The translations under genes and the position numbers were made by a program. From assembly GCA_016742095.1 (NCBI GenBank), contig JACVCJ010000001.1, positions 62,001 to 126,000 on the forward strand: DNA of 64,000 bases, read 5' to 3'. Within the stretch, counting starts at the first letter, position 1. Each line of letters opens with the position of its first letter. The notes beneath the pieces were generated by a model. That model was not told the DNA's origin. It did no database searches and saw nothing but the letters and a program-made list of their open reading frames with translations. Origin of the DNA: Bacteroidia bacterium. Lineage in GTDB: Bacteria; Bacteroidota; Bacteroidia; CAIKAF01. Shown in pieces: positions 1 to 64,000 of this stretch.

Positions 1-639
1 GTCGGTAAGTCCGTCCCGGAAGGCGGCACAGGCGCTTTGCAGGGGGCATTCGTGGCAGAGCGGGTTCTGCGGTTTACAGATAAGGGCGCCCAGTTCCATG
101 AGGGCCTGGTTGTGCAGGGCGGCGGTACCGGGCTGCAGCCAGGCGGCGGCGATGCGTTCTATCTCGCGGCGTACGGGCGTGGAGTTCACCGGTTCGGTAA
201 TGCCGGCAAAACGGCTTATGACGCGGATCACGTTACCGTCTACCACGGCGCGGTCCTCATTGGCGGCAAAAGACGAAACGGCGGCGGCGGTATAGGGGCC
301 GATGCCTTTGAGCCGGATCAGCTCATCGTATGTTACGGGAAAGTGATCCGGGAACTTTTCGACGATCTGTTTTGCCGTGGCGTGCATGTTGCGCGCGCGG
401 GAGTAATAACCGAGTCCCTGCCAGAGCCGGAGTACTTCATCTTCTTCGGCTTCAGCCAGTTGCCGTACATCGGGGTAGGCTTCCGAAAAAGCGTTGAAAT
501 AGGGAAGTCCCTGGTTTACACGCGTTTGTTGAAGTATTACTTCTGAAAGCCAGATCAGGTAAGGGTCCCGTGTGTTACGCCACGGTAAATCCCTTTTAAT
601 ATCAAGATACTTTTTTATTAAAACTTCCGAAATTTTCAT
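1..639 (-). CDS. mutY: A/G-specific adenine glycosylase MutY (partial, C-terminus off the left edge)
   Basis: Base-excision repair glycosylase that removes adenine mispaired with 8-oxoguanine. The minus-strand frame stays open from the ATG at 637-639 to the first base of the window (213 codons). Visible HhH-GPD features are LPWRNTRDPYLIWLSEV near the N-terminus, QQTRV, a helix-hairpin-helix region around LKGIGPYTAAAV, and the catalytic-Asp motif VDGNVIRVISR. The four cysteines of the [4Fe-4S] cluster are spaced C-x6-C-x2-C-x5-C close to the left edge. The C-terminal NUDIX-like 8-oxoG recognition domain would lie outside the window, so completeness cannot be judged. The gene is divergent from HU. 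A TAnnTTTG-like -7 element on the minus strand (651-658) sits just upstream of the ATG, suggesting a very short leader. Confidence 0.95.
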   Translation of the reverse strand, partial: MKISEVLIKKYLDIKRDLPWRNTRDPYLIWLSEVILQQTRVNQGLPYFNAFSEAYPDVRQLAEAEEDEVLRLWQGLGYYSRARNMHATAKQIVEKFPDHFPVTYDELIRLKGIGPYTAAAVSSFAANEDRAVVDGNVIRVISRFAGITEPVNSTPVRREIERIAAAWLQPGTAALHNQALMELGALICKPQNPLCHECPLQSACAAFRDGLTD

Positions 640-645
640 GCAAGG

Positions 646-679
646 TTTGGCAAAGTTACAATTTAGATTTGTACATTTG
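646..679 (+). promoter_or_regulatory. Bacteroidota-type promoter of the HU gene
   Basis: TTTG at 646-649 (-33) and TACATTTG at 672-679 (-7, consensus TAnnTTTG), with a 22-base spacer, slightly longer than the usual 19-21. Transcription would start near 685, leaving a leader of about 50 bases before the ATG at 734. Assignment is by consensus only. Confidence 0.5.
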
Positions 680-733
680 CACCCCAATTTAGGGAGGCAA
701 GTATTACAAAATCAATGTTTAAATAAAATAGAG

Positions 734-1018
734 ATGACAAAAGCAGAAATCGTAAATCAGGTTGCAGATGCTACAGGAGTAGAAAAAGTAGCAGTTCAGG
801 CCACAGTTGAAGCTACCATGAAGGCTATCAAAGACAGTCTTTCACGTGGTGAGAACGTGTATTTGCGCGGTTTCGGTTCTTTCATAGTTAAGAAAAGAGC
901 TGAGAAAAAAGGCCGTAACATTTCCAAAAACACCACAATTATTATTCCTGCTCATAACATCCCTTCTTTCAAACCTGCCAAAGTGTTCATGGAGCAGGTG
1001 AAGAAAAAGGTGAAATAA
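734..1018 (+). CDS. HU-family DNA-binding protein
   Basis: Histone-like nucleoid protein of 94 residues, the normal HU length, that bends DNA as a dimer. It begins MTKAEIVNQVADATG, typical of Bacteroidota HU. It carries the RGFGSF signature and the two-stranded beta-arm region (KKRAEKKGRNISKNTTIIIP), and ends in the usual Lys-rich helix. An in-frame ATG far upstream (572) gives a long extension with no HU similarity and lies upstream of the predicted promoter, so 734 is preferred. The next gene starts 29 bases after the stop. Confidence 0.96.
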   Translation: MTKAEIVNQVADATGVEKVAVQATVEATMKAIKDSLSRGENVYLRGFGSFIVKKRAEKKGRNISKNTTIIIPAHNIPSFKPAKVFMEQVKKKVK

Positions 1019-1047
1019 GCCCCGGGCTTGGTTAAAAACATTTTCAG

Positions 1048-1881
1048 ATGAATAAAACAGGCATTATACTGATATTGGCGCTGGTTGCGGGCTCTGCCTT
1101 TGCAGCGGCGTTCTTTATGCCTAAAACATTCTCTGATGAACAGGTTAGAGAGCGCAATCGCAAACAGGCGGCAGAAGAGTTCCTGAAAGAGCTGAAGAGC
1201 ATCAAGACGGAGGTTCCGCCTCAAACAGCTGTAGCGTCCGACCGCTGGGAAGAGGTCCTTTCCTCGGGTGGCAGCCAGGCTGTTCCTGCTTGCGATTCGC
1301 TTGTTTTACTGTGGGACAGGGCTATGTTCCCGCAGGTATCCGCTTACTTTTTCGGTAAAAAGGCCGAACTGGTAAACGATGCGGACACCTGGACACAGGC
1401 CGGTAAACGTTTCCTGGCCGTATCGGCCTTTGCAGGGGACGGCAACCGCGGCTGGGCCGTTGAGAACGCGGAATATGCCTTTGAAAAGGCACTGGCGATC
1501 GATCCGCGCAACCGCTCTGCTAAAATCAAGCTGGCGGCAACCATCGTGGAAAAAGGTACCGAACCCATGAAAGGTATCGCTATGCTGCGCGAAGTAGTGG
1601 CCGAAGATCCGGCAAATACCGAAGCGATCATGGAACTGGGACGCTTTGCCATGGTATCCGGGCAGTTTGACAAGGCCATAGGCCACTTCACGGAAGTGAC
1701 CCGTATCGATACCACCATCAGTGAGGCCCGCTTCTACCTGGCCGATGCCTATGCCGCTTCCGGTAAAAAAGATTCGGCACTTGCACAACTTAACCTATAT
1801 TTGCAGAAAGTGCCCGCCGATATGGTGGCACAACAGGCAAAGGAATACATGAAATCCACCTACGGGATTGAGAATAAATAA
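1048..1881 (+). CDS. TPR-repeat protein, membrane-anchored or exported
   Basis: A 277-residue protein with an N-terminal hydrophobic segment (residues 4-24, ILILALVAGSAFAAAFFM) that is an uncleaved anchor or signal peptide. A charged linker follows, then TPR-like helical pairs in the C-terminal half (roughly residues 130-265; for example AMLREVVAEDPANTEAIMEL and QFDKAIGHFTEVTRIDT). TPR arrays bind proteins, and no catalytic motif is visible. It lies between HU and ribonuclease G/E, a neighbourhood I recognise from Bacteroidota, where such proteins are annotated only as tetratricopeptide repeat proteins. Its function is unknown. Confidence 0.85.
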   Translation: MNKTGIILILALVAGSAFAAAFFMPKTFSDEQVRERNRKQAAEEFLKELKSIKTEVPPQTAVASDRWEEVLSSGGSQAVPACDSLVLLWDRAMFPQVSAYFFGKKAELVNDADTWTQAGKRFLAVSAFAGDGNRGWAVENAEYAFEKALAIDPRNRSAKIKLAATIVEKGTEPMKGIAMLREVVAEDPANTEAIMELGRFAMVSGQFDKAIGHFTEVTRIDTTISEARFYLADAYAASGKKDSALAQLNLYLQKVPADMVAQQAKEYMKSTYGIENK

Positions 1882-1914
1882 AATTATTGTTTAACGAATT
1901 AAAAATTACACATC

Positions 1915-2007
1915 ATGCCTTGCGGAAAAAAAAGAAAAAGAGCTAAGATGAACACCCACAAAAGAAAGAAAAGACTTCGCAAAAACCGTCACAAGAAGAA
2001 GAAGTAA
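1915..2007 (+). CDS. Conserved 30-residue, extremely basic peptide
   Basis: The ATG at 1915 opens a 30-codon frame ending in TAA (2005-2007). It begins MPCGKKRKRAKMNTHKRKKR and continues LRKNRHKKKK; about two thirds of the residues are Lys, Arg or His. Peptides of this form (MP-GKKRKRHK-ATHKRKKR...) are familiar as hypothetical proteins directly upstream of ribonuclease G in Bacteroidota, which supports a real gene. The composition resembles small ribosomal proteins such as bL34 or bTHX. A ribosome-associated role is inference; I cannot assign a named ribosomal protein from sequence alone. It starts 33 bases after the TPR gene and about 100 bases before rng. Confidence 0.7.
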   Translation: MPCGKKRKRAKMNTHKRKKRLRKNRHKKKK

Positions 2008-2109
2008 TTCTTTTAGCTAAGTATTATTCCATTGTATAATTTGGCCCCGTTCCAGTCTCGGTATCTGATGCCGATTGGTACGGGTGTGCCTGTTTTATCT
2101 TGACTTATT

Positions 2110-3669
2110 ATGATGAATGAACTCATAGTAGAGGTAAAGGGTAAGGATGTATATTTGGCTGTTTTGCAAGATAAAAACTTAGTTGAGTTCAACCACGAAC
2201 TGGCCGACAGCGCTTATACCGTAGGCGACCTGTACCTGGCCAGGGTATCGCGTGTGATGCCTAACCTGAACGCGGCATTTATCGATGTAGGATACGAAAA
2301 GGATGCTTTTCTGCACTACTTTGACCTGGGTCCGCAAATACGCTCGCTGAACAAGTTCATTTCTGAACTGCAGTCGGGAAAGGTGAAAACAGGTAACCTG
2401 ATGTACCTGAAACCGGAACCCGATATTGTGAAGGAGGGTAAAATTGTGGATGTGATCAAACCCGGACAGAAGGTCCTGGTGAAGATCGCCAAAGAGCCCA
2501 TTTCCCAGAAAGGGCCGCGTCTCTCTTGCGAAATCTCCATTCCCGGACGATATCTTGTACTGGCTCCCTTCGGAGCACGTGTTTCCGTGTCTTCAAAAAT
2601 AAAAGACAGCGAAGAACGTAAACGGCTCAAGGATATCATTGAACCGGTCTTACCCAAAAATTTCGGATGCATCATCCGTACGGCCGCAAAAGGGGTAGAG
2701 GCCAGAGAACTGCAGCGCGACCTGGAAGAACAGCTCGTGCGCTGGAATTCGGCCGTCGATATGATGAAAGTGGGGCATACCCCCGTAAAGGTCCTCGGCG
2801 AACTGAAACGTACCTCCGCCATCCTGCGCGACCTTATGAACGAAAGTTTCTCGTTCGACAGCGTGGTCGTGAACAGCAAAGCCCTGCACGACGAACTGCG
2901 CGACTTTGTTGCCAATACCCTACCCGGTAAAGAAAAAATTATTAAGTTCTACGAAGGCAAAGCGGATATTTTCGATGCCCATAAAGTGACCAAACAGGTA
3001 AAAGCCCTGTTCGGCCGACAGGTGGGACTGCCCAGCGGAGGATACCTGATCATTGAGCATACCGAAGCCCTGCACGTGATCGATGTAAACAGCGGCAATA
3101 TGCTTAAGAAAGGCAACGACCAGGAAACGAACGCCATCGAGGCCAACCTGGAAGCTGCCGCCGAAATTGCCCGTCAACTACGCCTGCGTGATATGGGCGG
3201 GATCATTGTGGTTGACTTTATCGATATGCATAAGGCCGAAAACAAACAGAAACTGTACGAGTTCCTGAAAACGGCCATGAAGAACGACCGGGCCAAGCAT
3301 AATGTACTGCCGCCTTCCAAGATCGGCCTGGTACAGATCACCCGCGAACGCGTGCGCCCCGTGATCGATATCGAGACCAAAGAGGTGTGCCCCACCTGCC
3401 ACGGCACCGGTAAAGCCGAAGCGCCCCTGCTCATCGTAGACGATATGGAAAACGAGGTACGCTACCTCATGACCGAACGCAAGGGAAGTCCCATTACCAT
3501 CGAATGTCACCCGTTTGTACACGCATTCCTCACCAAAGGCTGGATATTTTCCCTGGCCAACAAATGGAAACGTAAGTACAAGGGCAGGATCGAGGTAAAA
3601 TCGAACATGTCGCTGCCTTTAATGGAATACCGTTACAAGGATAAGGACGGCGTTGAAATTAATGTATGA
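2110..3669 (+). CDS. rng: Ribonuclease G/E family protein
   Basis: Single-strand endoribonuclease of the RNase E/G family, acting in 16S rRNA 5' maturation and mRNA decay. At 519 residues it has RNase G size and lacks the long C-terminal scaffold of RNase E. An S1-like domain lies near residues 35-130 (VGDLYLARVSRVMPNLNAAFIDVGYEK). The catalytic DNase I-like region includes LHVIDVNSGN and GIIVVDFIDM, carrying the metal-binding Asp residues. The Zn-link motif is present as CPTCHGTGK. Translation may start at either of the two consecutive Met codons (2110 or 2113). The gene ends at a strong terminator. Confidence 0.96.
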   Translation: MMNELIVEVKGKDVYLAVLQDKNLVEFNHELADSAYTVGDLYLARVSRVMPNLNAAFIDVGYEKDAFLHYFDLGPQIRSLNKFISELQSGKVKTGNLMYLKPEPDIVKEGKIVDVIKPGQKVLVKIAKEPISQKGPRLSCEISIPGRYLVLAPFGARVSVSSKIKDSEERKRLKDIIEPVLPKNFGCIIRTAAKGVEARELQRDLEEQLVRWNSAVDMMKVGHTPVKVLGELKRTSAILRDLMNESFSFDSVVVNSKALHDELRDFVANTLPGKEKIIKFYEGKADIFDAHKVTKQVKALFGRQVGLPSGGYLIIEHTEALHVIDVNSGNMLKKGNDQETNAIEANLEAAAEIARQLRLRDMGGIIVVDFIDMHKAENKQKLYEFLKTAMKNDRAKHNVLPPSKIGLVQITRERVRPVIDIETKEVCPTCHGTGKAEAPLLIVDDMENEVRYLMTERKGSPITIECHPFVHAFLTKGWIFSLANKWKRKYKGRIEVKSNMSLPLMEYRYKDKDGVEINV

Positions 3670-3698
3670 TCCCGCGCTAAGGCCGGGATAACGGTATA

Positions 3699-3746
3699 GA
3701 AAAGCTGTTTCGTCTCGCTTGAAGCGGGAGGGAACAGCTTTTTTTG
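3699..3746 (+). terminator. Rho-independent terminator after rng
   Basis: AAAAGCTGTT (3700-3709) pairs with AACAGCTTTT (3733-3742), with a second inner stem (CTCGCTT/AAGCGGGAG), and the hairpin is followed by a run of T. Its inner core resembles the hairpins at 35022-35058 and 58679-58710. Confidence 0.85.
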
Positions 3747-3759
3747 TTTCCGATGGGAA

Positions 3760-3771
3760 GTTTGTATACAA
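3760..3771. repeat. Left copy of 12-bp repeat flanking the A+T-rich island
   Basis: GTTTGTATACAA, with a palindromic core TTGTATACAA. An identical copy in the same orientation lies at 5591-5602, on the other side of the AAA-TOPRIM gene. It may be an island boundary repeat or an operator. The rest of 3747-3991 is A+T-rich and holds no supported gene. Confidence 0.5.
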
Positions 3772-3991
3772 AAACGAACTTGCGACGAAGAAAAATTGGA
3801 ATGAAAAGGGTATTAATAACGTACACAATGTTTTACAGTCGGATAAATGCGATAGCTTTGGGTTATGGGTGAGAAAAAAGTATATGACAGTGTAATGGCC
3901 GCTAGGTATTTGCTGGTAAAGGGTATTTTATAGAGCAGGTGAGAGTTATTAAACCATGGAGTGCCCAAGTTTGCTCTTTGCCAAACTACCT

Positions 3992-5518
3992 TTAGTTGTT
4001 TGTAGAAAGTTCATAAAATTTGTCTATTATACGTTTAATGATGGCATTAGTTCTGTCAATTACAATCTGTGCTTCATCAGAGTTTAATTCTTTCCACCTT
4101 AAGAATAGATTTGAAGCATCCTGTCCCCAAAATTCAATTTCAGAATTAAACCATCTTTTCATTGCTTCTCTATCGTCTGAAACACCGTTGATGTTGTTAA
4201 GAAAAACACGTTTCGTATATTGTGCCGGGTTGTTCCAAAAGGGATCATTTTCAGGAAGGCCCTGAAGGAACTCTTTGACCACATTTTCTGGCCTTAAAGT
4301 TCCTGGTAAAAACACAACATTATTTGTATCTGTTTGATTAAAAGTAGATTTGAAGTCACCGTCAAGAACAACAACACTCCTAAAAAACTCTTCAAATCCT
4401 TTGTCGATTAAAGTTTTATATGTTCCACAACTTATACTTAGGTTTTTATATGATTTTTCACAACCGAAATCAATTTCATTTATTATGTTTTTATAAAAGC
4501 AAGACGCTTCATAATCTTCAAAATAAAAATTAACCTTTTTAGGTCTTATACTTCTGACTGCTTCGTGATTTAGATCAGCAAGTAAATTTTCTAGCTCTGA
4601 AAAACCTTGTTGCACCTTCACAGAACCTAATGAATTAGACAAGCTTACAAAATTAGTTGAATGCTTAAATTGCGCTGCTTTTTTTGAAGATAAAAAGTTA
4701 AGTAAATCAGAAGAGTGAGTAGTAAACACAATTTGTAAATTTACTTCTCTACCAATTCGCAGCATTACTTTCATCAGGTTCTTTTGAGCCGCGGGGTATA
4801 AAGTAGCATCCAACTCATCTATAAGCAAAAGGCCACCGTCATAATTTAGATTATCTTGCTTTAGTTTTTTAAATGAGAGCAAGGCAAGGATAATATGGCC
4901 AATATTGTCTTGCCCTGCTGAGATCCCATGAGAATCAAAATTTGCTGTTGTCGGAGAAAAGGAATTTTTATTACTTGATTTCGTATGAACTGGATTTATT
5001 GTTTCAGTTGTAGAAAAAACTTCATTGTATATTTCGTTATACTCAACTGCTAACTCAGGAGTTAAAGTTTGAAGCCCAAGCTTAATGTTTCGTTCATTTT
5101 CTTGCGCTAAGGGTAAAAGTCTTTTTAAACTTAAGAAAATTACTGGCTTTGATACTTTACCGCCACCTCTAATTCTACCTCCAACATCTATACGATGCCT
5201 AATTCTTCCGTTTTCAGTTACTATTCTCGATGCTGCATTTTTATTTGTGCCATTTTCAAAAAACAATTGATATGAATAAGTTTCTGTGACATCGTGTGTA
5301 TCTGAAAAACGAAATACAGCGGAATATTTTGTTTCAAAACGCTCATTAAAAAGATTGTAATAAGCATTGCTATACTTAAAAATGTGTCCAATGATACCAA
5401 GCATTGATGTTTTTCCAGTACCATTGCCACCTGCGATAACTGTTAAAATAGAACCAAAGTCGAAATCCAAATTGCTCAAATGTCGAAAATTTGTTATTTT
5501 AAGTCTTTTGATTTTCAT
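3992..5518 (-). CDS. AAA-family ATPase with C-terminal TOPRIM-like domain (OLD-family-like), putative defence protein
   Basis: A 508-residue ABC/SMC-type ATPase. Walker A GGNGTGKTS is at residues 30-38, an ABC-signature-like SAGQDNIG at 200-207, Walker B LLLIDELDATLYP at 230-242, and a switch His in FTTHSS at 265-270. The C-terminal part has hallmarks of a divergent TOPRIM nuclease fold: a strand ending in an acidic pair (FYFEDYEA, 331-338) and VVVLDGD (382-388), followed by LPGTLRPENVV, common in AAA-TOPRIM proteins. This architecture is known from OLD nucleases and defence ATPases such as GajA and PARIS (AriA plus a DUF4435 TOPRIM). No GajB, AriB or other partner is adjacent, so it is solitary here. 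The gene is visibly more A+T-rich than both neighbours, with TTT, AAA and ATT codons common, which suggests horizontal acquisition. The exact family is uncertain. Confidence 0.85.
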   Translation of the reverse strand: MKIKRLKITNFRHLSNLDFDFGSILTVIAGGNGTGKTSMLGIIGHIFKYSNAYYNLFNERFETKYSAVFRFSDTHDVTETYSYQLFFENGTNKNAASRIVTENGRIRHRIDVGGRIRGGGKVSKPVIFLSLKRLLPLAQENERNIKLGLQTLTPELAVEYNEIYNEVFSTTETINPVHTKSSNKNSFSPTTANFDSHGISAGQDNIGHIILALLSFKKLKQDNLNYDGGLLLIDELDATLYPAAQKNLMKVMLRIGREVNLQIVFTTHSSDLLNFLSSKKAAQFKHSTNFVSLSNSLGSVKVQQGFSELENLLADLNHEAVRSIRPKKVNFYFEDYEASCFYKNIINEIDFGCEKSYKNLSISCGTYKTLIDKGFEEFFRSVVVLDGDFKSTFNQTDTNNVVFLPGTLRPENVVKEFLQGLPENDPFWNNPAQYTKRVFLNNINGVSDDREAMKRWFNSEIEFWGQDASNLFLRWKELNSDEAQIVIDRTNAIIKRIIDKFYELSTNN

Positions 5519-5571
5519 TCTTTATATAATTGTGGGCGTTTCCATAGATAGTAAAACTAGCTGTTAATTTA

Positions 5572-5602
5572 TAAATATATGGCAATAACTGTTTGTATAC
5601 AA
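5572..5602 (-). promoter_or_regulatory. Candidate promoter of the AAA-TOPRIM gene, overlapping the right 12-bp repeat
   Basis: Reading the minus strand, TTG (5602-5600) is followed after a 20-base spacer by TATATTTA (5579-5572), one base from the TAnnTTTG consensus. The -33 element falls inside the palindromic repeat at 5591-5602, so a protein binding that palindrome could block transcription. The remainder of 5519-5740 is A+T-rich with no gene seen. Confidence 0.4.
5591..5602. repeat. Right copy of 12-bp repeat flanking the A+T-rich island
   Basis: GTTTGTATACAA, identical to 3760-3771 and in the same orientation, with a palindromic core TTGTATACAA. The two copies bracket about 1.8 kb holding only the AAA-TOPRIM gene. 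A tandem pair is compatible with a target-site or attachment-site duplication, but the copy here also overlaps a candidate -33 element. Confidence 0.5.
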
Positions 5603-5740
5603 TAGTGTCGAAAAATATTTTTCTATTACTTCGGTCACAAGATTGTCACTTAATATTTTCAAATTGTCTCTGTTGCGTACCCTGTTTTTTGTTTGAGTAT
5701 AAAAGTTAGCCTGAGGAGTGTTGCTAAGACGAGGTTGCTG

Positions 5741-6964
5741 TTATTTTTTCTGCATTTCCAGGGCCTGTTCGATCCAGTCGCGGTCGTTGCGCAGGTAAAT
5801 GTCCGGGGAAATACCTTTTCCTTCGTATGGCAGGTATTTTTTCCAGTTGTCCTTCATATCTGAAAAGTATATCCGAAAACGCCCGGACGGACTTGCCAGA
5901 TCTTCGGGATAGTTTCGCCCGTAGGTGATCATGCCCCGCGTATTGTCGCCCAGTAAGCTCACATTTTTACGGTCTTTGAGTTTAACGGTAAACTGCTCGG
6001 CATTGCTTACCGTACCAAAATTGATAAGTACGGACATATTGCCTTTGTATCTTTTCAGCAGTTTGTAAAACTGCAGCGAGGTACGGTCACCGCCTCCGGA
6101 ATTGTTCCGCAGGTCTACGATCAGGTTCGGGGTCTGCAGACTGTCTTTGATCCGGGAATAAAAAGCCGTGGCCTCCCTGATGTTCTCATTGGCAGAGCTG
6201 AAACTTCCGAGCTTCAGGTACGAAGTTTGAGCGTTCAGCGTAACGAAATGGTATTTTTTCTCCGGGAATGGGGCCCGGTAAAAGTCAGGACTGTCGTTTT
6301 TCTTTTTCCAGGGAAGGGACTTAAATTCTCCGGCAACAAAATGATCGGTCGCTGAAAAAAGCCTTTTGTGAACCAGGTGCCCCATGAACAGCCGGAAGCG
6401 TTTGTTTTCCAGCGGTAGCAGGTACAGTATGGTCTCGCCTCTCTGCCAGGAAGGAATACGGCTTTCTAAAATAATGCCTTCGTACATCTTTCCGGCATTC
6501 CGGATGCCGATCTTAAAAAACGTCTCGTAATAGTAAATACCTTCGTGATCGTTCCGGTCTTTTTTTTCCAGTTCGGTTTCCAGGCTGTCGAGGTCGGCTG
6601 TACTGTGCGGATAAAAGTTGTACTCCGGGGCGTTGCGGATCTTTTCCAGGAATTCCGGCTTTTGCAGATCTGTATACGAAAAATGCTCCGTATTGCCGTA
6701 AATGTCATTATGAAGATCACTCAGTGCATCCACCAGTTCGTACAGCCGAAAATAACTTTCGAAGAGATCAGGCTGCCGGCCGGCGTACAGGGCTTTTAGT
6801 GCCAGGTATTTCGCATCGGCCTTTTCCCGGTTGTATTTCTGGGTTTTATAGGAGCTGCCCTGCTTCAGCCGGGTATATACGAAATCCAGGTCGTCGCTGA
6901 ACGCATTTTGTGTATATGCATGCAGGCTGATGCTTGTGAGGAGCAGGAAAAAGACAATCTTCAT
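5741..6964 (-). CDS. Secreted S41-family peptidase-like protein
   Basis: From the Met at 6964 the protein starts with a clear signal peptide (MKIVFFLLLTSISLHAYTQ). An upstream in-frame ATG (6991) adds nine residues but touches the preceding terminator, so 6964 is preferred. The C-terminal half has S41 peptidase hallmarks: SYLKLGSF, LIVDLRNNSGGGD, and the nucleophile strand GTVSNAEQFTVKLK with Ser near residue 320. The following LLGDNTRGMITYG occupies the position of VGExTxG. The Lys of the CtpA Ser-Lys dyad (GKG) is not seen there, so it resembles the IRBP/tricorn-type S41 subgroup. No PDZ domain is obvious. Substrate unknown; periplasmic or surface location is likely. Confidence 0.8.
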   Translation of the reverse strand: MKIVFFLLLTSISLHAYTQNAFSDDLDFVYTRLKQGSSYKTQKYNREKADAKYLALKALYAGRQPDLFESYFRLYELVDALSDLHNDIYGNTEHFSYTDLQKPEFLEKIRNAPEYNFYPHSTADLDSLETELEKKDRNDHEGIYYYETFFKIGIRNAGKMYEGIILESRIPSWQRGETILYLLPLENKRFRLFMGHLVHKRLFSATDHFVAGEFKSLPWKKKNDSPDFYRAPFPEKKYHFVTLNAQTSYLKLGSFSSANENIREATAFYSRIKDSLQTPNLIVDLRNNSGGGDRTSLQFYKLLKRYKGNMSVLINFGTVSNAEQFTVKLKDRKNVSLLGDNTRGMITYGRNYPEDLASPSGRFRIYFSDMKDNWKKYLPYEGKGISPDIYLRNDRDWIEQALEMQKK

Positions 6965-6992
6965 ACGCAATGATACAGTTTTTCTGTGCATT

Positions 6993-7023
6993 TAAAAAGG
7001 CGAAAGTTTCCTCCCGCCTTTTC
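6993..7023 (-). terminator. Terminator downstream of the ColD-like gene
   Basis: On the minus strand AAAAGGC pairs with GCCTTTTT around a loop of about 13 bases, ending in T residues just upstream of the S41 gene. It separates the ColD-like gene from the S41 peptidase gene. Confidence 0.6.
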
Positions 7024-7048
7024 TATATAACTGTTATGATGTTTCCGT

Positions 7049-8254
7049 TCAGTACTGTGCCATGAATGCGTCCACCGATTCCATCACGTGGGCGATCTGT
7101 TCCTGGTTCAGGCCCTGGTGGCAGGCCATCAGCATACCGCCGCGCATTACGCGGTCGGCTTCCGGGTATGCGTCTACACGTTTGCAGGCAATGTTCTTAA
7201 AGCCGGGCTGACGCAGGATGTTTCCGGTGAACACCGTACGGGTCATGATATTGCGTTTCTCCAGGAAGATCTGCAGGTCGCGGCGGATGAACGGCATATT
7301 GTCGCGCAGGGTCACCGCAAAGGCCAGCCATCCGGTACGGCTGTCGGGCAGCTGTTTCGGCAGAATAAAGAACTCTTCGTATTTCTCAAAGAAGGAACGC
7401 ATCTGGTTGTAGTTGGCGATGCGGGCATCGATATTGGCCTGCAGTTTGGCCAGCTGTACCAGTCCGAAGGCCGCGCCCATTTCGGAAGGTTCTACGTTGT
7501 AACCCGGTTCTTCGAACACGAATTTGGCATCGTAAGGTATACCGTCCACTTCTACATTGAAGCGGTTCTCTATCTTTTCACTTTCCACGAACAGCGATGA
7601 GCTGCGGCCCCAGGAACGCAGCAGTTTGCCGCGGTTGTAATGGGCGTCCTCGTTCACGCAGAGCATACCGCCGTTGCCGGCGCAGTTGATCACGTGTGAA
7701 CCGTAGAAACTGGTGGTGCTCATATGGGTAAAACGTCCCGAGCTGGCTCCGCCGATCTCGGCGCCCAGGGTATCGGCACTGTCTTCCAGGACAAAAAGTC
7801 CGTGTTTATCGGCAATAGCGCGCAGTTTTTGCCAGTCGGGCAGGTTCCCGATCAGGTTCGGGATGAACATGGCTTTGGTTTTGGGCGTGATCATGGCCTC
7901 TACCTTATCGGCATCGATATTGTAGGTGCCTTCTTCCACGTCTACGAACGCAGGAACCCATCCTTTTTTGATCAGCGGCGCCACCGTGGTCGAAAAGGTA
8001 AGTACCGGTGTAATGATCTCGGCTCCCGGCTCATAGTCGAGCAGGTCAGCGGCCAGGTACAGGGCGGTAGAGCCCGAGTTTACCATGATACCGTGTTTTT
8101 TGTTGTACAGCGCCGAAACTTTTTCTTCCATTTCGCGCACGTGTTTGCCCATCATGGTAGAGGTACGAAGCACGTTTACCACCGCTTCAATTTCTTCTTC
8201 ACCATGTACACTTTTTCCGTAGGGGACCTGAATGTAATTTTGCGTTACTGACAT
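7049..8254 (-). CDS. DegT/DnrJ/EryC1-fold enzyme of the ColD/RfbH 4-keto-6-deoxyhexose 3-dehydratase type
   Basis: A 401-residue PLP-fold protein. PLP-site features are NSGSTALYLAAD (59-70) and LEDSADTLGA (156-165), including the Asp that contacts the pyridine nitrogen. The position normally held by the Schiff-base Lys (SFxxxK) is His187 in SFYGSHVINCAGNGG. Lys-to-His is the diagnostic change of ColD (GDP-4-keto-6-deoxymannose 3-dehydratase) and RfbH/E1, which use PMP to remove the 3-hydroxyl. ColD-like sequence continues in GYNVEPSEMGAA (residues 264-275 approx.) and in RTVFTGNILRQPG near the C-terminus. It probably makes a 3-deoxy sugar for LPS or glycans, yet no sugar-nucleotide or glycosyltransferase genes adjoin it. 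The exact NDP-sugar is unknown. Confidence 0.85.
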   Translation of the reverse strand: MSVTQNYIQVPYGKSVHGEEEIEAVVNVLRTSTMMGKHVREMEEKVSALYNKKHGIMVNSGSTALYLAADLLDYEPGAEIITPVLTFSTTVAPLIKKGWVPAFVDVEEGTYNIDADKVEAMITPKTKAMFIPNLIGNLPDWQKLRAIADKHGLFVLEDSADTLGAEIGGASSGRFTHMSTTSFYGSHVINCAGNGGMLCVNEDAHYNRGKLLRSWGRSSSLFVESEKIENRFNVEVDGIPYDAKFVFEEPGYNVEPSEMGAAFGLVQLAKLQANIDARIANYNQMRSFFEKYEEFFILPKQLPDSRTGWLAFAVTLRDNMPFIRRDLQIFLEKRNIMTRTVFTGNILRQPGFKNIACKRVDAYPEADRVMRGGMLMACHQGLNQEQIAHVMESVDAFMAQY

Positions 8255-8363
8255 ATAGATAGCCGATAAATTAACGACACGAAGGTGCGCAATATTCTTT
8301 GTTTTTCAAATCGGCCCGGTGTGAAAATTCTCTTTATAAAGGGTTAATTCGGTGTGAAAACCC

Positions 8364-8747
8364 TTACTGTTCCCACTTGTATTTGCAGGAAACCGCCTGC
8401 AGGGGTTTGCCCGATGTGCTTTGTTCGCAGATCTTTTCATCGCCTTTCCAGAGCTCCACGCGTATTTCATCGTTCAGGAAGAGGCTGCTGTCGCAGGCGC
8501 CGGTCTCGGGGCATACGGAGCTTTGTACCGCAACCTGTACGGGCTGGAACTCTAAGGCGGCAATATCCTGTTCAAAAGAGGTACCGAAATCGGAGCGGGC
8601 CACAAAATTACCGTCGCTGTCGTAATAACTCACTTTGCAGGCGGTAGTACAGCTGGCTTTGTAGCTGAAGGCCGTAGTTTTCTTACAGGCCGTAAAACCG
8701 CTGGCGGCAATACCCAGACCGAGGAACAGAATTGCTTTCTTTTTCAT
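8364..8747 (-). CDS. Small Cys-containing lipoprotein, unknown function
   Basis: A 127-residue protein with a signal sequence and lipobox (GFTAC; lipidated Cys about residue 21). The mature part has several further Cys (SCTTACKVSYY, VCPETGACD, KICEQS, VSCKYKWEQ), suggesting disulfides. No family is recognised. It is expected on the periplasmic face of the inner or outer membrane. It is a single gene between a ColD-like enzyme and acyl-CoA dehydrogenase, all on the minus strand. Confidence 0.7.
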   Translation of the reverse strand: MKKKAILFLGLGIAASGFTACKKTTAFSYKASCTTACKVSYYDSDGNFVARSDFGTSFEQDIAALEFQPVQVAVQSSVCPETGACDSSLFLNDEIRVELWKGDEKICEQSTSGKPLQAVSCKYKWEQ

Positions 8748-8794
8748 AGTAGCTAAATAAACTCAGCTAAAGATAAAGACTTCTGCCGAAAAAC

Positions 8795-8820
8795 AAAAAA
8801 GGAGGCCGAAGCCTCCTTTC
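8795..8820 (-). terminator. Terminator of the acyl-CoA dehydrogenase gene
   Basis: On the minus strand AAAGGAGGC-TTCG-type loop-GCCTCC is followed by TTTTTT, four bases after the dehydrogenase stop codon. This is a classic short rho-independent hairpin. Confidence 0.9.
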
Positions 8821-8823
8821 CGT

Positions 8824-9975
8824 TTAATTTTTTATCAGGTTTCGTGAGATCACGAGTTTCTGAATTTCGGAAGTTCCTTCCCCGATGGTCATCAGTTTGG
8901 AATCGCGCAGGAATTTTTCGGCGGGATATTCTTTGGTGAACCCGTAGCCGCCCATGATCTGTACGGCTTCGTTCCCGCATTTTACGCAGAGTTCCGAAGT
9001 AAAGTACTTGGCATAAGCGCCGGCCTGGGTCACTTTTTCGCCGCGGTTCTTGAGGTCGGCCGCGCGGTAGGTGAGCAGCTCGGCCGCTTCGATCTCCGTA
9101 GCCATATCGGCCAGTTTAAACCCGATGGCCTGGAAATTGGCGATGGGCTGTCCGAACTGTTCGCGTTCCTTGGCGTATTTCAGGGCCGCTTCGAAAGCGC
9201 CTTTGGCGATACCCAGGGATACGGCCGCGATGGAAATACGTCCGCCGTCGAGGATCTGCATGGCCTGTTTAAAGCCCTGACCCACCTGACCGACCACATT
9301 CTCTTCGGGGATACGTACGTTGTCGAAGATCAGTTCGGCCGTTTCGCTGGCACGTACGCCCAGTTTGTTCTTGATCTTAACGGCAGAAAAGCCCGGTGTG
9401 CCTTTTTCAACGATGAACGCGGTGATACCGTTGGAGTCGAGCAGATCGCCCGTACGTACCAGTACCACGGCCACATCGCCGCTCAGTCCGTGTGTGATCC
9501 AGTTCTTACTGCCGTTCAGCACCCATTCGTTCCCGTCTTTTACCGCGGTACATTTCATACGCATGGCATCGGAACCGGTGTTGGCCTCGGTCAGTCCCCA
9601 GGCGCCGATCCATTCGCCTGTGGCCAGTTTAGGGAGGTATTTTTTCTTTTGTTCTTCGCTGCCGTGGTAGTAGATATGCCCGGTGCAAAGGGAATTGTGA
9701 GCGGCTACCGAAAGGGCTACACCGCCGCATACTTTAGCCAGTTCGCTCAGAGCTGCAACATACTCGTGATAGCTGAACCCGCTTCCGCCGTAAGCTTCCG
9801 GAACGAAAATGCCTAAAAGGCCCATTTCGCCCATCTTTTTCATTACATCAACAGGAAAGATCTCATTTTCGTCCCAGTGCATCACATTCGGACGAATTTC
9901 TTTCTCTGCGAAATCGCGCACCATCTGCGCGATCATTTTTTGGTTTTCATTAAATTCGAAATTCATGGGTTTCAA
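8824..9975 (-). CDS. Acyl-CoA dehydrogenase
   Basis: FAD-dependent first step of acyl-CoA beta-oxidation (alpha,beta-dehydrogenation). At 383 residues it matches the usual ACAD length. Visible signatures are WGLTEANTGSDAMRMK (flavin-binding ACAD motif), NGSKNWITHGLSGD, and the C-terminal QIMGGYGFTKEYPAEKFLRD plus LMTIGEGTSEIQKLVISR; the Glu in IGEGTSE is at the catalytic-base position of short/medium-chain dehydrogenases. Substrate chain length cannot be determined. No ETF or other beta-oxidation genes are adjacent; it has its own terminator. Confidence 0.95.
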   Translation of the reverse strand: MKPMNFEFNENQKMIAQMVRDFAEKEIRPNVMHWDENEIFPVDVMKKMGEMGLLGIFVPEAYGGSGFSYHEYVAALSELAKVCGGVALSVAAHNSLCTGHIYYHGSEEQKKKYLPKLATGEWIGAWGLTEANTGSDAMRMKCTAVKDGNEWVLNGSKNWITHGLSGDVAVVLVRTGDLLDSNGITAFIVEKGTPGFSAVKIKNKLGVRASETAELIFDNVRIPEENVVGQVGQGFKQAMQILDGGRISIAAVSLGIAKGAFEAALKYAKEREQFGQPIANFQAIGFKLADMATEIEAAELLTYRAADLKNRGEKVTQAGAYAKYFTSELCVKCGNEAVQIMGGYGFTKEYPAEKFLRDSKLMTIGEGTSEIQKLVISRNLIKN

Positions 9976-10025
9976 ATAAATAATATGACAAACAACAACT
10001 TAGAGAGAGGACTTTTTCAGGGGCG

Positions 10026-10904
10026 CTAAAGTAGTAAATAAGGCAAACATTTGGAATAGGTTTCGGCGTTTACAAGACCCTTTTCGCCCAATTCTTCCAA
10101 ACGGCGGAAAAAACCGTTCTTTTCCCTGTAATTTACAATGTTCCGGGCGGTCTTTTTGTCGATATAGGGCAGCTGCAGCCAGTCTTCGTAGCCGGCGTAA
10201 TTGACGGATACCTGCCGCAGTTTTACCGGGCTGGTCCACAGGTATTTCTCGATCGCGAGGTAGGTTTCTTCCTTCAGTCCGTATACGTCGCGCAGCTGTG
10301 CAACGGAATGGAAGCCGCCCAGGCGTTCCCGGAAACGCACGATGCGCAGGGCCAGGGTGCTGCCAATGCCGGGCAGGCGTTTCAGTTCGGTGGTATCGGC
10401 CGTGTTCAGGTCGGTATGTGGTTCCGAAGGGCCTGCCACACCTGCGTTTTCCGTAACTTTCGCACCTGTTTTTCGTATACGTATAAAAGGGGCTATGCGG
10501 TCGTAAAATTTCCCGGAGATCACAAAGCACTTCTGCAGGTCTTCTGCCTTGCGGAAACCTCCGGTACGGGCTTCGTAATTCTTCAGTACTTCGGCCTGCC
10601 GGGGCGAAAGTCCCATGCGTACCCATTCTTCCGCGGGCAGTCCGTTCGGATCGAAAGGCTGAAGGGCAGGCGTATTTTTTCCGGGTCGGGTGTACATGTT
10701 CCGTTCTGCGTAACCGGGTGGGTCTTGCAGGGAACTGTCGAAGGGCATAACTGCAAAAGCCTGCAGCTCGGGAGATACGGGTGGTACAATAAGGGGCAGA
10801 AAAGTGGTAAAAAGAATGCAGGCACCAAGGATGCCTGCAAGTACGATCATTCCCCTACGTTCCGACCGGTTAAAACTGAAAAACGGACGCAGGAACTGTT
10901 TCAT
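10026..10904 (-). CDS. Helix-hairpin-helix (ComEA-like) protein with N-terminal membrane segment
   Basis: A 292-residue protein with a transmembrane segment near residues 18-42 (GMIVLAGILGACILFTTFLP). Several HhH units of the ComEA type follow: MGLSPRQAEVLKNYEARTGGF, LNTADTTELKRLPGIGSTLA with IVRFRERLGGFHSVAQL, and LPYIDKKTARNIVNYREKNG. Such modules bind DNA backbone nonspecifically. ComEA proteins serve DNA uptake, but this long three-module Bacteroidota form has no assigned role. It may act on DNA outside the cytoplasmic membrane if the anchor is N-in. Confidence 0.85.
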   Translation of the reverse strand: MKQFLRPFFSFNRSERRGMIVLAGILGACILFTTFLPLIVPPVSPELQAFAVMPFDSSLQDPPGYAERNMYTRPGKNTPALQPFDPNGLPAEEWVRMGLSPRQAEVLKNYEARTGGFRKAEDLQKCFVISGKFYDRIAPFIRIRKTGAKVTENAGVAGPSEPHTDLNTADTTELKRLPGIGSTLALRIVRFRERLGGFHSVAQLRDVYGLKEETYLAIEKYLWTSPVKLRQVSVNYAGYEDWLQLPYIDKKTARNIVNYREKNGFFRRLEELGEKGLVNAETYSKCLPYLLL

Positions 10905-10912
10905 TTTTGTAT

Positions 10913-11059
10913 TTAAGGATTTTCGTCCAGCGGATCGGGCAGCTCTGTGTGCTCGCCCTTTTCCGTAGGCGCTTTCATTACTTTTACAAAGAAATAAATG
11001 GTGATGGCGGTGACCGTAACCTGTACGGTGATCATCATAAATAGTGCGATCGTGTTCAT
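10913..11059 (-). CDS. MetS-like small subunit of NSS transporter
   Basis: ATG at 11059, TAA at 10913-10915; 48 residues. It has a single hydrophobic helix (IALFMMITVQVTVTAITIYFFV) followed by a short charged tail (KVMKAPTEKGEHTELPDP). It lies three bases downstream of the NSS-family transporter, the arrangement of MetS/MetP-type systems, where the tiny membrane protein is needed for transporter function. Family assignment rests on size, topology and position. Confidence 0.7.
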   Translation of the reverse strand: MNTIALFMMITVQVTVTAITIYFFVKVMKAPTEKGEHTELPDPLDENP

Positions 11060-11062
11060 AGA

Positions 11063-12721
11063 TTAGAATTTTTTAGTTCGGAGCTTACTGGCACGGTATA
11101 CCAGGAAACTGATGAATAAAAAGGCCGCTACCAGTATTAAACGTGCAATGATGGTAAAGGTTAGTTTCTTTTCCAGGAAAGCGCGTTTTACATTGTCGGT
11201 TTCGGCAGCTATTTCGCCACGAAGGCCGTTCATGGTAATTTTTTTGATCAGGGAGCCGTTATCGAGTGGCCAGCCGTCGCCGCTGAAAAGTCCGCTGAAG
11301 GCCATGCCCCAGTCGTTATCCACAGGTTTGATGATATTGGCCAGGAATACCAGCAACAGCAGTACGGGCGTTACATAACCGATCACGTACCTGAAGAAGC
11401 CGGGCACTTTAAAGTCGGCGCCGAGCGTAATTTCCTGCCAGCCCTTTTTCATACCGAAGATCCAGGCAAAAAGTACGGTCTCTGCCAGGGCGAATACAAA
11501 GAGCGAGTTGGTCCCCGCCCAGTCGTCGTACTCGTCAAAGACCCCGTACTGGTAAAAGAATACCGTAGGCAGACCGAGTACCAGCACGAACAGACCGAAG
11601 GACCAGGCGCCCAGTTTGCGGCCCCAGCCGTATTCGTCGTGCATAAAGCCCATCCAGGGAGTTCCCATGGCCAGCGAAGACGTGATGCCTGCAAAGAACA
11701 GCAGTCCGAAGAACATGACGCCGGCTACCGGAGCCAGTACGCTGCCCCACTGGTAAAACAGGTAGGGCATGGTTTTAAAGCCCAGTGCAAAGCTGCCCTG
11801 TTTGGCGATCTCGAGCATACCTTCCACACCGAAATAACCTACGGTGATCGGAATTACGATCGATGCGCCCACGACCACTTCCACAAATTCGTTCATCCAG
11901 CCGGCGCTCATGGCATTTAAGGCCACATCGTCGCGGGAGTTCAGGTAAGAGGCGTAGCAGTGTACGGTGCCCATCCCCACCGAAAGGGTAAAGAAGATCT
12001 GTCCGGCAGCTGCCAGCCATACATTGGGGTTGTACAGGGAATTGAAATCGGGAGTCCACAGGTAATTGAGACCTACGGTACCGTCATAGGCGGCACCGCT
12101 GTCGCCGGCCTGCAGGGTAATGGCGCGCACGGCAAGGAAGATACCGAAAAGGATCAGCAGCGGCATACCTACTTTGGCCACTTTTTCCACGCCGTCCAGA
12201 CCTTTGGACAGGATATAGGTGTTCAGCAGCAGGCAGAACAGGTAAAAAATAACGGCTTCGTAGGGAATTCCCGTTGTAGAGGTACTTACATCCACGTAAC
12301 TGTCAAAGAAAGACGCTACGGCATTGCGGTCCATCCCGTTGAATGTACCCAGTATGGAGTGCATTACGTACGACATGGTCCAGGATTCGATATAACAGTA
12401 GTAGGCAGCTACGGCCACATTGGTAAAGATACCGAATACACCGATGTATTTCCAGAGGGCTTTTTTGCCCATTTCATTCAGGATGAACGGTGTAGAGTGG
12501 TTCCCGGAACGTCCGCCGTAACGGCCCATGCTCCATTCGATCCAGAGCAGGGGAATACCCATTAATACGAAACAGACCAGGTAAGGGATAATAAAAGCAC
12601 CACCGCCGTTCTGCACGGCCTGGGCCGGGAATCGCAGGAAATTTCCGAGTCCGACGGCATTACCCGCCATCGCTAAAATAAGTCCGATGCGCGATCCCCA
12701 TTGTTGTTTCTCCTTTGTCAT
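11063..12721 (-). CDS. Sodium-dependent neurotransmitter-symporter family (NSS/SNF) transporter
   Basis: Na+-coupled amino-acid uptake permease of the LeuT fold, 552 residues with about 12 predicted membrane helices. The N-terminal signature GLILAMAGNAVGLGNFLRFP is the NSS TM1 motif (unwound substrate- and Na+-binding region), followed by NGGGAFIIPYL and GIPLLWIEWSMGRYGG. It extends beyond LeuT with about 50 residues and an extra C-terminal helix, as in the MetP/Bacteroidota type. With the adjacent MetS-like peptide it probably forms a two-subunit amino acid transporter. Substrate not predictable. Confidence 0.92.
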   Translation of the reverse strand: MTKEKQQWGSRIGLILAMAGNAVGLGNFLRFPAQAVQNGGGAFIIPYLVCFVLMGIPLLWIEWSMGRYGGRSGNHSTPFILNEMGKKALWKYIGVFGIFTNVAVAAYYCYIESWTMSYVMHSILGTFNGMDRNAVASFFDSYVDVSTSTTGIPYEAVIFYLFCLLLNTYILSKGLDGVEKVAKVGMPLLILFGIFLAVRAITLQAGDSGAAYDGTVGLNYLWTPDFNSLYNPNVWLAAAGQIFFTLSVGMGTVHCYASYLNSRDDVALNAMSAGWMNEFVEVVVGASIVIPITVGYFGVEGMLEIAKQGSFALGFKTMPYLFYQWGSVLAPVAGVMFFGLLFFAGITSSLAMGTPWMGFMHDEYGWGRKLGAWSFGLFVLVLGLPTVFFYQYGVFDEYDDWAGTNSLFVFALAETVLFAWIFGMKKGWQEITLGADFKVPGFFRYVIGYVTPVLLLLVFLANIIKPVDNDWGMAFSGLFSGDGWPLDNGSLIKKITMNGLRGEIAAETDNVKRAFLEKKLTFTIIARLILVAAFLFISFLVYRASKLRTKKF

Positions 12722-12866
12722 AGGCTAAGAAATAGTGTTCTTGATCGGGCTAAATTAATAATATTATGAAAAGTACAAATGAAAGTTACGTTTGTTTTAT
12801 GAGTATGTTTCCACAGCAAAGCCCCGGATAGCCTGTATAGCATCGCCTGAGGGATTTTTAGTATAT

Positions 12867-14162
12867 TCATGAAGAATCCTGTGCGGGCAATGTGCCGTTG
12901 CGCAGTATCTTGTTCCCGATGAGGCAGGAAATACATTGCCGGGCGCGGCAGTAACGCTTGTGCTGGTGATAAGCGGCCTGCGTATCGAAGGCGTTCTGCT
13001 GCGGAACTTCCCACTGCGCGTATACACGGGTGTGGCGGTTGTCTTCCGGCGGCAGCGATTGTAACAGTTCTACGGTCCTTTCCATCAGGGCGGAGTTCTC
13101 TGAGCGTAGGGCTTCCCAGGCCATCAGGGGAACTACCGAATTAATGAGCAGTCCGTCGATGCTGTGTTCTCCCGGTTGGGCCTGTCTGTGGGGCCGGGGC
13201 GAGTTAAAATCGTAATGTGAGGCCCAGAAATCAGAACAGCCGGTGCGGAACAGGTTGCGGATGCCGGCCGGATCGCCCGCCTGCAGGATGGGGTTCACCA
13301 TAAAGCCCGAATGGTGAATGAGCGCTGCCAGCTGGGCCAGGCGTACGGTAGGAAAATTCCCCGGCCGGGTCTTCGAGAACTTCCACAGGTGTTTCTGCAT
13401 GGGCGACAGCGGGAAAAGCCGCCGTATATGCAGGAATTCCTTACGCAGTTCCAGGGCGTACGCATGGTCTCCGGGATCTTCGAGAAACCCGGCCATGCCC
13501 AGCAATATGGCTTCCAGCTGGAAAAGGGAATGCCTGTGGCGCGCCAGTATTTTTACGTCGGTACGCAGGCCCAGCATCTGCCCGGCTTCGGTATTGATGC
13601 CGAACCCGAAATTGCGGCAAAGCAGGATGAAAAAAGCCTGATCGATCCGTTGCCCGGTATGTTCAAACAATTCCTGCAGGCGCCGTGCTTTTTCCTGTAT
13701 ACGTTCAATACCGGCTTTTTCCCACTGCCGGGTAAAATAAATGCCGGGGACCTGCTCCAGTGCGTATGTGCATGCGGGCCGTCCGCTCAGTTTCTGCAGG
13801 CCGGTATAGGTCTGCCAGAAGGCTTTTTCTATAAAAGGATGCAGTTCCAGAACGGGAATTTCCTTGCCCAGTACCTGGGTGCGGCAGCCTTTGCGGAACA
13901 CCACATGCAGTATCACATTGCTGTAGGCCGCATCGTTCTGGTGCCCGTGCAGGTACCAGTCGGGCCCTTCGGCATGCAGTTCCACATTGCCGGCCAGCAG
14001 CAGCCCGCCGATACGCAGCCGTGCATTAAAGAAATCGGGTCCGGAATCCGGGTTCAGCCGGCCGGGGTGGATGCATTCCACCTTTTCGCCGTCGAGGGTG
14101 TACAGGCGGTCCTTATTAAAAAGGCCGTACTGCCATATAAAATGGAGGACATTTTCGCGCAT
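12867..14162 (-). CDS. DUF2851 family protein
   Basis: A 431-residue protein from the preferred start MRENVLHFIWQYGLF; a longer frame from 14210 adds residues overlapping the next gene's terminator. DUF2851 features are LNPDSGPDFFNARLRI and NVELHAEGPDWYLHGHQND, and YSNVILHVVF. This N-terminal block has E, D and H residues reminiscent of a restriction-nuclease-like fold, but no function is established. The C-terminus has clustered cysteines (YCRARQCISC), a possible metal site. It is a common Bacteroidota single-copy gene. No operon partner is obvious; 145 bases without a gene separate it from the NSS transporter. Confidence 0.85.
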   Translation of the reverse strand: MRENVLHFIWQYGLFNKDRLYTLDGEKVECIHPGRLNPDSGPDFFNARLRIGGLLLAGNVELHAEGPDWYLHGHQNDAAYSNVILHVVFRKGCRTQVLGKEIPVLELHPFIEKAFWQTYTGLQKLSGRPACTYALEQVPGIYFTRQWEKAGIERIQEKARRLQELFEHTGQRIDQAFFILLCRNFGFGINTEAGQMLGLRTDVKILARHRHSLFQLEAILLGMAGFLEDPGDHAYALELRKEFLHIRRLFPLSPMQKHLWKFSKTRPGNFPTVRLAQLAALIHHSGFMVNPILQAGDPAGIRNLFRTGCSDFWASHYDFNSPRPHRQAQPGEHSIDGLLINSVVPLMAWEALRSENSALMERTVELLQSLPPEDNRHTRVYAQWEVPQQNAFDTQAAYHQHKRYCRARQCISCLIGNKILRNGTLPAQDSS

Positions 14163-14187
14163 TGGCTGGTAAATTTTGCGTATGTCC

Positions 14188-14224
14188 AAAAATAAAAAGA
14201 GCCTGCACACTGTGCAAGCTCTTC
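14188..14224 (-). terminator. Terminator of the first T9SS cargo gene
   Basis: On the minus strand AAGAGC-TTGCACA pairs with TGTGCAG-GCTCTT (one mismatch), followed by TTTATTTTT. It lies 28 bases after the stop at 14252. Confidence 0.85.
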
Positions 14225-14251
14225 GTAAATCAATTTCGCGCGTTTATAAAT

Positions 14252-16108
14252 TTAATGCTTGATGAAACGCAGGGTTTTTAACCCGTTCTCGCTTTTCATA
14301 CGGATCATGTAAACGCCGTTGGCCAGGCCGGTAAGATCAAAAGCTTTGATGTATTTACCCTGTGGCACGAATTTTTCTTCTTCAAAGATCTGTTTGCCCA
14401 TCGCATCGATGATGGTGAACGTGATGTCTCCGGCAACAAAAGCCTCAAAATTCAGGCTGATGTTCTGTGTAGCCGGGTTCGGGAACAGCAGTACGTCGCT
14501 GAAGGCGGGCGTTTCTTCCACACCGAAGAGCGAAGTTACATTGATCACGTTGGATGTATCGGAACAACCGAACATATTGGTGGCAATAACCGAGTAGTTA
14601 CCGGTAAAGGCCGGGATCAGCGTGGCTCCGGTTCCGTTCGGGAATACCAGGGTATTGTTGAACAGCCATTGGAAAGTACTTCCGGCCTGGGCAGAAACAC
14701 TCAGTACACCGGCATTGTTTGTAATGCTGGTGTTGTATACACCCGGGAAGTGAGATACCTGCGTCCATGCAGACTGGCTTGAGCAGCCGGTGGCCAGGTC
14801 GGTGATGCGTACCATGTAACTGCCTGAATCCATTACGGTAATGGAATTGCCGGATGAATCAGAAAGCAGTCCGGCAGTATTGTACCATTCGTACAGGTAG
14901 TTGCCGGCCGGTGCGCTCAGGGTCACCGGGGTCAGTTCGCATACGCTGTCGTTCGGTGAAGCACTTACTATCGGTGCCGCCGGTGAATTGAAGATATTAA
15001 TGGTATCGGTGGTGGTATTGCTGGAGAACTGGGTCTGGGTAATGTTGAACGAGAAGTTCACACCGCCGCCGCCGGAAGTGATGGCCGTGGTAGAACCGTT
15101 GTAGGAACCCGGACCGGTTACGATCACCGTAGTGGCGCCGCCGTTATCGTTCGGAGAACCGAACGGAGGACCTGTATCATTCTCCTGGAAGGAGAAGGTA
15201 AGCGTCCAGGATTGCAGTACCACGCCCAGGTTCGACCAGGACGGAGTAACGGTATTGCCTACCTCGCTGCTGGTATAGTTACCCGCACCGTGTGTAACGG
15301 TAAACTGCAGGTCGGCATTGCCGCTGCCGCAGTTCAGCTCTTCGATATCACCGCACCACCAGCCGCCGGTAACATTGGCCGAAAGGCTGTTCAGTACCGT
15401 GTTGTAAATGGTCGTGGTAAGCGACGGGTAGTAGGCTCCGGCCGGGGCGTAGTTTTGCGCCGGGGGATTGACCACCGTGCTGTTGTTACCGTTCCCGAAG
15501 TTCCAGGTATAGCTGGTGATCTGCGGAGGCGTGGTAACCACATTGGCCGTAAAGTTGATGGTAGCGCTGTCGCAGCCGCCTACAGGCGTAAAGTTAAAAT
15601 AGCCGTTGCCGCTGGTTGGGGCATCGATCGTAAATACGTACTGCAGTTGTTCGTTTTGTGTGAACTGGCCAAATGGCGTATTTGCCGTACCGGCAATATT
15701 GATCGTAGCCGTGTAGTTGCCCGGAGGGGAAAGCGGCGTTCCGCAGAAACGGATACAGGCCAGCTGCTCGCCGGCATCGGGATTGTAGTTACAGCCGTTG
15801 GCGTTGTTGTTGCACTGCCAGCTGATGCCTACCGGAAGTCCGGTAATAGATACGTAATCTACGTTTACGATCTGTACCGTACCGATACCGGATATATTCG
15901 TGTCCTTGGGCATGTAGAAGGTAACGTCCGTCTGGTAAGACTGGTATTGCGTCATATGAGGCGACTGCCCCGATAAGGGACACTGTGTGCCTCCCTGCGC
16001 AAAACACCCCGGTAACGGAGTACAGGTGCCGCAGGCCTGTGACCACAGGTTACCCATGACCAGTCCTGCCGCCAGGATAAGTGTAGAAATTTTATATTTC
16101 ATACGCAT
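14252..16108 (-). CDS. T9SS type A sorting-domain protein with PKD-like domain (paralogue of the next gene)
   Basis: A 618-residue secreted protein. A signal peptide (MRMKYKISTLILAAGLVMG) precedes a Cys-rich segment (residues 26-125). A PKD-like beta-sandwich (about 165-245; SYTWNFGNGN) comes next, then a block at 248-356 beginning GGWWCGDIEELNCGSGNADL that is nearly shared with the neighbour. Ig-like repeats follow, and a C-terminal type A sorting domain (LFPNPATQNISLNF ... LANGVYMIRMKSENG). T9SS exports such proteins across the outer membrane and cuts the C-terminal signal. The mature function is unknown; adhesion or ligand binding is possible. An alternative Met sits two codons downstream. 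Confidence 0.88.
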   Translation of the reverse strand: MRMKYKISTLILAAGLVMGNLWSQACGTCTPLPGCFAQGGTQCPLSGQSPHMTQYQSYQTDVTFYMPKDTNISGIGTVQIVNVDYVSITGLPVGISWQCNNNANGCNYNPDAGEQLACIRFCGTPLSPPGNYTATINIAGTANTPFGQFTQNEQLQYVFTIDAPTSGNGYFNFTPVGGCDSATINFTANVVTTPPQITSYTWNFGNGNNSTVVNPPAQNYAPAGAYYPSLTTTIYNTVLNSLSANVTGGWWCGDIEELNCGSGNADLQFTVTHGAGNYTSSEVGNTVTPSWSNLGVVLQSWTLTFSFQENDTGPPFGSPNDNGGATTVIVTGPGSYNGSTTAITSGGGGVNFSFNITQTQFSSNTTTDTINIFNSPAAPIVSASPNDSVCELTPVTLSAPAGNYLYEWYNTAGLLSDSSGNSITVMDSGSYMVRITDLATGCSSQSAWTQVSHFPGVYNTSITNNAGVLSVSAQAGSTFQWLFNNTLVFPNGTGATLIPAFTGNYSVIATNMFGCSDTSNVINVTSLFGVEETPAFSDVLLFPNPATQNISLNFEAFVAGDITFTIIDAMGKQIFEEEKFVPQGKYIKAFDLTGLANGVYMIRMKSENGLKTLRFIKH

Positions 16109-16149
16109 TTGGGTTTACTGATGAATTGATGATTATGTGATAAAGAGAT

Positions 16150-16174
16150 AAGGCCCGGCGCTGGACCGGGCCTG
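16150..16174 (-). terminator. Hairpin terminator of the second T9SS cargo gene
   Basis: AGGCCCGG and CCGGGCCT form a strong stem directly after the stop at 16179. On the minus strand only a weak T-rich tail follows (TTATCTCTTT), so it may attenuate rather than fully stop transcription into the paralogue. Confidence 0.6.
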
Positions 16175-16178
16175 TTTG

Positions 16179-18092
16179 CTATTTGATAATGATTTTCTTC
16201 TTAACGGTGCCTTTCTCGAAATCTACCAGGGCAATGTAAATGCCCGGTGCCAGCGATTCTACGGAAACGTATTTGTTCCAGGTATTGGCCGTGGCCTGTA
16301 TGTTTTCGCTGTAAATGGTCTCACCCACCATATTTACCAGGCTGAAGCGGGTAGGCGTATGGTCGCCGCCCTTGATGTTCACGGTAAAGTGTCCGTCGTT
16401 GGGGTTCGGGAAAACGGCGATCATATTTTCGTTCAGCACTTCTTCGTTGCCTACGTTAAATACGTTCACCACGTTCGAAGTATCTGTACAGCCGTACTGG
16501 TTGGTAATGATCAGCGAGTAGCTGCCGTTCACGGTAGGCATGTAGTTCTGTGTCTGGCCGGCCGGGATGATCGGCGTGCCGTTCAGGAGCCACTGATAGG
16601 AAGTGTAGCCGGCATACAGGGTGCTCAGCTGACCGTTGCCCATCTGGTAGGCGCCACCGGTAGCGAACTGCGGAGGCAGGGACTCATTATAGGTAACGGC
16701 AATAGATGCCGAAGACGCGGCGCAGTTGGTGGCCGGGTTTTTGATCACCAGGCGGTAGTGACCTGTCCAGGGGAAGTTGCCCGGTACGGGAACCACAAAG
16801 AAAGAATCCACAGCCGTCGGGATCAGGGTCGTATCGTTCTCGTACCATTCGTATACATATCCGCCGGGACCGTGCAGGGTCAGGTTCTGACCGGCACAGG
16901 CCGTAAATGCGGGCGAAGCCGTTACCACCGGCACCGGGGGCAGGTTATATACGTCAACGGTATCCGTGGTTATGAACTGGGAAGCCAGTACGGTATCGAT
17001 CACAAATGAGAAGTTCACACCGCCGCCGCCGGAAGAAACCGCCGTGGTAGTGCCTGAATAGGAACCGATGCCCGTTACGTTGATGAAGGTAGCGCCTCCG
17101 TTATCATCCTGTGAACCGAAAGGAGCACCGTTGTCGTCTTCTGTGAAATTGAACGTAAGGTTGGTGCCGGAAAGCGGCTGATTTACGTTGGGCCAGCTCG
17201 GGGTCATGGTATTGCCGATCACGGAAGAGGTATAACCCAGTCCGCCGGAAACGGTAAAGAACAGGTCGGCATTTCCGTTACCGCAGTTCAGTTCTTCGAT
17301 ATCGCCGCACCACCAGCCGCCGGTAATGGTGGCTGCCAGTGATTTAAGACGCAGGTTGTAAATTTTGGTATACAGCGTCGGGTAGTATTGTCCGGGCTGT
17401 GTGTAGCTGCTGGTGATCGTATCGTGGTTGGCAGAGAAGTAAGACTGGCCGTTGCCGAAATCCCACTGGTAGGCAACCAGCTGAACGGGGTCGTTGCTGG
17501 TATAGGTGGGGTGGAAGTTCACACCGATGCTGTCGCAGCCTGCGGCCGGGGCATAGGTGAAGAACGCATTACCGCCGCCCGCTCCGTCGATGGTAAGCGG
17601 CAGGGTGAACGACTGGGCCAGTGTGGAACATCCCACGATCGGAATATCGCACACGGTAACCATTACGTTTACAATTACGTTGTAGGTGCCGGCAGCCAGG
17701 GGCGTACCGCATATTTTAACACAACCGCGCTGTGTATTTACGTTCGATGTCGGGTTATAGGAGTTCGACGGATAAGCGTTCGAGGTCCAGTTCAGACCCA
17801 GCGGCATACCCGCCAGACCGGTAATGGTCACCTGTGTAAGGTCCAGGTTGCTGAAACCGCTTGCATCCACCTTGTCCGGCATGAAGAACGTAACGTTCTG
17901 ATCATAAGGCTGAAGCTGTGTGCCGTTGGGCATAGTAGCCGGGCATAAGGACGGAAAATTGGTCGGGCTTGTACAGTTCATATCGATGCTGCAACCCGGA
18001 CACTGGTTCCCCTGGGCGTTTACAAAACCTATAGTGATGAAGGTGTAAAGTGCGGTTAAAGAGGAAATTAGGGTAAAATTTCTGATCTTCAT
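16179..18092 (-). CDS. T9SS type A sorting-domain protein with PKD-like domain (tandem paralogue)
   Basis: A 637-residue secreted protein with the architecture of the gene at 14252-16108. It has a signal peptide (MKIRNFTLISSLTALYTF...VNAQ), a Cys-containing N-terminal domain (GCVKICGTPLAAG parallels IRFCGTPLSPPG) and a PKD-like domain (WDFGNG). The block at residues 258-365 (GGWWCGDIEELNCGNGNADL ... PFGSQDDNGGAT) follows, then Ig-like repeats and a C-terminal sorting domain (AVFPNPNDGHFTVNI ... LAPGIYIALVDFEKG). The pair likely arose by tandem duplication followed by divergence. The acidic DD-G-PFGS-DDNGGAT stretch could bind Ca2+, which is inference. Confidence 0.88.
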   Translation of the reverse strand: MKIRNFTLISSLTALYTFITIGFVNAQGNQCPGCSIDMNCTSPTNFPSLCPATMPNGTQLQPYDQNVTFFMPDKVDASGFSNLDLTQVTITGLAGMPLGLNWTSNAYPSNSYNPTSNVNTQRGCVKICGTPLAAGTYNVIVNVMVTVCDIPIVGCSTLAQSFTLPLTIDGAGGGNAFFTYAPAAGCDSIGVNFHPTYTSNDPVQLVAYQWDFGNGQSYFSANHDTITSSYTQPGQYYPTLYTKIYNLRLKSLAATITGGWWCGDIEELNCGNGNADLFFTVSGGLGYTSSVIGNTMTPSWPNVNQPLSGTNLTFNFTEDDNGAPFGSQDDNGGATFINVTGIGSYSGTTTAVSSGGGGVNFSFVIDTVLASQFITTDTVDVYNLPPVPVVTASPAFTACAGQNLTLHGPGGYVYEWYENDTTLIPTAVDSFFVVPVPGNFPWTGHYRLVIKNPATNCAASSASIAVTYNESLPPQFATGGAYQMGNGQLSTLYAGYTSYQWLLNGTPIIPAGQTQNYMPTVNGSYSLIITNQYGCTDTSNVVNVFNVGNEEVLNENMIAVFPNPNDGHFTVNIKGGDHTPTRFSLVNMVGETIYSENIQATANTWNKYVSVESLAPGIYIALVDFEKGTVKKKIIIK

Positions 18093-18166
18093 AGGTTAAA
18101 ATGGTGTTTGTTCAGATGGTAAAAATATTAAATTATTCCATTCATTTTGAATTAGAGCCCTGAACT

Positions 18167-19075
18167 TCACTTTTTTTCGACGTCGAACAGCACCCGGCAC
18201 CTTGGCAGGGATAAACGTAAAATGTCCAGTTCCTCGCGTGAGATCATGTTCCCGCGTACGTCCAGCGTCTGCAGGTTGCTCAGGTAAGACAGCGTGTAGG
18301 GCAGGGTATTCAGCTTGTTGTTCTGCAGCGACAGGTACTGTAATTTTTTCAGGTAGCCGATGCTCGCCGGCAGTTCCTGCAGGGTGTTGTCGGAAAGGTC
18401 CAGGTGCACCAGGCCGGAGGCATAACCGATGCTGTCGGGCAGGTAACTCAGTTTGCAGGACGAACAGGTAAGTTTTTCGAGCCTGCCTGCCTCGTAAATG
18501 TTTGCATGAAATTTGTATACGTCCGCCTTTACGATCTGTAAAGTTCTCAGGGACCGCATTTTAAAAAAATCATCGGGCAGTTGCAGCGTATCCTTCGATT
18601 CGTTCTGCATGATCCGCAGCAGTTCCAGGTTCTGCATATCGCAGAATTCAGCGGGCAGGGAATCCAGTTTGGTGCCCGTAAGTTCCAGGATCATAAGACT
18701 TTGTTGCCTGCCTATGGCCGGATCGATAAAACGTATGGGATTACTTTTGCTCGAAAAGATAAACAGCTGGCTCAGTTCGCCCATGGTCGCCGGCAGCTCT
18801 GTAATGCCGTTGTTGTCGAGCAGGGCGATCTGCAGACCCGTTAATTTGTTTATTTTTTTGATCTTTTTGCCGAGGTACTCCCAGCTTATCTTCATTTTCT
18901 GGCAGTTACGGCCGTCTTTCATGGCGCTGCCCCAGCTTGTATGTACGGTGGCGTTTCCGGCCCCTGTTTTATAGATAAATTCGGGGTCCTGTGTATTAAG
19001 ATCGGTTTGTGTACATGCAGGAATGCATATCCCGGAAAAGAACAGAAAGAAAACAAGCCAAAATCTGTATGTCAT
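18167..19075 (-). CDS. Leucine-rich-repeat lipoprotein
   Basis: A 302-residue protein. The signal sequence ends in a lipobox (GICIPAC, lipidated Cys about residue 21). Following LRR units have the bacterial/plant-like LxxLxLxxNxLxxLPxxI pattern (LVHLDLSDNTLQELPASIGY, LQYLSLQNNKLNTLPYTLSY, LQTLDVRGNMI). LRR solenoids bind proteins. It is likely attached to the outer membrane or periplasmic face. A related but shorter LRR protein is encoded at 32683-33291. No enzymatic domain is present. Confidence 0.85.
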   Translation of the reverse strand: MTYRFWLVFFLFFSGICIPACTQTDLNTQDPEFIYKTGAGNATVHTSWGSAMKDGRNCQKMKISWEYLGKKIKKINKLTGLQIALLDNNGITELPATMGELSQLFIFSSKSNPIRFIDPAIGRQQSLMILELTGTKLDSLPAEFCDMQNLELLRIMQNESKDTLQLPDDFFKMRSLRTLQIVKADVYKFHANIYEAGRLEKLTCSSCKLSYLPDSIGYASGLVHLDLSDNTLQELPASIGYLKKLQYLSLQNNKLNTLPYTLSYLSNLQTLDVRGNMISREELDILRLSLPRCRVLFDVEKK

Positions 19076-19085
19076 ATAAGCCTCT

Positions 19086-21524
19086 TTATCGGAGTCGGGC
19101 GCCCAGTTCCGATTCGTATGTGCCGATCAGCTCCTTCATCAGGCCATCGATCGTTTCGTCGGTCAGGGTACCTTCTTCGCTCATAAAGATATAACTTAAA
19201 GCATAGGAACGTGTTCCTTCAGGTAAATTTTTGCCTTCGTAGACGTCGAAAAGGTTAATGCCGCGCAGCAGCTTTTTCCCCTTTTTACGGGCAATGTCTT
19301 CCAGCTGAGTGTATTTTACGTCTTTGCTTACCACCAGGGCCAGGTCGCGGCGTACCGAAGGGTATTTCGGGATCTCGCGGAAACGGATGGCGTGCTGTGC
19401 ATCGGCCTGCTGTAATTTTTTTACGTCCAGTTCGGCATACCATACGTCGGCCTTAATGTCCATGGCTTCGGCTGTTTTGGAACGGATATGTCCGAATACC
19501 GCCAGCGAACCGGCTTTTTTCGATCTGTATTCCAGTCCGTATTCTAATACAGAATCCTGGTATTCGGCGGCTTCCTGGCCTTCTATGCCCAGGAACTGCA
19601 GCAGTCCGTCCACGGCAGCCTTCAGGGTATAAAAACCGGAAGGCGCGGCCGTATTTCTCCAGCTTTCGGGGTTTTCGGCGCCGCTTATCCAGAGGCAGAG
19701 CTTTTCGTCCTGTATGTACTGATCGGGCTTGCCCGGAACGGCTTTGTAGGTATTGGCCATTTCAAAAAGGCGCAGGTCGGGACTTTTGTGGTTGCGGTTG
19801 CGGGCCACTACGTCCAGTCCGCTGAACAGCAGGGTAGGACGCATAATGTCCAGCTCCGAACTGATCGGGTTGATCACCTTTACCCATTCCTCTTCCTTTA
19901 CCTCGGCCATCAGGGCCGCGTTTTTACTGTGGATGAGGGAGTTGGTCAGTATTTCGTTGAATCCGCCGGCCGAAAGAAAGGCGGCCGTTTTCTTGTAAAA
20001 GCGTATGGCTTCCCGTTCGCCTCTGGGGCCCGGCGTATAACCGATGGTCTTGTTCAGCGGTACATTGTTCAGCCCGTACACGCGTACCAGTTCTTCCACC
20101 AGGTCTATTTCGCGGGTAACGTCCGTTTTAAAGAGGGGCACCCGTACTTCGTAGGCTTCGCTGCTTTCGCTGCGGATCTCGATGCCCAGGCCTGTCAGTA
20201 TTTTTTTGCAGATGTCGCCGGGAATTTCCATGCCCGAAACGGAGGCGATCTTTGCTTTGCGCAGGCTGATCACGCGTTCGGGAACCGGCGTGGGATATAC
20301 GTCCACGATGGCCCCTTCGGGTTCGGCGCCGCATATTTCCTGCATCAGCAGGGCGGCACGTTTCAGGGCGTAAAGGGTTCCTTCGGGATCGGTACCGCGC
20401 TCGAAACGGAACGAAGAATCGGTCTTGAGCCCGTGACTTTTTGAGGTACGGCGCACCCAGGAAGGATTAAAATAAGCGCTTTCCAGGAATACGTTCACGG
20501 TTTTTTCCGTGGTGCCGGAATGCAGTCCGCCGAAAACCCCGGCAATACACATGGGTCCCGAAGCGTTGCAGATCATCAGGTCGGAAGCGCCCAGCCTGCG
20601 TTCCGTGCCGTCCAGTGTTACAAAAAGCGTACCTTCGGCACAGGTCTTTACGATCACTTTATTGCCTTTAACAGCATCGGCGTCAAAGGCGTGCAGGGGC
20701 TGCCCGGTTTCCATCAGCACAAAATTGGTGATGTCTACCACGTTATTGATCGGGCGCAGGCCGATGGCCAGCAGGAAATTCTTAAGCCAGTCGGGCGATT
20801 CGCCTACTTTTACATTTTTCAGGTAGAGGCCGCTGTAGCGGGGACAGGCTTCTGTGTTTTCGATCTCCACCTGTACGGGGCCTGCGTTGCTGCCGGTTGT
20901 AAAGGCGCTTACGTCGGGCAGGTTCAGCTGCAGTCCGTCGGCTTCAATGCCCAGGTAGGCGATAATGTCACGGGCCGAACCGATGTGGCAGGCCGCGTCC
21001 GGACGGTTGGGCGTAATATTGGTCTCGATCACGGTATCGGTATCGATGCGGAAATATTCGGCGGCAGGCATGCCTATGGGCGTATCTTCGGGCAGCACCA
21101 TAATGCCTGCATGCGATTCGCCTAGGCCTATTTCGTCCTCGGCGCAGATCATTCCTTCGGAAACGGCCCCGCGGATCTTGGATTTTTTAATGCTGAAAGG
21201 TTCGCCGCCCACCGGGTACAGGGTGGCACCCACGGTGGCCACGATCACTTTCTGTCCGGCGGCTACGTTCGGCGCCCCGCATACGATATCGAGCAGGGTG
21301 CCTGTGCCGATGTCTACCCTGGTCACGCTCAGGCGGTCGGCATCCGGATGCTTATCTTTTTCAACCACCTGACCCACGACCATACCCTGCAGTCCGCCCT
21401 TTACGGTCTCGAACGCAAAAATATCCTCTACTTCCAGGCCGGTAAGCGTAAGTATTTCTGCGGTTCTTTCTACCGAAAGCGGTACCGGAAGGTACGTAGA
21501 TAGTTGTTTGTAGGACAGTTTCAT
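19086..21524 (-). CDS. pheT: Phenylalanine--tRNA ligase beta subunit
   Basis: Beta chain of the (alpha beta)2 phenylalanyl-tRNA synthetase, 812 residues, full length. The order of domains is normal: N-terminal MKLSYKQLSTYL, a tRNA-binding EMAP-like domain (about 40-150; VVGQVVEKDKHPDADRLSV, DIVCGAPNV), the B3/4 editing domain (about 210-400; GLRPINNVVDITNFVLMETG, FRFERGTDP), B5, the inactive synthetase-like core and a C-terminal ferredoxin-fold anticodon-binding domain (FREIPKYPSVRRDLALVV). pheS is not in this window. It lies 11 bases upstream of the LRR lipoprotein gene, so both may be cotranscribed. Confidence 0.97.
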   Translation of the reverse strand: MKLSYKQLSTYLPVPLSVERTAEILTLTGLEVEDIFAFETVKGGLQGMVVGQVVEKDKHPDADRLSVTRVDIGTGTLLDIVCGAPNVAAGQKVIVATVGATLYPVGGEPFSIKKSKIRGAVSEGMICAEDEIGLGESHAGIMVLPEDTPIGMPAAEYFRIDTDTVIETNITPNRPDAACHIGSARDIIAYLGIEADGLQLNLPDVSAFTTGSNAGPVQVEIENTEACPRYSGLYLKNVKVGESPDWLKNFLLAIGLRPINNVVDITNFVLMETGQPLHAFDADAVKGNKVIVKTCAEGTLFVTLDGTERRLGASDLMICNASGPMCIAGVFGGLHSGTTEKTVNVFLESAYFNPSWVRRTSKSHGLKTDSSFRFERGTDPEGTLYALKRAALLMQEICGAEPEGAIVDVYPTPVPERVISLRKAKIASVSGMEIPGDICKKILTGLGIEIRSESSEAYEVRVPLFKTDVTREIDLVEELVRVYGLNNVPLNKTIGYTPGPRGEREAIRFYKKTAAFLSAGGFNEILTNSLIHSKNAALMAEVKEEEWVKVINPISSELDIMRPTLLFSGLDVVARNRNHKSPDLRLFEMANTYKAVPGKPDQYIQDEKLCLWISGAENPESWRNTAAPSGFYTLKAAVDGLLQFLGIEGQEAAEYQDSVLEYGLEYRSKKAGSLAVFGHIRSKTAEAMDIKADVWYAELDVKKLQQADAQHAIRFREIPKYPSVRRDLALVVSKDVKYTQLEDIARKKGKKLLRGINLFDVYEGKNLPEGTRSYALSYIFMSEEGTLTDETIDGLMKELIGTYESELGARLR

Positions 21525-21555
21525 GTTGTAAAATGACTTTTAGCTGAAATTTGTG

Positions 21556-21587
21556 CAAAAGTAAGATACGGCAAACAAGTGACCAAA
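21556..21587 (-). promoter_or_regulatory. Promoter of pheT
   Basis: Minus strand: TTTG at about 21587-21584 (-33), 20-base spacer, TACTTTTG at 21563-21556 (-7). It matches the Bacteroidota consensus at both boxes. A mirror-image TACTTTTG on the plus strand (21591-21598) precedes the divergent Sua5 gene. Confidence 0.7.
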
Positions 21588-21590
21588 TAT

Positions 21591-21598
21591 TACTTTTG
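21591..21598 (+). promoter_or_regulatory. -7 element of the Sua5-family gene
   Basis: TACTTTTG matches TAnnTTTG. It lies five bases before a GTG codon (21603) that is in frame with Sua5, so the transcript would be nearly leaderless. No matching -33 box was found at the normal distance. Confidence 0.4.
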
Positions 21599-21602
21599 TA
21601 CC

Positions 21603-22565
21603 GTGATCGAACGTGGAACCGATATACAAAAAGCGGCTGAACTGTTGCGTGGCGGGGCTTGTGTGGCCATTCCCACTGAAACGGTGTACGGCCTGGCTGC
21701 TCATGCCTTTGATACGGAGGCGGTGGCGTCGGTGTTCCGCATCAAGGAGCGGCCGTCTTTCGACCCGCTGATCCTGCACATCGCCTCGCAGGAACAGCTG
21801 GCCGCGCTGGTAACGGACTTCCCGGAAAAAGCGCGCATACTGGCCGGCGCTTTCTGGCCCGGTCCGCTTACCCTGGTGCTGCCAAAAAGTTCAACAGTGC
21901 CCTACAATGTTACCTCGGGCCTGGAAACCGTGGGCATCCGCATTCCCGATCACCCGCTTACCCTGCAGCTGCTGTGGGAGCTCAATTTTCCGCTGGCGGC
22001 ACCCAGCGCCAATCCCTTTGGCTACGTAAGCCCTACCACGGCGCAGCATGTGGTGGATTCCCTGGGCGAAAAAGTGCCTTACGTACTCGACGGCGGCCCC
22101 TGTACCCGCGGCATCGAAAGCACCATCGTCGGTTTTGAGGATGGCGAACCGGTGATCTACCGCCTGGGCAGTCTGCCGGTGCAGGAGATCGAGAAACAGG
22201 TGGGTAAAGTGCGTATTTCGGTGAACCAGAGTTCCAATCCCGTGGCGCCGGGCCAGGTGAAAATGCACTATGCGCCTTTGGTCCCCCTGTTGAACCTGCC
22301 GCTGGAAGAAGCGCTGAAAACCTACCGGCCCGAAGAACTGGCCGTGCTGGTCTTCGGTGAAAGCCCCGAAGCGGTCCCGTCGCAGAACCGGGTATTCCTG
22401 TCGGCCAAAGGCGATCTGTACGAGGCAGCCCGTAACCTGTTCGGCGCCTTGCGGCAGCTGGACACCCTGCCCGTAAAAGCGGCCCTGTTCAGTTATGTGA
22501 ACAACGAAGGCATCGGGGCGGCCATTAACGACCGTCTGCGCAGGGCGGCAGCCCGGCATTCCTGA
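21603..22565 (+). CDS. L-threonylcarbamoyladenylate synthase (Sua5/YciO/YrdC family)
   Basis: It makes threonylcarbamoyl-AMP from Thr, bicarbonate and ATP for the t6A37 modification of tRNA. The YrdC domain is clear (VAIPTETVYGLAAHA, KERPSFDPLILHI, FWPGPLTLVLPK, GIRIPDHPL, AAPSANPFGYVSPT), followed by the Sua5 C-terminal domain (APGQVKMHYAPLVPL onward), about 320 residues in total, the long Sua5 type. The GTG at 21603 gives VIERGTDIQKAAELL, matching where family members begin. An upstream ATG (21579) would start before the predicted -7 element and is less likely. Confidence 0.93.
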   Translation: MIERGTDIQKAAELLRGGACVAIPTETVYGLAAHAFDTEAVASVFRIKERPSFDPLILHIASQEQLAALVTDFPEKARILAGAFWPGPLTLVLPKSSTVPYNVTSGLETVGIRIPDHPLTLQLLWELNFPLAAPSANPFGYVSPTTAQHVVDSLGEKVPYVLDGGPCTRGIESTIVGFEDGEPVIYRLGSLPVQEIEKQVGKVRISVNQSSNPVAPGQVKMHYAPLVPLLNLPLEEALKTYRPEELAVLVFGESPEAVPSQNRVFLSAKGDLYEAARNLFGALRQLDTLPVKAALFSYVNNEGIGAAINDRLRRAAARHS

Positions 22566-22678
22566 AACCCGTATCCGGGGCAGAAAAAGGCAGCTCAGAC
22601 CCATTTTATAACCAAAGTATAATTTTTGCCCCTCGAAATATTTATGTTATTTTGTACCTGCAAAAAAAGGAGTAAAAA

Positions 22679-24541
22679 TTGGCCGAGGAAAAGAAGATCA
22701 TTTACAGCGAAGATAATGTACGCACACTGGAATGGAATGAGCACATCCGCTTACGTCCGGGCATGTATATCGGCAAAACCGGCGACGGATCTGCACAGGA
22801 CGACGGTATCTATATTCTGATAAAAGAAATTATCGATAACTCCATCGACGAACACGTGATGGGGCATGGCAAACGCATCGAAATTACCATCGAGGAGGGC
22901 CGGGTAGCCGTACAGGACTATGGCCGCGGTATTCCGCTCGGCAAGGTGGTCGACTGCGTGAGCAAGATCAATACCGGCGCCAAGTACGATAGTGCCGCCT
23001 TCCAGAAATCAGTGGGCCTCAACGGGGTGGGTACCAAAGCGGTGAACGCCCTTTCCATCGATTTTTCCGTGCGCAGTACGCGGGACGGACAGACCAAGCT
23101 GGCCGAGTTCAGCAGGGGGATCATCGTAAACGATTACCCGGTGACCGAAGCCGGCCCGAAGATGAAACAGGGTACCCGTATGGAATTCGTTCCGGATGCC
23201 GAGATCTTCCACAACTTTAAGTTCCGGATGGAATACGTGGAAAAAATGCTCTGGAACTACGCCTACCTGAACCCCGGGCTGGTGCTGGTGCTCAACGGCA
23301 CGGAATTCCACTCGGAGAACGGCCTGCTGGACCTGCTGCAGAACAACATCAACGGCGAAGTATATTACCCGGTGATCCACCTCAGGGGTAAGGACATCGA
23401 GGTGGCCTTTACACACGGACACCAGTACAACGAAGAGTATTACAGTTTCGTGAACGGACAGTTCACGCCCCAGGGCGGTACACACCAGGCTGCCTTCCGC
23501 GAGGCCGTGGCCAAGACGCTGAACGCCTATTTCAAAAAGGATTTCGATCCGGGCGATGTGCGCAACGGGATCATTGCCGCGGTAAGCGTGCGGGTGATCG
23601 AACCGGTGTTCGAGTCGCAGACCAAGACCAAACTCGGAAGTACGCACATGGCGCCCGACGGCGAGACCGTGCGTACCTTCATCAACGATTTTATAAAGAA
23701 CGAGCTGGATAATTTCCTGCGCCGCAACCTGGAAACGGGCAACGCCATCCTGGAAAAGATCATCGCCAGCGAAAAGGAGCGCAAGGAACTGAGCGGTATC
23801 CGCAAACTGGCCCGCGAAAGGGCCAAAAAAGCGGCCATTCACAACCGCAAACTGCGCGACTGCAAATCGCATTTCAATACCAACCGTACCGACCGCCTCG
23901 AAACCACCCTGTTCATCACCGAGGGGGATTCGGCCTCCGGCTCCATAACCAAGGCGCGCGACGTAAATACCCAGGCCGTGTTCAGCCTGAAAGGTAAACC
24001 CCTGAACGTGTTCGGTCTTACCAAAAAGATCGTGTACGAGAACGAGGAGTTCAACCTGCTGCAGAACGCCCTGAACATCGAAGAAGGCATCGAAGGTCTG
24101 CGTTATAACAATATTGTGATCGCTACCGATGCCGACGTGGACGGTATGCACATCCGCCTGCTGCTCATCAGCTTTTTCCTGCAGTTCTATCCCGAGATCG
24201 TAAAGGCCGGGCACCTGTATATTCTGCAAACGCCGCTCTTCCGTGTACGAAACAAGAAGGAAACCCGTTATTGCTATTCGGACGAAGAACGTAAAAAAGC
24301 CATCAAAGACCTGGGCCCGAACCCCGAAATAACCCGATTCAAAGGACTGGGCGAGATCTCTCCGGACGAATTCCGCGGTTTCATCGGGCAGACGATCCGC
24401 CTGGAACCGGTGATCACAAGCAAAGACCTGAATATTAAGAACCTGCTGTCGTTCTACATGGGTAAGAACACCCCCGAACGCCAGGATTTTATCATCGGGA
24501 ACCTGAAAGTGGAAAAAGACGTGGCCCTGGCCGATGGATAA
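22679..24541 (+). CDS. parE: Type IIA topoisomerase ATPase subunit (ParE / topoisomerase IV subunit B)
   Basis: ATP-driven subunit of a type IIA topoisomerase, 620 residues. A GHKL ATPase domain is at the N-terminus ([57 protein letters not shown]), then the transducer and the TOPRIM domain ([29 protein letters not shown]). The size and lack of a large insert fit the Bacteroidota ParE-type protein rather than GyrB. A stop codon (TAA) lies two codons upstream in frame and the first in-frame ATG is deep in the conserved GMYIG motif, so translation must begin at TTG 22679 ([13 protein letters not shown]). The ParC partner is not adjacent. Confidence 0.93.
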
Positions 24542-24581
24542 ATAGTAAACCCCTGACTACCTGATAAAAATACAAGAAGAA

Positions 24582-25577
24582 ATGAGTGATATGCGTACAT
24601 GGGTTGCTGAATTCGACAAGCAACTTACCGATGCGGAGAATATAAGCCGGAACGCCGGTCTGAAACCGGTAACGGAACCCGTACAGAATGTGATCATAAG
24701 CGGCCTGGGCGGCAGCGGCATCGGCGGCACCATCGTATCCGAACTGGCCAAACTGCACAGTCCGGTGCCGGTGACCGTGAACAAGGATTATTTCTGCCCG
24801 GCTTTCGTAGGGCCGCACACACTTTTTATCGCGTCTTCCTATTCGGGCAATACCGAAGAAACCCTGCAATGTACCGAAGAAGCCTTCCGGAAAGGCGCCC
24901 GTGTGGTGGTGATCACCAGCGGCGGACGCCTGCAGCAGATAGCGGCAGAAAAAGGGTTCGACTGCATTGTTGTACCCGGCGGTTACCATCCGCGGGCCTG
25001 CCTGGGATACTCGCTCTTTCAGCTGCTGGGTATTTTTATCCATTACAACCTGCTGCCTCCCGTTTTTGAGGAATACCGCTCCGGGCTGGCCGCCTTTATC
25101 CGTGAGAACGAAAGCGCATTGCAGGCAAAAGGAAAGGAGCTGGCGCTTTTCCTGAAAGATTCCATTCCCGTGCTGTATGCCGAAAGTCACCTGGAAGGCG
25201 TAACCATACGTCTGCGTCAGCAGATCAACGAAAACGCCAAAATGCTGTGCTGGCACCATGTGATCCCCGAAATGAACCACAACGAACTGGTGGGCTGGCG
25301 CAATACCAATAACAACCTGGCCGTGGTGTTCATCACCGATCCGGACGGTTATTACCGCAACCGCGAACGCACGCAGTACTGCATCAACGTGGTAAAAAAA
25401 TACACGCAACGTTATACCGAACTCTCTGCAAGCGGCAGTAACCCGCTGCAGAAGGTATTTTCACTGATACACACCGGAGACTGGGCCAGTATCTATCTCT
25501 CTGAACTGAACGGGGTGGACGCCATGGAGATCGACGTGATCCATACCCTGAAGAGTACACTGGCAGACCTTAAGTAA
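24582..25577 (+). CDS. SIS-domain bifunctional phosphoglucose/phosphomannose isomerase
   Basis: Interconverts glucose-6-P or mannose-6-P with fructose-6-P. A 331-residue double-SIS protein of the PGI/PMI type. The first sugar-phosphate loop is GLGGSGIGGTI, the second SSYSGNTEET. The catalytic-region motif is PEMNHNELVGW (Glu and His), and the C-terminal Lys region is IHTLKSTLADLK. It is much shorter than classical PGI. The stop overlaps lipB by one base (TAATG), so the two are probably translated in tandem. Confidence 0.9.
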   Translation: MSDMRTWVAEFDKQLTDAENISRNAGLKPVTEPVQNVIISGLGGSGIGGTIVSELAKLHSPVPVTVNKDYFCPAFVGPHTLFIASSYSGNTEETLQCTEEAFRKGARVVVITSGGRLQQIAAEKGFDCIVVPGGYHPRACLGYSLFQLLGIFIHYNLLPPVFEEYRSGLAAFIRENESALQAKGKELALFLKDSIPVLYAESHLEGVTIRLRQQINENAKMLCWHHVIPEMNHNELVGWRNTNNNLAVVFITDPDGYYRNRERTQYCINVVKKYTQRYTELSASGSNPLQKVFSLIHTGDWASIYLSELNGVDAMEIDVIHTLKSTLADLK

Positions 25578-26311
25578 TGAGTACAAAAGTTCAACTGAAA
25601 GACTGCGGCCGCATTTCCTACAAAGATGCCTGGGAATTGCAGACACGCCTTTTCGGACGTTCGAACGACCTGAAAATATTCAACCGCAGTCATAAAGACC
25701 AGGCGCAGCCCATTGCCAATTACCTGCTCTTCTGCGAACACAACCACGTGTATACGCTGGGCAAAAGCGGTCATGAAGAGAACCTGCTGGTGCAGAGCGA
25801 CGTGCTGGCCGAGCAGGGCATCGAATTTTTCCATACCAACCGCGGCGGGGATATTACCTACCACGGTCCCGGACAGATCACGGGCTATCCCATACTCGAC
25901 CTGGAACAGTTCTTTACCGATGTACACAAGTACATGCGCTACCTGGAAGATGTAATTATTCTCACCTGTGCGCATTACGGCGTGGAAGCCGGCCGCTGTC
26001 CCGGGCAGACGGGCGTGTGGGTAGATTACGACAAAGGCGCGCGTGCCCGCAAGATATGCGCCCTGGGCGTACACATGGGCCGCTGGATCACTATGCACGG
26101 TTTCGGGTTCAACATCAACAGCGATCTGCAGAAGTTCGACCTCATCGTGCCCTGTGGCATCGTGGACAAGGGCGTTACTTCCCTGGCCGCCGAAACGGGC
26201 CGCGAAATCGATATGCAGGAAGTAAAAGAGGTGATCGCCCGTAATTTTGCCGAAGTATTTTCTGCCGACCTGGTGGAATTCCGTGAAGAAGAGCTGCCCG
26301 CGGCTCCGTAA
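25577..26311 (+). CDS. lipB: Octanoyltransferase LipB
   Basis: Transfers octanoyl from ACP to the lipoyl domains of 2-oxoacid dehydrogenases and GCV-H, the first step of lipoate synthesis. A 244-residue protein with RGGDITYHGPGQITGYPILDL, the invariant Lys motif KICALGVHMGRWITMHGFGFN and the catalytic Cys in LIVPCGI. The ATG shares its A with the stop of the isomerase gene. lipA is not nearby. It converges on tilS with one base between the stops, and no terminator is seen there. Confidence 0.96.
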   Translation: MSTKVQLKDCGRISYKDAWELQTRLFGRSNDLKIFNRSHKDQAQPIANYLLFCEHNHVYTLGKSGHEENLLVQSDVLAEQGIEFFHTNRGGDITYHGPGQITGYPILDLEQFFTDVHKYMRYLEDVIILTCAHYGVEAGRCPGQTGVWVDYDKGARARKICALGVHMGRWITMHGFGFNINSDLQKFDLIVPCGIVDKGVTSLAAETGREIDMQEVKEVIARNFAEVFSADLVEFREEELPAAP

Positions 26312-26312
26312 A

Positions 26313-27599
26313 CTACATTTCAGATATCTGTACCTTCAGGATGCGGGTACTGGCAGCGCTTATTTTCGTTTTTTCGGAGGTCGCATAGCGGTACAGCCAT
26401 ACGATCTCATCGCCGGAACACAGTACCAGGGCTTTTTCCTTATCAAAACGGTTCACTTTTTTATCCGTCAGGATATCGCTGAGCTTTTTGCGCCCGTTCA
26501 TTCCCAGGGGCTGCATGGTATCGCCGCGTTCGGCAGAGCGCAGCAATAACGGGAAAGACAGCTGTTCCGCATCGGCATAAAAAACGCCGGGGTCCGAAAA
26601 ATCGGGCGCTTCTTCCGGGCTGCAGAACGAAACTTCTATCCGGTATTTTTCGTATATATAAGAACCGGGTCCTTCTATCCGGAAGCGGATCTCTGCCGGA
26701 TCGTACTTGCCCGGGCTGAAGATCAGTTGTCCGCCGTGCAGCAGCAATCGTCCCAGGCGGCTGTGCCATTCGCCCCGCTCATAATGCCCGGACAGGATCT
26801 CTGCGGCCAGACCGGAGGCAAAGCCTTTTTCGGCCAGCCATTCGGCATAAAAGAGTTTGTATTCGGGTTTTAGCGTCAGTTTTTCGGTACTGGCCTGGTA
26901 TTGCAGTTCTTTGCCGCAGAAATCGCGGTAGGCCGTATGGTAAAAGGCCAGCACATGCTCCAGGCGTTCGCGGCTGCGTGCAAAATGCTGCATGGCCTGC
27001 GGGTTCAGGTCTTCGAACAGGGGCGCTATTTCCTTACGTACGCGGTTGCGTTTGTAAATGTCTTTGGTGTTGGAACTGTCGTTCCTGTAACTCAGTCCTT
27101 CGGTGTGGCAGTAGGTCTCGATCTCGCGGCGCGTACAATGCAGAAAGGGCCGCAGGTATTTACCGTTGCGCGAGGGAATGCCCAGGAACCCCGAAGGGCC
27201 GCAGCCGTCGGCGGTGTTCATCAGCAGGCTTTCGAAAGCGTCGTTGGCCTGGTGGGCCGTGAAAATGTAAGAGAACTGAAGGCTCAGGTCCAGTTCCTCA
27301 AAAAAACGGTAACGGATGTCGCGGGCCCATTGCTGGGTATTGCCGCTTTTGCTGAGCGGGTCGGCCGTGTATACATGAATGGGAACGTTCAGCTGCCGGC
27401 AGAGTTCCCGGCAGAATACTTCGTCTTCCCGGCTTTCTTTCCCGCGCAGGCCGTAATTTATGTGGGCGGCATGCACCGTACAGCCCATTTTATGCAGCAC
27501 GTGCAGCAGGGCCACACTGTCGGCGCCGCCGCTCAGGGCCGTAAGCAGGGTTCCCGTATGGATGCCGGGTATGTGTTTCAGGTATTCCGAAAGAGCCAT
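26313..27599 (-). CDS. tilS: tRNA(Ile)-lysidine synthase
   Basis: ATP-dependent formation of lysidine at C34 of the AUA-reading tRNA-Ile. A 428-residue PP-loop enzyme: the SGGADSVALLHVL loop lies near residue 25, then HINYGLRGKESREDEVFCREL, the HQANDAFESLLM motif (HxxxDxxET-like) and YRNDSSN. The C-terminal TilS domain (LSDILTDKKV) completes a normal-length protein. pabB starts upstream on the same strand with 13 bases between the genes. Confidence 0.94.
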   Translation of the reverse strand: MALSEYLKHIPGIHTGTLLTALSGGADSVALLHVLHKMGCTVHAAHINYGLRGKESREDEVFCRELCRQLNVPIHVYTADPLSKSGNTQQWARDIRYRFFEELDLSLQFSYIFTAHQANDAFESLLMNTADGCGPSGFLGIPSRNGKYLRPFLHCTRREIETYCHTEGLSYRNDSSNTKDIYKRNRVRKEIAPLFEDLNPQAMQHFARSRERLEHVLAFYHTAYRDFCGKELQYQASTEKLTLKPEYKLFYAEWLAEKGFASGLAAEILSGHYERGEWHSRLGRLLLHGGQLIFSPGKYDPAEIRFRIEGPGSYIYEKYRIEVSFCSPEEAPDFSDPGVFYADAEQLSFPLLLRSAERGDTMQPLGMNGRKKLSDILTDKKVNRFDKEKALVLCSGDEIVWLYRYATSEKTKISAASTRILKVQISEM

Positions 27600-27612
27600 T
27601 CCGGGAATAAAA

Positions 27613-28788
27613 TTACCATTTAATGTCGGTTATGTCAAGCCCCAGCGCTTTCAGGGAGCCCATGGCCTTGAGGCGGCATTCTTCGTATTCGGCGGCGGGG
27701 TCGCTACCGATGGTGATGGCGCCACCTACGGGAATGCAGATCGTACCGCTGTGTTCGTCGTAAATGATGGAGCGTATCACCACGTTCCAGTCCATATCGC
27801 CATCCGGGCTCACATAGCCCAGCGATCCTGAAAAAATACCGCGCTGTTGTTTTTCATGAGCGCGTATCAGCTGCATAGCGCTTATTTTGGGGGCGCCGGT
27901 CATGCTGCCGGGCGGGAACGTGGCCTGTATGGCATCGGCGGGGTGCAGGTCCGGGACGGTCTCACAGCTGATGGTAGAGATCATCTGGTGTACCGTAGGA
28001 AAGGAATAAATACCGAACAGTTCCTCTACCTGTACGCTGTCTTTCAGGGCCAGTCTCGACAGATCATTGCGTACCAGGTCTACGATCATTACGTTTTCGG
28101 AGCGTTCTTTTTCGGATGCGGCCAGCTGTTTTTTTAGCTTTTCGTCCCCGGCGGGGTCGCTGCTGCGGCGGGCAGTGCCTTTAATGGGCTGACTTACCAG
28201 TTTCTGACCGCGACGGGCCAGGAAACGTTCGGGCGAAGCGCTCAGTACCCAGAGTCCGTTCATGTGCAGCACGGCGGCAAAAGGCCCCGGGTTGTTGCGG
28301 CAGAGTATATGGAACAGCGCATAGGGATCGCGGATATGCGCCCGGCCCTGCAGCTGCATGCAGAAAGTGAGTTCGTAAATATCGCCCTGCTGCAGGTGTT
28401 CTTTGATGGATCCGACGGCCTGTATGTATTCCCGGCGGCTGAAATCAGGCCGTAAGCGTTCGGTCCATTCAATACCGGGATCGGTGTATACTTCCGGAAT
28501 TTCGGCCTCTTCTGAAAAACGGAGCTCTTCAGGCACAAAGAGACACATAGGCGACAGATCGAAGACCCTTTTCGGGTGGGGCAGGACGGCGGCGGTCTCC
28601 TGCTGCAGTTCATAGCCTAAGTAGCCGGCCAGGAAGAGGCCGTTGCCCTGCTTTTTCCACTCCTGCAGCGAGCGTATCAGCTGCGGGTCCTGTGCCGAGG
28701 CCCGGCAGGTACCAAAAGCGGAATAGGGGTCCCGCTGCCCGGCAGGCAGAAGGGTGCGCGCTTCAAAATAGTAGGGAGCCGGTTTCAT
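27613..28788 (-). CDS. pabB: Aminodeoxychorismate synthase component I (chorismate-binding)
   Basis: Makes 4-amino-4-deoxychorismate for folate. About 391 residues from Met 28788 (MKPAPYYFEAR); an upstream Met at 28827 gives an unlikely extension overlapping the divergent promoter region. The chorismate-binding core includes SQPIKGTARR, with the PIKGT Lys characteristic of PabB (TrpE has PIAGT), plus NVMIVDLVRNDLSRLA and PPGSMTGAPKISAM. No glutamine amidotransferase pabA is adjacent. It is followed closely by tilS. Confidence 0.9.
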   Translation of the reverse strand: MKPAPYYFEARTLLPAGQRDPYSAFGTCRASAQDPQLIRSLQEWKKQGNGLFLAGYLGYELQQETAAVLPHPKRVFDLSPMCLFVPEELRFSEEAEIPEVYTDPGIEWTERLRPDFSRREYIQAVGSIKEHLQQGDIYELTFCMQLQGRAHIRDPYALFHILCRNNPGPFAAVLHMNGLWVLSASPERFLARRGQKLVSQPIKGTARRSSDPAGDEKLKKQLAASEKERSENVMIVDLVRNDLSRLALKDSVQVEELFGIYSFPTVHQMISTISCETVPDLHPADAIQATFPPGSMTGAPKISAMQLIRAHEKQQRGIFSGSLGYVSPDGDMDWNVVIRSIIYDEHSGTICIPVGGAITIGSDPAAEYEECRLKAMGSLKALGLDITDIKW

Positions 28789-28907
28789 TGCGGGTACAAT
28801 GTTACAAAATCGGCGCCATACGGGCATCTTTTGGGGGCCGCATGTACTTTACGCCCTTTTTTTACGTTGGTCATCCGGTATCCTTTTTGTTTCTTTGCCG
28901 CGGATAG

Positions 28908-29990
28908 ATGAAAACCATCGACACATACATCATGCGTAAATACCTGGTCACATTTTTTGTGAGCCTTACGCTGATCATTGCCATTGCCGTGGTTTTCGAC
29001 ATATCTGAAAAAGTGGACGATTTTCTCGGTAAAGGTGGTAAGGCCCCTTCGCTGTACGAGATCGCCTTTGTGTACTACGCCAATTTCATTCCCTATTTTG
29101 CGTCGCTGTTTGCCCCGCTGTTCGCCTTTATCTCCGTGATCTATTTTACCTCGCGGATGGCCTTCCGCAGCGAGATCATCGCCATACTGGCAGCCGGGGT
29201 AAGTTACCGTCGAATGCTGGCGCCCTTTCTGGCAGCGGCCTTTATCGTAAGCATCATGCTGGCGGTGCTGGGCAATTTTATTGTGCCGGTATCCAACCTG
29301 AAAAAGAACGGTTTCGAGCGGGAATATTTCGGGCACGGCAAGTACAACCCGCGCAATATGCACCGGCAGATCGCCCCGGGTACGCTGCTCTACATCGAAT
29401 ACTGGAGCAATGAGACCTTTACCGGGCAGAAACTTTCCATCGAGCAGTTCGACGGGCGCCGCCTGGTATCCAAGCTGATGTCCCAGTCGGTAAGTTACGA
29501 TACCCTGCACAAGCGCTGGACCCTGGTAGACTACATTATCCGTACCTCCGGCACAAAGGGCGATAAGATCTATGCCGCTATACAAACGGATACCCTGCTG
29601 CCTTTTACGCCCGCCATCTTCCAGGTGGAGAACCGCGATGTGGAAACGATGAACTTCTTCGAACTGAACGAATTCGTAGAGAAAGAGCGGGAATCGGGCA
29701 GTAATTACATGGACTTTTACCTGATCGAGAAATACAAACGCTGGTCCACCCCTTTTTCTACCATCATTCTTACGCTTATTGCCGTGCCGCTGGCAGGTCG
29801 TCGGGTGCGTGGCGGCGTGGGACTGCATATCGGTATGGGCGTTGGTCTGGGCTTTTCGTACATCTTTTTCGATAAAGTGGCCGTTACCTATGCCATAAAC
29901 GGTACCCTGGCCCCGATCCTGGCCGCCTGGCTGCCGAATGTGATCTTCCTTTTCGTGGGCGCCTATCTCATCCGTACGGCACAGCGATAA
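28908..29990 (+). CDS. LptF/LptG family LPS export permease
   Basis: Inner-membrane permease of the LptB2FG lipopolysaccharide exporter. A 360-residue protein with helices at both ends: three or more near residues 12-110 (KYLVTFFVSLTLIIAIAVVFD, IPYFASLFAPLFAFISVIYF) and three at the C-terminus (STIILTLIAVPLAGRR, GLGFSYIFFDKV, PNVIFLFVGAYLI). A periplasmic jellyroll-type domain lies between. AGRRVRGG resembles LptF/G at the cytoplasmic loop. Whether it is F or G cannot be settled. It stands apart from the lpx genes at 50-52 kb. Confidence 0.9.
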   Translation: MKTIDTYIMRKYLVTFFVSLTLIIAIAVVFDISEKVDDFLGKGGKAPSLYEIAFVYYANFIPYFASLFAPLFAFISVIYFTSRMAFRSEIIAILAAGVSYRRMLAPFLAAAFIVSIMLAVLGNFIVPVSNLKKNGFEREYFGHGKYNPRNMHRQIAPGTLLYIEYWSNETFTGQKLSIEQFDGRRLVSKLMSQSVSYDTLHKRWTLVDYIIRTSGTKGDKIYAAIQTDTLLPFTPAIFQVENRDVETMNFFELNEFVEKERESGSNYMDFYLIEKYKRWSTPFSTIILTLIAVPLAGRRVRGGVGLHIGMGVGLGFSYIFFDKVAVTYAINGTLAPILAAWLPNVIFLFVGAYLIRTAQR

Positions 29991-30104
29991 CTTTTCAATA
30001 GTCTTATTTATAATGATTTACATTTAAATCCGGAAAAAGTTTTCTTTTTTTCGTTTAAATCGCTTTACCTTTGCTGCGCGATACGGCAGATAGTATTCTG
30101 TCGT

Positions 30105-30194
30105 GCTGCCACGGGGTGCTTTCCCTATGAACGGAAGGCTGAGATCATACCCGTAAAACCTGATGCGGATAATGCCGTCGAAGGGAATGGCAGG
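30105..30194 (+). ncRNA. TPP riboswitch (THI element)
   Basis: Conserved THI blocks occur in order: CACGGGGTGC (30110-30119), GGCTGAGA (30137-30144), ATACCC (30148-30153), ACCTGAT (30158-30164), GGATAATGCC (30167-30176) and AGGGAA (about 30182-30187). The closing P1 stem is CTGCCA (30106-30111) with TGGCAG (30188-30193). The sensor lies on the strand of the TonB receptor that starts 60 bases later. THI elements upstream of outer-membrane receptors are known from Bacteroidota. Confidence 0.95.
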
Positions 30195-30253
30195 AGATAC
30201 CACCAAAGGATCGCCTGTCCGATGTACTTAATTTATTAACGAAAAGACAGGGG
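30195..30253 (+). promoter_or_regulatory. Expression platform of the TPP riboswitch
   Basis: CCTGTC (30214-30219) can pair with GACAGG (30246-30251), directly before the ATG at 30254. The same CCTGTC can instead pair, with one G-U, with GGCAGG of the P1 3' strand (30189-30194). Ligand-bound P1 would free CCTGTC to mask the translation start. This fits translational repression by TPP and is inferred from base complementarity only. Confidence 0.5.
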
Positions 30254-32641
30254 ATGAGAACAACTGTACTTCTTTTTTTCAGCGTATGGCTGAGTGTGGC
30301 TCTTGCAGGAGCACAAACGCGTATCAAAGGGACCGTGGCCGATGCGGCTTCCGGAACACCGCTGCCTTTTGCCACCGTAGTGTGGGAAGGCACCTATGCC
30401 TATACCGTTACCAACGGAGAGGGCTATTTCGAGCTGAACCTGCCGGCCAATGCCCGCGGGACCCTTAAAATTTCCCTGCTGGGTTATCTCAGCTACCGCG
30501 ATAGTATTGCGGCATTCAGCGGAACGGAACGGTTTTTACTGACCCCGGACCCGCATACCCTGCGCAGCGTAGAGGTTACCTCTACCCGGGCAGGCAGTAA
30601 CGATCCCTTTACCTCCAGCCGCCTTAGCGCACAGGACCTGGAAAAGACCAATACCGGCAAAGACCTGCCCATACTGCTGGACCAGACACCCGGCATTGTG
30701 GTGAACTCCGACGCGGGGAACGGCGTGGGATACACGGCCATGCGCATACGCGGATCGGACATTACCCGCATTAACGTGACCGTAGACGGTATACCGGTGA
30801 ACGACGCCGAATCGCAGTCGGTATTCTGGGTGAACACGCCCGACCTGGCTTCCAGCGCCAGCGATATCCAGATACAGCGTGGCGCCGGTACATCTACCAA
30901 CGGGGCCGGGGCTTTCGGCGCTTCGGTGAACCTGAGCACCACCAGTTTCGAAGAAAAACCCTATGCCGAACTGGCAGGCACCTACGGCTCCTTCAATACC
31001 TACAAAGCCACACTGAAAGCCGGAACGGGACTTATTGCCAAACGTTTTACCATCGATGCGCGTGCGTCCAAAATTCATTCCGACGGGTATATAGACCGCG
31101 CTACCACCGACCTGCAGTCCTTTTTTGTATCGGCGGCCTGGCATGGTAAAAGAACGAATGTCCGCTTTAATGCCTTTACCGGTAAGGAACGTACCTACCA
31201 GGCCTGGAACGGCGTGCCGCAATACCTGGTGGATTCACTGCCGCGCTACAACGAATCGGGCACCGAAAAACCGGGCACGCCCTATGCCAACGAGACCGAT
31301 AATTACCGCCAGGATTACTACCGCCTGTTCATCACCCATTCCTTTTCGCCTTATCTTACCCTGCACCTGGCCGGTTTTCTTACCCGCGGCAAAGGGTATT
31401 ACGAGCAGTACAAGGCTGGTGAGGATTACAGCGGTTACCTGCTGCCGCCCATGATCCATGGTACGGATACCAGTTACAGTACCGACCTGGTACGTCAGCT
31501 CTGGCTCGATAACTATTTCTACGGAGCCACCTATGCCCTTCAGTATACAAAAAAACGCTGGGACGTACGTGTGGGCGGGGCTTATTCGGCCTACGACGGC
31601 CGCCACTATGGCAAGGTGATCTGGGCCTCCGAAGGACTGACCGATCCCGAACATACCTATTACCGTATGCCGGCATTCAAGAACGACTTTAATATTTACG
31701 GCAAGCTAAACTTCAATTTTGCAAAGAAATGGTACGTTTTTGCCGATCTGCAATACCGCTACGTAAATTATAAGGTGCGCGGTTTCCGCAGTAACCCCGG
31801 TGTTTTTGCCGATCTGAACTGGAATTTCTTCAATCCGAAGGCCGGTATCAGCTGGAGGGCCACTTCGCGCGACCGCCTGTTCCTGTCCTTTGCCGTGGCC
31901 AATAAAGAGCCCAACCGCGACGACCTGGAAGCCGGCGCCGGCAGCCTGCCCAAACCTGAGACCCTGTACGATACCGAATTGGGCTACGAACATGCCGGCA
32001 AACGTTTTTCACTGGGCGTCACGGCCTACTTTATGTATTACCGCAATCAGCTTATCCAGACGGGCAAGATCAACGATGTGGGCGCGTATACCCGCGTCAA
32101 TGTCCCCGAAAGCTACCGCGCCGGTATTGAACTGCAGGGAAAAGTACGCTTCCTGAAACGTGTGACCTTCTCGGCCAATGTGGCCTACAGCATCAATAAG
32201 ATACCGGAATTCACCGAATACCTCGACGATTACGACAACGGCGGTCAACAGGAAACCGTACACAAGAACACGGATATTGCCTTTTCGCCCTCGGTAGTGG
32301 CCGGCGCTACGCTCGAAGTGGACGCTTTCAAAGGATTTAACGTGGCCCTGGTGGGCAAATTCGTAAGTCGCCAGTACCTCGATAATACACAGAACAAGGC
32401 CCGCAGCCTCGATCCCTTTGTGGTGAGCGATCTGCGCATGAGTTACCTGGTTCCGGTAAAGGCCCGGGTGCTGAATAAACTGCTGCTGCATTTTACGATC
32501 AACAACCTGTTCAACACGCGCTACACGCCCAATGGCTATACGTACGGCTATTTTGCAGGCGGACAGCGTACCGACGTAAATTATGTGTTCCCCATGGCGG
32601 GCGTACACTTTACGGGCGGACTTACCATACGCATCCAGTAA
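30254..32641 (+). CDS. TonB-dependent outer-membrane receptor, probable thiamin transporter
   Basis: A 795-residue receptor. It has a signal peptide (to about residue 21, ALAGAQ), then a carboxypeptidase-D regulatory-like (CarboxypepD_reg) domain at about 22-105 (IKGTVADAASGTPLPFATV). A plug domain follows at about 125-230 (LPILLDQTPGIVVNS, MRIRGSDITRINVTVDGIPV, IQIQRGAGTSTNGAGAFGASV), and then a 22-strand-type beta-barrel ending in IRIQ. It takes up a ligand across the outer membrane using TonB energy. The TPP riboswitch in its leader indicates thiamin or a thiamin precursor as the substrate, as predicted for other riboswitch-linked Bacteroidota receptors. No inner-membrane PnuT is adjacent. 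Confidence 0.93.
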   Translation: MRTTVLLFFSVWLSVALAGAQTRIKGTVADAASGTPLPFATVVWEGTYAYTVTNGEGYFELNLPANARGTLKISLLGYLSYRDSIAAFSGTERFLLTPDPHTLRSVEVTSTRAGSNDPFTSSRLSAQDLEKTNTGKDLPILLDQTPGIVVNSDAGNGVGYTAMRIRGSDITRINVTVDGIPVNDAESQSVFWVNTPDLASSASDIQIQRGAGTSTNGAGAFGASVNLSTTSFEEKPYAELAGTYGSFNTYKATLKAGTGLIAKRFTIDARASKIHSDGYIDRATTDLQSFFVSAAWHGKRTNVRFNAFTGKERTYQAWNGVPQYLVDSLPRYNESGTEKPGTPYANETDNYRQDYYRLFITHSFSPYLTLHLAGFLTRGKGYYEQYKAGEDYSGYLLPPMIHGTDTSYSTDLVRQLWLDNYFYGATYALQYTKKRWDVRVGGAYSAYDGRHYGKVIWASEGLTDPEHTYYRMPAFKNDFNIYGKLNFNFAKKWYVFADLQYRYVNYKVRGFRSNPGVFADLNWNFFNPKAGISWRATSRDRLFLSFAVANKEPNRDDLEAGAGSLPKPETLYDTELGYEHAGKRFSLGVTAYFMYYRNQLIQTGKINDVGAYTRVNVPESYRAGIELQGKVRFLKRVTFSANVAYSINKIPEFTEYLDDYDNGGQQETVHKNTDIAFSPSVVAGATLEVDAFKGFNVALVGKFVSRQYLDNTQNKARSLDPFVVSDLRMSYLVPVKARVLNKLLLHFTINNLFNTRYTPNGYTYGYFAGGQRTDVNYVFPMAGVHFTGGLTIRIQ

Positions 32642-32682
32642 GGAGAAAAACAGATAGAGGAAAGGATAATTGTGTGCCCCGC

Positions 32683-33291
32683 TTACGGGTTGGGGCCGCA
32701 GTTACAGCTGTTGGTGAACTCGATCTTGGTGCCGGGCAGCATGCGTTCGAGCTCTTCCTGCTGTTCCTTGCTGAATATGATGTTCCGCAGGTCGATATAC
32801 ATCAGCTGTGTGCATTTTTTAAGCGAAGCGGGCAGGGTAGCCAGGTTGGTGTCCCAGGCAATGATGCGTTCCAGCGAAGAGCAGTTGCCCAGCGATTCGG
32901 GCAGGTAGAACATATCGCTGCGGTTGATGTCGAGTATCTCCAGGCTGGACAGGCTCCCGATGGATTCCGGCAGGCTTTCGATCTTGTTGCGGTCCACCCG
33001 CAGGATGCGCAGTTTTTTCAGCTGGGATATCTCGTCGGGGATCTTTGTGAGTTTGTTTTTGGAAAGTACCAGTTCGTACAGGTTCTTCAGCTGGAATACG
33101 TCGGCAGGTACCTTGCTCAGCTTCTGTTTGGAAAGATCGAGGCGTTTCACGGCCAGGGGCGTTTTCATGGCCTCCTTCATATCGGTGAATACGGGTTCGT
33201 CCCGGAAGTCGGCCTGGGCCAGGGCAGGCAGTACCAGCAGCAGGCTAAGGAACAGGCAGCTTAAATATCTCCAGGGTCTTATTGCGGTCAT
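32683..33291 (-). CDS. Secreted leucine-rich-repeat protein
   Basis: About 202 residues from Met 33291 (MTAIRPWRYLSCLFLSLLLV...ALA, a signal peptide); longer frames to 33342 only extend further into ribF. LRR units follow: VKRLDLSKQKLSKVPADVFQ, LYELVLSKNKLTKIPDEISQ, LRILRVDRNKIESLPESIGS. The C-terminus carries CNCG. The start overlaps the end of ribF by 47 bases, so translation may be coupled. It is similar in repeat style to the LRR lipoprotein at 18167-19075, but no lipobox is seen. Confidence 0.75.
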   Translation of the reverse strand: MTAIRPWRYLSCLFLSLLLVLPALAQADFRDEPVFTDMKEAMKTPLAVKRLDLSKQKLSKVPADVFQLKNLYELVLSKNKLTKIPDEISQLKKLRILRVDRNKIESLPESIGSLSSLEILDINRSDMFYLPESLGNCSSLERIIAWDTNLATLPASLKKCTQLMYIDLRNIIFSKEQQEELERMLPGTKIEFTNSCNCGPNP

Positions 33292-34186
33292 TCTGTAACT
33301 GGGTCTTGAGTGCATCAACGGATTCAAATTTTTGTTCATCACGAATACGGGTTATAAAACGTATGGATATCACTTTGTTGTATAGATCGCCTTCAAAGTT
33401 AAGGATATGCGCCTCAATTTTCTCTTCGCTGCCGTTAAAAGTGGGCCGGGTCCCTATGTTTACCATCGCCGGCCAGGCTTTGTCCTCAAACAGCACTTCG
33501 GCGGCGTATACGCCCTGTGCGGGTACCATTTTCAGGGGTTCCAGCGGCTGTATATTGGCCGTGGGGAACTGTATGGTACGTCCCAGCTGATGGCCTTTTA
33601 CCACCAGTCCGCTGATGCTGTAGGCGTAGCCCAGTTTTTCGTTGGCCTTTTCAATATCGCCCTGCAGCAGGGCTTTGCGGATCTTGGTGGAGCTTACGGC
33701 GGAATCGTCGATCTCCAGGGCCGGTATTTCTTCCACCTCAAAGCCGTAGGCCGGAGCCATTTCCACCAGGTCTTTAAAGCTGCCGCCGCGTCCTTTGCCA
33801 AAACGGTGGTCGTAACCGATCACGAGTTTGCGTACCCCTATGCGTTCTACCAGTATATCGCGGATGTACTCTTCGCCGGTGGTCTCGGCAAATTCCCGCG
33901 TAAAGGGAATGATGATGAGGTGATCGATGCCTTCTTTTTCGAGCAGGGCGATCTTTTCCTCGGTGGTGTTCAGCAGTTTCAGTTCGGTATTGGCCTCCGG
34001 GTGCAGCACCATACGCGGGTGCGGATCGAAGGTAATGAGCACGGTCGGCCCGTTTATGGCCCTGGCGGCATTGCGCAGGCGGTTCAGGATCACTTTGTGG
34101 CCAAAGTGTACTCCGTCGAAGGTACCCGTAGTAACGGCGGCATTCTTCAACGGGCTGAAATCGTTTAAATCACGGTATATTTTCAT
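33245..34186 (-). CDS. ribF: Bifunctional riboflavin kinase/FAD synthetase
   Basis: Makes FMN and then FAD from riboflavin. A 313-residue protein. The N-terminal FAD synthetase nucleotidyltransferase domain has TTGTFDGVHFGHKVIL, ITFDPHPRMVL and VIGYDHRFGKGRGG. The C-terminal flavokinase domain has GRTIQFPTANI, GVYAAEVLFEDKAWPAMVNIGTRP and HILNFEGDLY. A TAnnTTTG-like -7 box (minus strand, 34213-34206) lies about 20 bases upstream of the ATG. The 3' end overlaps the LRR gene. Confidence 0.96.
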   Translation of the reverse strand: MKIYRDLNDFSPLKNAAVTTGTFDGVHFGHKVILNRLRNAARAINGPTVLITFDPHPRMVLHPEANTELKLLNTTEEKIALLEKEGIDHLIIIPFTREFAETTGEEYIRDILVERIGVRKLVIGYDHRFGKGRGGSFKDLVEMAPAYGFEVEEIPALEIDDSAVSSTKIRKALLQGDIEKANEKLGYAYSISGLVVKGHQLGRTIQFPTANIQPLEPLKMVPAQGVYAAEVLFEDKAWPAMVNIGTRPTFNGSEEKIEAHILNFEGDLYNKVISIRFITRIRDEQKFESVDALKTQLQNDRNKTLEIFKLPVP

Positions 34187-34397
34187 CCCGAACCTTTACA
34201 GAGCGCAAAAGTAATATTTTGCCGACAGCTTTCCTTTTTTTTCTGCGCGCGGGTGGGGGGTGGCCCGGGCGTAGATCTGTCGTTCATTTCAGTGGATTCG
34301 CAGCCCTTTTTGTGCCGTTAAGCGGAATTTCGTGCCAAAATGTAAACGTTTTGCGTCCTTTGCCGTATACTATCAGATAATAAAGCAAAAAAACAGA

Positions 34398-34988
34398 ATG
34401 AAAAAGAAGACAATGTTATTCTGGGTGATCATGGTACTGGGCGTAGCTACGTTCCTGCCGTCCTGCGGATATAACAGCATGGTTGAAAAAGAAGAAGGAG
34501 TAGATGCGGCCTGGGCCCAGGTAGAGAACCAGTACCAGCGCCGTTCGGACCTGATCCCGAACCTGGTGTCTACCGTAAAAGCGGCCGCCATTAAAGAACA
34601 GGACATCCTGGAATCGGTGGTAACGGCACGTTCCAGGGCCACCCAGGTAAGTATCGACCCCAAAAACCTGAGCCAGGAAGAGCTGGACCGCTTTGACCAG
34701 GCACAGGGCGAACTGAGCCAGGCCCTCGGACGCCTGCTCATGATCACCGAAAACTACCCGCAGCTGCAGTCCATACAGGGCTACCAGGACCTGCGCTTCG
34801 AACTGGCCGGTACCGAGAACCGCATTGCCACGGCGCGTATGCGCTTTAACGAAGCGGTGCAGGATTACAATGCCTACATACGTAAATTTCCGAACAATAT
34901 AACCTCAGGCATGTTCGGCTTTGAGAAGAAAGCCTACTTCAAGGCTGACGCAGCCGCACAGAAGGTGCCCGAAGTGCAATTCGAATAA
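34398..34988 (+). CDS. lemA: LemA family protein
   Basis: A 196-residue protein of the LemA fold, a long helical bundle anchored near the N-terminus. MKKKTMLFWVIMVLGVATFLPSCGYN shows a hydrophobic segment with a lipobox-like Cys. The signature follows: VDAAWAQVENQYQRRSDLIPNLV, then LGRLLMITENYPQL and ARMRFNEAVQDYNAYIRKFP. LemA genes often sit beside TPM-domain phosphatase-like genes, but none is adjacent. Role unknown. An earlier in-frame ATG at 34332 lacks family similarity. The rest of 34187-34397 holds no gene. Confidence 0.92.
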   Translation: MKKKTMLFWVIMVLGVATFLPSCGYNSMVEKEEGVDAAWAQVENQYQRRSDLIPNLVSTVKAAAIKEQDILESVVTARSRATQVSIDPKNLSQEELDRFDQAQGELSQALGRLLMITENYPQLQSIQGYQDLRFELAGTENRIATARMRFNEAVQDYNAYIRKFPNNITSGMFGFEKKAYFKADAAAQKVPEVQFE

Positions 34989-35021
34989 TCTCAAGGCACA
35001 CAAGTCTTTTTATACAGTAAT

Positions 35022-35058
35022 GACCGTCTCGTCTCGCTGATAGCGAGACGAGGCGGTT
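35022..35058. terminator. Strong bidirectional terminator between lemA and the CNNM gene
   Basis: A 16-bp stem: ACCGTCTCGTCTCGCT (35023-35038) with AGCGAGACGAGGCGGT (35042-35057), flanked by T and A runs. It serves the converging lemA and CNNM-type genes. The core is shared with the hairpins at 3699 and 58679. Confidence 0.92.
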
Positions 35059-35059
35059 T

Positions 35060-36328
35060 TTATTCCGCCTTCACCGTAAGTTTTACCTCTTCGATGCGGG
35101 CGCCCGAACTTTTCAGGATAATGAACTCGAAGCGGCCGATGCTCACCACGGCGTCTTTTTCGGGAATGCTTTCCCCTTCGTCGATGATAAGGCCGGCCAG
35201 GGTGGAATACTGCTCGGATTCGGGCAGGTCGAAACCGTATTTTTCATTGAGGTATTTGATCTCCTGCCGGGCAGAGAATACGAATTCGTTCTCGTCGATC
35301 ACGCGCTCGGTCAGTTCTTCCTGGTCGTGCTCGTCTTCGATCTCGCCGAAGATCTCTTCCATGATATCTTCAGTAGTGATGATGCCGGACGTGCCGCCGT
35401 ACTCGTCGATGACCAGGGCCAGGCTTTTGCGCTGTTTGATGAGATCACTCAGGGCGCTCTGGGCCGGGTACGATTCCTGTACTTCCAGCGCGGGGATCAG
35501 GATGCTGCGCATATCGGCCGGTTTGCGGAACAGCGCAAAACTGTGCACATAACCGATGATGTTGTCGATGGAATTTTCGTATACAAGTATCTTCGAAAGC
35601 CCGGTCTCCACGAACAGGGCACGTAAGGCTTCCAGGCCGGCGTTCACGTCGATGGCTATGATCTCCTTGCGCGGTATCATACAGTCGCGGGCCTTTACAT
35701 CGGCAAATTCCAGCGCGTTCTTAAAGATCTTTATCTCGTGGTCTACTTCTTCCTGGCTCTGGGCCTGGTTTTCCTCGGTGGCTTCCTTGATCAGGTGGTC
35801 CAGGTCCACACGCCCGAAGCTCAGTTCTTCACCGCTATATTTCTGTCCGAAAATACGCAGTACCATTTCGGATATCCATACCGAAAAGCTTACTACAGGA
35901 TACAAAAACCAGTAGAACAGGTAGGCGGGAATGGCAAAAATGCGCATGACGCCGTTGGGATTGATGCGGAAAATGGCTTTGGGCAGGAACTCGGCAAGGA
36001 CCAGTATCACCAGGGTGGAAACCATTACCTGTATGGCGGTGATGATGCCGGAATTATGGATGTAGAGGCGCAGCCAGGGTTCCATCAGTTCGGCAAAGAA
36101 GATACCGTACACTACAATTACAATATTATTGCCTACCAGCATGGCCCCGATGAATTTAGCAGGTTGCCGTGCAAAAAAGGCCACGATGCGCCCGGAGATG
36201 CTGCCGGCGTTTTTATCCAGTTCTATTTTAAGACGGTTGGCCGATACGAAGGCGATCTCCATGCCGGAAAAATATGCCGACATACATACGCAGAAGCTGA
36301 TTACGATCCAGTGGGTACCTGTTTCCAT
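35060..36328 (-). CDS. CNNM/CorC-like (hemolysin C family) transport protein
   Basis: A 422-residue membrane protein. The N-terminal DUF21/CNNM membrane domain (residues about 1-175) includes FSGMEIAFVSANRLKIELDK and MLVGNNIVIVVYGIF. A tandem CBS pair (about 205-330; VKARDCMIPRKEIIAID, LALVIDEYGGTSGIITTEDIMEEIFGEI) precedes a CorC_HlyC domain at the C-terminus (LNEKYGFDLPESEQYSTLAG). The family is linked to Mg2+/Co2+ efflux; in Bacteroidota the related GldE is tied to gliding, but without gldD nearby that name is not justified. The stop codon abuts the terminator hairpin. Confidence 0.92.
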   Translation of the reverse strand: METGTHWIVISFCVCMSAYFSGMEIAFVSANRLKIELDKNAGSISGRIVAFFARQPAKFIGAMLVGNNIVIVVYGIFFAELMEPWLRLYIHNSGIITAIQVMVSTLVILVLAEFLPKAIFRINPNGVMRIFAIPAYLFYWFLYPVVSFSVWISEMVLRIFGQKYSGEELSFGRVDLDHLIKEATEENQAQSQEEVDHEIKIFKNALEFADVKARDCMIPRKEIIAIDVNAGLEALRALFVETGLSKILVYENSIDNIIGYVHSFALFRKPADMRSILIPALEVQESYPAQSALSDLIKQRKSLALVIDEYGGTSGIITTEDIMEEIFGEIEDEHDQEELTERVIDENEFVFSARQEIKYLNEKYGFDLPESEQYSTLAGLIIDEGESIPEKDAVVSIGRFEFIILKSSGARIEEVKLTVKAE

Positions 36329-36370
36329 GCCTGTGGGCTAAAATACGATAATTGTTTAATATATATGCGT

Positions 36371-38062
36371 TTACTGCTTTTGGATAAGGTAAATATAACG
36401 CAGGTGCTGTTCGCGCGTTTCCTGCATCAGGAACCCGGGTTTCAGCAGGGAAACCGAATAATCGGGGTATACGGAATGCAGGCGGTAAAGCTGTGGTTTG
36501 TCCCGCAGGATGCCGGTCTTGTGCTCGCGGTTCACCAGTACGAAGGTACCGGAAGGCAGGGTATCCAGCGCGGCTTCGGACGTAAAGGGCACAATGCGGC
36601 GGGCATAGAAGTCGAGCGAGTAATTGTGGGCGTCCAGGGCATAGAAACGGTCCTGCGGCACCTGCATTTTCTCTATGTAACGGCCCACGGCAGAAGTCCC
36701 CTGGTAGCCCAGCAGGTTAGGGTAGAAGTGCACGGCCATAAAGGCGCCGAGCCAGAAAGAAGCGCTGCTGCCGGCCAGGAACCATTTTTCGGCCGGGGAA
36801 CGTTCGCTTTTGATAATGAGAAAAAAGGCAATGGCCAGTACGCCGCAGTAGGCAATGAGCCGGGCCGTTCCCAGCGGGAATGCGTATATGGATAAAAGTA
36901 TCACCATGGCCGGTATGGCGGCGATCACAATGCCCTGCAGAATGTTCAGCAGGATATCCAGGGCCCGGGGCAGACGTGCTTTGTAGGTATACAGGAAGGC
37001 CGCTATCTGCACGGCGGCAAAGGGAAACAGTGGAAATACGTAATGCGGCAGTTTGTAGTGCGAAGAAGACAGCGCCGCCAGGCAAACCAGGAAACCCCAG
37101 AAGGTATAGGTCTCGGCCTCGGCCTCCGGGGTGCGTACATGACGTACGATACGCCAGGCCGAATACAGGAAGGCCGCCACAAAAAGCAGGTACCAGGGCG
37201 CCATGTCCCAGCCCATGGACATCAGGAAGAATTCCGGGCCGGAATCGTCTTTCCAGTAAATATCCCCGGTGATGCGTCCGAAGCTCTGTGTCCAGAAAAA
37301 GAACCGGATGCCGGAAGGGCCTTTGAGTCCGTAGACCTCTTTTTCGGGATGCAGGTCGTACTGCTGGTACAGACCGTACAACATGGGCAGCAGGCAAAGC
37401 AGGGCCACGAGGGGCACCAGCAGCCAGCGCGGGTTAAAAATGGTACGGAGATCGCGTTTATACAGCAGGTGCATACCGGTAGCGGCCACGGGGATCACAA
37501 AGCCGATGGGGCCTTTGGCCAGCATGGCCAGCCCGATGCCTATACCGCCCAGCAGCAGGTGCAGGTTTTTTTTGTACAATGTAAAGGAAAGCAGCTGCCA
37601 GGTGGCAAAAGCCGTAAAACCGGTGAGCAGTCCGTCGGTGCGTACGTCGTTCACCATCAGGAAGTAACCCTGCATACAAGCCAGGATAATGGCTGCGCTG
37701 CCGGCAATGCGTTCGTTGTAGAACAGGCGGGCGGCCCGGAACGTACTCCAGAGCCCCAGCAGCAATACCAGCATGGCGGGCAGTTTGAACGAAAAATTAT
37801 GTACCCCGAAGATCTTAAAGGAAAGCGTAACCAGCCAGAAGAGCAGGGGTGGCTTGTCCAGGTAATCGCTGCCGCGCTGCTGCACCTGTAAATAATTGCC
37901 GTTCCCGCTCATTTCGCGGGATATGGACGCATACTGAGCGGCGTCGATGTCCATAATGTCGATGGGGAGGAATAACAGGTAGAAAAGCCCGATCCCGGTA
38001 AGTGCGGCAGGGTATGGGTTGTTGCGTATGGTATGGCTTAACAGCCGGATCAGCGCTTTCAT
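36371..38062 (-). CDS. Glycosyltransferase family 39 (ArnT-like) membrane protein
   Basis: A 563-residue polytopic protein with about 12 hydrophobic helices. It has the PMT/ArnT N-terminal features LPIDIMDIDAAQYASISREM (acidic catalytic loop) and YLDKPPLLFWLVTLSFKIFG. C-fold glycosyltransferases of this type move a sugar from a polyprenyl-phosphate donor to lipid A, protein or glycan outside the membrane. The substrate cannot be predicted. It is in a minus-strand run with the secreted GATase-like protein upstream and the CNNM gene downstream, with gaps of 33 and 42 bases. Confidence 0.9.
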   Translation of the reverse strand: MKALIRLLSHTIRNNPYPAALTGIGLFYLLFLPIDIMDIDAAQYASISREMSGNGNYLQVQQRGSDYLDKPPLLFWLVTLSFKIFGVHNFSFKLPAMLVLLLGLWSTFRAARLFYNERIAGSAAIILACMQGYFLMVNDVRTDGLLTGFTAFATWQLLSFTLYKKNLHLLLGGIGIGLAMLAKGPIGFVIPVAATGMHLLYKRDLRTIFNPRWLLVPLVALLCLLPMLYGLYQQYDLHPEKEVYGLKGPSGIRFFFWTQSFGRITGDIYWKDDSGPEFFLMSMGWDMAPWYLLFVAAFLYSAWRIVRHVRTPEAEAETYTFWGFLVCLAALSSSHYKLPHYVFPLFPFAAVQIAAFLYTYKARLPRALDILLNILQGIVIAAIPAMVILLSIYAFPLGTARLIAYCGVLAIAFFLIIKSERSPAEKWFLAGSSASFWLGAFMAVHFYPNLLGYQGTSAVGRYIEKMQVPQDRFYALDAHNYSLDFYARRIVPFTSEAALDTLPSGTFVLVNREHKTGILRDKPQLYRLHSVYPDYSVSLLKPGFLMQETREQHLRYIYLIQKQ

Positions 38063-38095
38063 CGGTAGTGCACAAAACTACACAATTGCGCCGAA

Positions 38096-39367
38096 TTATG
38101 TTTTCTGTTTTTTCTTTTTCGCCGCGGGGAAAAGTACGTTGTTCAGGATAAGCCTGTAGCCCGGTGACGTAGGATGCAGGGCCAGATCGGTGGGCGGATC
38201 GCCTACCATGTGCTGGTAATCTTCGGGGTCGTGACCGCCGTACCATGTCCAGAAACCTTTGCCGGCCTCACCGTGGATGTAGCGGGCCTCATTGGCGGCC
38301 TTGGTCTCGCCCAGTACCAGTACGCCCGGTTTCAGTACCTGTTTGCGGAAAGCCGTGGTCTGTCCCATAAAGCCCGGGATCACGTTCTGGTGGCACTGGG
38401 TAAGCATGGTGGGCACGGGGTCCCATTTGGCCGAGAAATCGAACAGGGTAAAAAAGTCCTGCGTGCGCGGCACGGCGCGGTAATTGGTAGCGTCGATATT
38501 GCTGTATTCGTATTCCATGGGATTGGTGGAAAGCGTAAAATCCCGGAAGGCAAAGGTCTGGTCAAAGTCGATCCTGCTCTGTGCGTTCTTGTCCATGGGG
38601 TCGCCGTCGAACATGTATTCGCAGATGTCCACGCCTTCGGAGGCCAGGGCAATATCGTAACTGTCGGTGGCGCTACACATGGCAAACATATAACCGCCGC
38701 CCACCACAAAGGTCTTGATGTTTTTGGCCACGGCCAGCTTCAGCTGACTTACCTTGGTAAAGCCGTATTTACGGGCAATGGCTTCCTGGGTGCGCACCTG
38801 TTCCTGGTACCATTCGGCATTGCGGTAGCCGGCCCAGAATTTACCGTACTGCCCGGTAAAGTCCTCGTGGTGCAGGTGCAGCCAGTCGTACTGGGCCAGT
38901 TTACCGTCCATCACTTCTTCGTCGTAAATAATTTCGTAGGGAATTTCGGCATAGGTAAGCACCAGGGTAACGGCATCGTCCCAGGGTTGTTTGTCTTTGG
39001 GACTGTACACCGCAATTTTCGGGGCTTTTTCCATGCGCACGGCGTCCATGTTCACTTCCGGATCGGCGATCTCTTCCAGGATGGCCGTAGAACGCGCGTC
39101 GGCGATCACCTCGTAGCTTACACCGCGTATGGTGCATTCTTTTTCGAACTCAGGCGCATGCTTGAACATAAAACTGCCGCCGCGGTAATTCAGCAGCCAG
39201 TATATCTCCACATTGTAGGTAAGTACGTTGTAGGCAATGCCATAGGCCTTCAGGTGATTCACCTGTTGTTCGTCCATAGGCAGCAGTATATACGAGGCAC
39301 GTACGTTTTGTACCAGTAGGGTCGAGCAAAGGACCAGGGCCGTGAGCAGAAATTTCACCTTGTGCAT
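38096..39367 (-). CDS. Secreted conserved Bacteroidota protein, usually mislabelled 'asparagine synthetase B'
   Basis: A 423-residue protein with a signal peptide (HKVKFLLTALVLCSTLLVQNVRA) followed directly by SYILLPMDEQQVNHLKAYGIAY, a familiar start of this Bacteroidota family. Databases often call it asparagine synthetase B, yet no N-terminal nucleophile Cys domain or PP-loop is present. The conserved parts (WLLNYRGGSF, YDWLHLHHEDFTGQ, VVGGGYMFAMCSATDS) suggest a ThuA- or class I amidotransferase-like flavodoxin fold with a Cys after GGGYMFAM at the nucleophile-elbow position. That assignment is inference. A periplasmic or surface location is implied. Function unknown. Confidence 0.75.
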   Translation of the reverse strand: MHKVKFLLTALVLCSTLLVQNVRASYILLPMDEQQVNHLKAYGIAYNVLTYNVEIYWLLNYRGGSFMFKHAPEFEKECTIRGVSYEVIADARSTAILEEIADPEVNMDAVRMEKAPKIAVYSPKDKQPWDDAVTLVLTYAEIPYEIIYDEEVMDGKLAQYDWLHLHHEDFTGQYGKFWAGYRNAEWYQEQVRTQEAIARKYGFTKVSQLKLAVAKNIKTFVVGGGYMFAMCSATDSYDIALASEGVDICEYMFDGDPMDKNAQSRIDFDQTFAFRDFTLSTNPMEYEYSNIDATNYRAVPRTQDFFTLFDFSAKWDPVPTMLTQCHQNVIPGFMGQTTAFRKQVLKPGVLVLGETKAANEARYIHGEAGKGFWTWYGGHDPEDYQHMVGDPPTDLALHPTSPGYRLILNNVLFPAAKKKKQKT

Positions 39368-39406
39368 TGTAAATATTCAACGTGAAAATACGGAAAATGT
39401 TGTGAT

Positions 39407-40903
39407 TTAGAAGGGTTCGTCGTTGAATTTCGAGCTTACCGTAATGGTATCGAACTGTACGCCGCCGTCGAAGTTGTTCTGCATCACGTAGGAAGTTTCC
39501 AGGTTTTCGAAGCGGGTCTTCTCTTTCACGAAGCGCAGGTTTACCGAGCCTACTGAACCGCTACGGTGTTTGGCAATGATGATCTCGGCGATACCCAGCA
39601 GGCTGTTGCCGTTCTCATCCACATCCAGTTCGTAATATTCGGGACGGTAAATGAACATTACCATATCCGCATCCTGTTCGATGGCGCCGGATTCACGAAG
39701 GTCGGACAGCTGCGGTTTTTTGCTTCCGCCGCGGGTTTCCACGGCACGACTCAGCTGCGACAGGGCAATGATGGGTATACCCAGTTCCTTGGCAATACCT
39801 TTCAGGGAGCGCGAAATGCTGGAGATCTCCTGTTCGCGGTTACCGGGGCCCTTGCTTTCGGTACCGGCGGTCATCAGCTGCAGGTAGTCGATGATGATCA
39901 TCTGTATCTGGTGCTGCATCTTCAGTTTACGGGCCTTGGCGCGGAATTCGTATATGGAAAGACCTGCCGTATCGTCGATATAGACCGGGGCCTGCTCCAG
40001 GCGGGCGATCTTGGCGGGCAGTTCCAGGCGCTCCTGTTCTGTCAGCTTTCCCTTTTTCAGCTTTTCACCGTCAAGGTCGGCTTCCGACATAATGAGCCTG
40101 TTCACCAGCTCCAGGTTACTCATCTCGAGCGAGAAGATGGCTACCGGTTTGTTGAAGTCCACCGCGGCGTTGCGCACCAGCGACAGGGCGAACGAGGTTT
40201 TACCCATGGCCGGACGTGCCGCCAGGATAATGAGGTTACCCTTTTGCCAGCCGGCCGTCATCTGGTCCAGCACATAATACCCCGAAGGTACGCCGGTGAG
40301 ACCTTCTTCCTGGTTGGAAGCTTCTTCCAGCTGTTTCAGGGCTTTCTGGATCACGGTGTCCACGCTTTCCACCCCGCGTTTAATGTTGTTCTCCGCTACG
40401 CTGAACAGGCTGCCTTCAGCCTCGTCGAGCAGTTCAAAGGTATCTACGGTATCGTCGAACGATTTCTCAATGATCTTGGAAGAGATCGTGATCAGTTCAC
40501 GTTTGATGTATTTTTCGGCAATGATGCGTGCGTGAAATTCCACGTTGGCCGAGGAACCCACGCGTGAGGTAAGCTGGGCTATGTAAAAGGCGCCACCCAC
40601 CAGTTCCAGTTCGCCGTTCTTGCGCAGGCGGTCGGTAACGGTCATGATGTCAACGGGCTGACTGGCAGCAAACAGCTGCGAGATCGCCTTGAAGATGAGG
40701 CGGTGTTCCTCGCGGTAAAAGAAATCTTCTTTCAGTATCTCCAGTACGGTCACCACGGCTTCTTTATCAATAAGCACGGCACCCAGCACGGCCTCTTCCA
40801 GGTCGGTAGCCTGGGGCGGTACTTTGCTGTTCTGCGGCCATGCACTGATGTCCTTTTGGGTGCGGGTAGCCCGGCGGGTCTGGGGTTTGTTTTTATCTTC
40901 CAT
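39407..40903 (-). CDS. dnaB: Replicative DNA helicase DnaB
   Basis: Hexameric 5'-3' fork helicase, 498 residues. The N-terminal DnaB domain (about 28-130; VPPQATDLEEAVLGAVLID) and a RecA-like motor are present: GLTGVPSGYYVLDQMTAGWQ, Walker A ARPAMGKTSFAL, IFSLEMSN, Walker B MIIIDYLQLM and the SQLSRAVETR segment. There is no intein interruption. Its N-terminus has a short basic Gln/Thr-rich extension (about 25 residues). A minus-strand -7 element lies 12 bases upstream of the ATG. Confidence 0.97.
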   Translation of the reverse strand: MEDKNKPQTRRATRTQKDISAWPQNSKVPPQATDLEEAVLGAVLIDKEAVVTVLEILKEDFFYREEHRLIFKAISQLFAASQPVDIMTVTDRLRKNGELELVGGAFYIAQLTSRVGSSANVEFHARIIAEKYIKRELITISSKIIEKSFDDTVDTFELLDEAEGSLFSVAENNIKRGVESVDTVIQKALKQLEEASNQEEGLTGVPSGYYVLDQMTAGWQKGNLIILAARPAMGKTSFALSLVRNAAVDFNKPVAIFSLEMSNLELVNRLIMSEADLDGEKLKKGKLTEQERLELPAKIARLEQAPVYIDDTAGLSIYEFRAKARKLKMQHQIQMIIIDYLQLMTAGTESKGPGNREQEISSISRSLKGIAKELGIPIIALSQLSRAVETRGGSKKPQLSDLRESGAIEQDADMVMFIYRPEYYELDVDENGNSLLGIAEIIIAKHRSGSVGSVNLRFVKEKTRFENLETSYVMQNNFDGGVQFDTITVSSKFNDEPF

Positions 40904-40914
40904 ATTTAGTCCTG

Positions 40915-40922
40915 CAAATGTA
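40915..40922 (-). promoter_or_regulatory. -7 element of the dnaB promoter
   Basis: TACATTTG on the minus strand matches TAnnTTTG exactly. No clear -33 TTG at 19-21 bases. The rest of 40923-41231 is A+T-rich and holds no supported gene; it has a short GGAGG/CCTCC hairpin near 41121-41133. Confidence 0.45.
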
Positions 40923-41231
40923 GTGAACCCACTGCTTTAAACGGGTTATGAAAATTTTTCAACACAAAGGCGAAATTCTTTAGTTTGCTTGTAGTTATTA
41001 CGATACGAAAACGGTTCACGTTTCGCTTTTGTATTTTTTTAATGGAGTTGTCTGTGTTAAGACATTGTTTCGCAATGGATTGTTGTATTTCGTTTGTGTT
41101 AATAAAAAAAAGTACATCCGCAGGAGGGCCTCCGGAATTGTTAATAATGAAAAATCGTATAGCCGTAGCGAAAAGAAAAACGATACGTTTTTTTTCTGGA
41201 AAGCTTTCAGCTAAAGGTTTTCAGCCTGTGA

Positions 41232-41948
41232 TCAATTCACTTTTTCCACGCCGCCGGAAGCGCTGTCGTCCACATCGATCTGTGAAGGATCGCCCTTGTA
41301 GTGTATGTTGCCGCTGCCCGAAATACTGCCCGTCAGTTTCTGCATTACGGTAGTTTCGATATTGCCGGAAGCCGAAGTACGTGCATCGGTATGCTGGGAA
41401 ATGCAGTCGAATCCGAAGATATTCCCGGAAGCGCTGGTTTTGTACACAGCATTGGTGGCGGACCCTTTCAGGGTGATACTGCCCGATGCCGAGGTTTCGG
41501 CGTTCAGGTCGTCGAAGATACCGCTCACCTCAATAGCGCCGCTGGCACTGGTCTTCAGTTCAGCCTGGGCTGCGAGGCAATCGGTACAACGTATGTTACC
41601 GGAGGCGGAAGTTTCCAGTCCGCGGAGTTTGGCCGAAGTATGGACCTCGATGTCCAGTACATCGTATTTCTGCAGTATTTTCATGGGTTTGGCATCGATG
41701 TGCAGTTTGCCGTTGCTCACTTTGATGCGCAGGGAATTGATGATGTTCTCGTTGGAGCTGATCTTTACAAAATCGCTGCCGTCGTTAATAACGGTTATTT
41801 CGCCGGCCGTGGCCATATCCACGCGCTCGAACGTGCCGGGTTCAAAGGTCCGGCTTACGATGGGGCCTTTGCCTTTAACGCAGGCCTGCAGGCTTAAAAA
41901 GAGTACAATAACAGGGAAAAGGGTACTGTGTTTTACGGTATGTATCAT
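41232..41948 (-). CDS. Lipoprotein with head GIN domain (DUF2807)
   Basis: About 238 residues from Met 41948 (MIHTVKHSTLFPVIVLFLSLQAC, signal peptide with lipobox). The mature part begins RTFEPGTFERVDMATAGEITV, the start of the DUF2807 putative auto-transporter adhesin head GIN domain. A run of short beta-repeats follows, each around the words TSASG (five near-identical copies) plus SGSGNI and DSASGG, expected to form a right-handed beta-helix. Ligand unknown. A longer frame to 42002 has no signal peptide at its start. Confidence 0.85.
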   Translation of the reverse strand: MIHTVKHSTLFPVIVLFLSLQACVKGKGPIVSRTFEPGTFERVDMATAGEITVINDGSDFVKISSNENIINSLRIKVSNGKLHIDAKPMKILQKYDVLDIEVHTSAKLRGLETSASGNIRCTDCLAAQAELKTSASGAIEVSGIFDDLNAETSASGSITLKGSATNAVYKTSASGNIFGFDCISQHTDARTSASGNIETTVMQKLTGSISGSGNIHYKGDPSQIDVDDSASGGVEKVN

Positions 41949-42011
41949 AATGTTTTTTTTGATGTACAAAGATAGGAAAAGCCTTTCAGGCGGGGGCGGC
42001 ACTGTAAAATC

Positions 42012-42659
42012 TTAATATTTCCAGTAGTAGTACAATAGTTTCTGCCACTCGGTATTTACGGCAATGAGGCCTTCTTCGCTGTTCCACCAGTTGTGCGCGT
42101 CGTACCGTTCCGAAGGTACACCGAAGCAGTAGATATCCCGGTCCCGGGGCAGCATTTTTTTGCGCAGGCGCCACATGCGGCGGGTATGTGCCGAAGAGGT
42201 GATGATGACCAGGGACCCCGGCCGTTTTTCCAGGAATCCGGCAATGAGCTGCATTTCTTCGATGGTAGAGCTGCCCTTGTTCTGTAAAAGGATACGGGCG
42301 CTGTCCACACCGTTCTGCAGCAGTACCTGCCGGCTCAGTTCACCTTCGGTCTCGTTGCGGCCTATGATCTTAAGATCGGCAGATACATTGGAGCCGGTGC
42401 AGATGAGGGTATCGATCTGTCCCTGGCGGTACAGGGCGGCTGCGGTTGCGGCGCGCTCGCGGGCATTGCCGGAGAGTACCACGGCGTACACGGCATGTTG
42501 GAATGCGGCGTTGTCGGACACATCGAGGAATGCGTACATACTCCGTAGAAGCGGTTTGCGGAAACAGAAAAGGATCAGCGGAACAAGCAGGCAGAAGAGA
42601 ACGGCGCGGAGCAGCGGCTTTTTAGCCCAGTTTTTCAACCGAGCGTATAATTTTTTCAT
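42012..42659 (-). CDS. YdcF/ElyC/SanA family protein (DUF218)
   Basis: A 215-residue protein with an N-terminal membrane helix (LLRAVLFCLLVPLILFCF) and a DUF218 domain: YAVVLSGNARERAATAAALYRQGQIDTLICTG, SSTIEEMQLIAGFLE and VIITSSAHTRRMWRLRK. ElyC and SanA members act in envelope and peptidoglycan homeostasis; this member is unassigned. The start lies inside the 3' end of dapA (38-base overlap), suggesting translational coupling. Confidence 0.88.
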   Translation of the reverse strand: MKKLYARLKNWAKKPLLRAVLFCLLVPLILFCFRKPLLRSMYAFLDVSDNAAFQHAVYAVVLSGNARERAATAAALYRQGQIDTLICTGSNVSADLKIIGRNETEGELSRQVLLQNGVDSARILLQNKGSSTIEEMQLIAGFLEKRPGSLVIITSSAHTRRMWRLRKKMLPRDRDIYCFGVPSERYDAHNWWNSEEGLIAVNTEWQKLLYYYWKY

Positions 42660-43500
42660 ACACTTCGTTGTTCACGGGTGCCAGGGGAGCGCGCAGGGTG
42701 TTCTCGCAGAGGCCTTTTTTGTACAGCGCGGCCTTGATACCGCCGGGATTGCCGTCCAGGAAGATAAAACGGGTAAAATCGAACAGTTTAAAGTGCAGTT
42801 CGCGGGCCGATTCAAAATCGTCGGCCAGGCAGAAACGCACCATTTCCGAAAATTCGTAGGGATAGGCATTGGCCACTACCGAAATCACGCCCGTACCGCC
42901 GCTGGCAATGATGGGCAGGGTAAGGGCGTCGTCGCCGCTGATCACCTGGAAATGCTCCGGTTTGTTCATGATGATATCGGTGATCTGCTCCAGGTTGCCC
43001 GAAGCTTCCTTGATACCCAGGATGTTCTTGTGGGCATTGGCCAGTTTCAGCGTGGTAGCAGCGGTCATGTTACTGCCGGTGCGGCCCGGTACGTTGTACA
43101 GGATCACCGGTTTGGGCGAGGCGTCGGCCACAGCCATAAAATGCTCGAAATAACCCTGCTGGTTGGGCTTATTGTAATAGGGAGCCACGGAAAGTACGGC
43201 GTCCACTTTGGAAAGATCGTAGGTTTCGAGGTTTTGTACCACCTCGCTGGTATTGTTACCGCCGATGCCCACCACGAGGGGCACGCGGCCGTGTATATTT
43301 TCAGCGGTAAAAGCAAGCAGGGCCTTCTTTTCTTCGGCGCTCAGGGTTACACTTTCGCCGGTGGTACCCATCACCACCAGGTATTCCACATCGCCTTTTA
43401 TCCAGAAATTAATGAGGTTCTCCAGGGCGTTATAGTCGATACTTCCGTCTTTTTTAAACGGTGTTACAATGGCGATTCCCGTTCCTTTAAGTTTAAGCAT
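42622..43500 (-). CDS. dapA: 4-hydroxy-tetrahydrodipicolinate synthase
   Basis: First committed step of the lysine/diaminopimelate branch, condensing pyruvate and aspartate semialdehyde. A 292-residue TIM barrel: VMGTTGESVTLSAEEK, catalytic Tyr in YNVPGRTGSN, Schiff-base Lys in LGIKEASGN and the ISGDD motif. The N-terminus GTGIAIVTPFKKDGSID is normal. In a likely operon with ydcF downstream; the metallophosphoesterase gene is 36 bases upstream. Confidence 0.96.
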   Translation of the reverse strand: MLKLKGTGIAIVTPFKKDGSIDYNALENLINFWIKGDVEYLVVMGTTGESVTLSAEEKKALLAFTAENIHGRVPLVVGIGGNNTSEVVQNLETYDLSKVDAVLSVAPYYNKPNQQGYFEHFMAVADASPKPVILYNVPGRTGSNMTAATTLKLANAHKNILGIKEASGNLEQITDIIMNKPEHFQVISGDDALTLPIIASGGTGVISVVANAYPYEFSEMVRFCLADDFESARELHFKLFDFTRFIFLDGNPGGIKAALYKKGLCENTLRAPLAPVNNEVYEKIIRSVEKLG

Positions 43501-43535
43501 GCTTGCTGAATTTTGCGGTAAAGATAGCTATCGGT

Positions 43536-44687
43536 TTATAATTTGCTGCGGAAAAGTACTTCGGCTTTGCCGCTTTTATCGGTGCGGTAAAATTCGAGCC
43601 AGACCTCGTTGCCGGGATAGATGTTTATTTCGGCATGGCCGCGGCCCGGGTACCCGAAATGAAGGCGTTTGTGCTTTACCACGTGCGATGATTCGGTGCC
43701 GGCACCGCTGGTTACGTAGTGCACCCCGTTTTTGGGTATGTATTGCAGCGAATGGTCGTGCCCGTTGAGGTAAATGGTGTTGGGATACTGCTCCATCACA
43801 CTTTCGAGGCGTTGCTGCAGTTGTTTGTAGCGTTTATTGGTAAGGTCCTGTATATAGCCGCTCTTGCGGAACAGCACGTAAATACTGCCCAGTACGGGCA
43901 GGGGGATCCAGAGTTTGCGGTTGAACTCGCGCAGGGGAAAAAAGTGTGCCGTTACCGGGAATTTACCGCCGTGCGGACCCTGGCTTTCCATCGGGTGATG
44001 CGCGGCCACGATCACTTTTTTGCCGGCATTTTTGCGCATCAGGTTCTCGAACTCGTTCAGGAACAGGTTATCGCTGCCGTAGGGGCAGATGCCGGTGTCG
44101 GGCTTGGCGTAGGGGTGCAGCCACCACTGGGTATTCAGTATGATCATGGTGATGCCGGAGTCCAGCGGTATCTCCTGGGGGCCGGGGCAGGCGTCTTCCG
44201 GGTAAAAAACGGAAGCGTTCTGCATTTTTTCCTCGATGTACTTTTCTTCTTCACGTGCCCGGATGTAGCCGTTTACGTGGCCCTCGTCCCAGTCGTGGTT
44301 ACCGGGAACGAATATGGTGCGGCCGGCAAAACTGTCGGCAATGGCGATCTGGGCGTCCAGGTGGGCCTCGAATTCTTTGCGGCGGCCTTCGCTGGGGTGC
44401 GGCAGTCCGGCCGGGTAAATGTTATCGCCGAGGAAAATAAGCATGGAGTTGCTTCCGGCTGCGGCCAGGCGGTGGCGCAGAGTGCCGAAATTACTGTCCA
44501 TACGCAGGGTGTCGGGATCGCCGGCATCGCCGAGGGCAAAAATAGTGTATTCGGGTCTGGCCTGCGGCAGGCTCAGCTGCTGCCAGCTGCCGTCGGTGCT
44601 ATGGTTATAGATAGGGCGGGGACCCGCGCATGAAAAAAGAGCCGGCAAAATTCCGGCTCCCAGTAACATAATCAGGTATTTTCTCAT
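43536..44687 (-). CDS. Calcineurin-like metallophosphoesterase, lipoprotein
   Basis: A 383-residue protein with a signal sequence and lipobox (ILPALFSCAGP). The metallophosphoesterase motifs appear in order: ALGDAGDPD (D-x-H variant without the His), IFLGDNIYPAG (GDxx), VPGNHDWD (GNHD), VVAAHHPMES and LNGHDHSLQ (GHxH). The first motif, GDAGD rather than GDxHG, is usual for purple-acid-like members. It is probably a surface or periplasmic phosphatase. Its ATG overlaps the TGA of the small lipoprotein gene (ATGA), indicating coupling. Confidence 0.92.
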   Translation of the reverse strand: MRKYLIMLLGAGILPALFSCAGPRPIYNHSTDGSWQQLSLPQARPEYTIFALGDAGDPDTLRMDSNFGTLRHRLAAAGSNSMLIFLGDNIYPAGLPHPSEGRRKEFEAHLDAQIAIADSFAGRTIFVPGNHDWDEGHVNGYIRAREEEKYIEEKMQNASVFYPEDACPGPQEIPLDSGITMIILNTQWWLHPYAKPDTGICPYGSDNLFLNEFENLMRKNAGKKVIVAAHHPMESQGPHGGKFPVTAHFFPLREFNRKLWIPLPVLGSIYVLFRKSGYIQDLTNKRYKQLQQRLESVMEQYPNTIYLNGHDHSLQYIPKNGVHYVTSGAGTESSHVVKHKRLHFGYPGRGHAEINIYPGNEVWLEFYRTDKSGKAEVLFRSKL

Positions 44688-44902
44688 TTTATACGGTCTT
44701 CAATATGGCCATCGTTGGCCTCACAAACATCTCTCCAGTTGTAAAAGTAGTTGGTGGAATAAATGGGATCGTCGGTACACAGGGTGCCGCCCACTTCTCC
44801 GTTGTCGTTGCGTATGCAGTCATAGCAACGTGTCTGGCAGGATGCCAGCAGGCCTGTGGTCAGTACAGAAAGAACAAGAATAAAAAGAGAAGGCGTTTTC
44901 AT
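44684..44902 (-). CDS. Small Cys-rich lipoprotein
   Basis: A 72-residue protein. Signal peptide and lipobox (GLLASC). The mature part has five Cys (SCQTRCYDCIRND, GTLCTDD, RDVCEAND) that could bind metal or form disulfides. Start overlaps the fabI stop (TAATG) and its own stop overlaps the phosphoesterase start (ATGA), so it is wedged between the two genes by translational coupling. No family recognised. Confidence 0.75.
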   Translation of the reverse strand: MKTPSLFILVLSVLTTGLLASCQTRCYDCIRNDNGEVGGTLCTDDPIYSTNYFYNWRDVCEANDGHIEDRIK

Positions 44903-45717
44903 TATTTTTCCGAGAATTGAGTCACGATCTCCGGGGCTATGCCCATCTGGCTGAAACCTCCGTCGTGGTACAGGTTTTGCATGGTAATCATACGCGAAAG
45001 GTCGCTGAACATGAACACGCAGAAGTTGGCGCAGGCTTCCGAAGAGGCGTTGCCGAGCGGAGAGAGCATATCTGCATAGTCGAAGAAAGCGTCAAAGCCG
45101 CCTACACCGCTACCTGCCGTAGTTTTGGTAGGCGATTGTGAAATGGTGTTCACGCGCACTTTCGATTTTTTACCATAGTGGTAACCCCATCCGCGGGCAA
45201 TACTTTCCAGCAGGCTTTTGGCATCGGCCATATCGCCGTAATCCGGGAAAATACGCTGGGCCGCGATGTAAGATAATGCCAGGAAACTGCCCCAGTCGTT
45301 CACGGCATCGAGTTTATAGGCGGTCTGTATCATTTTGTGCAGGGATACCGCCGAAATATCGTAGGTCTTCTGAAGAAAATCGTAGTTGAGATCGGTATAG
45401 GGTTTACCTTTGCGCACGTTGGGCGACATACCGATGGAATGCAGCACAAAGTCGAGCTTTCCGCCCAGGTGGTCCATACTGTCGGTATACAGTTTTTCCA
45501 GGTCTTCCAGGCTGGTGGCATCCGCAGGGATCACAATGGTGTTACACTGTTCGGCCAGTTTCTGGATGGCGCCCATACGCATAGCCACAGGGGCATTGGT
45601 GAGGGTGATCTTTGCACCTTGTTCCACGGCTTTTACGGCCACTTTCCAGGCAATTGAATTTTCGTCTAACGCTCCGGTTATAATTCCTCTTTTCCCTTCT
45701 AATAAGTTTTGCAGCAT
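44902..45717 (-). CDS. fabI: Enoyl-[acyl-carrier-protein] reductase FabI
   Basis: NADH-dependent reductase that ends each fatty-acid elongation cycle. A 271-residue SDR-type FabI. The N-terminal cofactor loop is KRGIITGALDENSIAWKVA. The catalytic pair Tyr-x6-Lys occurs as YGDMADAK. The family motifs LHSIGMSPN and SPLGNASSEACANFCVFMFSD are also present. A -7 element is seen upstream (45738-45745). Confidence 0.96.
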   Translation of the reverse strand: MLQNLLEGKRGIITGALDENSIAWKVAVKAVEQGAKITLTNAPVAMRMGAIQKLAEQCNTIVIPADATSLEDLEKLYTDSMDHLGGKLDFVLHSIGMSPNVRKGKPYTDLNYDFLQKTYDISAVSLHKMIQTAYKLDAVNDWGSFLALSYIAAQRIFPDYGDMADAKSLLESIARGWGYHYGKKSKVRVNTISQSPTKTTAGSGVGGFDAFFDYADMLSPLGNASSEACANFCVFMFSDLSRMITMQNLYHDGGFSQMGIAPEIVTQFSEK

Positions 45718-45737
45718 GTTCTAAGGTTTATGTGCTG

Positions 45738-45745
45738 CAAACTTA
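45738..45745 (-). promoter_or_regulatory. -7 element of the fabI promoter
   Basis: TAAGTTTG on the minus strand matches TAnnTTTG and lies 21 bases upstream of the fabI ATG. It would head the fabI-lipoprotein-phosphoesterase-dapA-ydcF run. No -33 box was confirmed. Confidence 0.45.
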
Positions 45746-45782
45746 ACATTTTTTTTCATGCCGGGTGTTGAAGTTCAGGCAG

Positions 45783-45808
45783 AAAAAAAGCCCCCGCCAT
45801 GCAGGGGC
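45783..45808 (-). terminator. Terminator of the hypothetical lipoprotein gene at 45844
   Basis: Minus strand: GGCCCCTGC pairs with the G+C-rich GCGGGGGC, followed by TTTTTTT. It lies 36 bases after the stop. Confidence 0.8.
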
Positions 45809-45843
45809 CGTTGTTATGAGAACAGGATGTGGTGATGTTTTTT

Positions 45844-46305
45844 TCAGGGCTGTACATCGCTGAAATTGCCGTTGCTCAGTTCCAGGTCGCTGCTGCCGTC
45901 GTTCACCGTACCGCTGAAGGTACCCGACCAGCCGCCGCTGCCCGCCGTAAGCAGTTTGAGCGTACCCGATACGCCCTGGGTGTTCACCGCGCTGCCGTTA
46001 TTGTTCACGAAATACTGGAAGGTGGCCGAGCCGGCGCTGCCCTGGCCGGAGGTAAACGCATAATCGCCTTCGGAGGTGCCGTAGATATCGATCTCGATAT
46101 TGCGGTAATTATTGCCGCTGCCTTCTTCCCAGTACAGACGGTTACGGTTATCGGGCAGGGTCTTGCGCACAGCCTGTACCGAAACGGTATTGCCGGCGAG
46201 GGTAAAGCAGAGGTTGCCGCCGTTGCAGGACGCGGCTTTTTCTTTGTTGCAGGATGCCGCCGCAAAGACGAGCAGGGGCAGCAGGATAAGAGAGAGCTTT
46301 TTCAT
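45844..46305 (-). CDS. Hypothetical lipoprotein
   Basis: A 153-residue protein with a signal sequence and lipobox (AAASC). The mature chain is rich in Gly, Ser, Asn and Thr with beta-strand character (SCNGGNLCFTLAGNTVSVQA, YRNIEIDIYGTSEG, GVSGTLKLLTAG, GTFSGTVNDGSSDLELSNG), resembling small Bacteroidota surface lipoproteins, but no family is recognised. It is isolated between fabI and the porin gene, with its own terminator. The 207 bases upstream (46306-46512) hold only short hairpins, including ATGCAG-TATT-CTGCAT near 46356. Confidence 0.7.
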   Translation of the reverse strand: MKKLSLILLPLLVFAAASCNKEKAASCNGGNLCFTLAGNTVSVQAVRKTLPDNRNRLYWEEGSGNNYRNIEIDIYGTSEGDYAFTSGQGSAGSATFQYFVNNNGSAVNTQGVSGTLKLLTAGSGGWSGTFSGTVNDGSSDLELSNGNFSDVQP

Positions 46306-46512
46306 TGTTTTTTAGGCAAACATAGGCTGCTTTGTGCATGACCGTACTCACGCAAATGCAGTATTCTGCATAAAAAAGCCCCCGCAGTTAACCACAGAGG
46401 CTGTAGAAATCTTGTTATCCGCTCAATACCTGGTTTAAAGTGGTACTGTAGCCTTTTTAGTGACCGGAAAATATAGAAACGGGTAGCGGCGCTATATAAA
46501 CGGCAGCCGGTC

Positions 46513-48498
46513 TTAGTTGAACAGTCCCCAGCTGATGCCTACGCGGAACTGTCTGTCGGGCATGGGCATGCCTTTGGCCACGAAATATTCGCTGCGGGCC
46601 GGGAACCCCTGGTTGATGTGGCTGGCGATGAAGAAGGCCCGGAAACGTTTGATGCGGATGTTCACATTTACGTCGATATAGGGATAATTGCCGATCATGG
46701 CGCCGTTCTGCAGGTACCAGTGGCCGGTGGCCGGCATATAGGCATAGCCCTGGAAACCGAGCGCATAATATACATCGAACCCGATCTGGGCCTGCAGGCG
46801 TTTTTTGAAGAGTTTGTTCTCGTAGTAAAAATTACTCCGGAAAAAGAGAGGCGGTACGCGTATCCAGTCGCGGTCGGTGCGCTGGTGCATCACAAAATTG
46901 TTGAAGTGGAAATTGCGGGCAAAGGTAAGGTCGTATTTCAGCCATACGTTGTACCCGCTGATGGCGGCCGGAGCCTGTACGGGAACGGCCGTGGTATCGT
47001 AATAAATGAAATTGCCCAGTGTATAGGCCGAGCCCCCGACCGACAGACCCCAGCGGGGGAAAACGGCCGTGAAATTGAGTTGCAGGGTACGGGTCTTGGC
47101 AAAATTGTTGTTCCAGATAAACTGGTTGCTGTACATGGTTTGCTGCAGGAACGCCGGTTCGGCCAGGCGGAACAGTACACCGGGTATCAGCTGTACGATC
47201 TTGGGACGGCCTTTGCGTCCGGCGCCCACACTCAGGTCGGCCTTCAGCTGCATATCGTTCTGGTTGTAGCCCAGCGGAAAATAATCGAAGCGGGCCCGCA
47301 GCCGGAAGACCTCCCCGAATTCGAAATCGAGGTTCGAGAACAGGTTTACATTGTAGGTGGTGGTAAAGAGCGTATCCTGTTTTACGTCCAGGTAGCTGGC
47401 CTGTACGCCGGCCGAAATACTGTTAAAACTGCCCTTGTTGCGGAAGGGGTAAAAGGAGAACTCAACATTTCCCGAAAAATTCCGGTGATAAATGCGGTAA
47501 AACGTGCGGCTGGCATCGAAATAATAATTCTGGTAAAAGTTGTCCTGGGCCAGGGTAGAATCGATATAACGGTAGCGTTCCACCCGGAAAATAAAGCGGT
47601 TGCTCACCCGGAAAAAAGGAATGCTCACTTCGGGAGAGGCGCTGTCGGTACGGAAGGTACGCGTGCCGATGTTAAAACCCTGGAAAAGGTCCAGGTCATA
47701 GGTCTGTGCCTGGTTCTGTGCCGAAGTAAGGTTCATGGGGTACTGTTCCTTGCGGTCGAGCGCTACGACCGGGTTCCCGAGGGAATCGAGCTGCTGGCGG
47801 TTTTTAAAATCCACCAGGGGAGAAAGTCCGCCGTTCTCGTACATCCGCTGGTTGTTGAACGAGAAGGAACCTACCAGGAAGTATTTACTGGCCGGTGAAA
47901 AGTAGGTGCTGAAGGCCCGTACATTGGTAAGACCGTTCCACATATGCTGATAAAAGCCTACGGCCGTGATTCTCCGGAAATCGAAGCCGATCTGTACCGA
48001 GGGCGAGATACGCTGGGTATGCAGAATGTTCAGTACCTGTTCCAGGCGCCGGTCTTCCTTGGGCAGACCGGTATTGGCAAAGTTATAGGCCGCTTCGGTA
48101 TAGGGCCGTAGTGTGCGGTAGTAGCGGGCATTGCGCCCGTTGAACTCGTAAAAGGCAAAATTGGGCCGTCCCAGGTTGAAGCCGCTGAGCGTATCGGGCT
48201 GAAAAAGGATGGGATACACCGGCCGGCCGGGATTATCGGTCACGGGGTATTTGTAGTACTGCAGGGCAGGGTGCCAGAGCTGCAGATCGCGCAGGGTACT
48301 GTCCTTGCGGATGAGGCGCTGCTGGGCCAGCACAAACAGGCGGTAATTGTCCAGCGTATAGCATTCGGTCGTGTCGCGCAGCAGTCGCAGGCTGTCTGCC
48401 CGTGTCATTTTCTGCTTCGGTACCGGGACCTTCTGTTTCTGGGCATATGCGCCCAACATCAGGAAAAGAAAAAATGCTATGGCCGTTAATTTCTTCAA
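46513..48498 (-). CDS. Putative porin (Bacteroidota family), outer-membrane beta-barrel
   Basis: About 661 residues from a TTG at 48496-48498, giving a compact signal peptide KKLTAIAFFLFLMLGAYA. The mature protein alternates aromatic and polar residues as in a barrel, ending in the outer-membrane signature RQFRVGISWGLFN with a terminal Phe-Asn pair. Bacteroidota relatives are annotated as putative porin. A TTG 9 bases further upstream (48507) lies inside the predicted -7 box, so it is rejected. Expected in the outer membrane; solute unknown. Confidence 0.85.
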   Translation of the reverse strand: MKKLTAIAFFLFLMLGAYAQKQKVPVPKQKMTRADSLRLLRDTTECYTLDNYRLFVLAQQRLIRKDSTLRDLQLWHPALQYYKYPVTDNPGRPVYPILFQPDTLSGFNLGRPNFAFYEFNGRNARYYRTLRPYTEAAYNFANTGLPKEDRRLEQVLNILHTQRISPSVQIGFDFRRITAVGFYQHMWNGLTNVRAFSTYFSPASKYFLVGSFSFNNQRMYENGGLSPLVDFKNRQQLDSLGNPVVALDRKEQYPMNLTSAQNQAQTYDLDLFQGFNIGTRTFRTDSASPEVSIPFFRVSNRFIFRVERYRYIDSTLAQDNFYQNYYFDASRTFYRIYHRNFSGNVEFSFYPFRNKGSFNSISAGVQASYLDVKQDTLFTTTYNVNLFSNLDFEFGEVFRLRARFDYFPLGYNQNDMQLKADLSVGAGRKGRPKIVQLIPGVLFRLAEPAFLQQTMYSNQFIWNNNFAKTRTLQLNFTAVFPRWGLSVGGSAYTLGNFIYYDTTAVPVQAPAAISGYNVWLKYDLTFARNFHFNNFVMHQRTDRDWIRVPPLFFRSNFYYENKLFKKRLQAQIGFDVYYALGFQGYAYMPATGHWYLQNGAMIGNYPYIDVNVNIRIKRFRAFFIASHINQGFPARSEYFVAKGMPMPDRQFRVGISWGLFN

Positions 48499-48504
48499 TG
48501 CGTG

Positions 48505-48512
48505 CAAAAGTA
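48505..48512 (-). promoter_or_regulatory. -7 element of the porin promoter
   Basis: TACTTTTG on the minus strand, matching TAnnTTTG, ends seven bases before the preferred TTG start (48498). The transcript would start near the initiation codon. Confidence 0.45.
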
Positions 48513-48601
48513 CACTTTGTTTTTAAAACTGGGTTCAAACCTCTCCTAAACCCGAAAACCTGAAATATATTGTAGGTTTGTGGTCATAAATTCTGATAAC
48601 G

Positions 48602-49183
48602 ATGATGGAACTGGTGCTGGCTACGAACAACCCGAAAAAGGTAACGGAAATACGGGCCCGCTGGGGCAATGATGCAGTGCGGCTGTTTACCCTGCAGGAA
48701 GCGGGAATTACCGGAGAACTGCCCGAAACGCATGAGACCCTGCGCGAAAACGCCCTGGAGAAGGCACAATATGTATACGAAAGGACCGGTAAATGGTCCC
48801 TGGGCGATGATTCGGGACTGGAGATCGAAGCCCTGGACGGACGTCCCGGCGTATACAGTGCCCGTTATGCCGGCGAACACGGCAACGCCGAGGCCAACAT
48901 GCAGAAAGTACTTTCTGAAATGGAAGGTGTCAGCAACCGCCGGGCTTCCTTTAAGACCGTGCTGGCCCTCGAGACCGGGGACGTGAGTTATTTCTTTGAA
49001 GGAGAGATACAGGGCATGATCATCCCTGAAAAAAGAGGTACGGGCGGGTTTGGCTACGATCCCATTTTTGTACCCGATGGCTATACCCAAACCTTTGCCG
49101 AAATGGACCCGGAGGAAAAAAATGCCATCAGTCACCGCTCCCTGGCCGTAGACAAACTGCTTGAATTTTTAAAGAACAGCTGA
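48602..49183 (+). CDS. rdgB: XTP/dITP diphosphatase (RdgB/HAM1)
   Basis: Hydrolyses non-canonical dITP and XTP to stop their incorporation. A 193-residue Maf/HAM1 fold enzyme: LVLATNNPKKVTEI at the N-terminus, LPETHETLRENALEKA, the metal and base site WSLGDDSGLEIEALDGRPGV and the TGGFGYDPIFVPDGYTQTFAEM motif with SHRSLAVDKL. The start may be 48602 or the adjacent Met (48605). The methyltransferase ATG follows immediately after its stop (one base). Confidence 0.95.
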   Translation: MMELVLATNNPKKVTEIRARWGNDAVRLFTLQEAGITGELPETHETLRENALEKAQYVYERTGKWSLGDDSGLEIEALDGRPGVYSARYAGEHGNAEANMQKVLSEMEGVSNRRASFKTVLALETGDVSYFFEGEIQGMIIPEKRGTGGFGYDPIFVPDGYTQTFAEMDPEEKNAISHRSLAVDKLLEFLKNS

Positions 49184-49184
49184 T

Positions 49185-49832
49185 ATGGAATTTATCGACG
49201 AAGCTATACAACACTATGCCGATGCCATGACCGAGCCCGAAACGGAACTGCTGGCCTCGCTCAACCGCGAAACGCACATGAAGGTGATGCAACCCCGGAT
49301 GCTCAGCGGGCATTTCCAGGGTCGCCTGCTTTCCATGCTCAGTCATATGCTGCAGCCCAAACGCATCCTGGAGATCGGTACCTATACCGGCTATTCGGCG
49401 CTCTGCCTGGCCGAGGGACTGGCCGAGGACGGAGAGCTGCATACCATCGACATCAATGCAGAACAGGAAAAGCGCATCCGCAGCTATTTTGAACGCAGTC
49501 CGCGGGCAGGGTCGCTGCACCTGCACATCGGCAATGCCCTCGAAATTATTCCCGGCCTGCAGGCGCCTTTCGATATCGTGTTCATCGATGCCGATAAAAG
49601 CAATTACCTGAATTATTTTAACCTGGTAGCCGATAAAATGGTGCCGGGCGGACTCATTATTGCCGATAACGTACTCTGGAGCGGTAAAATTCTGGACGAA
49701 AAGGAACGCACAAAGGACAAAGACACGGCGGCCCTGCACGAATTCAACACCCGGGTCTCTGCCGACCCGCGTTTTCAGCCGGTTCTGCTGCCCGTGCGCG
49801 ACGGCCTGATGCTGCTGCGCAGGAAACGCTGA
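49185..49832 (+). CDS. Class I SAM-dependent O-methyltransferase
   Basis: A 215-residue methyltransferase of the caffeoyl-CoA/catechol O-methyltransferase-like family (Methyltransf_3). SAM-binding motif I: ILEIGTYTGYSALCLAEGL, then LHTIDINAEQ, FDIVFIDADKSNYLNYF with the metal-binding Asp residues, and IIADNVLWSG. Substrate unknown; Bacteroidota genomes commonly carry one such gene with no defined role. It is in a plus-strand run after rdgB. Confidence 0.9.
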   Translation: MEFIDEAIQHYADAMTEPETELLASLNRETHMKVMQPRMLSGHFQGRLLSMLSHMLQPKRILEIGTYTGYSALCLAEGLAEDGELHTIDINAEQEKRIRSYFERSPRAGSLHLHIGNALEIIPGLQAPFDIVFIDADKSNYLNYFNLVADKMVPGGLIIADNVLWSGKILDEKERTKDKDTAALHEFNTRVSADPRFQPVLLPVRDGLMLLRRKR

Positions 49833-49963
49833 GGCCTGAAAATGCGGCCCGTCGGGGAAAGCATCCGCAACGCTTTTAGGAATAAGGTATTGGAGAAACC
49901 GCTTCATAAAAAGTTGGTCACTCTCAAAAATTCTTAGTAAGATTGTCGAATTATTTCATCGCA

Positions 49964-51373
49964 ATGAGTGATAAGCAGCGTACATTAAAACAACATTTTT
50001 CACTGTCAGGACAAGGGCTTCATACGGGTGCTTCCGTTACCATACGGTTCAACCCCGCCGCGGTAAATACCGGCATCGTGTTTAAACGTACCGATCTGGA
50101 AAACCAGCCCGAAATTAAAGCAAGGGTCGAGTTTGTGACCGATACAATGCGTGGTACCACTCTGGGTATCAACGATGTAAAAGTGCATACTGTGGAACAT
50201 GCCCTTTCTGCCCTGGTAGGTTGTGGTGTAGATAACGTACTCATTGAACTCGACGGCCCCGAAGTACCCATCCTGGACGGCAGCGCCCAGCCTTTTACGG
50301 CCGCTATACTGGAGGCCGGAACCGAAGAACAGGCTGCCGACCGCGATGTATTTGTAATTACGGAGCCCATCCGCTATAAAGATCCCGAAACGGGTTCGGA
50401 ACTGGTGGCCCTGCCTTCGGATGCATACGAAATTACCACCATTGTGGATTTCCGTTCCGTTGCCCTGCCCACACAGTACGCTTCGTTCACTTTTGGTAAA
50501 GACGATTACGCCTCAGAAATTGCCCGCTGCCGTACCTTTACCTTCCTGCACGAGCTGGAAATGCTGATGAAGCACAACCTGATACAGGGCGGCGACCTGA
50601 GCAATGCCATCGTTTTTGCCGAGCGCATGATCGACGAGGACATACTCAGAGCCCTGCGCGAGCGCTTTAACCTGCCGGAGCACGATATTTCGGCCGGCCG
50701 CATGATCAATACCGAACCCCTGCGTTACGAGAACGAACCGGCCCGCCACAAACTGCTCGACGTGATCGGAGACCTGGCCCTGGCCGGCGTACATATCAAA
50801 GGTCATATCCTGGCCACCAAGCCCGGTCATAAGGTAAACACCGCATTTGCCCGCCTCATTGCCGACGAGGTAAAAAAACACCGCAATGCCAACCAGATGC
50901 CGGCCATCGACCTGAACAAGAAACCACTTTACGACATATACGATATTCTTAAGATCCTTCCGCACCGTTTTCCGTTCCTGCTGGTCGACAAGATCCTGGA
51001 AATGAACGAACAACGTGTGGTGGGTGTGAAGAACGTAACCATGAACGAACCGTTTTTTACGGGTCACTTCCCCGGGAACCCGGTCATGCCCGGCGTTATG
51101 ATGATCGAATCCATAGCGCAGGTAGGCGGGATCCTTGTAATGAACACCCTTGACAATCCGTCTGACTACACGCCGTATTTTATCAAGGTAGATAATGTGA
51201 AATTCAAGCGTAAGGTATCGCCCGGCGACACACTGGTATTCTTTGTGGAACTGGTTACACCGATCCGACGCGGCATCTGCCATATGCGCGGAGTAGGTTA
51301 TGTGGACGGAAAACCCGTGATGGAGGGCGAAATGATGGCCCAGATAGTTAAAAACGACACCACAAACATCTAA
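49964..51373 (+). CDS. lpxC/fabZ: Bifunctional UDP-3-O-acyl-GlcNAc deacetylase / 3-hydroxyacyl-ACP dehydratase (LpxC-FabZ fusion)
   Basis: A 469-residue fusion, start MSDKQRTLKQHFSLSG. An upstream Met at 49943 is possible. The LpxC half (about residues 10-300) has the Zn ligand region VHTVEHALSALVGCGVDN, LDGPEVPILDGSA and the HKLLDVIGDLALAG site. It catalyses the committed step of lipid A synthesis. The FabZ half (about 325-465) has ILKILPHRFPFLLVD and the catalytic HFPGNPVMPGVMMIE with His and Glu. Such fusions are known in Bacteroidota. The lpxA ATG follows after three bases, so LpxC, FabZ and LpxA activities are co-expressed. Confidence 0.97.
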   Translation: MSDKQRTLKQHFSLSGQGLHTGASVTIRFNPAAVNTGIVFKRTDLENQPEIKARVEFVTDTMRGTTLGINDVKVHTVEHALSALVGCGVDNVLIELDGPEVPILDGSAQPFTAAILEAGTEEQAADRDVFVITEPIRYKDPETGSELVALPSDAYEITTIVDFRSVALPTQYASFTFGKDDYASEIARCRTFTFLHELEMLMKHNLIQGGDLSNAIVFAERMIDEDILRALRERFNLPEHDISAGRMINTEPLRYENEPARHKLLDVIGDLALAGVHIKGHILATKPGHKVNTAFARLIADEVKKHRNANQMPAIDLNKKPLYDIYDILKILPHRFPFLLVDKILEMNEQRVVGVKNVTMNEPFFTGHFPGNPVMPGVMMIESIAQVGGILVMNTLDNPSDYTPYFIKVDNVKFKRKVSPGDTLVFFVELVTPIRRGICHMRGVGYVDGKPVMEGEMMAQIVKNDTTNI

Positions 51374-51376
51374 GGA

Positions 51377-52174
51377 ATGATTCAACCGCTTTCATTTATC
51401 GATCCGTCGGCTAAAATCGGAGCCAATGTGATAATCGACCCTTTTACCGTGATTCATAAAAATGTGGAGATCGGTGACGGCACCTGGATCGGGAGCAATG
51501 TAACCATTATGGAAGGGGCCCGGATCGGCAAGAACTGCAAGATTTTCCCGGGCGCCGTGCTTTCGGCCATTCCACAGGACCTGAAATACCAGGGCGAAGA
51601 TACCACGGTTGAGATCGGCGATAATACCACCATCCGCGAGTTTGTGACCATAAACCGCGGTACAAGCGATAAATGGAAGACCGTTGTGGGCGCCAACTGC
51701 CTGGTGATGGCCTACTGCCATATTGCACACGATTGTATTGTGGGTAATCACTGCATCCTGGCCAACGGCGTTACCCTGGCCGGGCATATCCTGGTGGGCG
51801 ATTATGCCAATATCGGCGGACTTACCGCTGTGCAGCAGTTCGTACACATCGGGCAGCACACTTATATTGCCGGGGGCTCCCTGGTGCGCAAGGACATTCC
51901 GCCCTATGTAAAGGCCGCCCACGAACCCATTACCTATATGGGCATCAACAGTGTAGGCCTGCGCCGCCGCGGTATGAGCGCCGAAAAGATAAACGAGATA
52001 CAGGACATTTACCGCACCATCTACCTGCGCAACAAGAACCTGAGCCAGGCCCTCGAGATGATCGAGACCGAAATGAAGCCTACGCCGGAACGCGACGAGA
52101 TACTGCTCTTCATCACCCGCAGCAAAAAGGGTATCATGAAACGCGGCGGCAGCGACAACGGATCGGAGTTTTAA
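51377..52174 (+). CDS. lpxA: UDP-N-acetylglucosamine acyltransferase
   Basis: First lipid A step, transferring a 3-hydroxyacyl chain to UDP-GlcNAc. A 265-residue left-handed beta-helix with hexapeptide repeats (IGANVIIDPFTVIHKNVEI, IGDGTWIGSNVTIMEGARIG), the LpxA motif YCHIAHDCIVGNHCIL with the catalytic His, and an LpxA-type C-terminal helical domain (YMGINSVGLRRRGMS). Two bases upstream of the ABC ATPase start. Confidence 0.96.
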   Translation: MIQPLSFIDPSAKIGANVIIDPFTVIHKNVEIGDGTWIGSNVTIMEGARIGKNCKIFPGAVLSAIPQDLKYQGEDTTVEIGDNTTIREFVTINRGTSDKWKTVVGANCLVMAYCHIAHDCIVGNHCILANGVTLAGHILVGDYANIGGLTAVQQFVHIGQHTYIAGGSLVRKDIPPYVKAAHEPITYMGINSVGLRRRGMSAEKINEIQDIYRTIYLRNKNLSQALEMIETEMKPTPERDEILLFITRSKKGIMKRGGSDNGSEF

Positions 52175-52176
52175 AC

Positions 52177-52800
52177 ATGGAGATCCGGCTCGAAAATATC
52201 TCCAAACGATTTGGAAACACACGGATTGCCACAGACCTGTCCCTGAATATCGCCTCCGGCGAACGCTGGCATATTGCCGGACCCAATGGCCGCGGCAAAT
52301 CCACCCTCATGCAGATCATTGCCGGCTATGTAACGCCGGATAAAGGTAAAATACACTACCTGGATGCCGGCAAACCCGTAAAGATCGATCAGCTCTATAA
52401 ACACATCAGTTTAAGTACGCCTTATACCGACCTCATCGGCGATTTTACCCTGGCCGAACAGCTCAGCTTTCACGTTGGCTTTAAGCAGGCCCTGTATGCC
52501 CCGGCCGAAGTGGAACAGTGGCTGGAACGGGCGGGACTCACTGCCGTAAAGAACCGCAATATCGCGCAGTTCTCCTCGGGCATGAAACAGAAGCTGAAAC
52601 TGATACTTACGCTTTGCAGCAAAGCAGACATCATCTTCCTGGACGAACCCTGCTCGAACCTCGATGCCGACGGACGACAGTTTTATGCCGAACTGGCGCA
52701 GCACCGCATGCAAACGCAAGCTACCTGGCTGGTATGTTCCAATAACATCCCGGAAGAACATTTCTTCTGCACGCGTACGCTCGATCTGGGTACGCTCTGA
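52177..52800 (+). CDS. ABC transporter ATP-binding protein
   Basis: A 207-residue nucleotide-binding domain with Walker A GPNGRGKSTLM, a modified signature FSSGMKQKLKL and Walker B IIFLDEPCSNLD. No membrane domain is fused and no permease is adjacent; a separate permease or a non-transport role is possible. It directly follows lpxA, so envelope-related export is a guess. No terminator seen after the stop; it converges on the T9SS gene at 52816. Confidence 0.9.
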   Translation: MEIRLENISKRFGNTRIATDLSLNIASGERWHIAGPNGRGKSTLMQIIAGYVTPDKGKIHYLDAGKPVKIDQLYKHISLSTPYTDLIGDFTLAEQLSFHVGFKQALYAPAEVEQWLERAGLTAVKNRNIAQFSSGMKQKLKLILTLCSKADIIFLDEPCSNLDADGRQFYAELAQHRMQTQATWLVCSNNIPEEHFFCTRTLDLGTL

Positions 52801-52815
52801 AAATAAAAAACGATC

Positions 52816-55017
52816 TTAGTAAAGTACCGAAATGTGCCCGAAATACTCGTGCTCACGGCCGAATACGTCCAGCACGAAAATGCGGTACACATATACGTCC
52901 TGCGGTACAATGGGGCCTGAATCGGCATTGTTGCGGCGTCCGTTCCAGTGGTAATAAATGTCTGATGATTCGAAGAGTTTTTCACCCCAGCGGTTAAAAA
53001 TGTAGATCTGGAAGGAGTCGATACCCAGGCCTTTTACGGTATAGGTAGGATTTATCTTGTCTGCATCCGGCGTAAAGGCATTGGGAATATATATGCCGTA
53101 TTCCGGTTCTATGATCACTTTCTGTACCGCGGTATCCGGGCAGCCGAACTCGTTGGTCACGGTCTGCACCACCCAGTAATTGCCGGCTTCCAGGTATTCG
53201 TGTATGGTATTGCAGTTGGTGGAAGTGATACCGTCGCCGAAATCGTAATGGCAGGCGATGCCACCCGTAGACTGGTCAAAAAAGCGGATCGTGGAAAGAA
53301 AGATATTGGCCACCGGGGGCGTCAGGAAGAAGCCGGCGTCGGGGCGTATGAATACTTCAATGGCATCGGTCAGGTTAATAGTGGTCTGCGCCGTACAACC
53401 CGTAGGGTCGGTAATGGTCAGCGAAACGTCGTAACTGCCGGGGGCGCCGTATACATGCGAAGGATTGGGCAGATTCGAAGTGCCTCCGTCACCGAACTGC
53501 CAAGAGAATACAGGCGTTACATTGGCATTGTCGCCGGTGTAGGTAAAGAAAGCGGTATGCGGTGCACAGCCTTTGGACGTATCGATCTCCCAGGAAGGCA
53601 CGATGGGCCCGATAATGGTCACTTCCGTAGTACGTACCTCTTCGCATTCGAACTGGTTGGCCGTAAGCGTTACCGGGAAGGTGCCGTAATTGGAATAGGT
53701 AACCCCGTTCACCGTTTGTCCGGTGGCTGTTCCGGGAGTGGAAGGGCCTCCGAAGGTCCAGTTGAAGGTGGCGCCGTTCTCGTAGATGCCGTTCACATTA
53801 AAACTGAAGGAATTGCCCGCCAGGCACTGCGGGGCCGGGGCCGTGATCTGCGGATCGAATTCGGGACGAACCACCAGGTCCTGGTAAGAAGTATCGGCAC
53901 AGAAATAACCGGGGTTGGAAACCAGCATGATCTGGTAGGTACCCGGTCCCGGGAAGGTATAGGTGGGGTCTGTCTGCGTGGAATTGTCGGTGGTGATGTT
54001 CGGCACGCCGAAGTCCCAGTAATAATAGCTGGAATTGATACTGTTGTTGTCGAAGGTCACCTGCAGCTGTCCGCAGCTTACATAGGTGCCGTTCACTTCC
54101 TGTATATCGTTCAGCGGAATTTCGAACTGTGAGACCGTGTTTACGAGGCACTGGGTTACGTTGAACTGGAAATCGCGGCGGTGAATGCCGATCAGCACCC
54201 CGTTGCGGTATTCCCGGGCCGCTACACCCACTACGAACTGGCCCTGCTGGGTGGGGTATACTTTCAGCACGCCGGTCTGCGGATGAATGCTGGATGCAGG
54301 GTTAGAGGTAATGGGATTCGTAGCCGAAAAAGGTGCCTGGAAAAGGATAGGAGCATAGGGCGGGTTGGAGGCCACATTGGGCATGGGATTGCCCGGCGTA
54401 GCCCCGGAAAAGGTGGGTACAAACTCGTACACCAGCGAATCGCCGTCGGGATCGGTGGCCGAGTGGTCGAATATCAGGCTGTCGCCTACGCAGAGAGCGA
54501 TCGGCGGAAAATGATTGAAGCGTGGACTGTTGTTGCAGGTGGCCACACTGTTCAGCGGCGTGGTCTCGGTATAGGTGGCGCCCGTACCGCCCGGGTCAAG
54601 AATATTCAGTATGGTATTGTTGCGGCAGCAGCGCTGGTAAGCAAAGGTATAACCGCCCGGTGAGCCCGAAAGGGTAACCGTGGTCACGTAAATAGCCTCC
54701 TGCACGCATACATTGGGCGGAGCCTGGAAGCAGGGATTGCCCGGTGTAAAAGGCACATTGGTAAAGCCCGGCAGCGGGATCTGCAGGGTTTGCAATACCT
54801 GGTTGCCGGAGCCGAATATGGTCAGGAACAGCGGGTCGTCGAAACCGGTGGTCACGCCCGGACTGCAGTCCTTGTAAATTTTTATGGTAATGCGGTACTG
54901 GTCGCCGCCAAGACAGTCATAATACAATTCTCCGCCCACAATATGCGTGGCATACGAGCGTATTCCCAGCAGCAGGAAGCAAAGCGTGCAGCATATTTTC
55001 AGCAGGGTCTTATTCAT
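52816..55017 (-). CDS. PKD-domain protein with gliding-motility-associated C-terminal (T9SS type B) domain
   Basis: A 733-residue secreted protein. Signal peptide (NKTLLKICCTLCFLLLGIRSYA) followed by an Ig/fibronectin-like N-terminus (HIVGGELYYDCLGGDQYRIT) of the type in surface adhesins, multiple PKD modules (YYWDFGVPN, FSWQFGDGG, CHYDFGDGI) and a C-terminal T9SS type B domain (IYIPNAFTPDADKINPTY ... FNRWGEKLFESSDIYYHWNG). Predicted cargo of the type IX secretion system, likely surface-attached. Ligand unknown. The next gene upstream is a similar cargo 23 bases away. Confidence 0.9.
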   Translation of the reverse strand: MNKTLLKICCTLCFLLLGIRSYATHIVGGELYYDCLGGDQYRITIKIYKDCSPGVTTGFDDPLFLTIFGSGNQVLQTLQIPLPGFTNVPFTPGNPCFQAPPNVCVQEAIYVTTVTLSGSPGGYTFAYQRCCRNNTILNILDPGGTGATYTETTPLNSVATCNNSPRFNHFPPIALCVGDSLIFDHSATDPDGDSLVYEFVPTFSGATPGNPMPNVASNPPYAPILFQAPFSATNPITSNPASSIHPQTGVLKVYPTQQGQFVVGVAAREYRNGVLIGIHRRDFQFNVTQCLVNTVSQFEIPLNDIQEVNGTYVSCGQLQVTFDNNSINSSYYYWDFGVPNITTDNSTQTDPTYTFPGPGTYQIMLVSNPGYFCADTSYQDLVVRPEFDPQITAPAPQCLAGNSFSFNVNGIYENGATFNWTFGGPSTPGTATGQTVNGVTYSNYGTFPVTLTANQFECEEVRTTEVTIIGPIVPSWEIDTSKGCAPHTAFFTYTGDNANVTPVFSWQFGDGGTSNLPNPSHVYGAPGSYDVSLTITDPTGCTAQTTINLTDAIEVFIRPDAGFFLTPPVANIFLSTIRFFDQSTGGIACHYDFGDGITSTNCNTIHEYLEAGNYWVVQTVTNEFGCPDTAVQKVIIEPEYGIYIPNAFTPDADKINPTYTVKGLGIDSFQIYIFNRWGEKLFESSDIYYHWNGRRNNADSGPIVPQDVYVYRIFVLDVFGREHEYFGHISVLY

Positions 55018-55040
55018 GGCTTAGTTAAGTGGGATAGGCT

Positions 55041-57179
55041 TTAGCGGAGAAGGTTCACATGACCGATATACCTGTATTTTTCGCCGATGGGTGAAAGGAT
55101 CTCGATCTTGTACACATAGGTACCTATCGGGGAATCCTTGCCCTGGTATTTGCCGTCCCAGCCGCGCCCGTAAAGTTCTTCGGACTCATAGATCTTTTCG
55201 CCCCAGCGGTTGAAGATCAGGATGGATTCAGCAATGTAGCCTTCGCCTTTACCGTTGAAGAAGGGATTGATGTTGTCGCCGTCCGGGGTAAAGGTATTCG
55301 GAATGTAGAACTTGGTAGGCGGATAGGCCCGTACCGGTTTCTGTATGCTGTCTTTACAGCCGAAATGGTTCTCCACGATCAGCGTTACCACGTACAGACC
55401 CGTGTCGGCATAGTGATGCAGCGGATCGGTAAGAGAATCCGAAAGACCGTCGCCGAAATGCCAGGTCCAGCCGATCACATCATCGGTAGACTGATCGAAG
55501 AACTGCAGGGTGGGATTGTCCACATAAGCGTAGGTGAACTGCGCCGTAGGCGATACCACATCGATATTGATCTCTTTGCTGAGTACGTTGCCGCAGCTGT
55601 CGGTTACGGTAACCTTGTAGGTGGTGGATTCCGTGGGATTCACAAAAATACTGTCGCTGGTGGCGCCGGTGCTCCACAGAATATGACGCTCCCCGATACC
55701 GCCCGTGGCCGTTGCCCACAGCGTAATGCCTTCGCCGCCGCAGATGCCGGTATCGTTAATGGCTGCCAGGGTAAGCGGGTCGTATTGCGGAACGTGTACG
55801 GTAACCTGGTCGGTGAGCGTGGTATTGGTACACTGTTCGGTAACGGAAACGGTATAGGTGGTGGTCACGGTGGGGAATACCACGGCCGGGTTGCCGCCGA
55901 TATTGCCCGGTGTCCAGATAATTACGTTATTGGCGCCCCCGGTAATGGTGGCGTTCAGGGTCACCTGCTCGTTGTTGCAGTTCACAAATACATCGGGGGG
56001 AGCGGTCAGTGCCAGGGGCTCGTAGTCACGGATGATGATCGTAGCCGTAGGCGGCTGTGTGGTTGGGCAGGGCGATGTATCGATAATGGTTACCGTTACG
56101 GTTTCGGCAGGTTCGGTAACGCCGTCGCTTACCGCGTTAAAAGTTACGTCTACCTGGCTCTGGCCGGCGGCAAAGGTTACTGTGCCGCTGAAGGGAGGCG
56201 TGTAATCGGCCGGACTTGCCGTACCTGAAACGCCGTAGCTGATCGTAAGCGGCGAAGAAAGGTCGCCTTCACGGGTAAAACGGAACGTGGCCGTACCGCA
56301 GCCTTCGAAGATCTCGTTGGAAGCGCCTGCCACCGGGGAATTGATAATGGGGATCACATTCAGCACATTGGTCTGGAACGATTTGGCCTCCAGGAACACG
56401 CCGCTTTCGTAAATGGCGTCCCCTACGTCGGTAATGGCCAGTACGATGGTGTAGGTGCTGCAGGGCACCACATCGGCCTCGGCGGTGAGTACTTTCGTAA
56501 AACCGTCGAACTGGATGGTGGTACCGCCTGTATTGTTGATGTAATAGCTGCAGTTGGTGCAGGGCCCTGTATTGGTGGAGCCGTTATTGAGCGTGTTGAT
56601 GGACACGGGATCGCCTGAACCCGGTACCCGGGCCAGGTTGTTGAGCGTATAGTTACCGCCGGCAGGGTTCGGACCGCTCAGGAAGAACCCGAACACGTCG
56701 TTGAACTGCGAACCCACGTACTCCGGGTACTCTTCGGACCCGAACACGTAGCGGAATTTGATCTTGTTACCCTGCGGAATAAAGTTGAAAGACAGTACGG
56801 ACGCGTTCTCCATGCTGCTCACCCCACCCGGAAGAATGGACGCCAGGGCGTTATAGATCGGTCCCGGAGGAGCGCCGGCGCCGTTGTTGAAAGAAAGCGA
56901 AGGCGAGTTGTTGGGGCCTACGGCCGACTGCAGGTTTCCGGTGGTCATCAGCACCCCGCTGGCAAGCCCGATATTGGTGCTGGCCCCGTTAAAGAAGCCG
57001 AGAGCTGCGGTGGACCCGCTGAACGTGATGTTGGATACCTGTACCCCACCGCCGAGCAGTACGTTCGTAACCAGGTCGTTGGCGGTCTGCTGCTGCACCA
57101 CAAGCTGCGCGTTGACACCGCCGGCAGTACAGGTAAGTAATAGGAGAGAGAGGTATATGTAGTGTAAAAATTTCATCAA
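55041..57179 (-). CDS. Choice-of-anchor L / Calx-beta / PKD protein with T9SS type B C-terminal domain
   Basis: A 712-residue secreted protein with a signal peptide (MMKFLHYIYLSLLLLTCTAGG...NAQ). A choice-of-anchor L domain is at about residues 30-270 (TGNLQSAVGPNNSPSLSFNN, FRYVFGSEEYPEYVGSQFND). Calx-beta-like sequence follows at about 295-390 (GTVTFAAGQSQVDVTF, EPAETVTVTIID), then Ig-like repeats and a PKD unit (GWTWHFGDGLSD). The C-terminal type B domain starts FYIPNTFTPDGDNINPFF. Likely an adhesin or matrix protein exported by T9SS. Divergent from the M20 peptidase. Confidence 0.92.
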   Translation of the reverse strand: MMKFLHYIYLSLLLLTCTAGGVNAQLVVQQQTANDLVTNVLLGGGVQVSNITFSGSTAALGFFNGASTNIGLASGVLMTTGNLQSAVGPNNSPSLSFNNGAGAPPGPIYNALASILPGGVSSMENASVLSFNFIPQGNKIKFRYVFGSEEYPEYVGSQFNDVFGFFLSGPNPAGGNYTLNNLARVPGSGDPVSINTLNNGSTNTGPCTNCSYYINNTGGTTIQFDGFTKVLTAEADVVPCSTYTIVLAITDVGDAIYESGVFLEAKSFQTNVLNVIPIINSPVAGASNEIFEGCGTATFRFTREGDLSSPLTISYGVSGTASPADYTPPFSGTVTFAAGQSQVDVTFNAVSDGVTEPAETVTVTIIDTSPCPTTQPPTATIIIRDYEPLALTAPPDVFVNCNNEQVTLNATITGGANNVIIWTPGNIGGNPAVVFPTVTTTYTVSVTEQCTNTTLTDQVTVHVPQYDPLTLAAINDTGICGGEGITLWATATGGIGERHILWSTGATSDSIFVNPTESTTYKVTVTDSCGNVLSKEINIDVVSPTAQFTYAYVDNPTLQFFDQSTDDVIGWTWHFGDGLSDSLTDPLHHYADTGLYVVTLIVENHFGCKDSIQKPVRAYPPTKFYIPNTFTPDGDNINPFFNGKGEGYIAESILIFNRWGEKIYESEELYGRGWDGKYQGKDSPIGTYVYKIEILSPIGEKYRYIGHVNLLR

Positions 57180-57284
57180 AATTTAAGATCGGCTTAGCAT
57201 AGAACGTATTAACAAGTAATTTTGTTGTATCAAAAATATAACGAATTTTGCAAACTTTAGTGCGAAAACAAATAATTAACAAAG

Positions 57285-58655
57285 ATGAGCGAAGTAAAAT
57301 CCTACATTGAGCAGCATAAGGACCGTTTCATACAGGAACTGTTTGAGTTATTGCGTATTCCGTCGATAAGCGCCGACCCGAAATACAAAGATGAAGTATT
57401 CCGTACGGCCGAAGCCGTTAAAGAATCTCTCGTAAAGGCCGGAGCCGATAACTGCCGCCTGATCCCTACCGCCGGTTTCCCTGTGGTGTACGGCGAAAAA
57501 ATGATCGATCCTGCCAAACCTACCGTGCTCATCTATGGCCACTATGACGTGCAGCCTGCCGAGCCCCTGGAACTCTGGACCAGCGGCGCCTTTGAACCCG
57601 AGATCCGCGACGGGTACATCTATGCCCGCGGTTCCGCCGATGATAAAGGCCAGGTATTCATGCACGTAAAGGCTTTCGAACTGATGATGAACACCGGTTC
57701 ACTGCCCTGCAATATCAAGTTTATGATCGAAGGAGAGGAAGAAGTGGGTTCTGCCAACCTGGCGCCTTTCCTCAAAGAAAATAAAGAGCTGCTGAAAGCC
57801 GATGTGATCCTGATCTCCGACACTTCGATGATCGCGAACGACGTGCCCAGCCTTACCGTGGGACTGCGTGGTCTCAGTTACGTGGAAGTGGAAGTGACCG
57901 GCCCGAACATCGACCTGCACAGCGGCGTGTACGGCGGAGCTGTGGCCAACCCCTGCAATATCCTGGCCAAAATGATCGCCTCCATGCACGACGAGAACAA
58001 CCACATCACCATTCCCGGTTTTTACGACGATGTGGTGGAAGTGAGCGCCGAAGAACGTGCCGAAATGGCCAAGGCGCCTTTCAGCCTCGACGAATACAAG
58101 AAAGAGCTGGCCGTGGGCGACGTATGGGGCGAAACGGGCTATTCCGTGCCGGAACGTACCTCGATCCGTCCTACGCTCGATGTAAACGGCATCTGGGGCG
58201 GTTATACGGGCGAAGGCGCCAAAACCGTGCTGCCTTCCAAGGCCTATGCCAAGATCAGCATGCGCCTGGTGCCCAACCAGGACCCGGATAAGATCACCGA
58301 ACTGTTCAAGAACCATTTCGAACGTATCGCACCGAGATCGGTAACGGTAAAAGTTACGCCACACCACGGCGGTCTGCCCGTTGTTACGGAAACCAATACA
58401 CCCGAGTACAAAGCGGCGGCCATGGCTATGAAAGAAACCTTCGGCAAAGATCCCATCCCGCAGCGCGGCGGCGGTTCCATCCCGATCGTGGCCCTGTTCG
58501 GCGAAGTGCTCGGACTCAAAAGCGTACTGATGGGCTTCGGGCTCGACAGCGACGCCATTCACTCGCCCAACGAAAAATACGGCGTGTTCAACTACCTGAA
58601 AGGTATCGAGACCATTCCGTACTATTTCAAATATTATACGGAATTGAAAAAATAA
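57285..58655 (+). CDS. M20 family dipeptidase
   Basis: A 456-residue zinc-dependent dipeptidase/carboxypeptidase (CNDP2-like). Metal and catalytic motifs: IYGHYDVQPAEPLELW (His and Asp), YARGSADDKGQVFMHV, IEGEEEVGSANL (Glu base and ligand), and a distal site DAIHSPNEKYGVFN with a His ligand. The lid domain lies between. It probably cleaves dipeptides in the cytoplasm, since no signal peptide is seen. Substrate range unknown. Ends at a strong terminator. Confidence 0.93.
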   Translation: MSEVKSYIEQHKDRFIQELFELLRIPSISADPKYKDEVFRTAEAVKESLVKAGADNCRLIPTAGFPVVYGEKMIDPAKPTVLIYGHYDVQPAEPLELWTSGAFEPEIRDGYIYARGSADDKGQVFMHVKAFELMMNTGSLPCNIKFMIEGEEEVGSANLAPFLKENKELLKADVILISDTSMIANDVPSLTVGLRGLSYVEVEVTGPNIDLHSGVYGGAVANPCNILAKMIASMHDENNHITIPGFYDDVVEVSAEERAEMAKAPFSLDEYKKELAVGDVWGETGYSVPERTSIRPTLDVNGIWGGYTGEGAKTVLPSKAYAKISMRLVPNQDPDKITELFKNHFERIAPRSVTVKVTPHHGGLPVVTETNTPEYKAAAMAMKETFGKDPIPQRGGGSIPIVALFGEVLGLKSVLMGFGLDSDAIHSPNEKYGVFNYLKGIETIPYYFKYYTELKK

Positions 58656-58678
58656 AGTCAGACTTAAAAGACCGAAGA

Positions 58679-58710
58679 ACCGTCCCGCTTTGAGCGAGGC
58701 GGTTTTTTTT
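58679..58710 (+). terminator. Terminator of the M20 dipeptidase gene
   Basis: ACCGTCCCGCT pairs with AGCGAGGCGGT (stem with two imperfect pairs), then TTTTTTTT. The sequence is a relative of the hairpins at 3699 and 35022. Confidence 0.85.
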
Positions 58711-58859
58711 GTACATTTATAGTTTGGGCCCGACCTCTGTGGCAACCGATTGCAGTGGCCGGAGTGCCGCAGGCCGCAGCCTGTATTTCTTGTTCTACAT
58801 TAAGTAGCCGTACCCGCGGTATGCCGTACCTTTGTAATGTAATTAACAACAACAGCAAT

Positions 58860-59150
58860 ATGAACAAAGAAGTAATACTGAACGAAGCCGAACACCGTTT
58901 CGAGATACAGAACCCTGAAGGCATTGCCTTTGTAGAGTTTAACCTGTTCAGGAACGGGATCGTATTTACGCATACCGAAGTGCCGCCCGCCCTGGAAGGG
59001 AACGGTCTGGCAGGTGCACTGGCAAAACACGTGCTGGAATATGCCAAAGCACAGAACTGGGAAGTACTGCCGCTGTGTCCGTACATAAAAGGATACATCG
59101 ACCGGCACGATGAATACAAAAGCATTTCGAGTTTACACAGGGAGAAATAA
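58860..59150 (+). CDS. GNAT-fold N-acetyltransferase, COG2388 type
   Basis: A 96-residue short GNAT (YjdJ/Yidj-like): MNKEVILNEAEHRFEI, then GIVFTHTEVPPALEGNGLAGALAKH with the acetyl-CoA-binding loop and LPLCPYIKGYIDRHDEY. These small proteins act on unknown targets. An upstream in-frame Met gives a non-conserved extension. A -7 box TACCTTTG (58827-58834) precedes the start. Pirin starts two bases after its stop. Confidence 0.9.
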   Translation: MNKEVILNEAEHRFEIQNPEGIAFVEFNLFRNGIVFTHTEVPPALEGNGLAGALAKHVLEYAKAQNWEVLPLCPYIKGYIDRHDEYKSISSLHREK

Positions 59151-59152
59151 TC

Positions 59153-60025
59153 ATGAACAGATCGATCGAACACGTTTTTGAACCCACGCAGCCGCACATG
59201 GTGGGCGACGGGTTCCGGGTACATAACTTCTTTCCGTCCGGTTACCGGATCGGGTATAAACGGATGAGTCCCTTTTTCCTGATGGACTACAATGCGCCCT
59301 TTCAGGTAGAGCCTTCACAGACGCCCCGCGGCGTTGGCGTACACCCGCACCGGGGTTTCGAAACGGTGACCATCGCCTATAAGGGAAAAGTGGCGCACCA
59401 CGACAGCGCCGGGAACAGCGGTGTGATCGGGGAGGGCGATGTACAGTGGATGACCGCCGGCAGCGGTGTGCTGCATAAGGAATACCACGAACAGGAATTC
59501 AGCCGCAGTGGCGGATGGTTCCAGATGGTACAGCTGTGGGTGAATCTGCCTGCCCGCCATAAAATGACACAGCCCGGTTACCAGGGCATCACGCGTGCAC
59601 AGATGACGGCCGTGGACCTGCCCGGAGGCGGCACCGTGGAAGTGATCGCCGGGGAGTACAGGGGACATAAGGGGCCTGCAAAGACCTTTTCGCCCATGCA
59701 CGTATACAATGTGCGTCTGCCAAAAGGCGCACATGCCGGTCTGAGCTTTCCTGCCGGCTTCAATACCGGTATGATCGTGATCGAAGGCAGTGTGCGTATA
59801 CAGGACGAGAAGAGCGTAAAGGCCGACCGTTTCGTACTTTTTGCCAACGACGGCGAAGACATCAGCCTGCAGGCCGAAGAAGATGCCGTGGTACTGGTGC
59901 TGAGCGGCGAGCCGATCGACGAACCCATAGCTTCCTACGGGCCTTTCCTCATGAATACCCAGGAAGAACTGGTGCAGGCCGTAAATGATTTCAACGAAGG
60001 CAAATTCGGCCAACTGGAGGATTAA
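59153..60025 (+). CDS. Pirin family protein
   Basis: A 290-residue bicupin with metal-binding histidines in the N-terminal cupin (VGVHPHRGFETVTIAYKGKVAHHDSAGN, GVLHKEYHEQ) and FQMVQLWVNLPARHKMTQP. Pirins have quercetinase or regulatory roles; the role here is unknown. Just downstream of the GNAT gene, probably cotranscribed. Ends at a hairpin terminator (60051). Confidence 0.93.
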   Translation: MNRSIEHVFEPTQPHMVGDGFRVHNFFPSGYRIGYKRMSPFFLMDYNAPFQVEPSQTPRGVGVHPHRGFETVTIAYKGKVAHHDSAGNSGVIGEGDVQWMTAGSGVLHKEYHEQEFSRSGGWFQMVQLWVNLPARHKMTQPGYQGITRAQMTAVDLPGGGTVEVIAGEYRGHKGPAKTFSPMHVYNVRLPKGAHAGLSFPAGFNTGMIVIEGSVRIQDEKSVKADRFVLFANDGEDISLQAEEDAVVLVLSGEPIDEPIASYGPFLMNTQEELVQAVNDFNEGKFGQLED

Positions 60026-60050
60026 AGGCCTTATTACTTTGCACAATACA

Positions 60051-60089
60051 TAAAAAGGGTGTTCCCGCCTGGGGAGCACCCTTTTTGCT
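60051..60089. terminator. Terminator after pirin (palindromic, can serve both strands)
   Basis: AAAAAGGGTG pairs with CACCCTTTTT around a G+C-rich loop. T and A runs on both sides make it usable by the pirin gene on plus and by any minus-strand transcript of the hairpin-rich block at 60098-60281. Confidence 0.8.
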
Positions 60090-60097
60090 GATAAGGA

Positions 60098-60281
60098 GTA
60101 TCTGTGCTGTGAACAGATACCCGGGCTGATGGAACGCAAAAGGTCCGCAGCAACCGGCAGCTGCTGCATTCGGCTTCCGGCCGCCGGAAGGGCAGCGGCC
60201 GTACAGGTACGGTGAAACACTGGGTAGAGAAGGCCGGTACCGCCCGGGAAACAGTCCCGGGTTTGCATACATGCCTGCAAA
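60098..60281. other. Non-coding block of consecutive hairpins, candidate structured RNA
   Basis: The stretch between pirin and the cytochrome gene holds no convincing gene but at least six short perfect stems: GTATCTGT/ACAGATAC (60098-60105/60113-60120), GCAGCA/TGCTGC (about 60146-60166), CTTCCGG/CCGGAAG (60174-60190), CCGTAC/GTACGG (60199-60212), CCCGGG/CCCGGG (60243-60261) and TTTGCA/TGCAAA (60262-60281). It does not match any riboswitch, RNase P, SRP or tmRNA core I could recall. Strand and function are undetermined. The remaining 60282-60456 holds A+T runs and no gene. Confidence 0.45.
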
Positions 60282-60456
60282 GATGAACAGTGCCTCCGGG
60301 ATGCACAAGCATTTCGGGCCCTGTTTTTGTGAGCGTTGGTATTTATTTGACGAAAACGGATTTTTTTTTGGTCCGCACGGGGTGAACAGAGTGTGAATTT
60401 TTGCTTAAAATGTAAGCAGGTAGGGGCTTTCTGAGGAAAAAGAACGATCTTTGTAT

Positions 60457-60894
60457 ATGTTTTCAAAGCGCATTTTCCAGAAGTACGGCAAATGGCTCGG
60501 TGTACTTACGCCCGTAATTATGCTGATCGGCATCTGGATATATTCTTCAGGTTCGGGTGAGGCCCGCGGGCGCAGGGGAGAAGTGCTTTATGCGGAGCAC
60601 TGTGCGTCCTGTCACGGTAATTCGGGGGAAGGCCTGCGCAAACTGATTCCCCCGGTGAGGGCTTCGGACTACGTGAAGGAGAATCCCGAAAAACTCGCCT
60701 GCATCATTAAATACGGGACCCGTGGCCCCATGACCGTGAACGGCCAGCGCTACAGCGGTGCCATGGAAGGTATCAGCCGACTGGAGGCCGACGAGATCCG
60801 CGATATTATCAATTACATGCGCATTACCTGGAACGGCGAAAAAGAGGCGTATTCCCTGAAAGACGTACGATCTCAGCTCGACGCCTGTTTATAA
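60457..60894 (+). CDS. Membrane-anchored c-type cytochrome
   Basis: A 145-residue protein: N-terminal membrane helix (WLGVLTPVIMLIGIWIYSSG), then a single haem c domain with CASCHGNSGEGL (CxxCH) and a distal Met in the PMTVNG segment. Facing the periplasm. Probably an electron carrier; partners not visible here. A -7-like GATCTTTG (60446-60453) lies three bases before the ATG, so the transcript is likely leaderless. An upstream in-frame TTG (60451) is less likely. Confidence 0.88.
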   Translation: MFSKRIFQKYGKWLGVLTPVIMLIGIWIYSSGSGEARGRRGEVLYAEHCASCHGNSGEGLRKLIPPVRASDYVKENPEKLACIIKYGTRGPMTVNGQRYSGAMEGISRLEADEIRDIINYMRITWNGEKEAYSLKDVRSQLDACL

Positions 60895-60937
60895 TGCGCT
60901 ATTTTTGATATCTTTGTGCCCGTTTAAGAAAAAAGTA

Positions 60938-61363
60938 TTGGCCAGGAACCGCATATACGACATTGAAAGAGAGTATTCTGAAGAAGATGCTGCCGGGGAA
61001 CCGCAGGCTTCTGCCATGAATTTCCTGGAATGGCTGCGCCAGGCCGACGCGGGGGAACTGCAGCGCCTCAAAAAGAAGAACGTACAGCAGCAGGTGATCA
61101 ACCGCTTTATTACCACGGCCCCTAAAATAAAGCCGGTAAGCAAAGAGGACGAAGTGTTCGTGCCCCTGGTGCAGGACGATTCCCGTACGGTGAACCGGGA
61201 GATCGTTTCCGAAACGCTGGCCCGTATCTATATGGAACAGCAGCATTATGCAAGGGCCAAAGAAGTTTACGAAAAACTAATTTTGCTTTATCCGGAAAAA
61301 AGTAATTACTTTGCAGCCCTTTTAAAAGATTGTAAAAAACAAGAACAGGCTAATCGCAAATAG
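60938..61363 (+). CDS. Short TPR-type hypothetical protein
   Basis: About 141 residues from TTG 60938 (LARNRIYDIEREYSEED). Another TTG at 60905 overlaps a strong -7 element TATCTTTG (60909-60916), so it is not the preferred start. The middle is charged; the C-terminus contains one TPR-like helical pair (SETLARIYMEQQHYARAKEVYEKLILLYPEKS). Two bases before secG, so cotranscribed. Function unknown. Confidence 0.7.
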   Translation: MARNRIYDIEREYSEEDAAGEPQASAMNFLEWLRQADAGELQRLKKKNVQQQVINRFITTAPKIKPVSKEDEVFVPLVQDDSRTVNREIVSETLARIYMEQQHYARAKEVYEKLILLYPEKSNYFAALLKDCKKQEQANRK

Positions 61364-61365
61364 AA

Positions 61366-61710
61366 ATGAATACATTTATTATCATAGCCATCATCATTGT
61401 ATCGGTAGCGCTTATAGGTATCGTACTTATTCAGAATGCTAAAGGCGGTGGCCTTGCCTCCAACGTAGGTGTAAGCAGCCAGATGTTCGGCGGTGTTAAA
61501 AAACAGAGCGACCTGGTGGAAAAGATCACCTGGGGACTCATCATTGCGTTGTTCATCCTGTGCCTGGGTTCCGGTTTCAGCTTTAATGCCGGTTCCGACG
61601 GTTCCGATCAGGCCCCGCGTGTACAGGTCCCGGCCCAGTCGGCCCCTGCAACGCCTCCGGCCACTTCACCGCTGCCTACACAGGCTACGCCCGTTGCTCC
61701 GCAACAATAA
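61366..61710 (+). CDS. secG: Preprotein translocase subunit SecG
   Basis: A 114-residue SecYEG component, two membrane helices (IIIAIIIVSVALIGIVLIQ and IIALFILCLGSGFSF) joined by the conserved loop NAKGGGLASNVG and a Pro/Ala/Thr-rich tail typical of Bacteroidota SecG. The start lies two bases after the TPR-type gene. Ends at a terminator. Confidence 0.93.
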   Translation: MNTFIIIAIIIVSVALIGIVLIQNAKGGGLASNVGVSSQMFGGVKKQSDLVEKITWGLIIALFILCLGSGFSFNAGSDGSDQAPRVQVPAQSAPATPPATSPLPTQATPVAPQQ

Positions 61711-61741
61711 ACAGTAAGTATTTTACTTTACAATAATCCAC

Positions 61742-61775
61742 AGGTCCCGCAGCATGGCTCCGGGATCTTTTTTTT
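61742..61775 (+). terminator. Terminator of secG
   Basis: GGTCCCG (61743-61749) pairs with CGGGATC (61761-61767, one G-U pair), followed by eight T. Stops transcription before the converging alkyltransferase-like gene. Confidence 0.85.
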
Positions 61776-61776
61776 G

Positions 61777-62133
61777 CTATAAGGTCAGTTCGGTGCCGGG
61801 GTCCCAGAATACTTCCCTGAACCGCTGCACGCGGTCATTCTTTACCTGTACGCCTTCTTCTTCCAGCAGTTCCTGCATGGGGCGTTCCTTAAAAAAATGC
61901 TTGCCGCTTAAGAGTCCGCTGCTGTTCACCACGCGGTGGGCAGGTACCGGTTCGGCCTGGCTGTGCGCGGCGTTCATGGCCCAGCCCACTATACGGCTGC
62001 TGCGTGCTGCACCCAGGTAGCGCGCTATGGCCCCGTAACTGGTAACACGTCCGTACGGAATGAGGCGTACCACCTGGTAAACCTGGTCAAAAAAGTCGCC
62101 CTGCCCCCTTTTTTCAATATTATGCGTTTGCAT
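61777..62133 (-). CDS. Alkyltransferase-like protein (ATL, MGMT family without the catalytic Cys)
   Basis: About 118 residues from Met 62133 (MQTHNIEKRGQGDFFDQVYQ). The DNA-binding helix-turn-helix region RLIPYGRVTSYGAIARYLG and the following NAAHSQAEPVPAHRVVNSSG match the MGMT active-site region, but the PCHR motif is PAHR (Cys to Ala). Such ATL proteins bind O6-alkylguanine and recruit nucleotide excision repair instead of repairing directly. The Ala-type motif is known in a Thermus homologue. Divergent from the pyrophosphatase gene. Confidence 0.88.
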   Translation of the reverse strand: MQTHNIEKRGQGDFFDQVYQVVRLIPYGRVTSYGAIARYLGAARSSRIVGWAMNAAHSQAEPVPAHRVVNSSGLLSGKHFFKERPMQELLEEEGVQVKNDRVQRFREVFWDPGTELTL

Positions 62134-62164
62134 TTGGCAAAAATAATGCAAAGAATTACTTTTG
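62133..62164 (+). promoter_or_regulatory. Promoter of the membrane pyrophosphatase gene
   Basis: TTTG (62133-62136), 20-base spacer, TACTTTTG (62157-62164): both boxes and the spacing match the Bacteroidota consensus. Start of transcription expected near 62170, about 36 bases before the ATG. Confidence 0.75.
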
Positions 62165-62205
62165 CCGTCCTTTTAAACAATCGTAATTACTAAATATACA
62201 AATAC

Positions 62206-64000
62206 ATGGAACAAACTTTGATTTACGTACTTCCCGGATTTGGTGTGCTTGCACTGTTATACACTATTATTAAGTTCGGCTGGGTGAGTAAGCAAAATGC
62301 GGGTAATGAGAAAATGCAGCAGATCGCCGGCGCTATTGCCGACGGTGCCATGGCATTCCTCAAGGCCGAATACCGCGTACTCGCTATTTTCGTTGTAGCC
62401 GCAGGTATATTATTGGGTATAATATCAACCGTACCTTCCATAAAAGCGGAACACAGTCACTGGTTCATCGTGGTGGCTTTTGTGATCGGTGCCGTTTTCA
62501 GCGCACTGGCCGGTTTTATCGGGATGCGCGTAGCTACCAAAGCGAACGTACGTACGGCTGAAGCTGCCCGTACCTCCCTGAGCAAAGCCCTCAAAGTATC
62601 CTTTACCGGAGGTTCGGTAATGGGTATGGGTGTTGCCGGTCTGGCGGTGCTGGGTCTCAGCATGCTGTTTGTTCTTTTATATACCTGGTTCATGGGCGGT
62701 ACCTACACAGGTCCCGAAGACATGACCAAAGTACTGGAAGCCCTGGCAGGTTTCTCCCTGGGTGCGGAATCCATCGCCCTGTTCGCACGCGTAGGCGGCG
62801 GTATCTATACCAAAGCGGCCGACGTAGGTGCTGACCTGGTGGGCAAAGTAGAAGCGGGTATCCCCGAGGACGATCCGCGTAACCCTGCCACCATCGCCGA
62901 TAACGTGGGTGATAACGTGGGCGACGTAGCCGGTATGGGCGCCGACCTGTTCGGTTCTTACGTGGCCACGGTACTGGCGGCCATGGTACTCGGCAACTAC
63001 GTTATTAAAGATTCAGGCGGTATCCAGGACGCTTTCGGCGGCATCGGCCCCATCCTGCTTCCTATCCTGATCGCCGGTCTGGGTATCGTATTCTCCCTTA
63101 TCGGTTTCTTCTTCGTGAACGTAAAAGACGAAGGCGCCAACGAATCTAAGGTACAGGGCGCCCTCAACATGGGTAACTGGTCTTCCATCATCCTTACCCT
63201 CATCGCATCTTTCTTCGTAATTAAATGGATGCTTCCCGAAACCATGACCATGAACTTCTTCGGCGAAGGTCCCAAGGAAATATCTTCCATGCGTGTGTTC
63301 TACTCCGTGATCGTAGGTCTGATCGTAGGCGGTCTGATCTCTTTCATTACCGAGTACTACACCGGTATGGGTAAAAAACCGGTGAACGGTGTTATCGAGA
63401 AATCGGGTACCGGTGCCGCTACCAACATCATCGCCGGTCTGTCACTGGGTATGATGAGTACCTTTATGCCGATCCTGCTGTTCGCCGGCGCTATCTGGGG
63501 TTCATACACCCTGGCCGGGTTCTACGGCGTATCGATCGCCGCTGCCGCCATGATGGCCACTACCGCCATGCAGCTGGCCATCGACGCATTCGGTCCCATT
63601 GCCGACAACGCCGGTGGTGTGGCTGAAATGAGCGAACTGCCCAAAGAAGTACGTGTAAAAACGGATATCCTCGACTCGGTAGGTAATACCACGGCCGCCA
63701 TCGGTAAAGGTTTCGCCATCGCTTCTGCAGCGCTGACGGCCCTGGCCCTGTTTGCCGCCTATGTAACATTTACCGGTATCAACGGTATCAATATCTTCAA
63801 AGCCGACGTACTGGCCGCCTTATTCATAGGCGGTATGGTGCCGGTGGTATTCTCGGCCCTGGCCATGAGTTCGGTGGGTAAGGCCGCTATGGACATGGTG
63901 AACGAGGTGCGCCGCCAGTTCCGCGAGATCCCGGGTATCATGGAAGGTACCGGCAAACCGGAATACGGCAAATGCGTGGAGATCTCCACACGTGCCGCCA
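62206..64000 (+). CDS. hppA: Membrane-bound ion-translocating pyrophosphatase (partial, C-terminus off right edge)
   Basis: Couples pyrophosphate hydrolysis to H+ or Na+ pumping. At least 598 residues with many membrane helices. Substrate-site motifs are GGGIYTKAADVGADLVGKVE, EDDPRNPATIADNVGDNVGD and VAGMGADLFGS. In GNTTAAIGKGFAIASAALTAL the residue after GNTT is Ala rather than Lys, the marker of the K+-dependent subfamily. Bacteroidota enzymes of this group include Na+- and dual Na+/H+-pumps, so the ion cannot be fixed from sequence alone. Confidence 0.96.
   Translation, partial: MEQTLIYVLPGFGVLALLYTIIKFGWVSKQNAGNEKMQQIAGAIADGAMAFLKAEYRVLAIFVVAAGILLGIISTVPSIKAEHSHWFIVVAFVIGAVFSALAGFIGMRVATKANVRTAEAARTSLSKALKVSFTGGSVMGMGVAGLAVLGLSMLFVLLYTWFMGGTYTGPEDMTKVLEALAGFSLGAESIALFARVGGGIYTKAADVGADLVGKVEAGIPEDDPRNPATIADNVGDNVGDVAGMGADLFGSYVATVLAAMVLGNYVIKDSGGIQDAFGGIGPILLPILIAGLGIVFSLIGFFFVNVKDEGANESKVQGALNMGNWSSIILTLIASFFVIKWMLPETMTMNFFGEGPKEISSMRVFYSVIVGLIVGGLISFITEYYTGMGKKPVNGVIEKSGTGAATNIIAGLSLGMMSTFMPILLFAGAIWGSYTLAGFYGVSIAAAAMMATTAMQLAIDAFGPIADNAGGVAEMSELPKEVRVKTDILDSVGNTTAAIGKGFAIASAALTALALFAAYVTFTGINGINIFKADVLAALFIGGMVPVVFSALAMSSVGKAAMDMVNEVRRQFREIPGIMEGTGKPEYGKCVEISTRAA

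Follow-up and report, generated by a model that had tools for sequence, protein, structure and literature searches.

Class 1 OLD proteins, such as those of Thermus scotoductus (6p74) and phage P2 (Old), carry an ABC ATPase followed by a TOPRIM domain in one chain that is encoded by a single gene. The review of the OLD classes (PMC10568477) knows of no cellular class 1 OLD that confers broad defence by itself, and its scheme does not include a methylase-linked class. The same domain types have been found beside methylation-based defence in a 2026 survey of BREX (PMC12839542), where OLD-ABC genes linked to TOPRIM were proposed to act as backup suicide effectors of that system; for R-M-like systems anchored by an ABC ATPase, the survey refers to Krishnan et al. 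2020. ATPase-TOPRIM proteins also occur in retron I-B (class 3 OLD), together with a reverse transcriptase and an ncRNA, and PARIS likewise combines an OLD-type ATPase with a TOPRIM nuclease. In PrrC/PrrI, an ABC-ATPase nuclease gene is located within an hsdMSR locus, the nuclease being in this case of the HEPN type (PMC3710099). The same 2013 survey of HEPN proteins described a HEPN family whose operon also contains genes for a ParB nuclease and a DNA methylase. PD-λ-5, finally, came out of an experimental selection as a broad anti-phage system; its discoverers called it a compact prophage RM+Abi system (Vassallo 2022, PMC9519451), and its PADLOC model contains no ATPase-TOPRIM gene. Here we describe a gene of the OLD type in a Bacteroidia bacterium, within a window of 64,000 nucleotides taken from contig JACVCJ010000001.1, whose relatives are mostly found next to DNA methylases.

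The gene (3992-5518, minus strand) is an intact ORF of 508 amino acids plus stop, predicted to encode an OLD-like ABC-ATPase/TOPRIM nuclease, and it is the sole content of an A+T-rich island (3747-5740) delimited by the composition profile, by ORF statistics and by flanks unlike those of its relatives. The two flanking genes, rng (ending at 3669) and an S41 peptidase gene (ending at 5741), are convergent, with nothing else between them. GC content across 3750-5750 is 31-36%, against about 47-55% outside, and of the 47 ORFs in the window that reach 150 aa the nuclease gene is the lowest in both GC (32.8%, versus 53.5±2.4% for the other 46) and GC3 (24.2%, versus 64.1±5.3%), about 7-9 SD off. 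A preliminary description of this DNA had claimed precisely such a one-gene island, and the composition and ORF data agree with it. The island starts directly past a terminator-like inverted repeat (3700-3742, plus strand; 21 nt, 86% complementary in the repeat search), which seems to close the rng unit and is not among the matches of a consensus terminator scan. The repeat search also returned two copies of a 12-nt repeat with a palindromic core, GTTTGTATACAA (3760-3771 and 5591-5602), that bracket the nuclease gene at a level near chance, and their placement may be fortuitous.

The distribution of the gene, together with its odd composition, makes horizontal acquisition probable, as had been suggested before. 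It is missing from all 15 other same-family genomes searched, where the lone weak match (in G012) spans 77 residues interrupted by stops, and in a scan of the phylum only 7 of 396 genomes, the window's own included, match at E<=1e-15. Copies with 72-74% identity and a GC content of 33-35% are found instead in other Bacteroidota families (L034 in genome G369, L045 and L046), and the flanks of the 74%-identical relatives are unrelated to those of the window and do not align with them. The family of the host shares a conserved mutY-HU-TPR-rng block, with synteny stopping right after rng; since the S41/degT side was not found in the family genomes either, no clean empty site can be demonstrated. 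A mobile boundary shared with the relatives was ruled out, given the unalignable flanks of the 74%-identical copies and the near-chance level of the 12-nt repeats. Some copies of the gene decay, as indicated by a stop at codon 7 in the 72%-identical homologue of L046 (7001-8527) and by a broken homologue in genome G431 (L036).

Modelling and conserved motifs indicate that the encoded protein is an OLD-type ABC ATPase joined to a TOPRIM domain, and a predicted nuclease. Conservation across 154 sequences defines an ABC-type ATPase half (residues about 1-272; 4702-5518, minus strand) with an intact Walker A (GGNGTGKTS, 30-38; K36 in 151 sequences), signature (SAGQDN, 200-205; S200, G202 and D204 in all 154), Walker B (LLLIDE, 230-235; D234 in 154 and E235 in 153) and H-loop (H268 in 154). 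Pfam matches (AAA_15, 5e-24; AAA_21, 7e-13) are restricted to this half, and no Pfam TOPRIM family, OLD-TOPRIM included, matches the protein. The C-terminal half (residues 320-508; 3995-4561, minus strand) was nevertheless modelled by AlphaFold2 as a TOPRIM-order fold followed by a helical tail. Its strands and helices run β-α-β-α-β-β-α, with E334-D335 past strand 1 and D386-G-D388 past strand 3, and the key acidic residues are as conserved as those of the ATPase (E334 in 153 of 154 sequences, D386 and D388 in 152). The full-length model, built with 50 aligned sequences after leaving out one row from a phage collection, has a pLDDT of 89.5, and the 189 C-terminal residues modelled alone reach a pLDDT of 92.8 and a pTM of 0.87. 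Foldseek placed the full model closest to the OLD of T. scotoductus (6p74, E 4.5e-13), followed by Gabija GajA, with full-chain TM-scores of only about 0.3 because the orientation of the domains differs. For the isolated C-terminus, the best PDB matches were the OLD C-terminal regions 6nk8 and 6njw, which are weak ones (E 0.02-0.03, probability 0.72-0.84), and DUF4435 gave no convincing match. The AAA ATPase-TOPRIM (OLD-like) assignment of the preliminary description thus holds, and so do the residue numbers that it gave. Apart from this, the tail (residues 454-508; 3995-4160, minus strand) resembles the RecA C-terminal domain in a profile comparison, with E 2e-6 on tandem RecA fusions and E 0.8 against a single RecA, a possible hint of DNA binding; a fold search gave no confirmation of the likeness.

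The window protein matches over its full length (residues 2-497 of 508, E 1.3e-98) the phage protein family PHROG 3940, whose function is listed as unknown. A first viral scan with the single window protein as query gave no match, whereas the harvest of the whole family from genomes, viral contigs, phages, plasmids and whole genomes yielded 174 loci, a count that includes near-copies, which span Bacteroidota, Pseudomonadota, Bacillota, Elusimicrobia, Nitrospirae, one methanogen and many prophages. A D12 adenine methylase is present in 138 of these 174 loci (Pfam PF02086 confirmed on examples). This linkage is local: within two genes of the nuclease, D12 genes fill 122 of 587 slots, against 2 of 1398 slots at a distance of four genes or more. 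Moreover, the pairwise divergences of nuclease and methylase are correlated (Mantel r=0.70, a value reached by 0 of 2000 permutations), a correlation that drops to 0.36 in distant pairs. The D12 partner corresponds to the PADLOC model PD-Lambda-5_B (E 2e-118), and a ParB-like partner to PD-Lambda-5_A (E 9e-164 in L090), with strong matches in L054, L090, L100 and L182 and weak ones in L035 and L125. Relatives occur in phages and prophages, and in E. coli they adjoin an integrase. Three-gene loci with a PD-Lambda-5_A-like gene, PD-Lambda-5_B and the ATPase-TOPRIM gene were noted in L035, L038, L054, L090, L125 and L182. Pairs of ATPase-TOPRIM and D12 genes lie right by the integrase in prophages and phages of E. 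coli and Citrobacter (L220, 5055-7768; L027, L028), and 85 of 5,426 complete E. coli genomes carry most of the nuclease-methylase pair. More distant relatives, with about 23% identity, are found on many F-type plasmids (L029 from Klebsiella, L032 from E. coli, conjugative), followed by a convergent gene of 289 aa with no Pfam match. We found no experiment in the literature on any member of this nuclease family.

A different picture emerges within the branch to which the window gene belongs. A maximum-likelihood tree built from 153 sequences, with SH-aLRT support from a quick search, puts the gene in a supported clade (98) whose 23 rows all lack a D12 partner. Among the 25 loci of this clade, 11 contain R-M genes: hsdM, hsdS or hsdR genes lie around or beside four members (L048, L049, L052, L062), and a C5 methylase accompanies seven others (L045, L047, L059, L060, L064, L066, L096), five of them with an NgoPII restriction enzyme. 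For a further member, L053, an EcoRI-type methylase and a GmrSD protein are encoded no more than five genes away. These neighbours were found with small purpose-built models and can be under-counted, and several loci break off at contig ends, which hides partners; seven loci whose flanks are long on either side (L034, L046, L050, L057, L069, L087, L119) show no R-M or defence gene by the models used. A conserved partner within the subclade of the window was also sought, and none is common to the window, L034 and L046. Since D12 methylases, type I systems, C5 R-M systems or no partner at all are met across the relatives, the linkage of the PHROG 3940 nuclease is to DNA methylation systems of any kind, and the partner is exchanged from one to another or, in the genome of the window, missing. 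The preliminary description was therefore right that a partner is usual, although this partner is a DNA methyltransferase or R-M locus and not AriB or GajB; in the same way, the gene is solitary in the window genome and a few relatives, but not in a family that is normally methylase-linked.

At the window locus, where rng and the S41 peptidase are the only neighbours, there is no adjacent methylase or other recognisable defence gene, in line with the partnerless gene of the preliminary description, so that the contextual argument for a defence role is borrowed from the relatives. No gene for a D12, N6_Mtase (HsdM) or N6_N4 methylase exists in the host genome. Its single C5 methylase is encoded on another contig (C53), in a second defence locus of low GC content, 38-39% (L217, 7547-10308), together with a Vsr-like gene and a putative restriction enzyme of 390 aa; the other orphan genome, G369, has a C5 methylase 41% identical to this one. 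That the C53 methylase serves the window nuclease as a partner in trans is suggestive at most. Several known systems can be discarded for the window locus itself. It is not a type II R-M system, there being no cognate methyltransferase adjoining the nuclease; nor a PD-λ-5 system, of which both A and B genes are lacking and D12 is absent genome-wide, as opposed to relatives such as L090, where the system is found. Gabija is rejected by the absence of a neighbouring helicase. The longest PADLOC match is that to the retron I-B ATPase-TOPRIM PDLC02914 (residues 1-405, E 8e-19), but the genome has no reverse transcriptase (PF00078) and a Rfam search of window positions 3000-7000 returned no match, which eliminates a retron.

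The explanation that we favour, with somewhat better than even confidence, is that of an acquired OLD-type nuclease from a family acting as the effector arm of methyltransferase-centred phage-defence modules, of which the window copy has been orphaned and works alone or in trans. Since its relatives in bacteria, archaea and phages lie almost always beside DNA-methylating genes, the window gene is probably a phage-defence effector that lost its usual partner or never had it. The effector family would serve D12 methylases with or without a ParB-like gene (the PD-λ-5 type), type I R-M operons and C5-methylase/NgoPII R-M systems. In the mechanism we propose, an ABC ATPase, probably dimeric, would restrain a TOPRIM two-metal nuclease until an infection that blocks or bypasses modification or restriction, or that yields abnormal DNA, changes the state of the ATPase; the released TOPRIM domain would then cut nucleic acid, DNA being likelier than tRNA, and either the infected cell or the phage would be stopped. 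With no methylase next to it, the window copy would act solo or in trans with an R-M system elsewhere in the genome. For this protein we infer nuclease activity, trigger, substrate and defence role alike.

That nuclease and D12 methylase are paired so tightly, one to one, and diverge in a correlated way, and that many of these pairs have no other annotated restriction enzyme between them, could also mean that the D12-linked AAA-TOPRIM protein is itself a restriction enzyme from which the methylase protects self DNA, the window copy being an orphan R gene whose sites are absent or modified in the host. We consider this unlikely: operons of the window's clade already contain HsdR or NgoPII, and the orphan copies stay intact in a genome devoid of D12, N6_Mtase and N6_N4 methylases, observations which favour a guard or backup effector, or a class 1 OLD, over a restriction enzyme. 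The layout of L048, L052 and L062, with the gene within an hsdMSR locus, recalls PrrC, from which the family differs in having a TOPRIM instead of a HEPN nuclease, and its control by R-M is conjectural; it recalls too the OLD-ABC effectors of BREX, although the partners are here D12, type I or C5 R-M genes, or none. A little less probable still is a plain class 1 OLD similar to P2 Old, that is, a stand-alone exonuclease or nickase tied to RecBCD-type end processing, for which the methylase link would be irrelevant in this genome. The window copy is a single gene, as class 1 is defined (PMC10568477), and its best structural match is the class 1 TsOLD (6p74), but most of the family is not single-gene, the two proteins are about 15% identical in the structural alignment, no Pfam OLD-TOPRIM match exists and the nearest relatives are methylase-linked, which the described class 1 genes are not. 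Very improbable, finally, is the single-gene PARIS, an AriA-AriB fusion cleaving tRNA upon sensing anti-restriction proteins, that had been put forward as a fused PARIS-like effector: the ATPase + TOPRIM layout is common to both, a shared trigger is plausible and AriA gives the best PADLOC score (1.2e-23; AriAB, 3e-19), but AriA and AriAB align to the ATPase half only, the C-terminus is not a DUF4435-type TOPRIM (1 of 50 members at E=0.015), separate or fused, and neither AriA nor AriB ranks among the best structural matches, so that with OLD and GajA as the closest folds the protein is of the OLD type and the fusion fails.

We commit ourselves to a guard or backup effector, which would be released when R-M is blocked, in the manner of PrrC and PARIS, as the probable role of the family. 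A bolder version, possible but more doubtful than the explanation favoured above, would see in it an OLD class of its own, so far unrecognised, of portable nucleases that guard R-M and have repeatedly switched between methylation systems (D12/PD-λ-5, type I, C5/NgoPII); in the branch of the window they could also function without a linked methylase, by sensing the loss either of modification or of a distant R-M system. What is new in this analysis is the methylase linkage of the unnamed PHROG 3940 family, although the exact family may already be listed in the ABC-ATPase survey of Krishnan et al. 2020. By inference, the ParB/methylase operon described with a HEPN family (PMC3710099) would be the same module with a different effector, which suggests PD-λ-5-type ParB/methylase modules with exchangeable effectors, HEPN in that case and ATPase-TOPRIM here. 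Of the OLD classes, that of the single-gene proteins is the least understood, and the PHROG 3940 nuclease offers a natural comparison, as it is found paired with D12 methylases, embedded in type I operons, next to C5 R-M genes and by itself. The version carried by E. coli prophages makes the question of whether it is an R-M guard or a restriction enzyme directly testable in laboratory strains.
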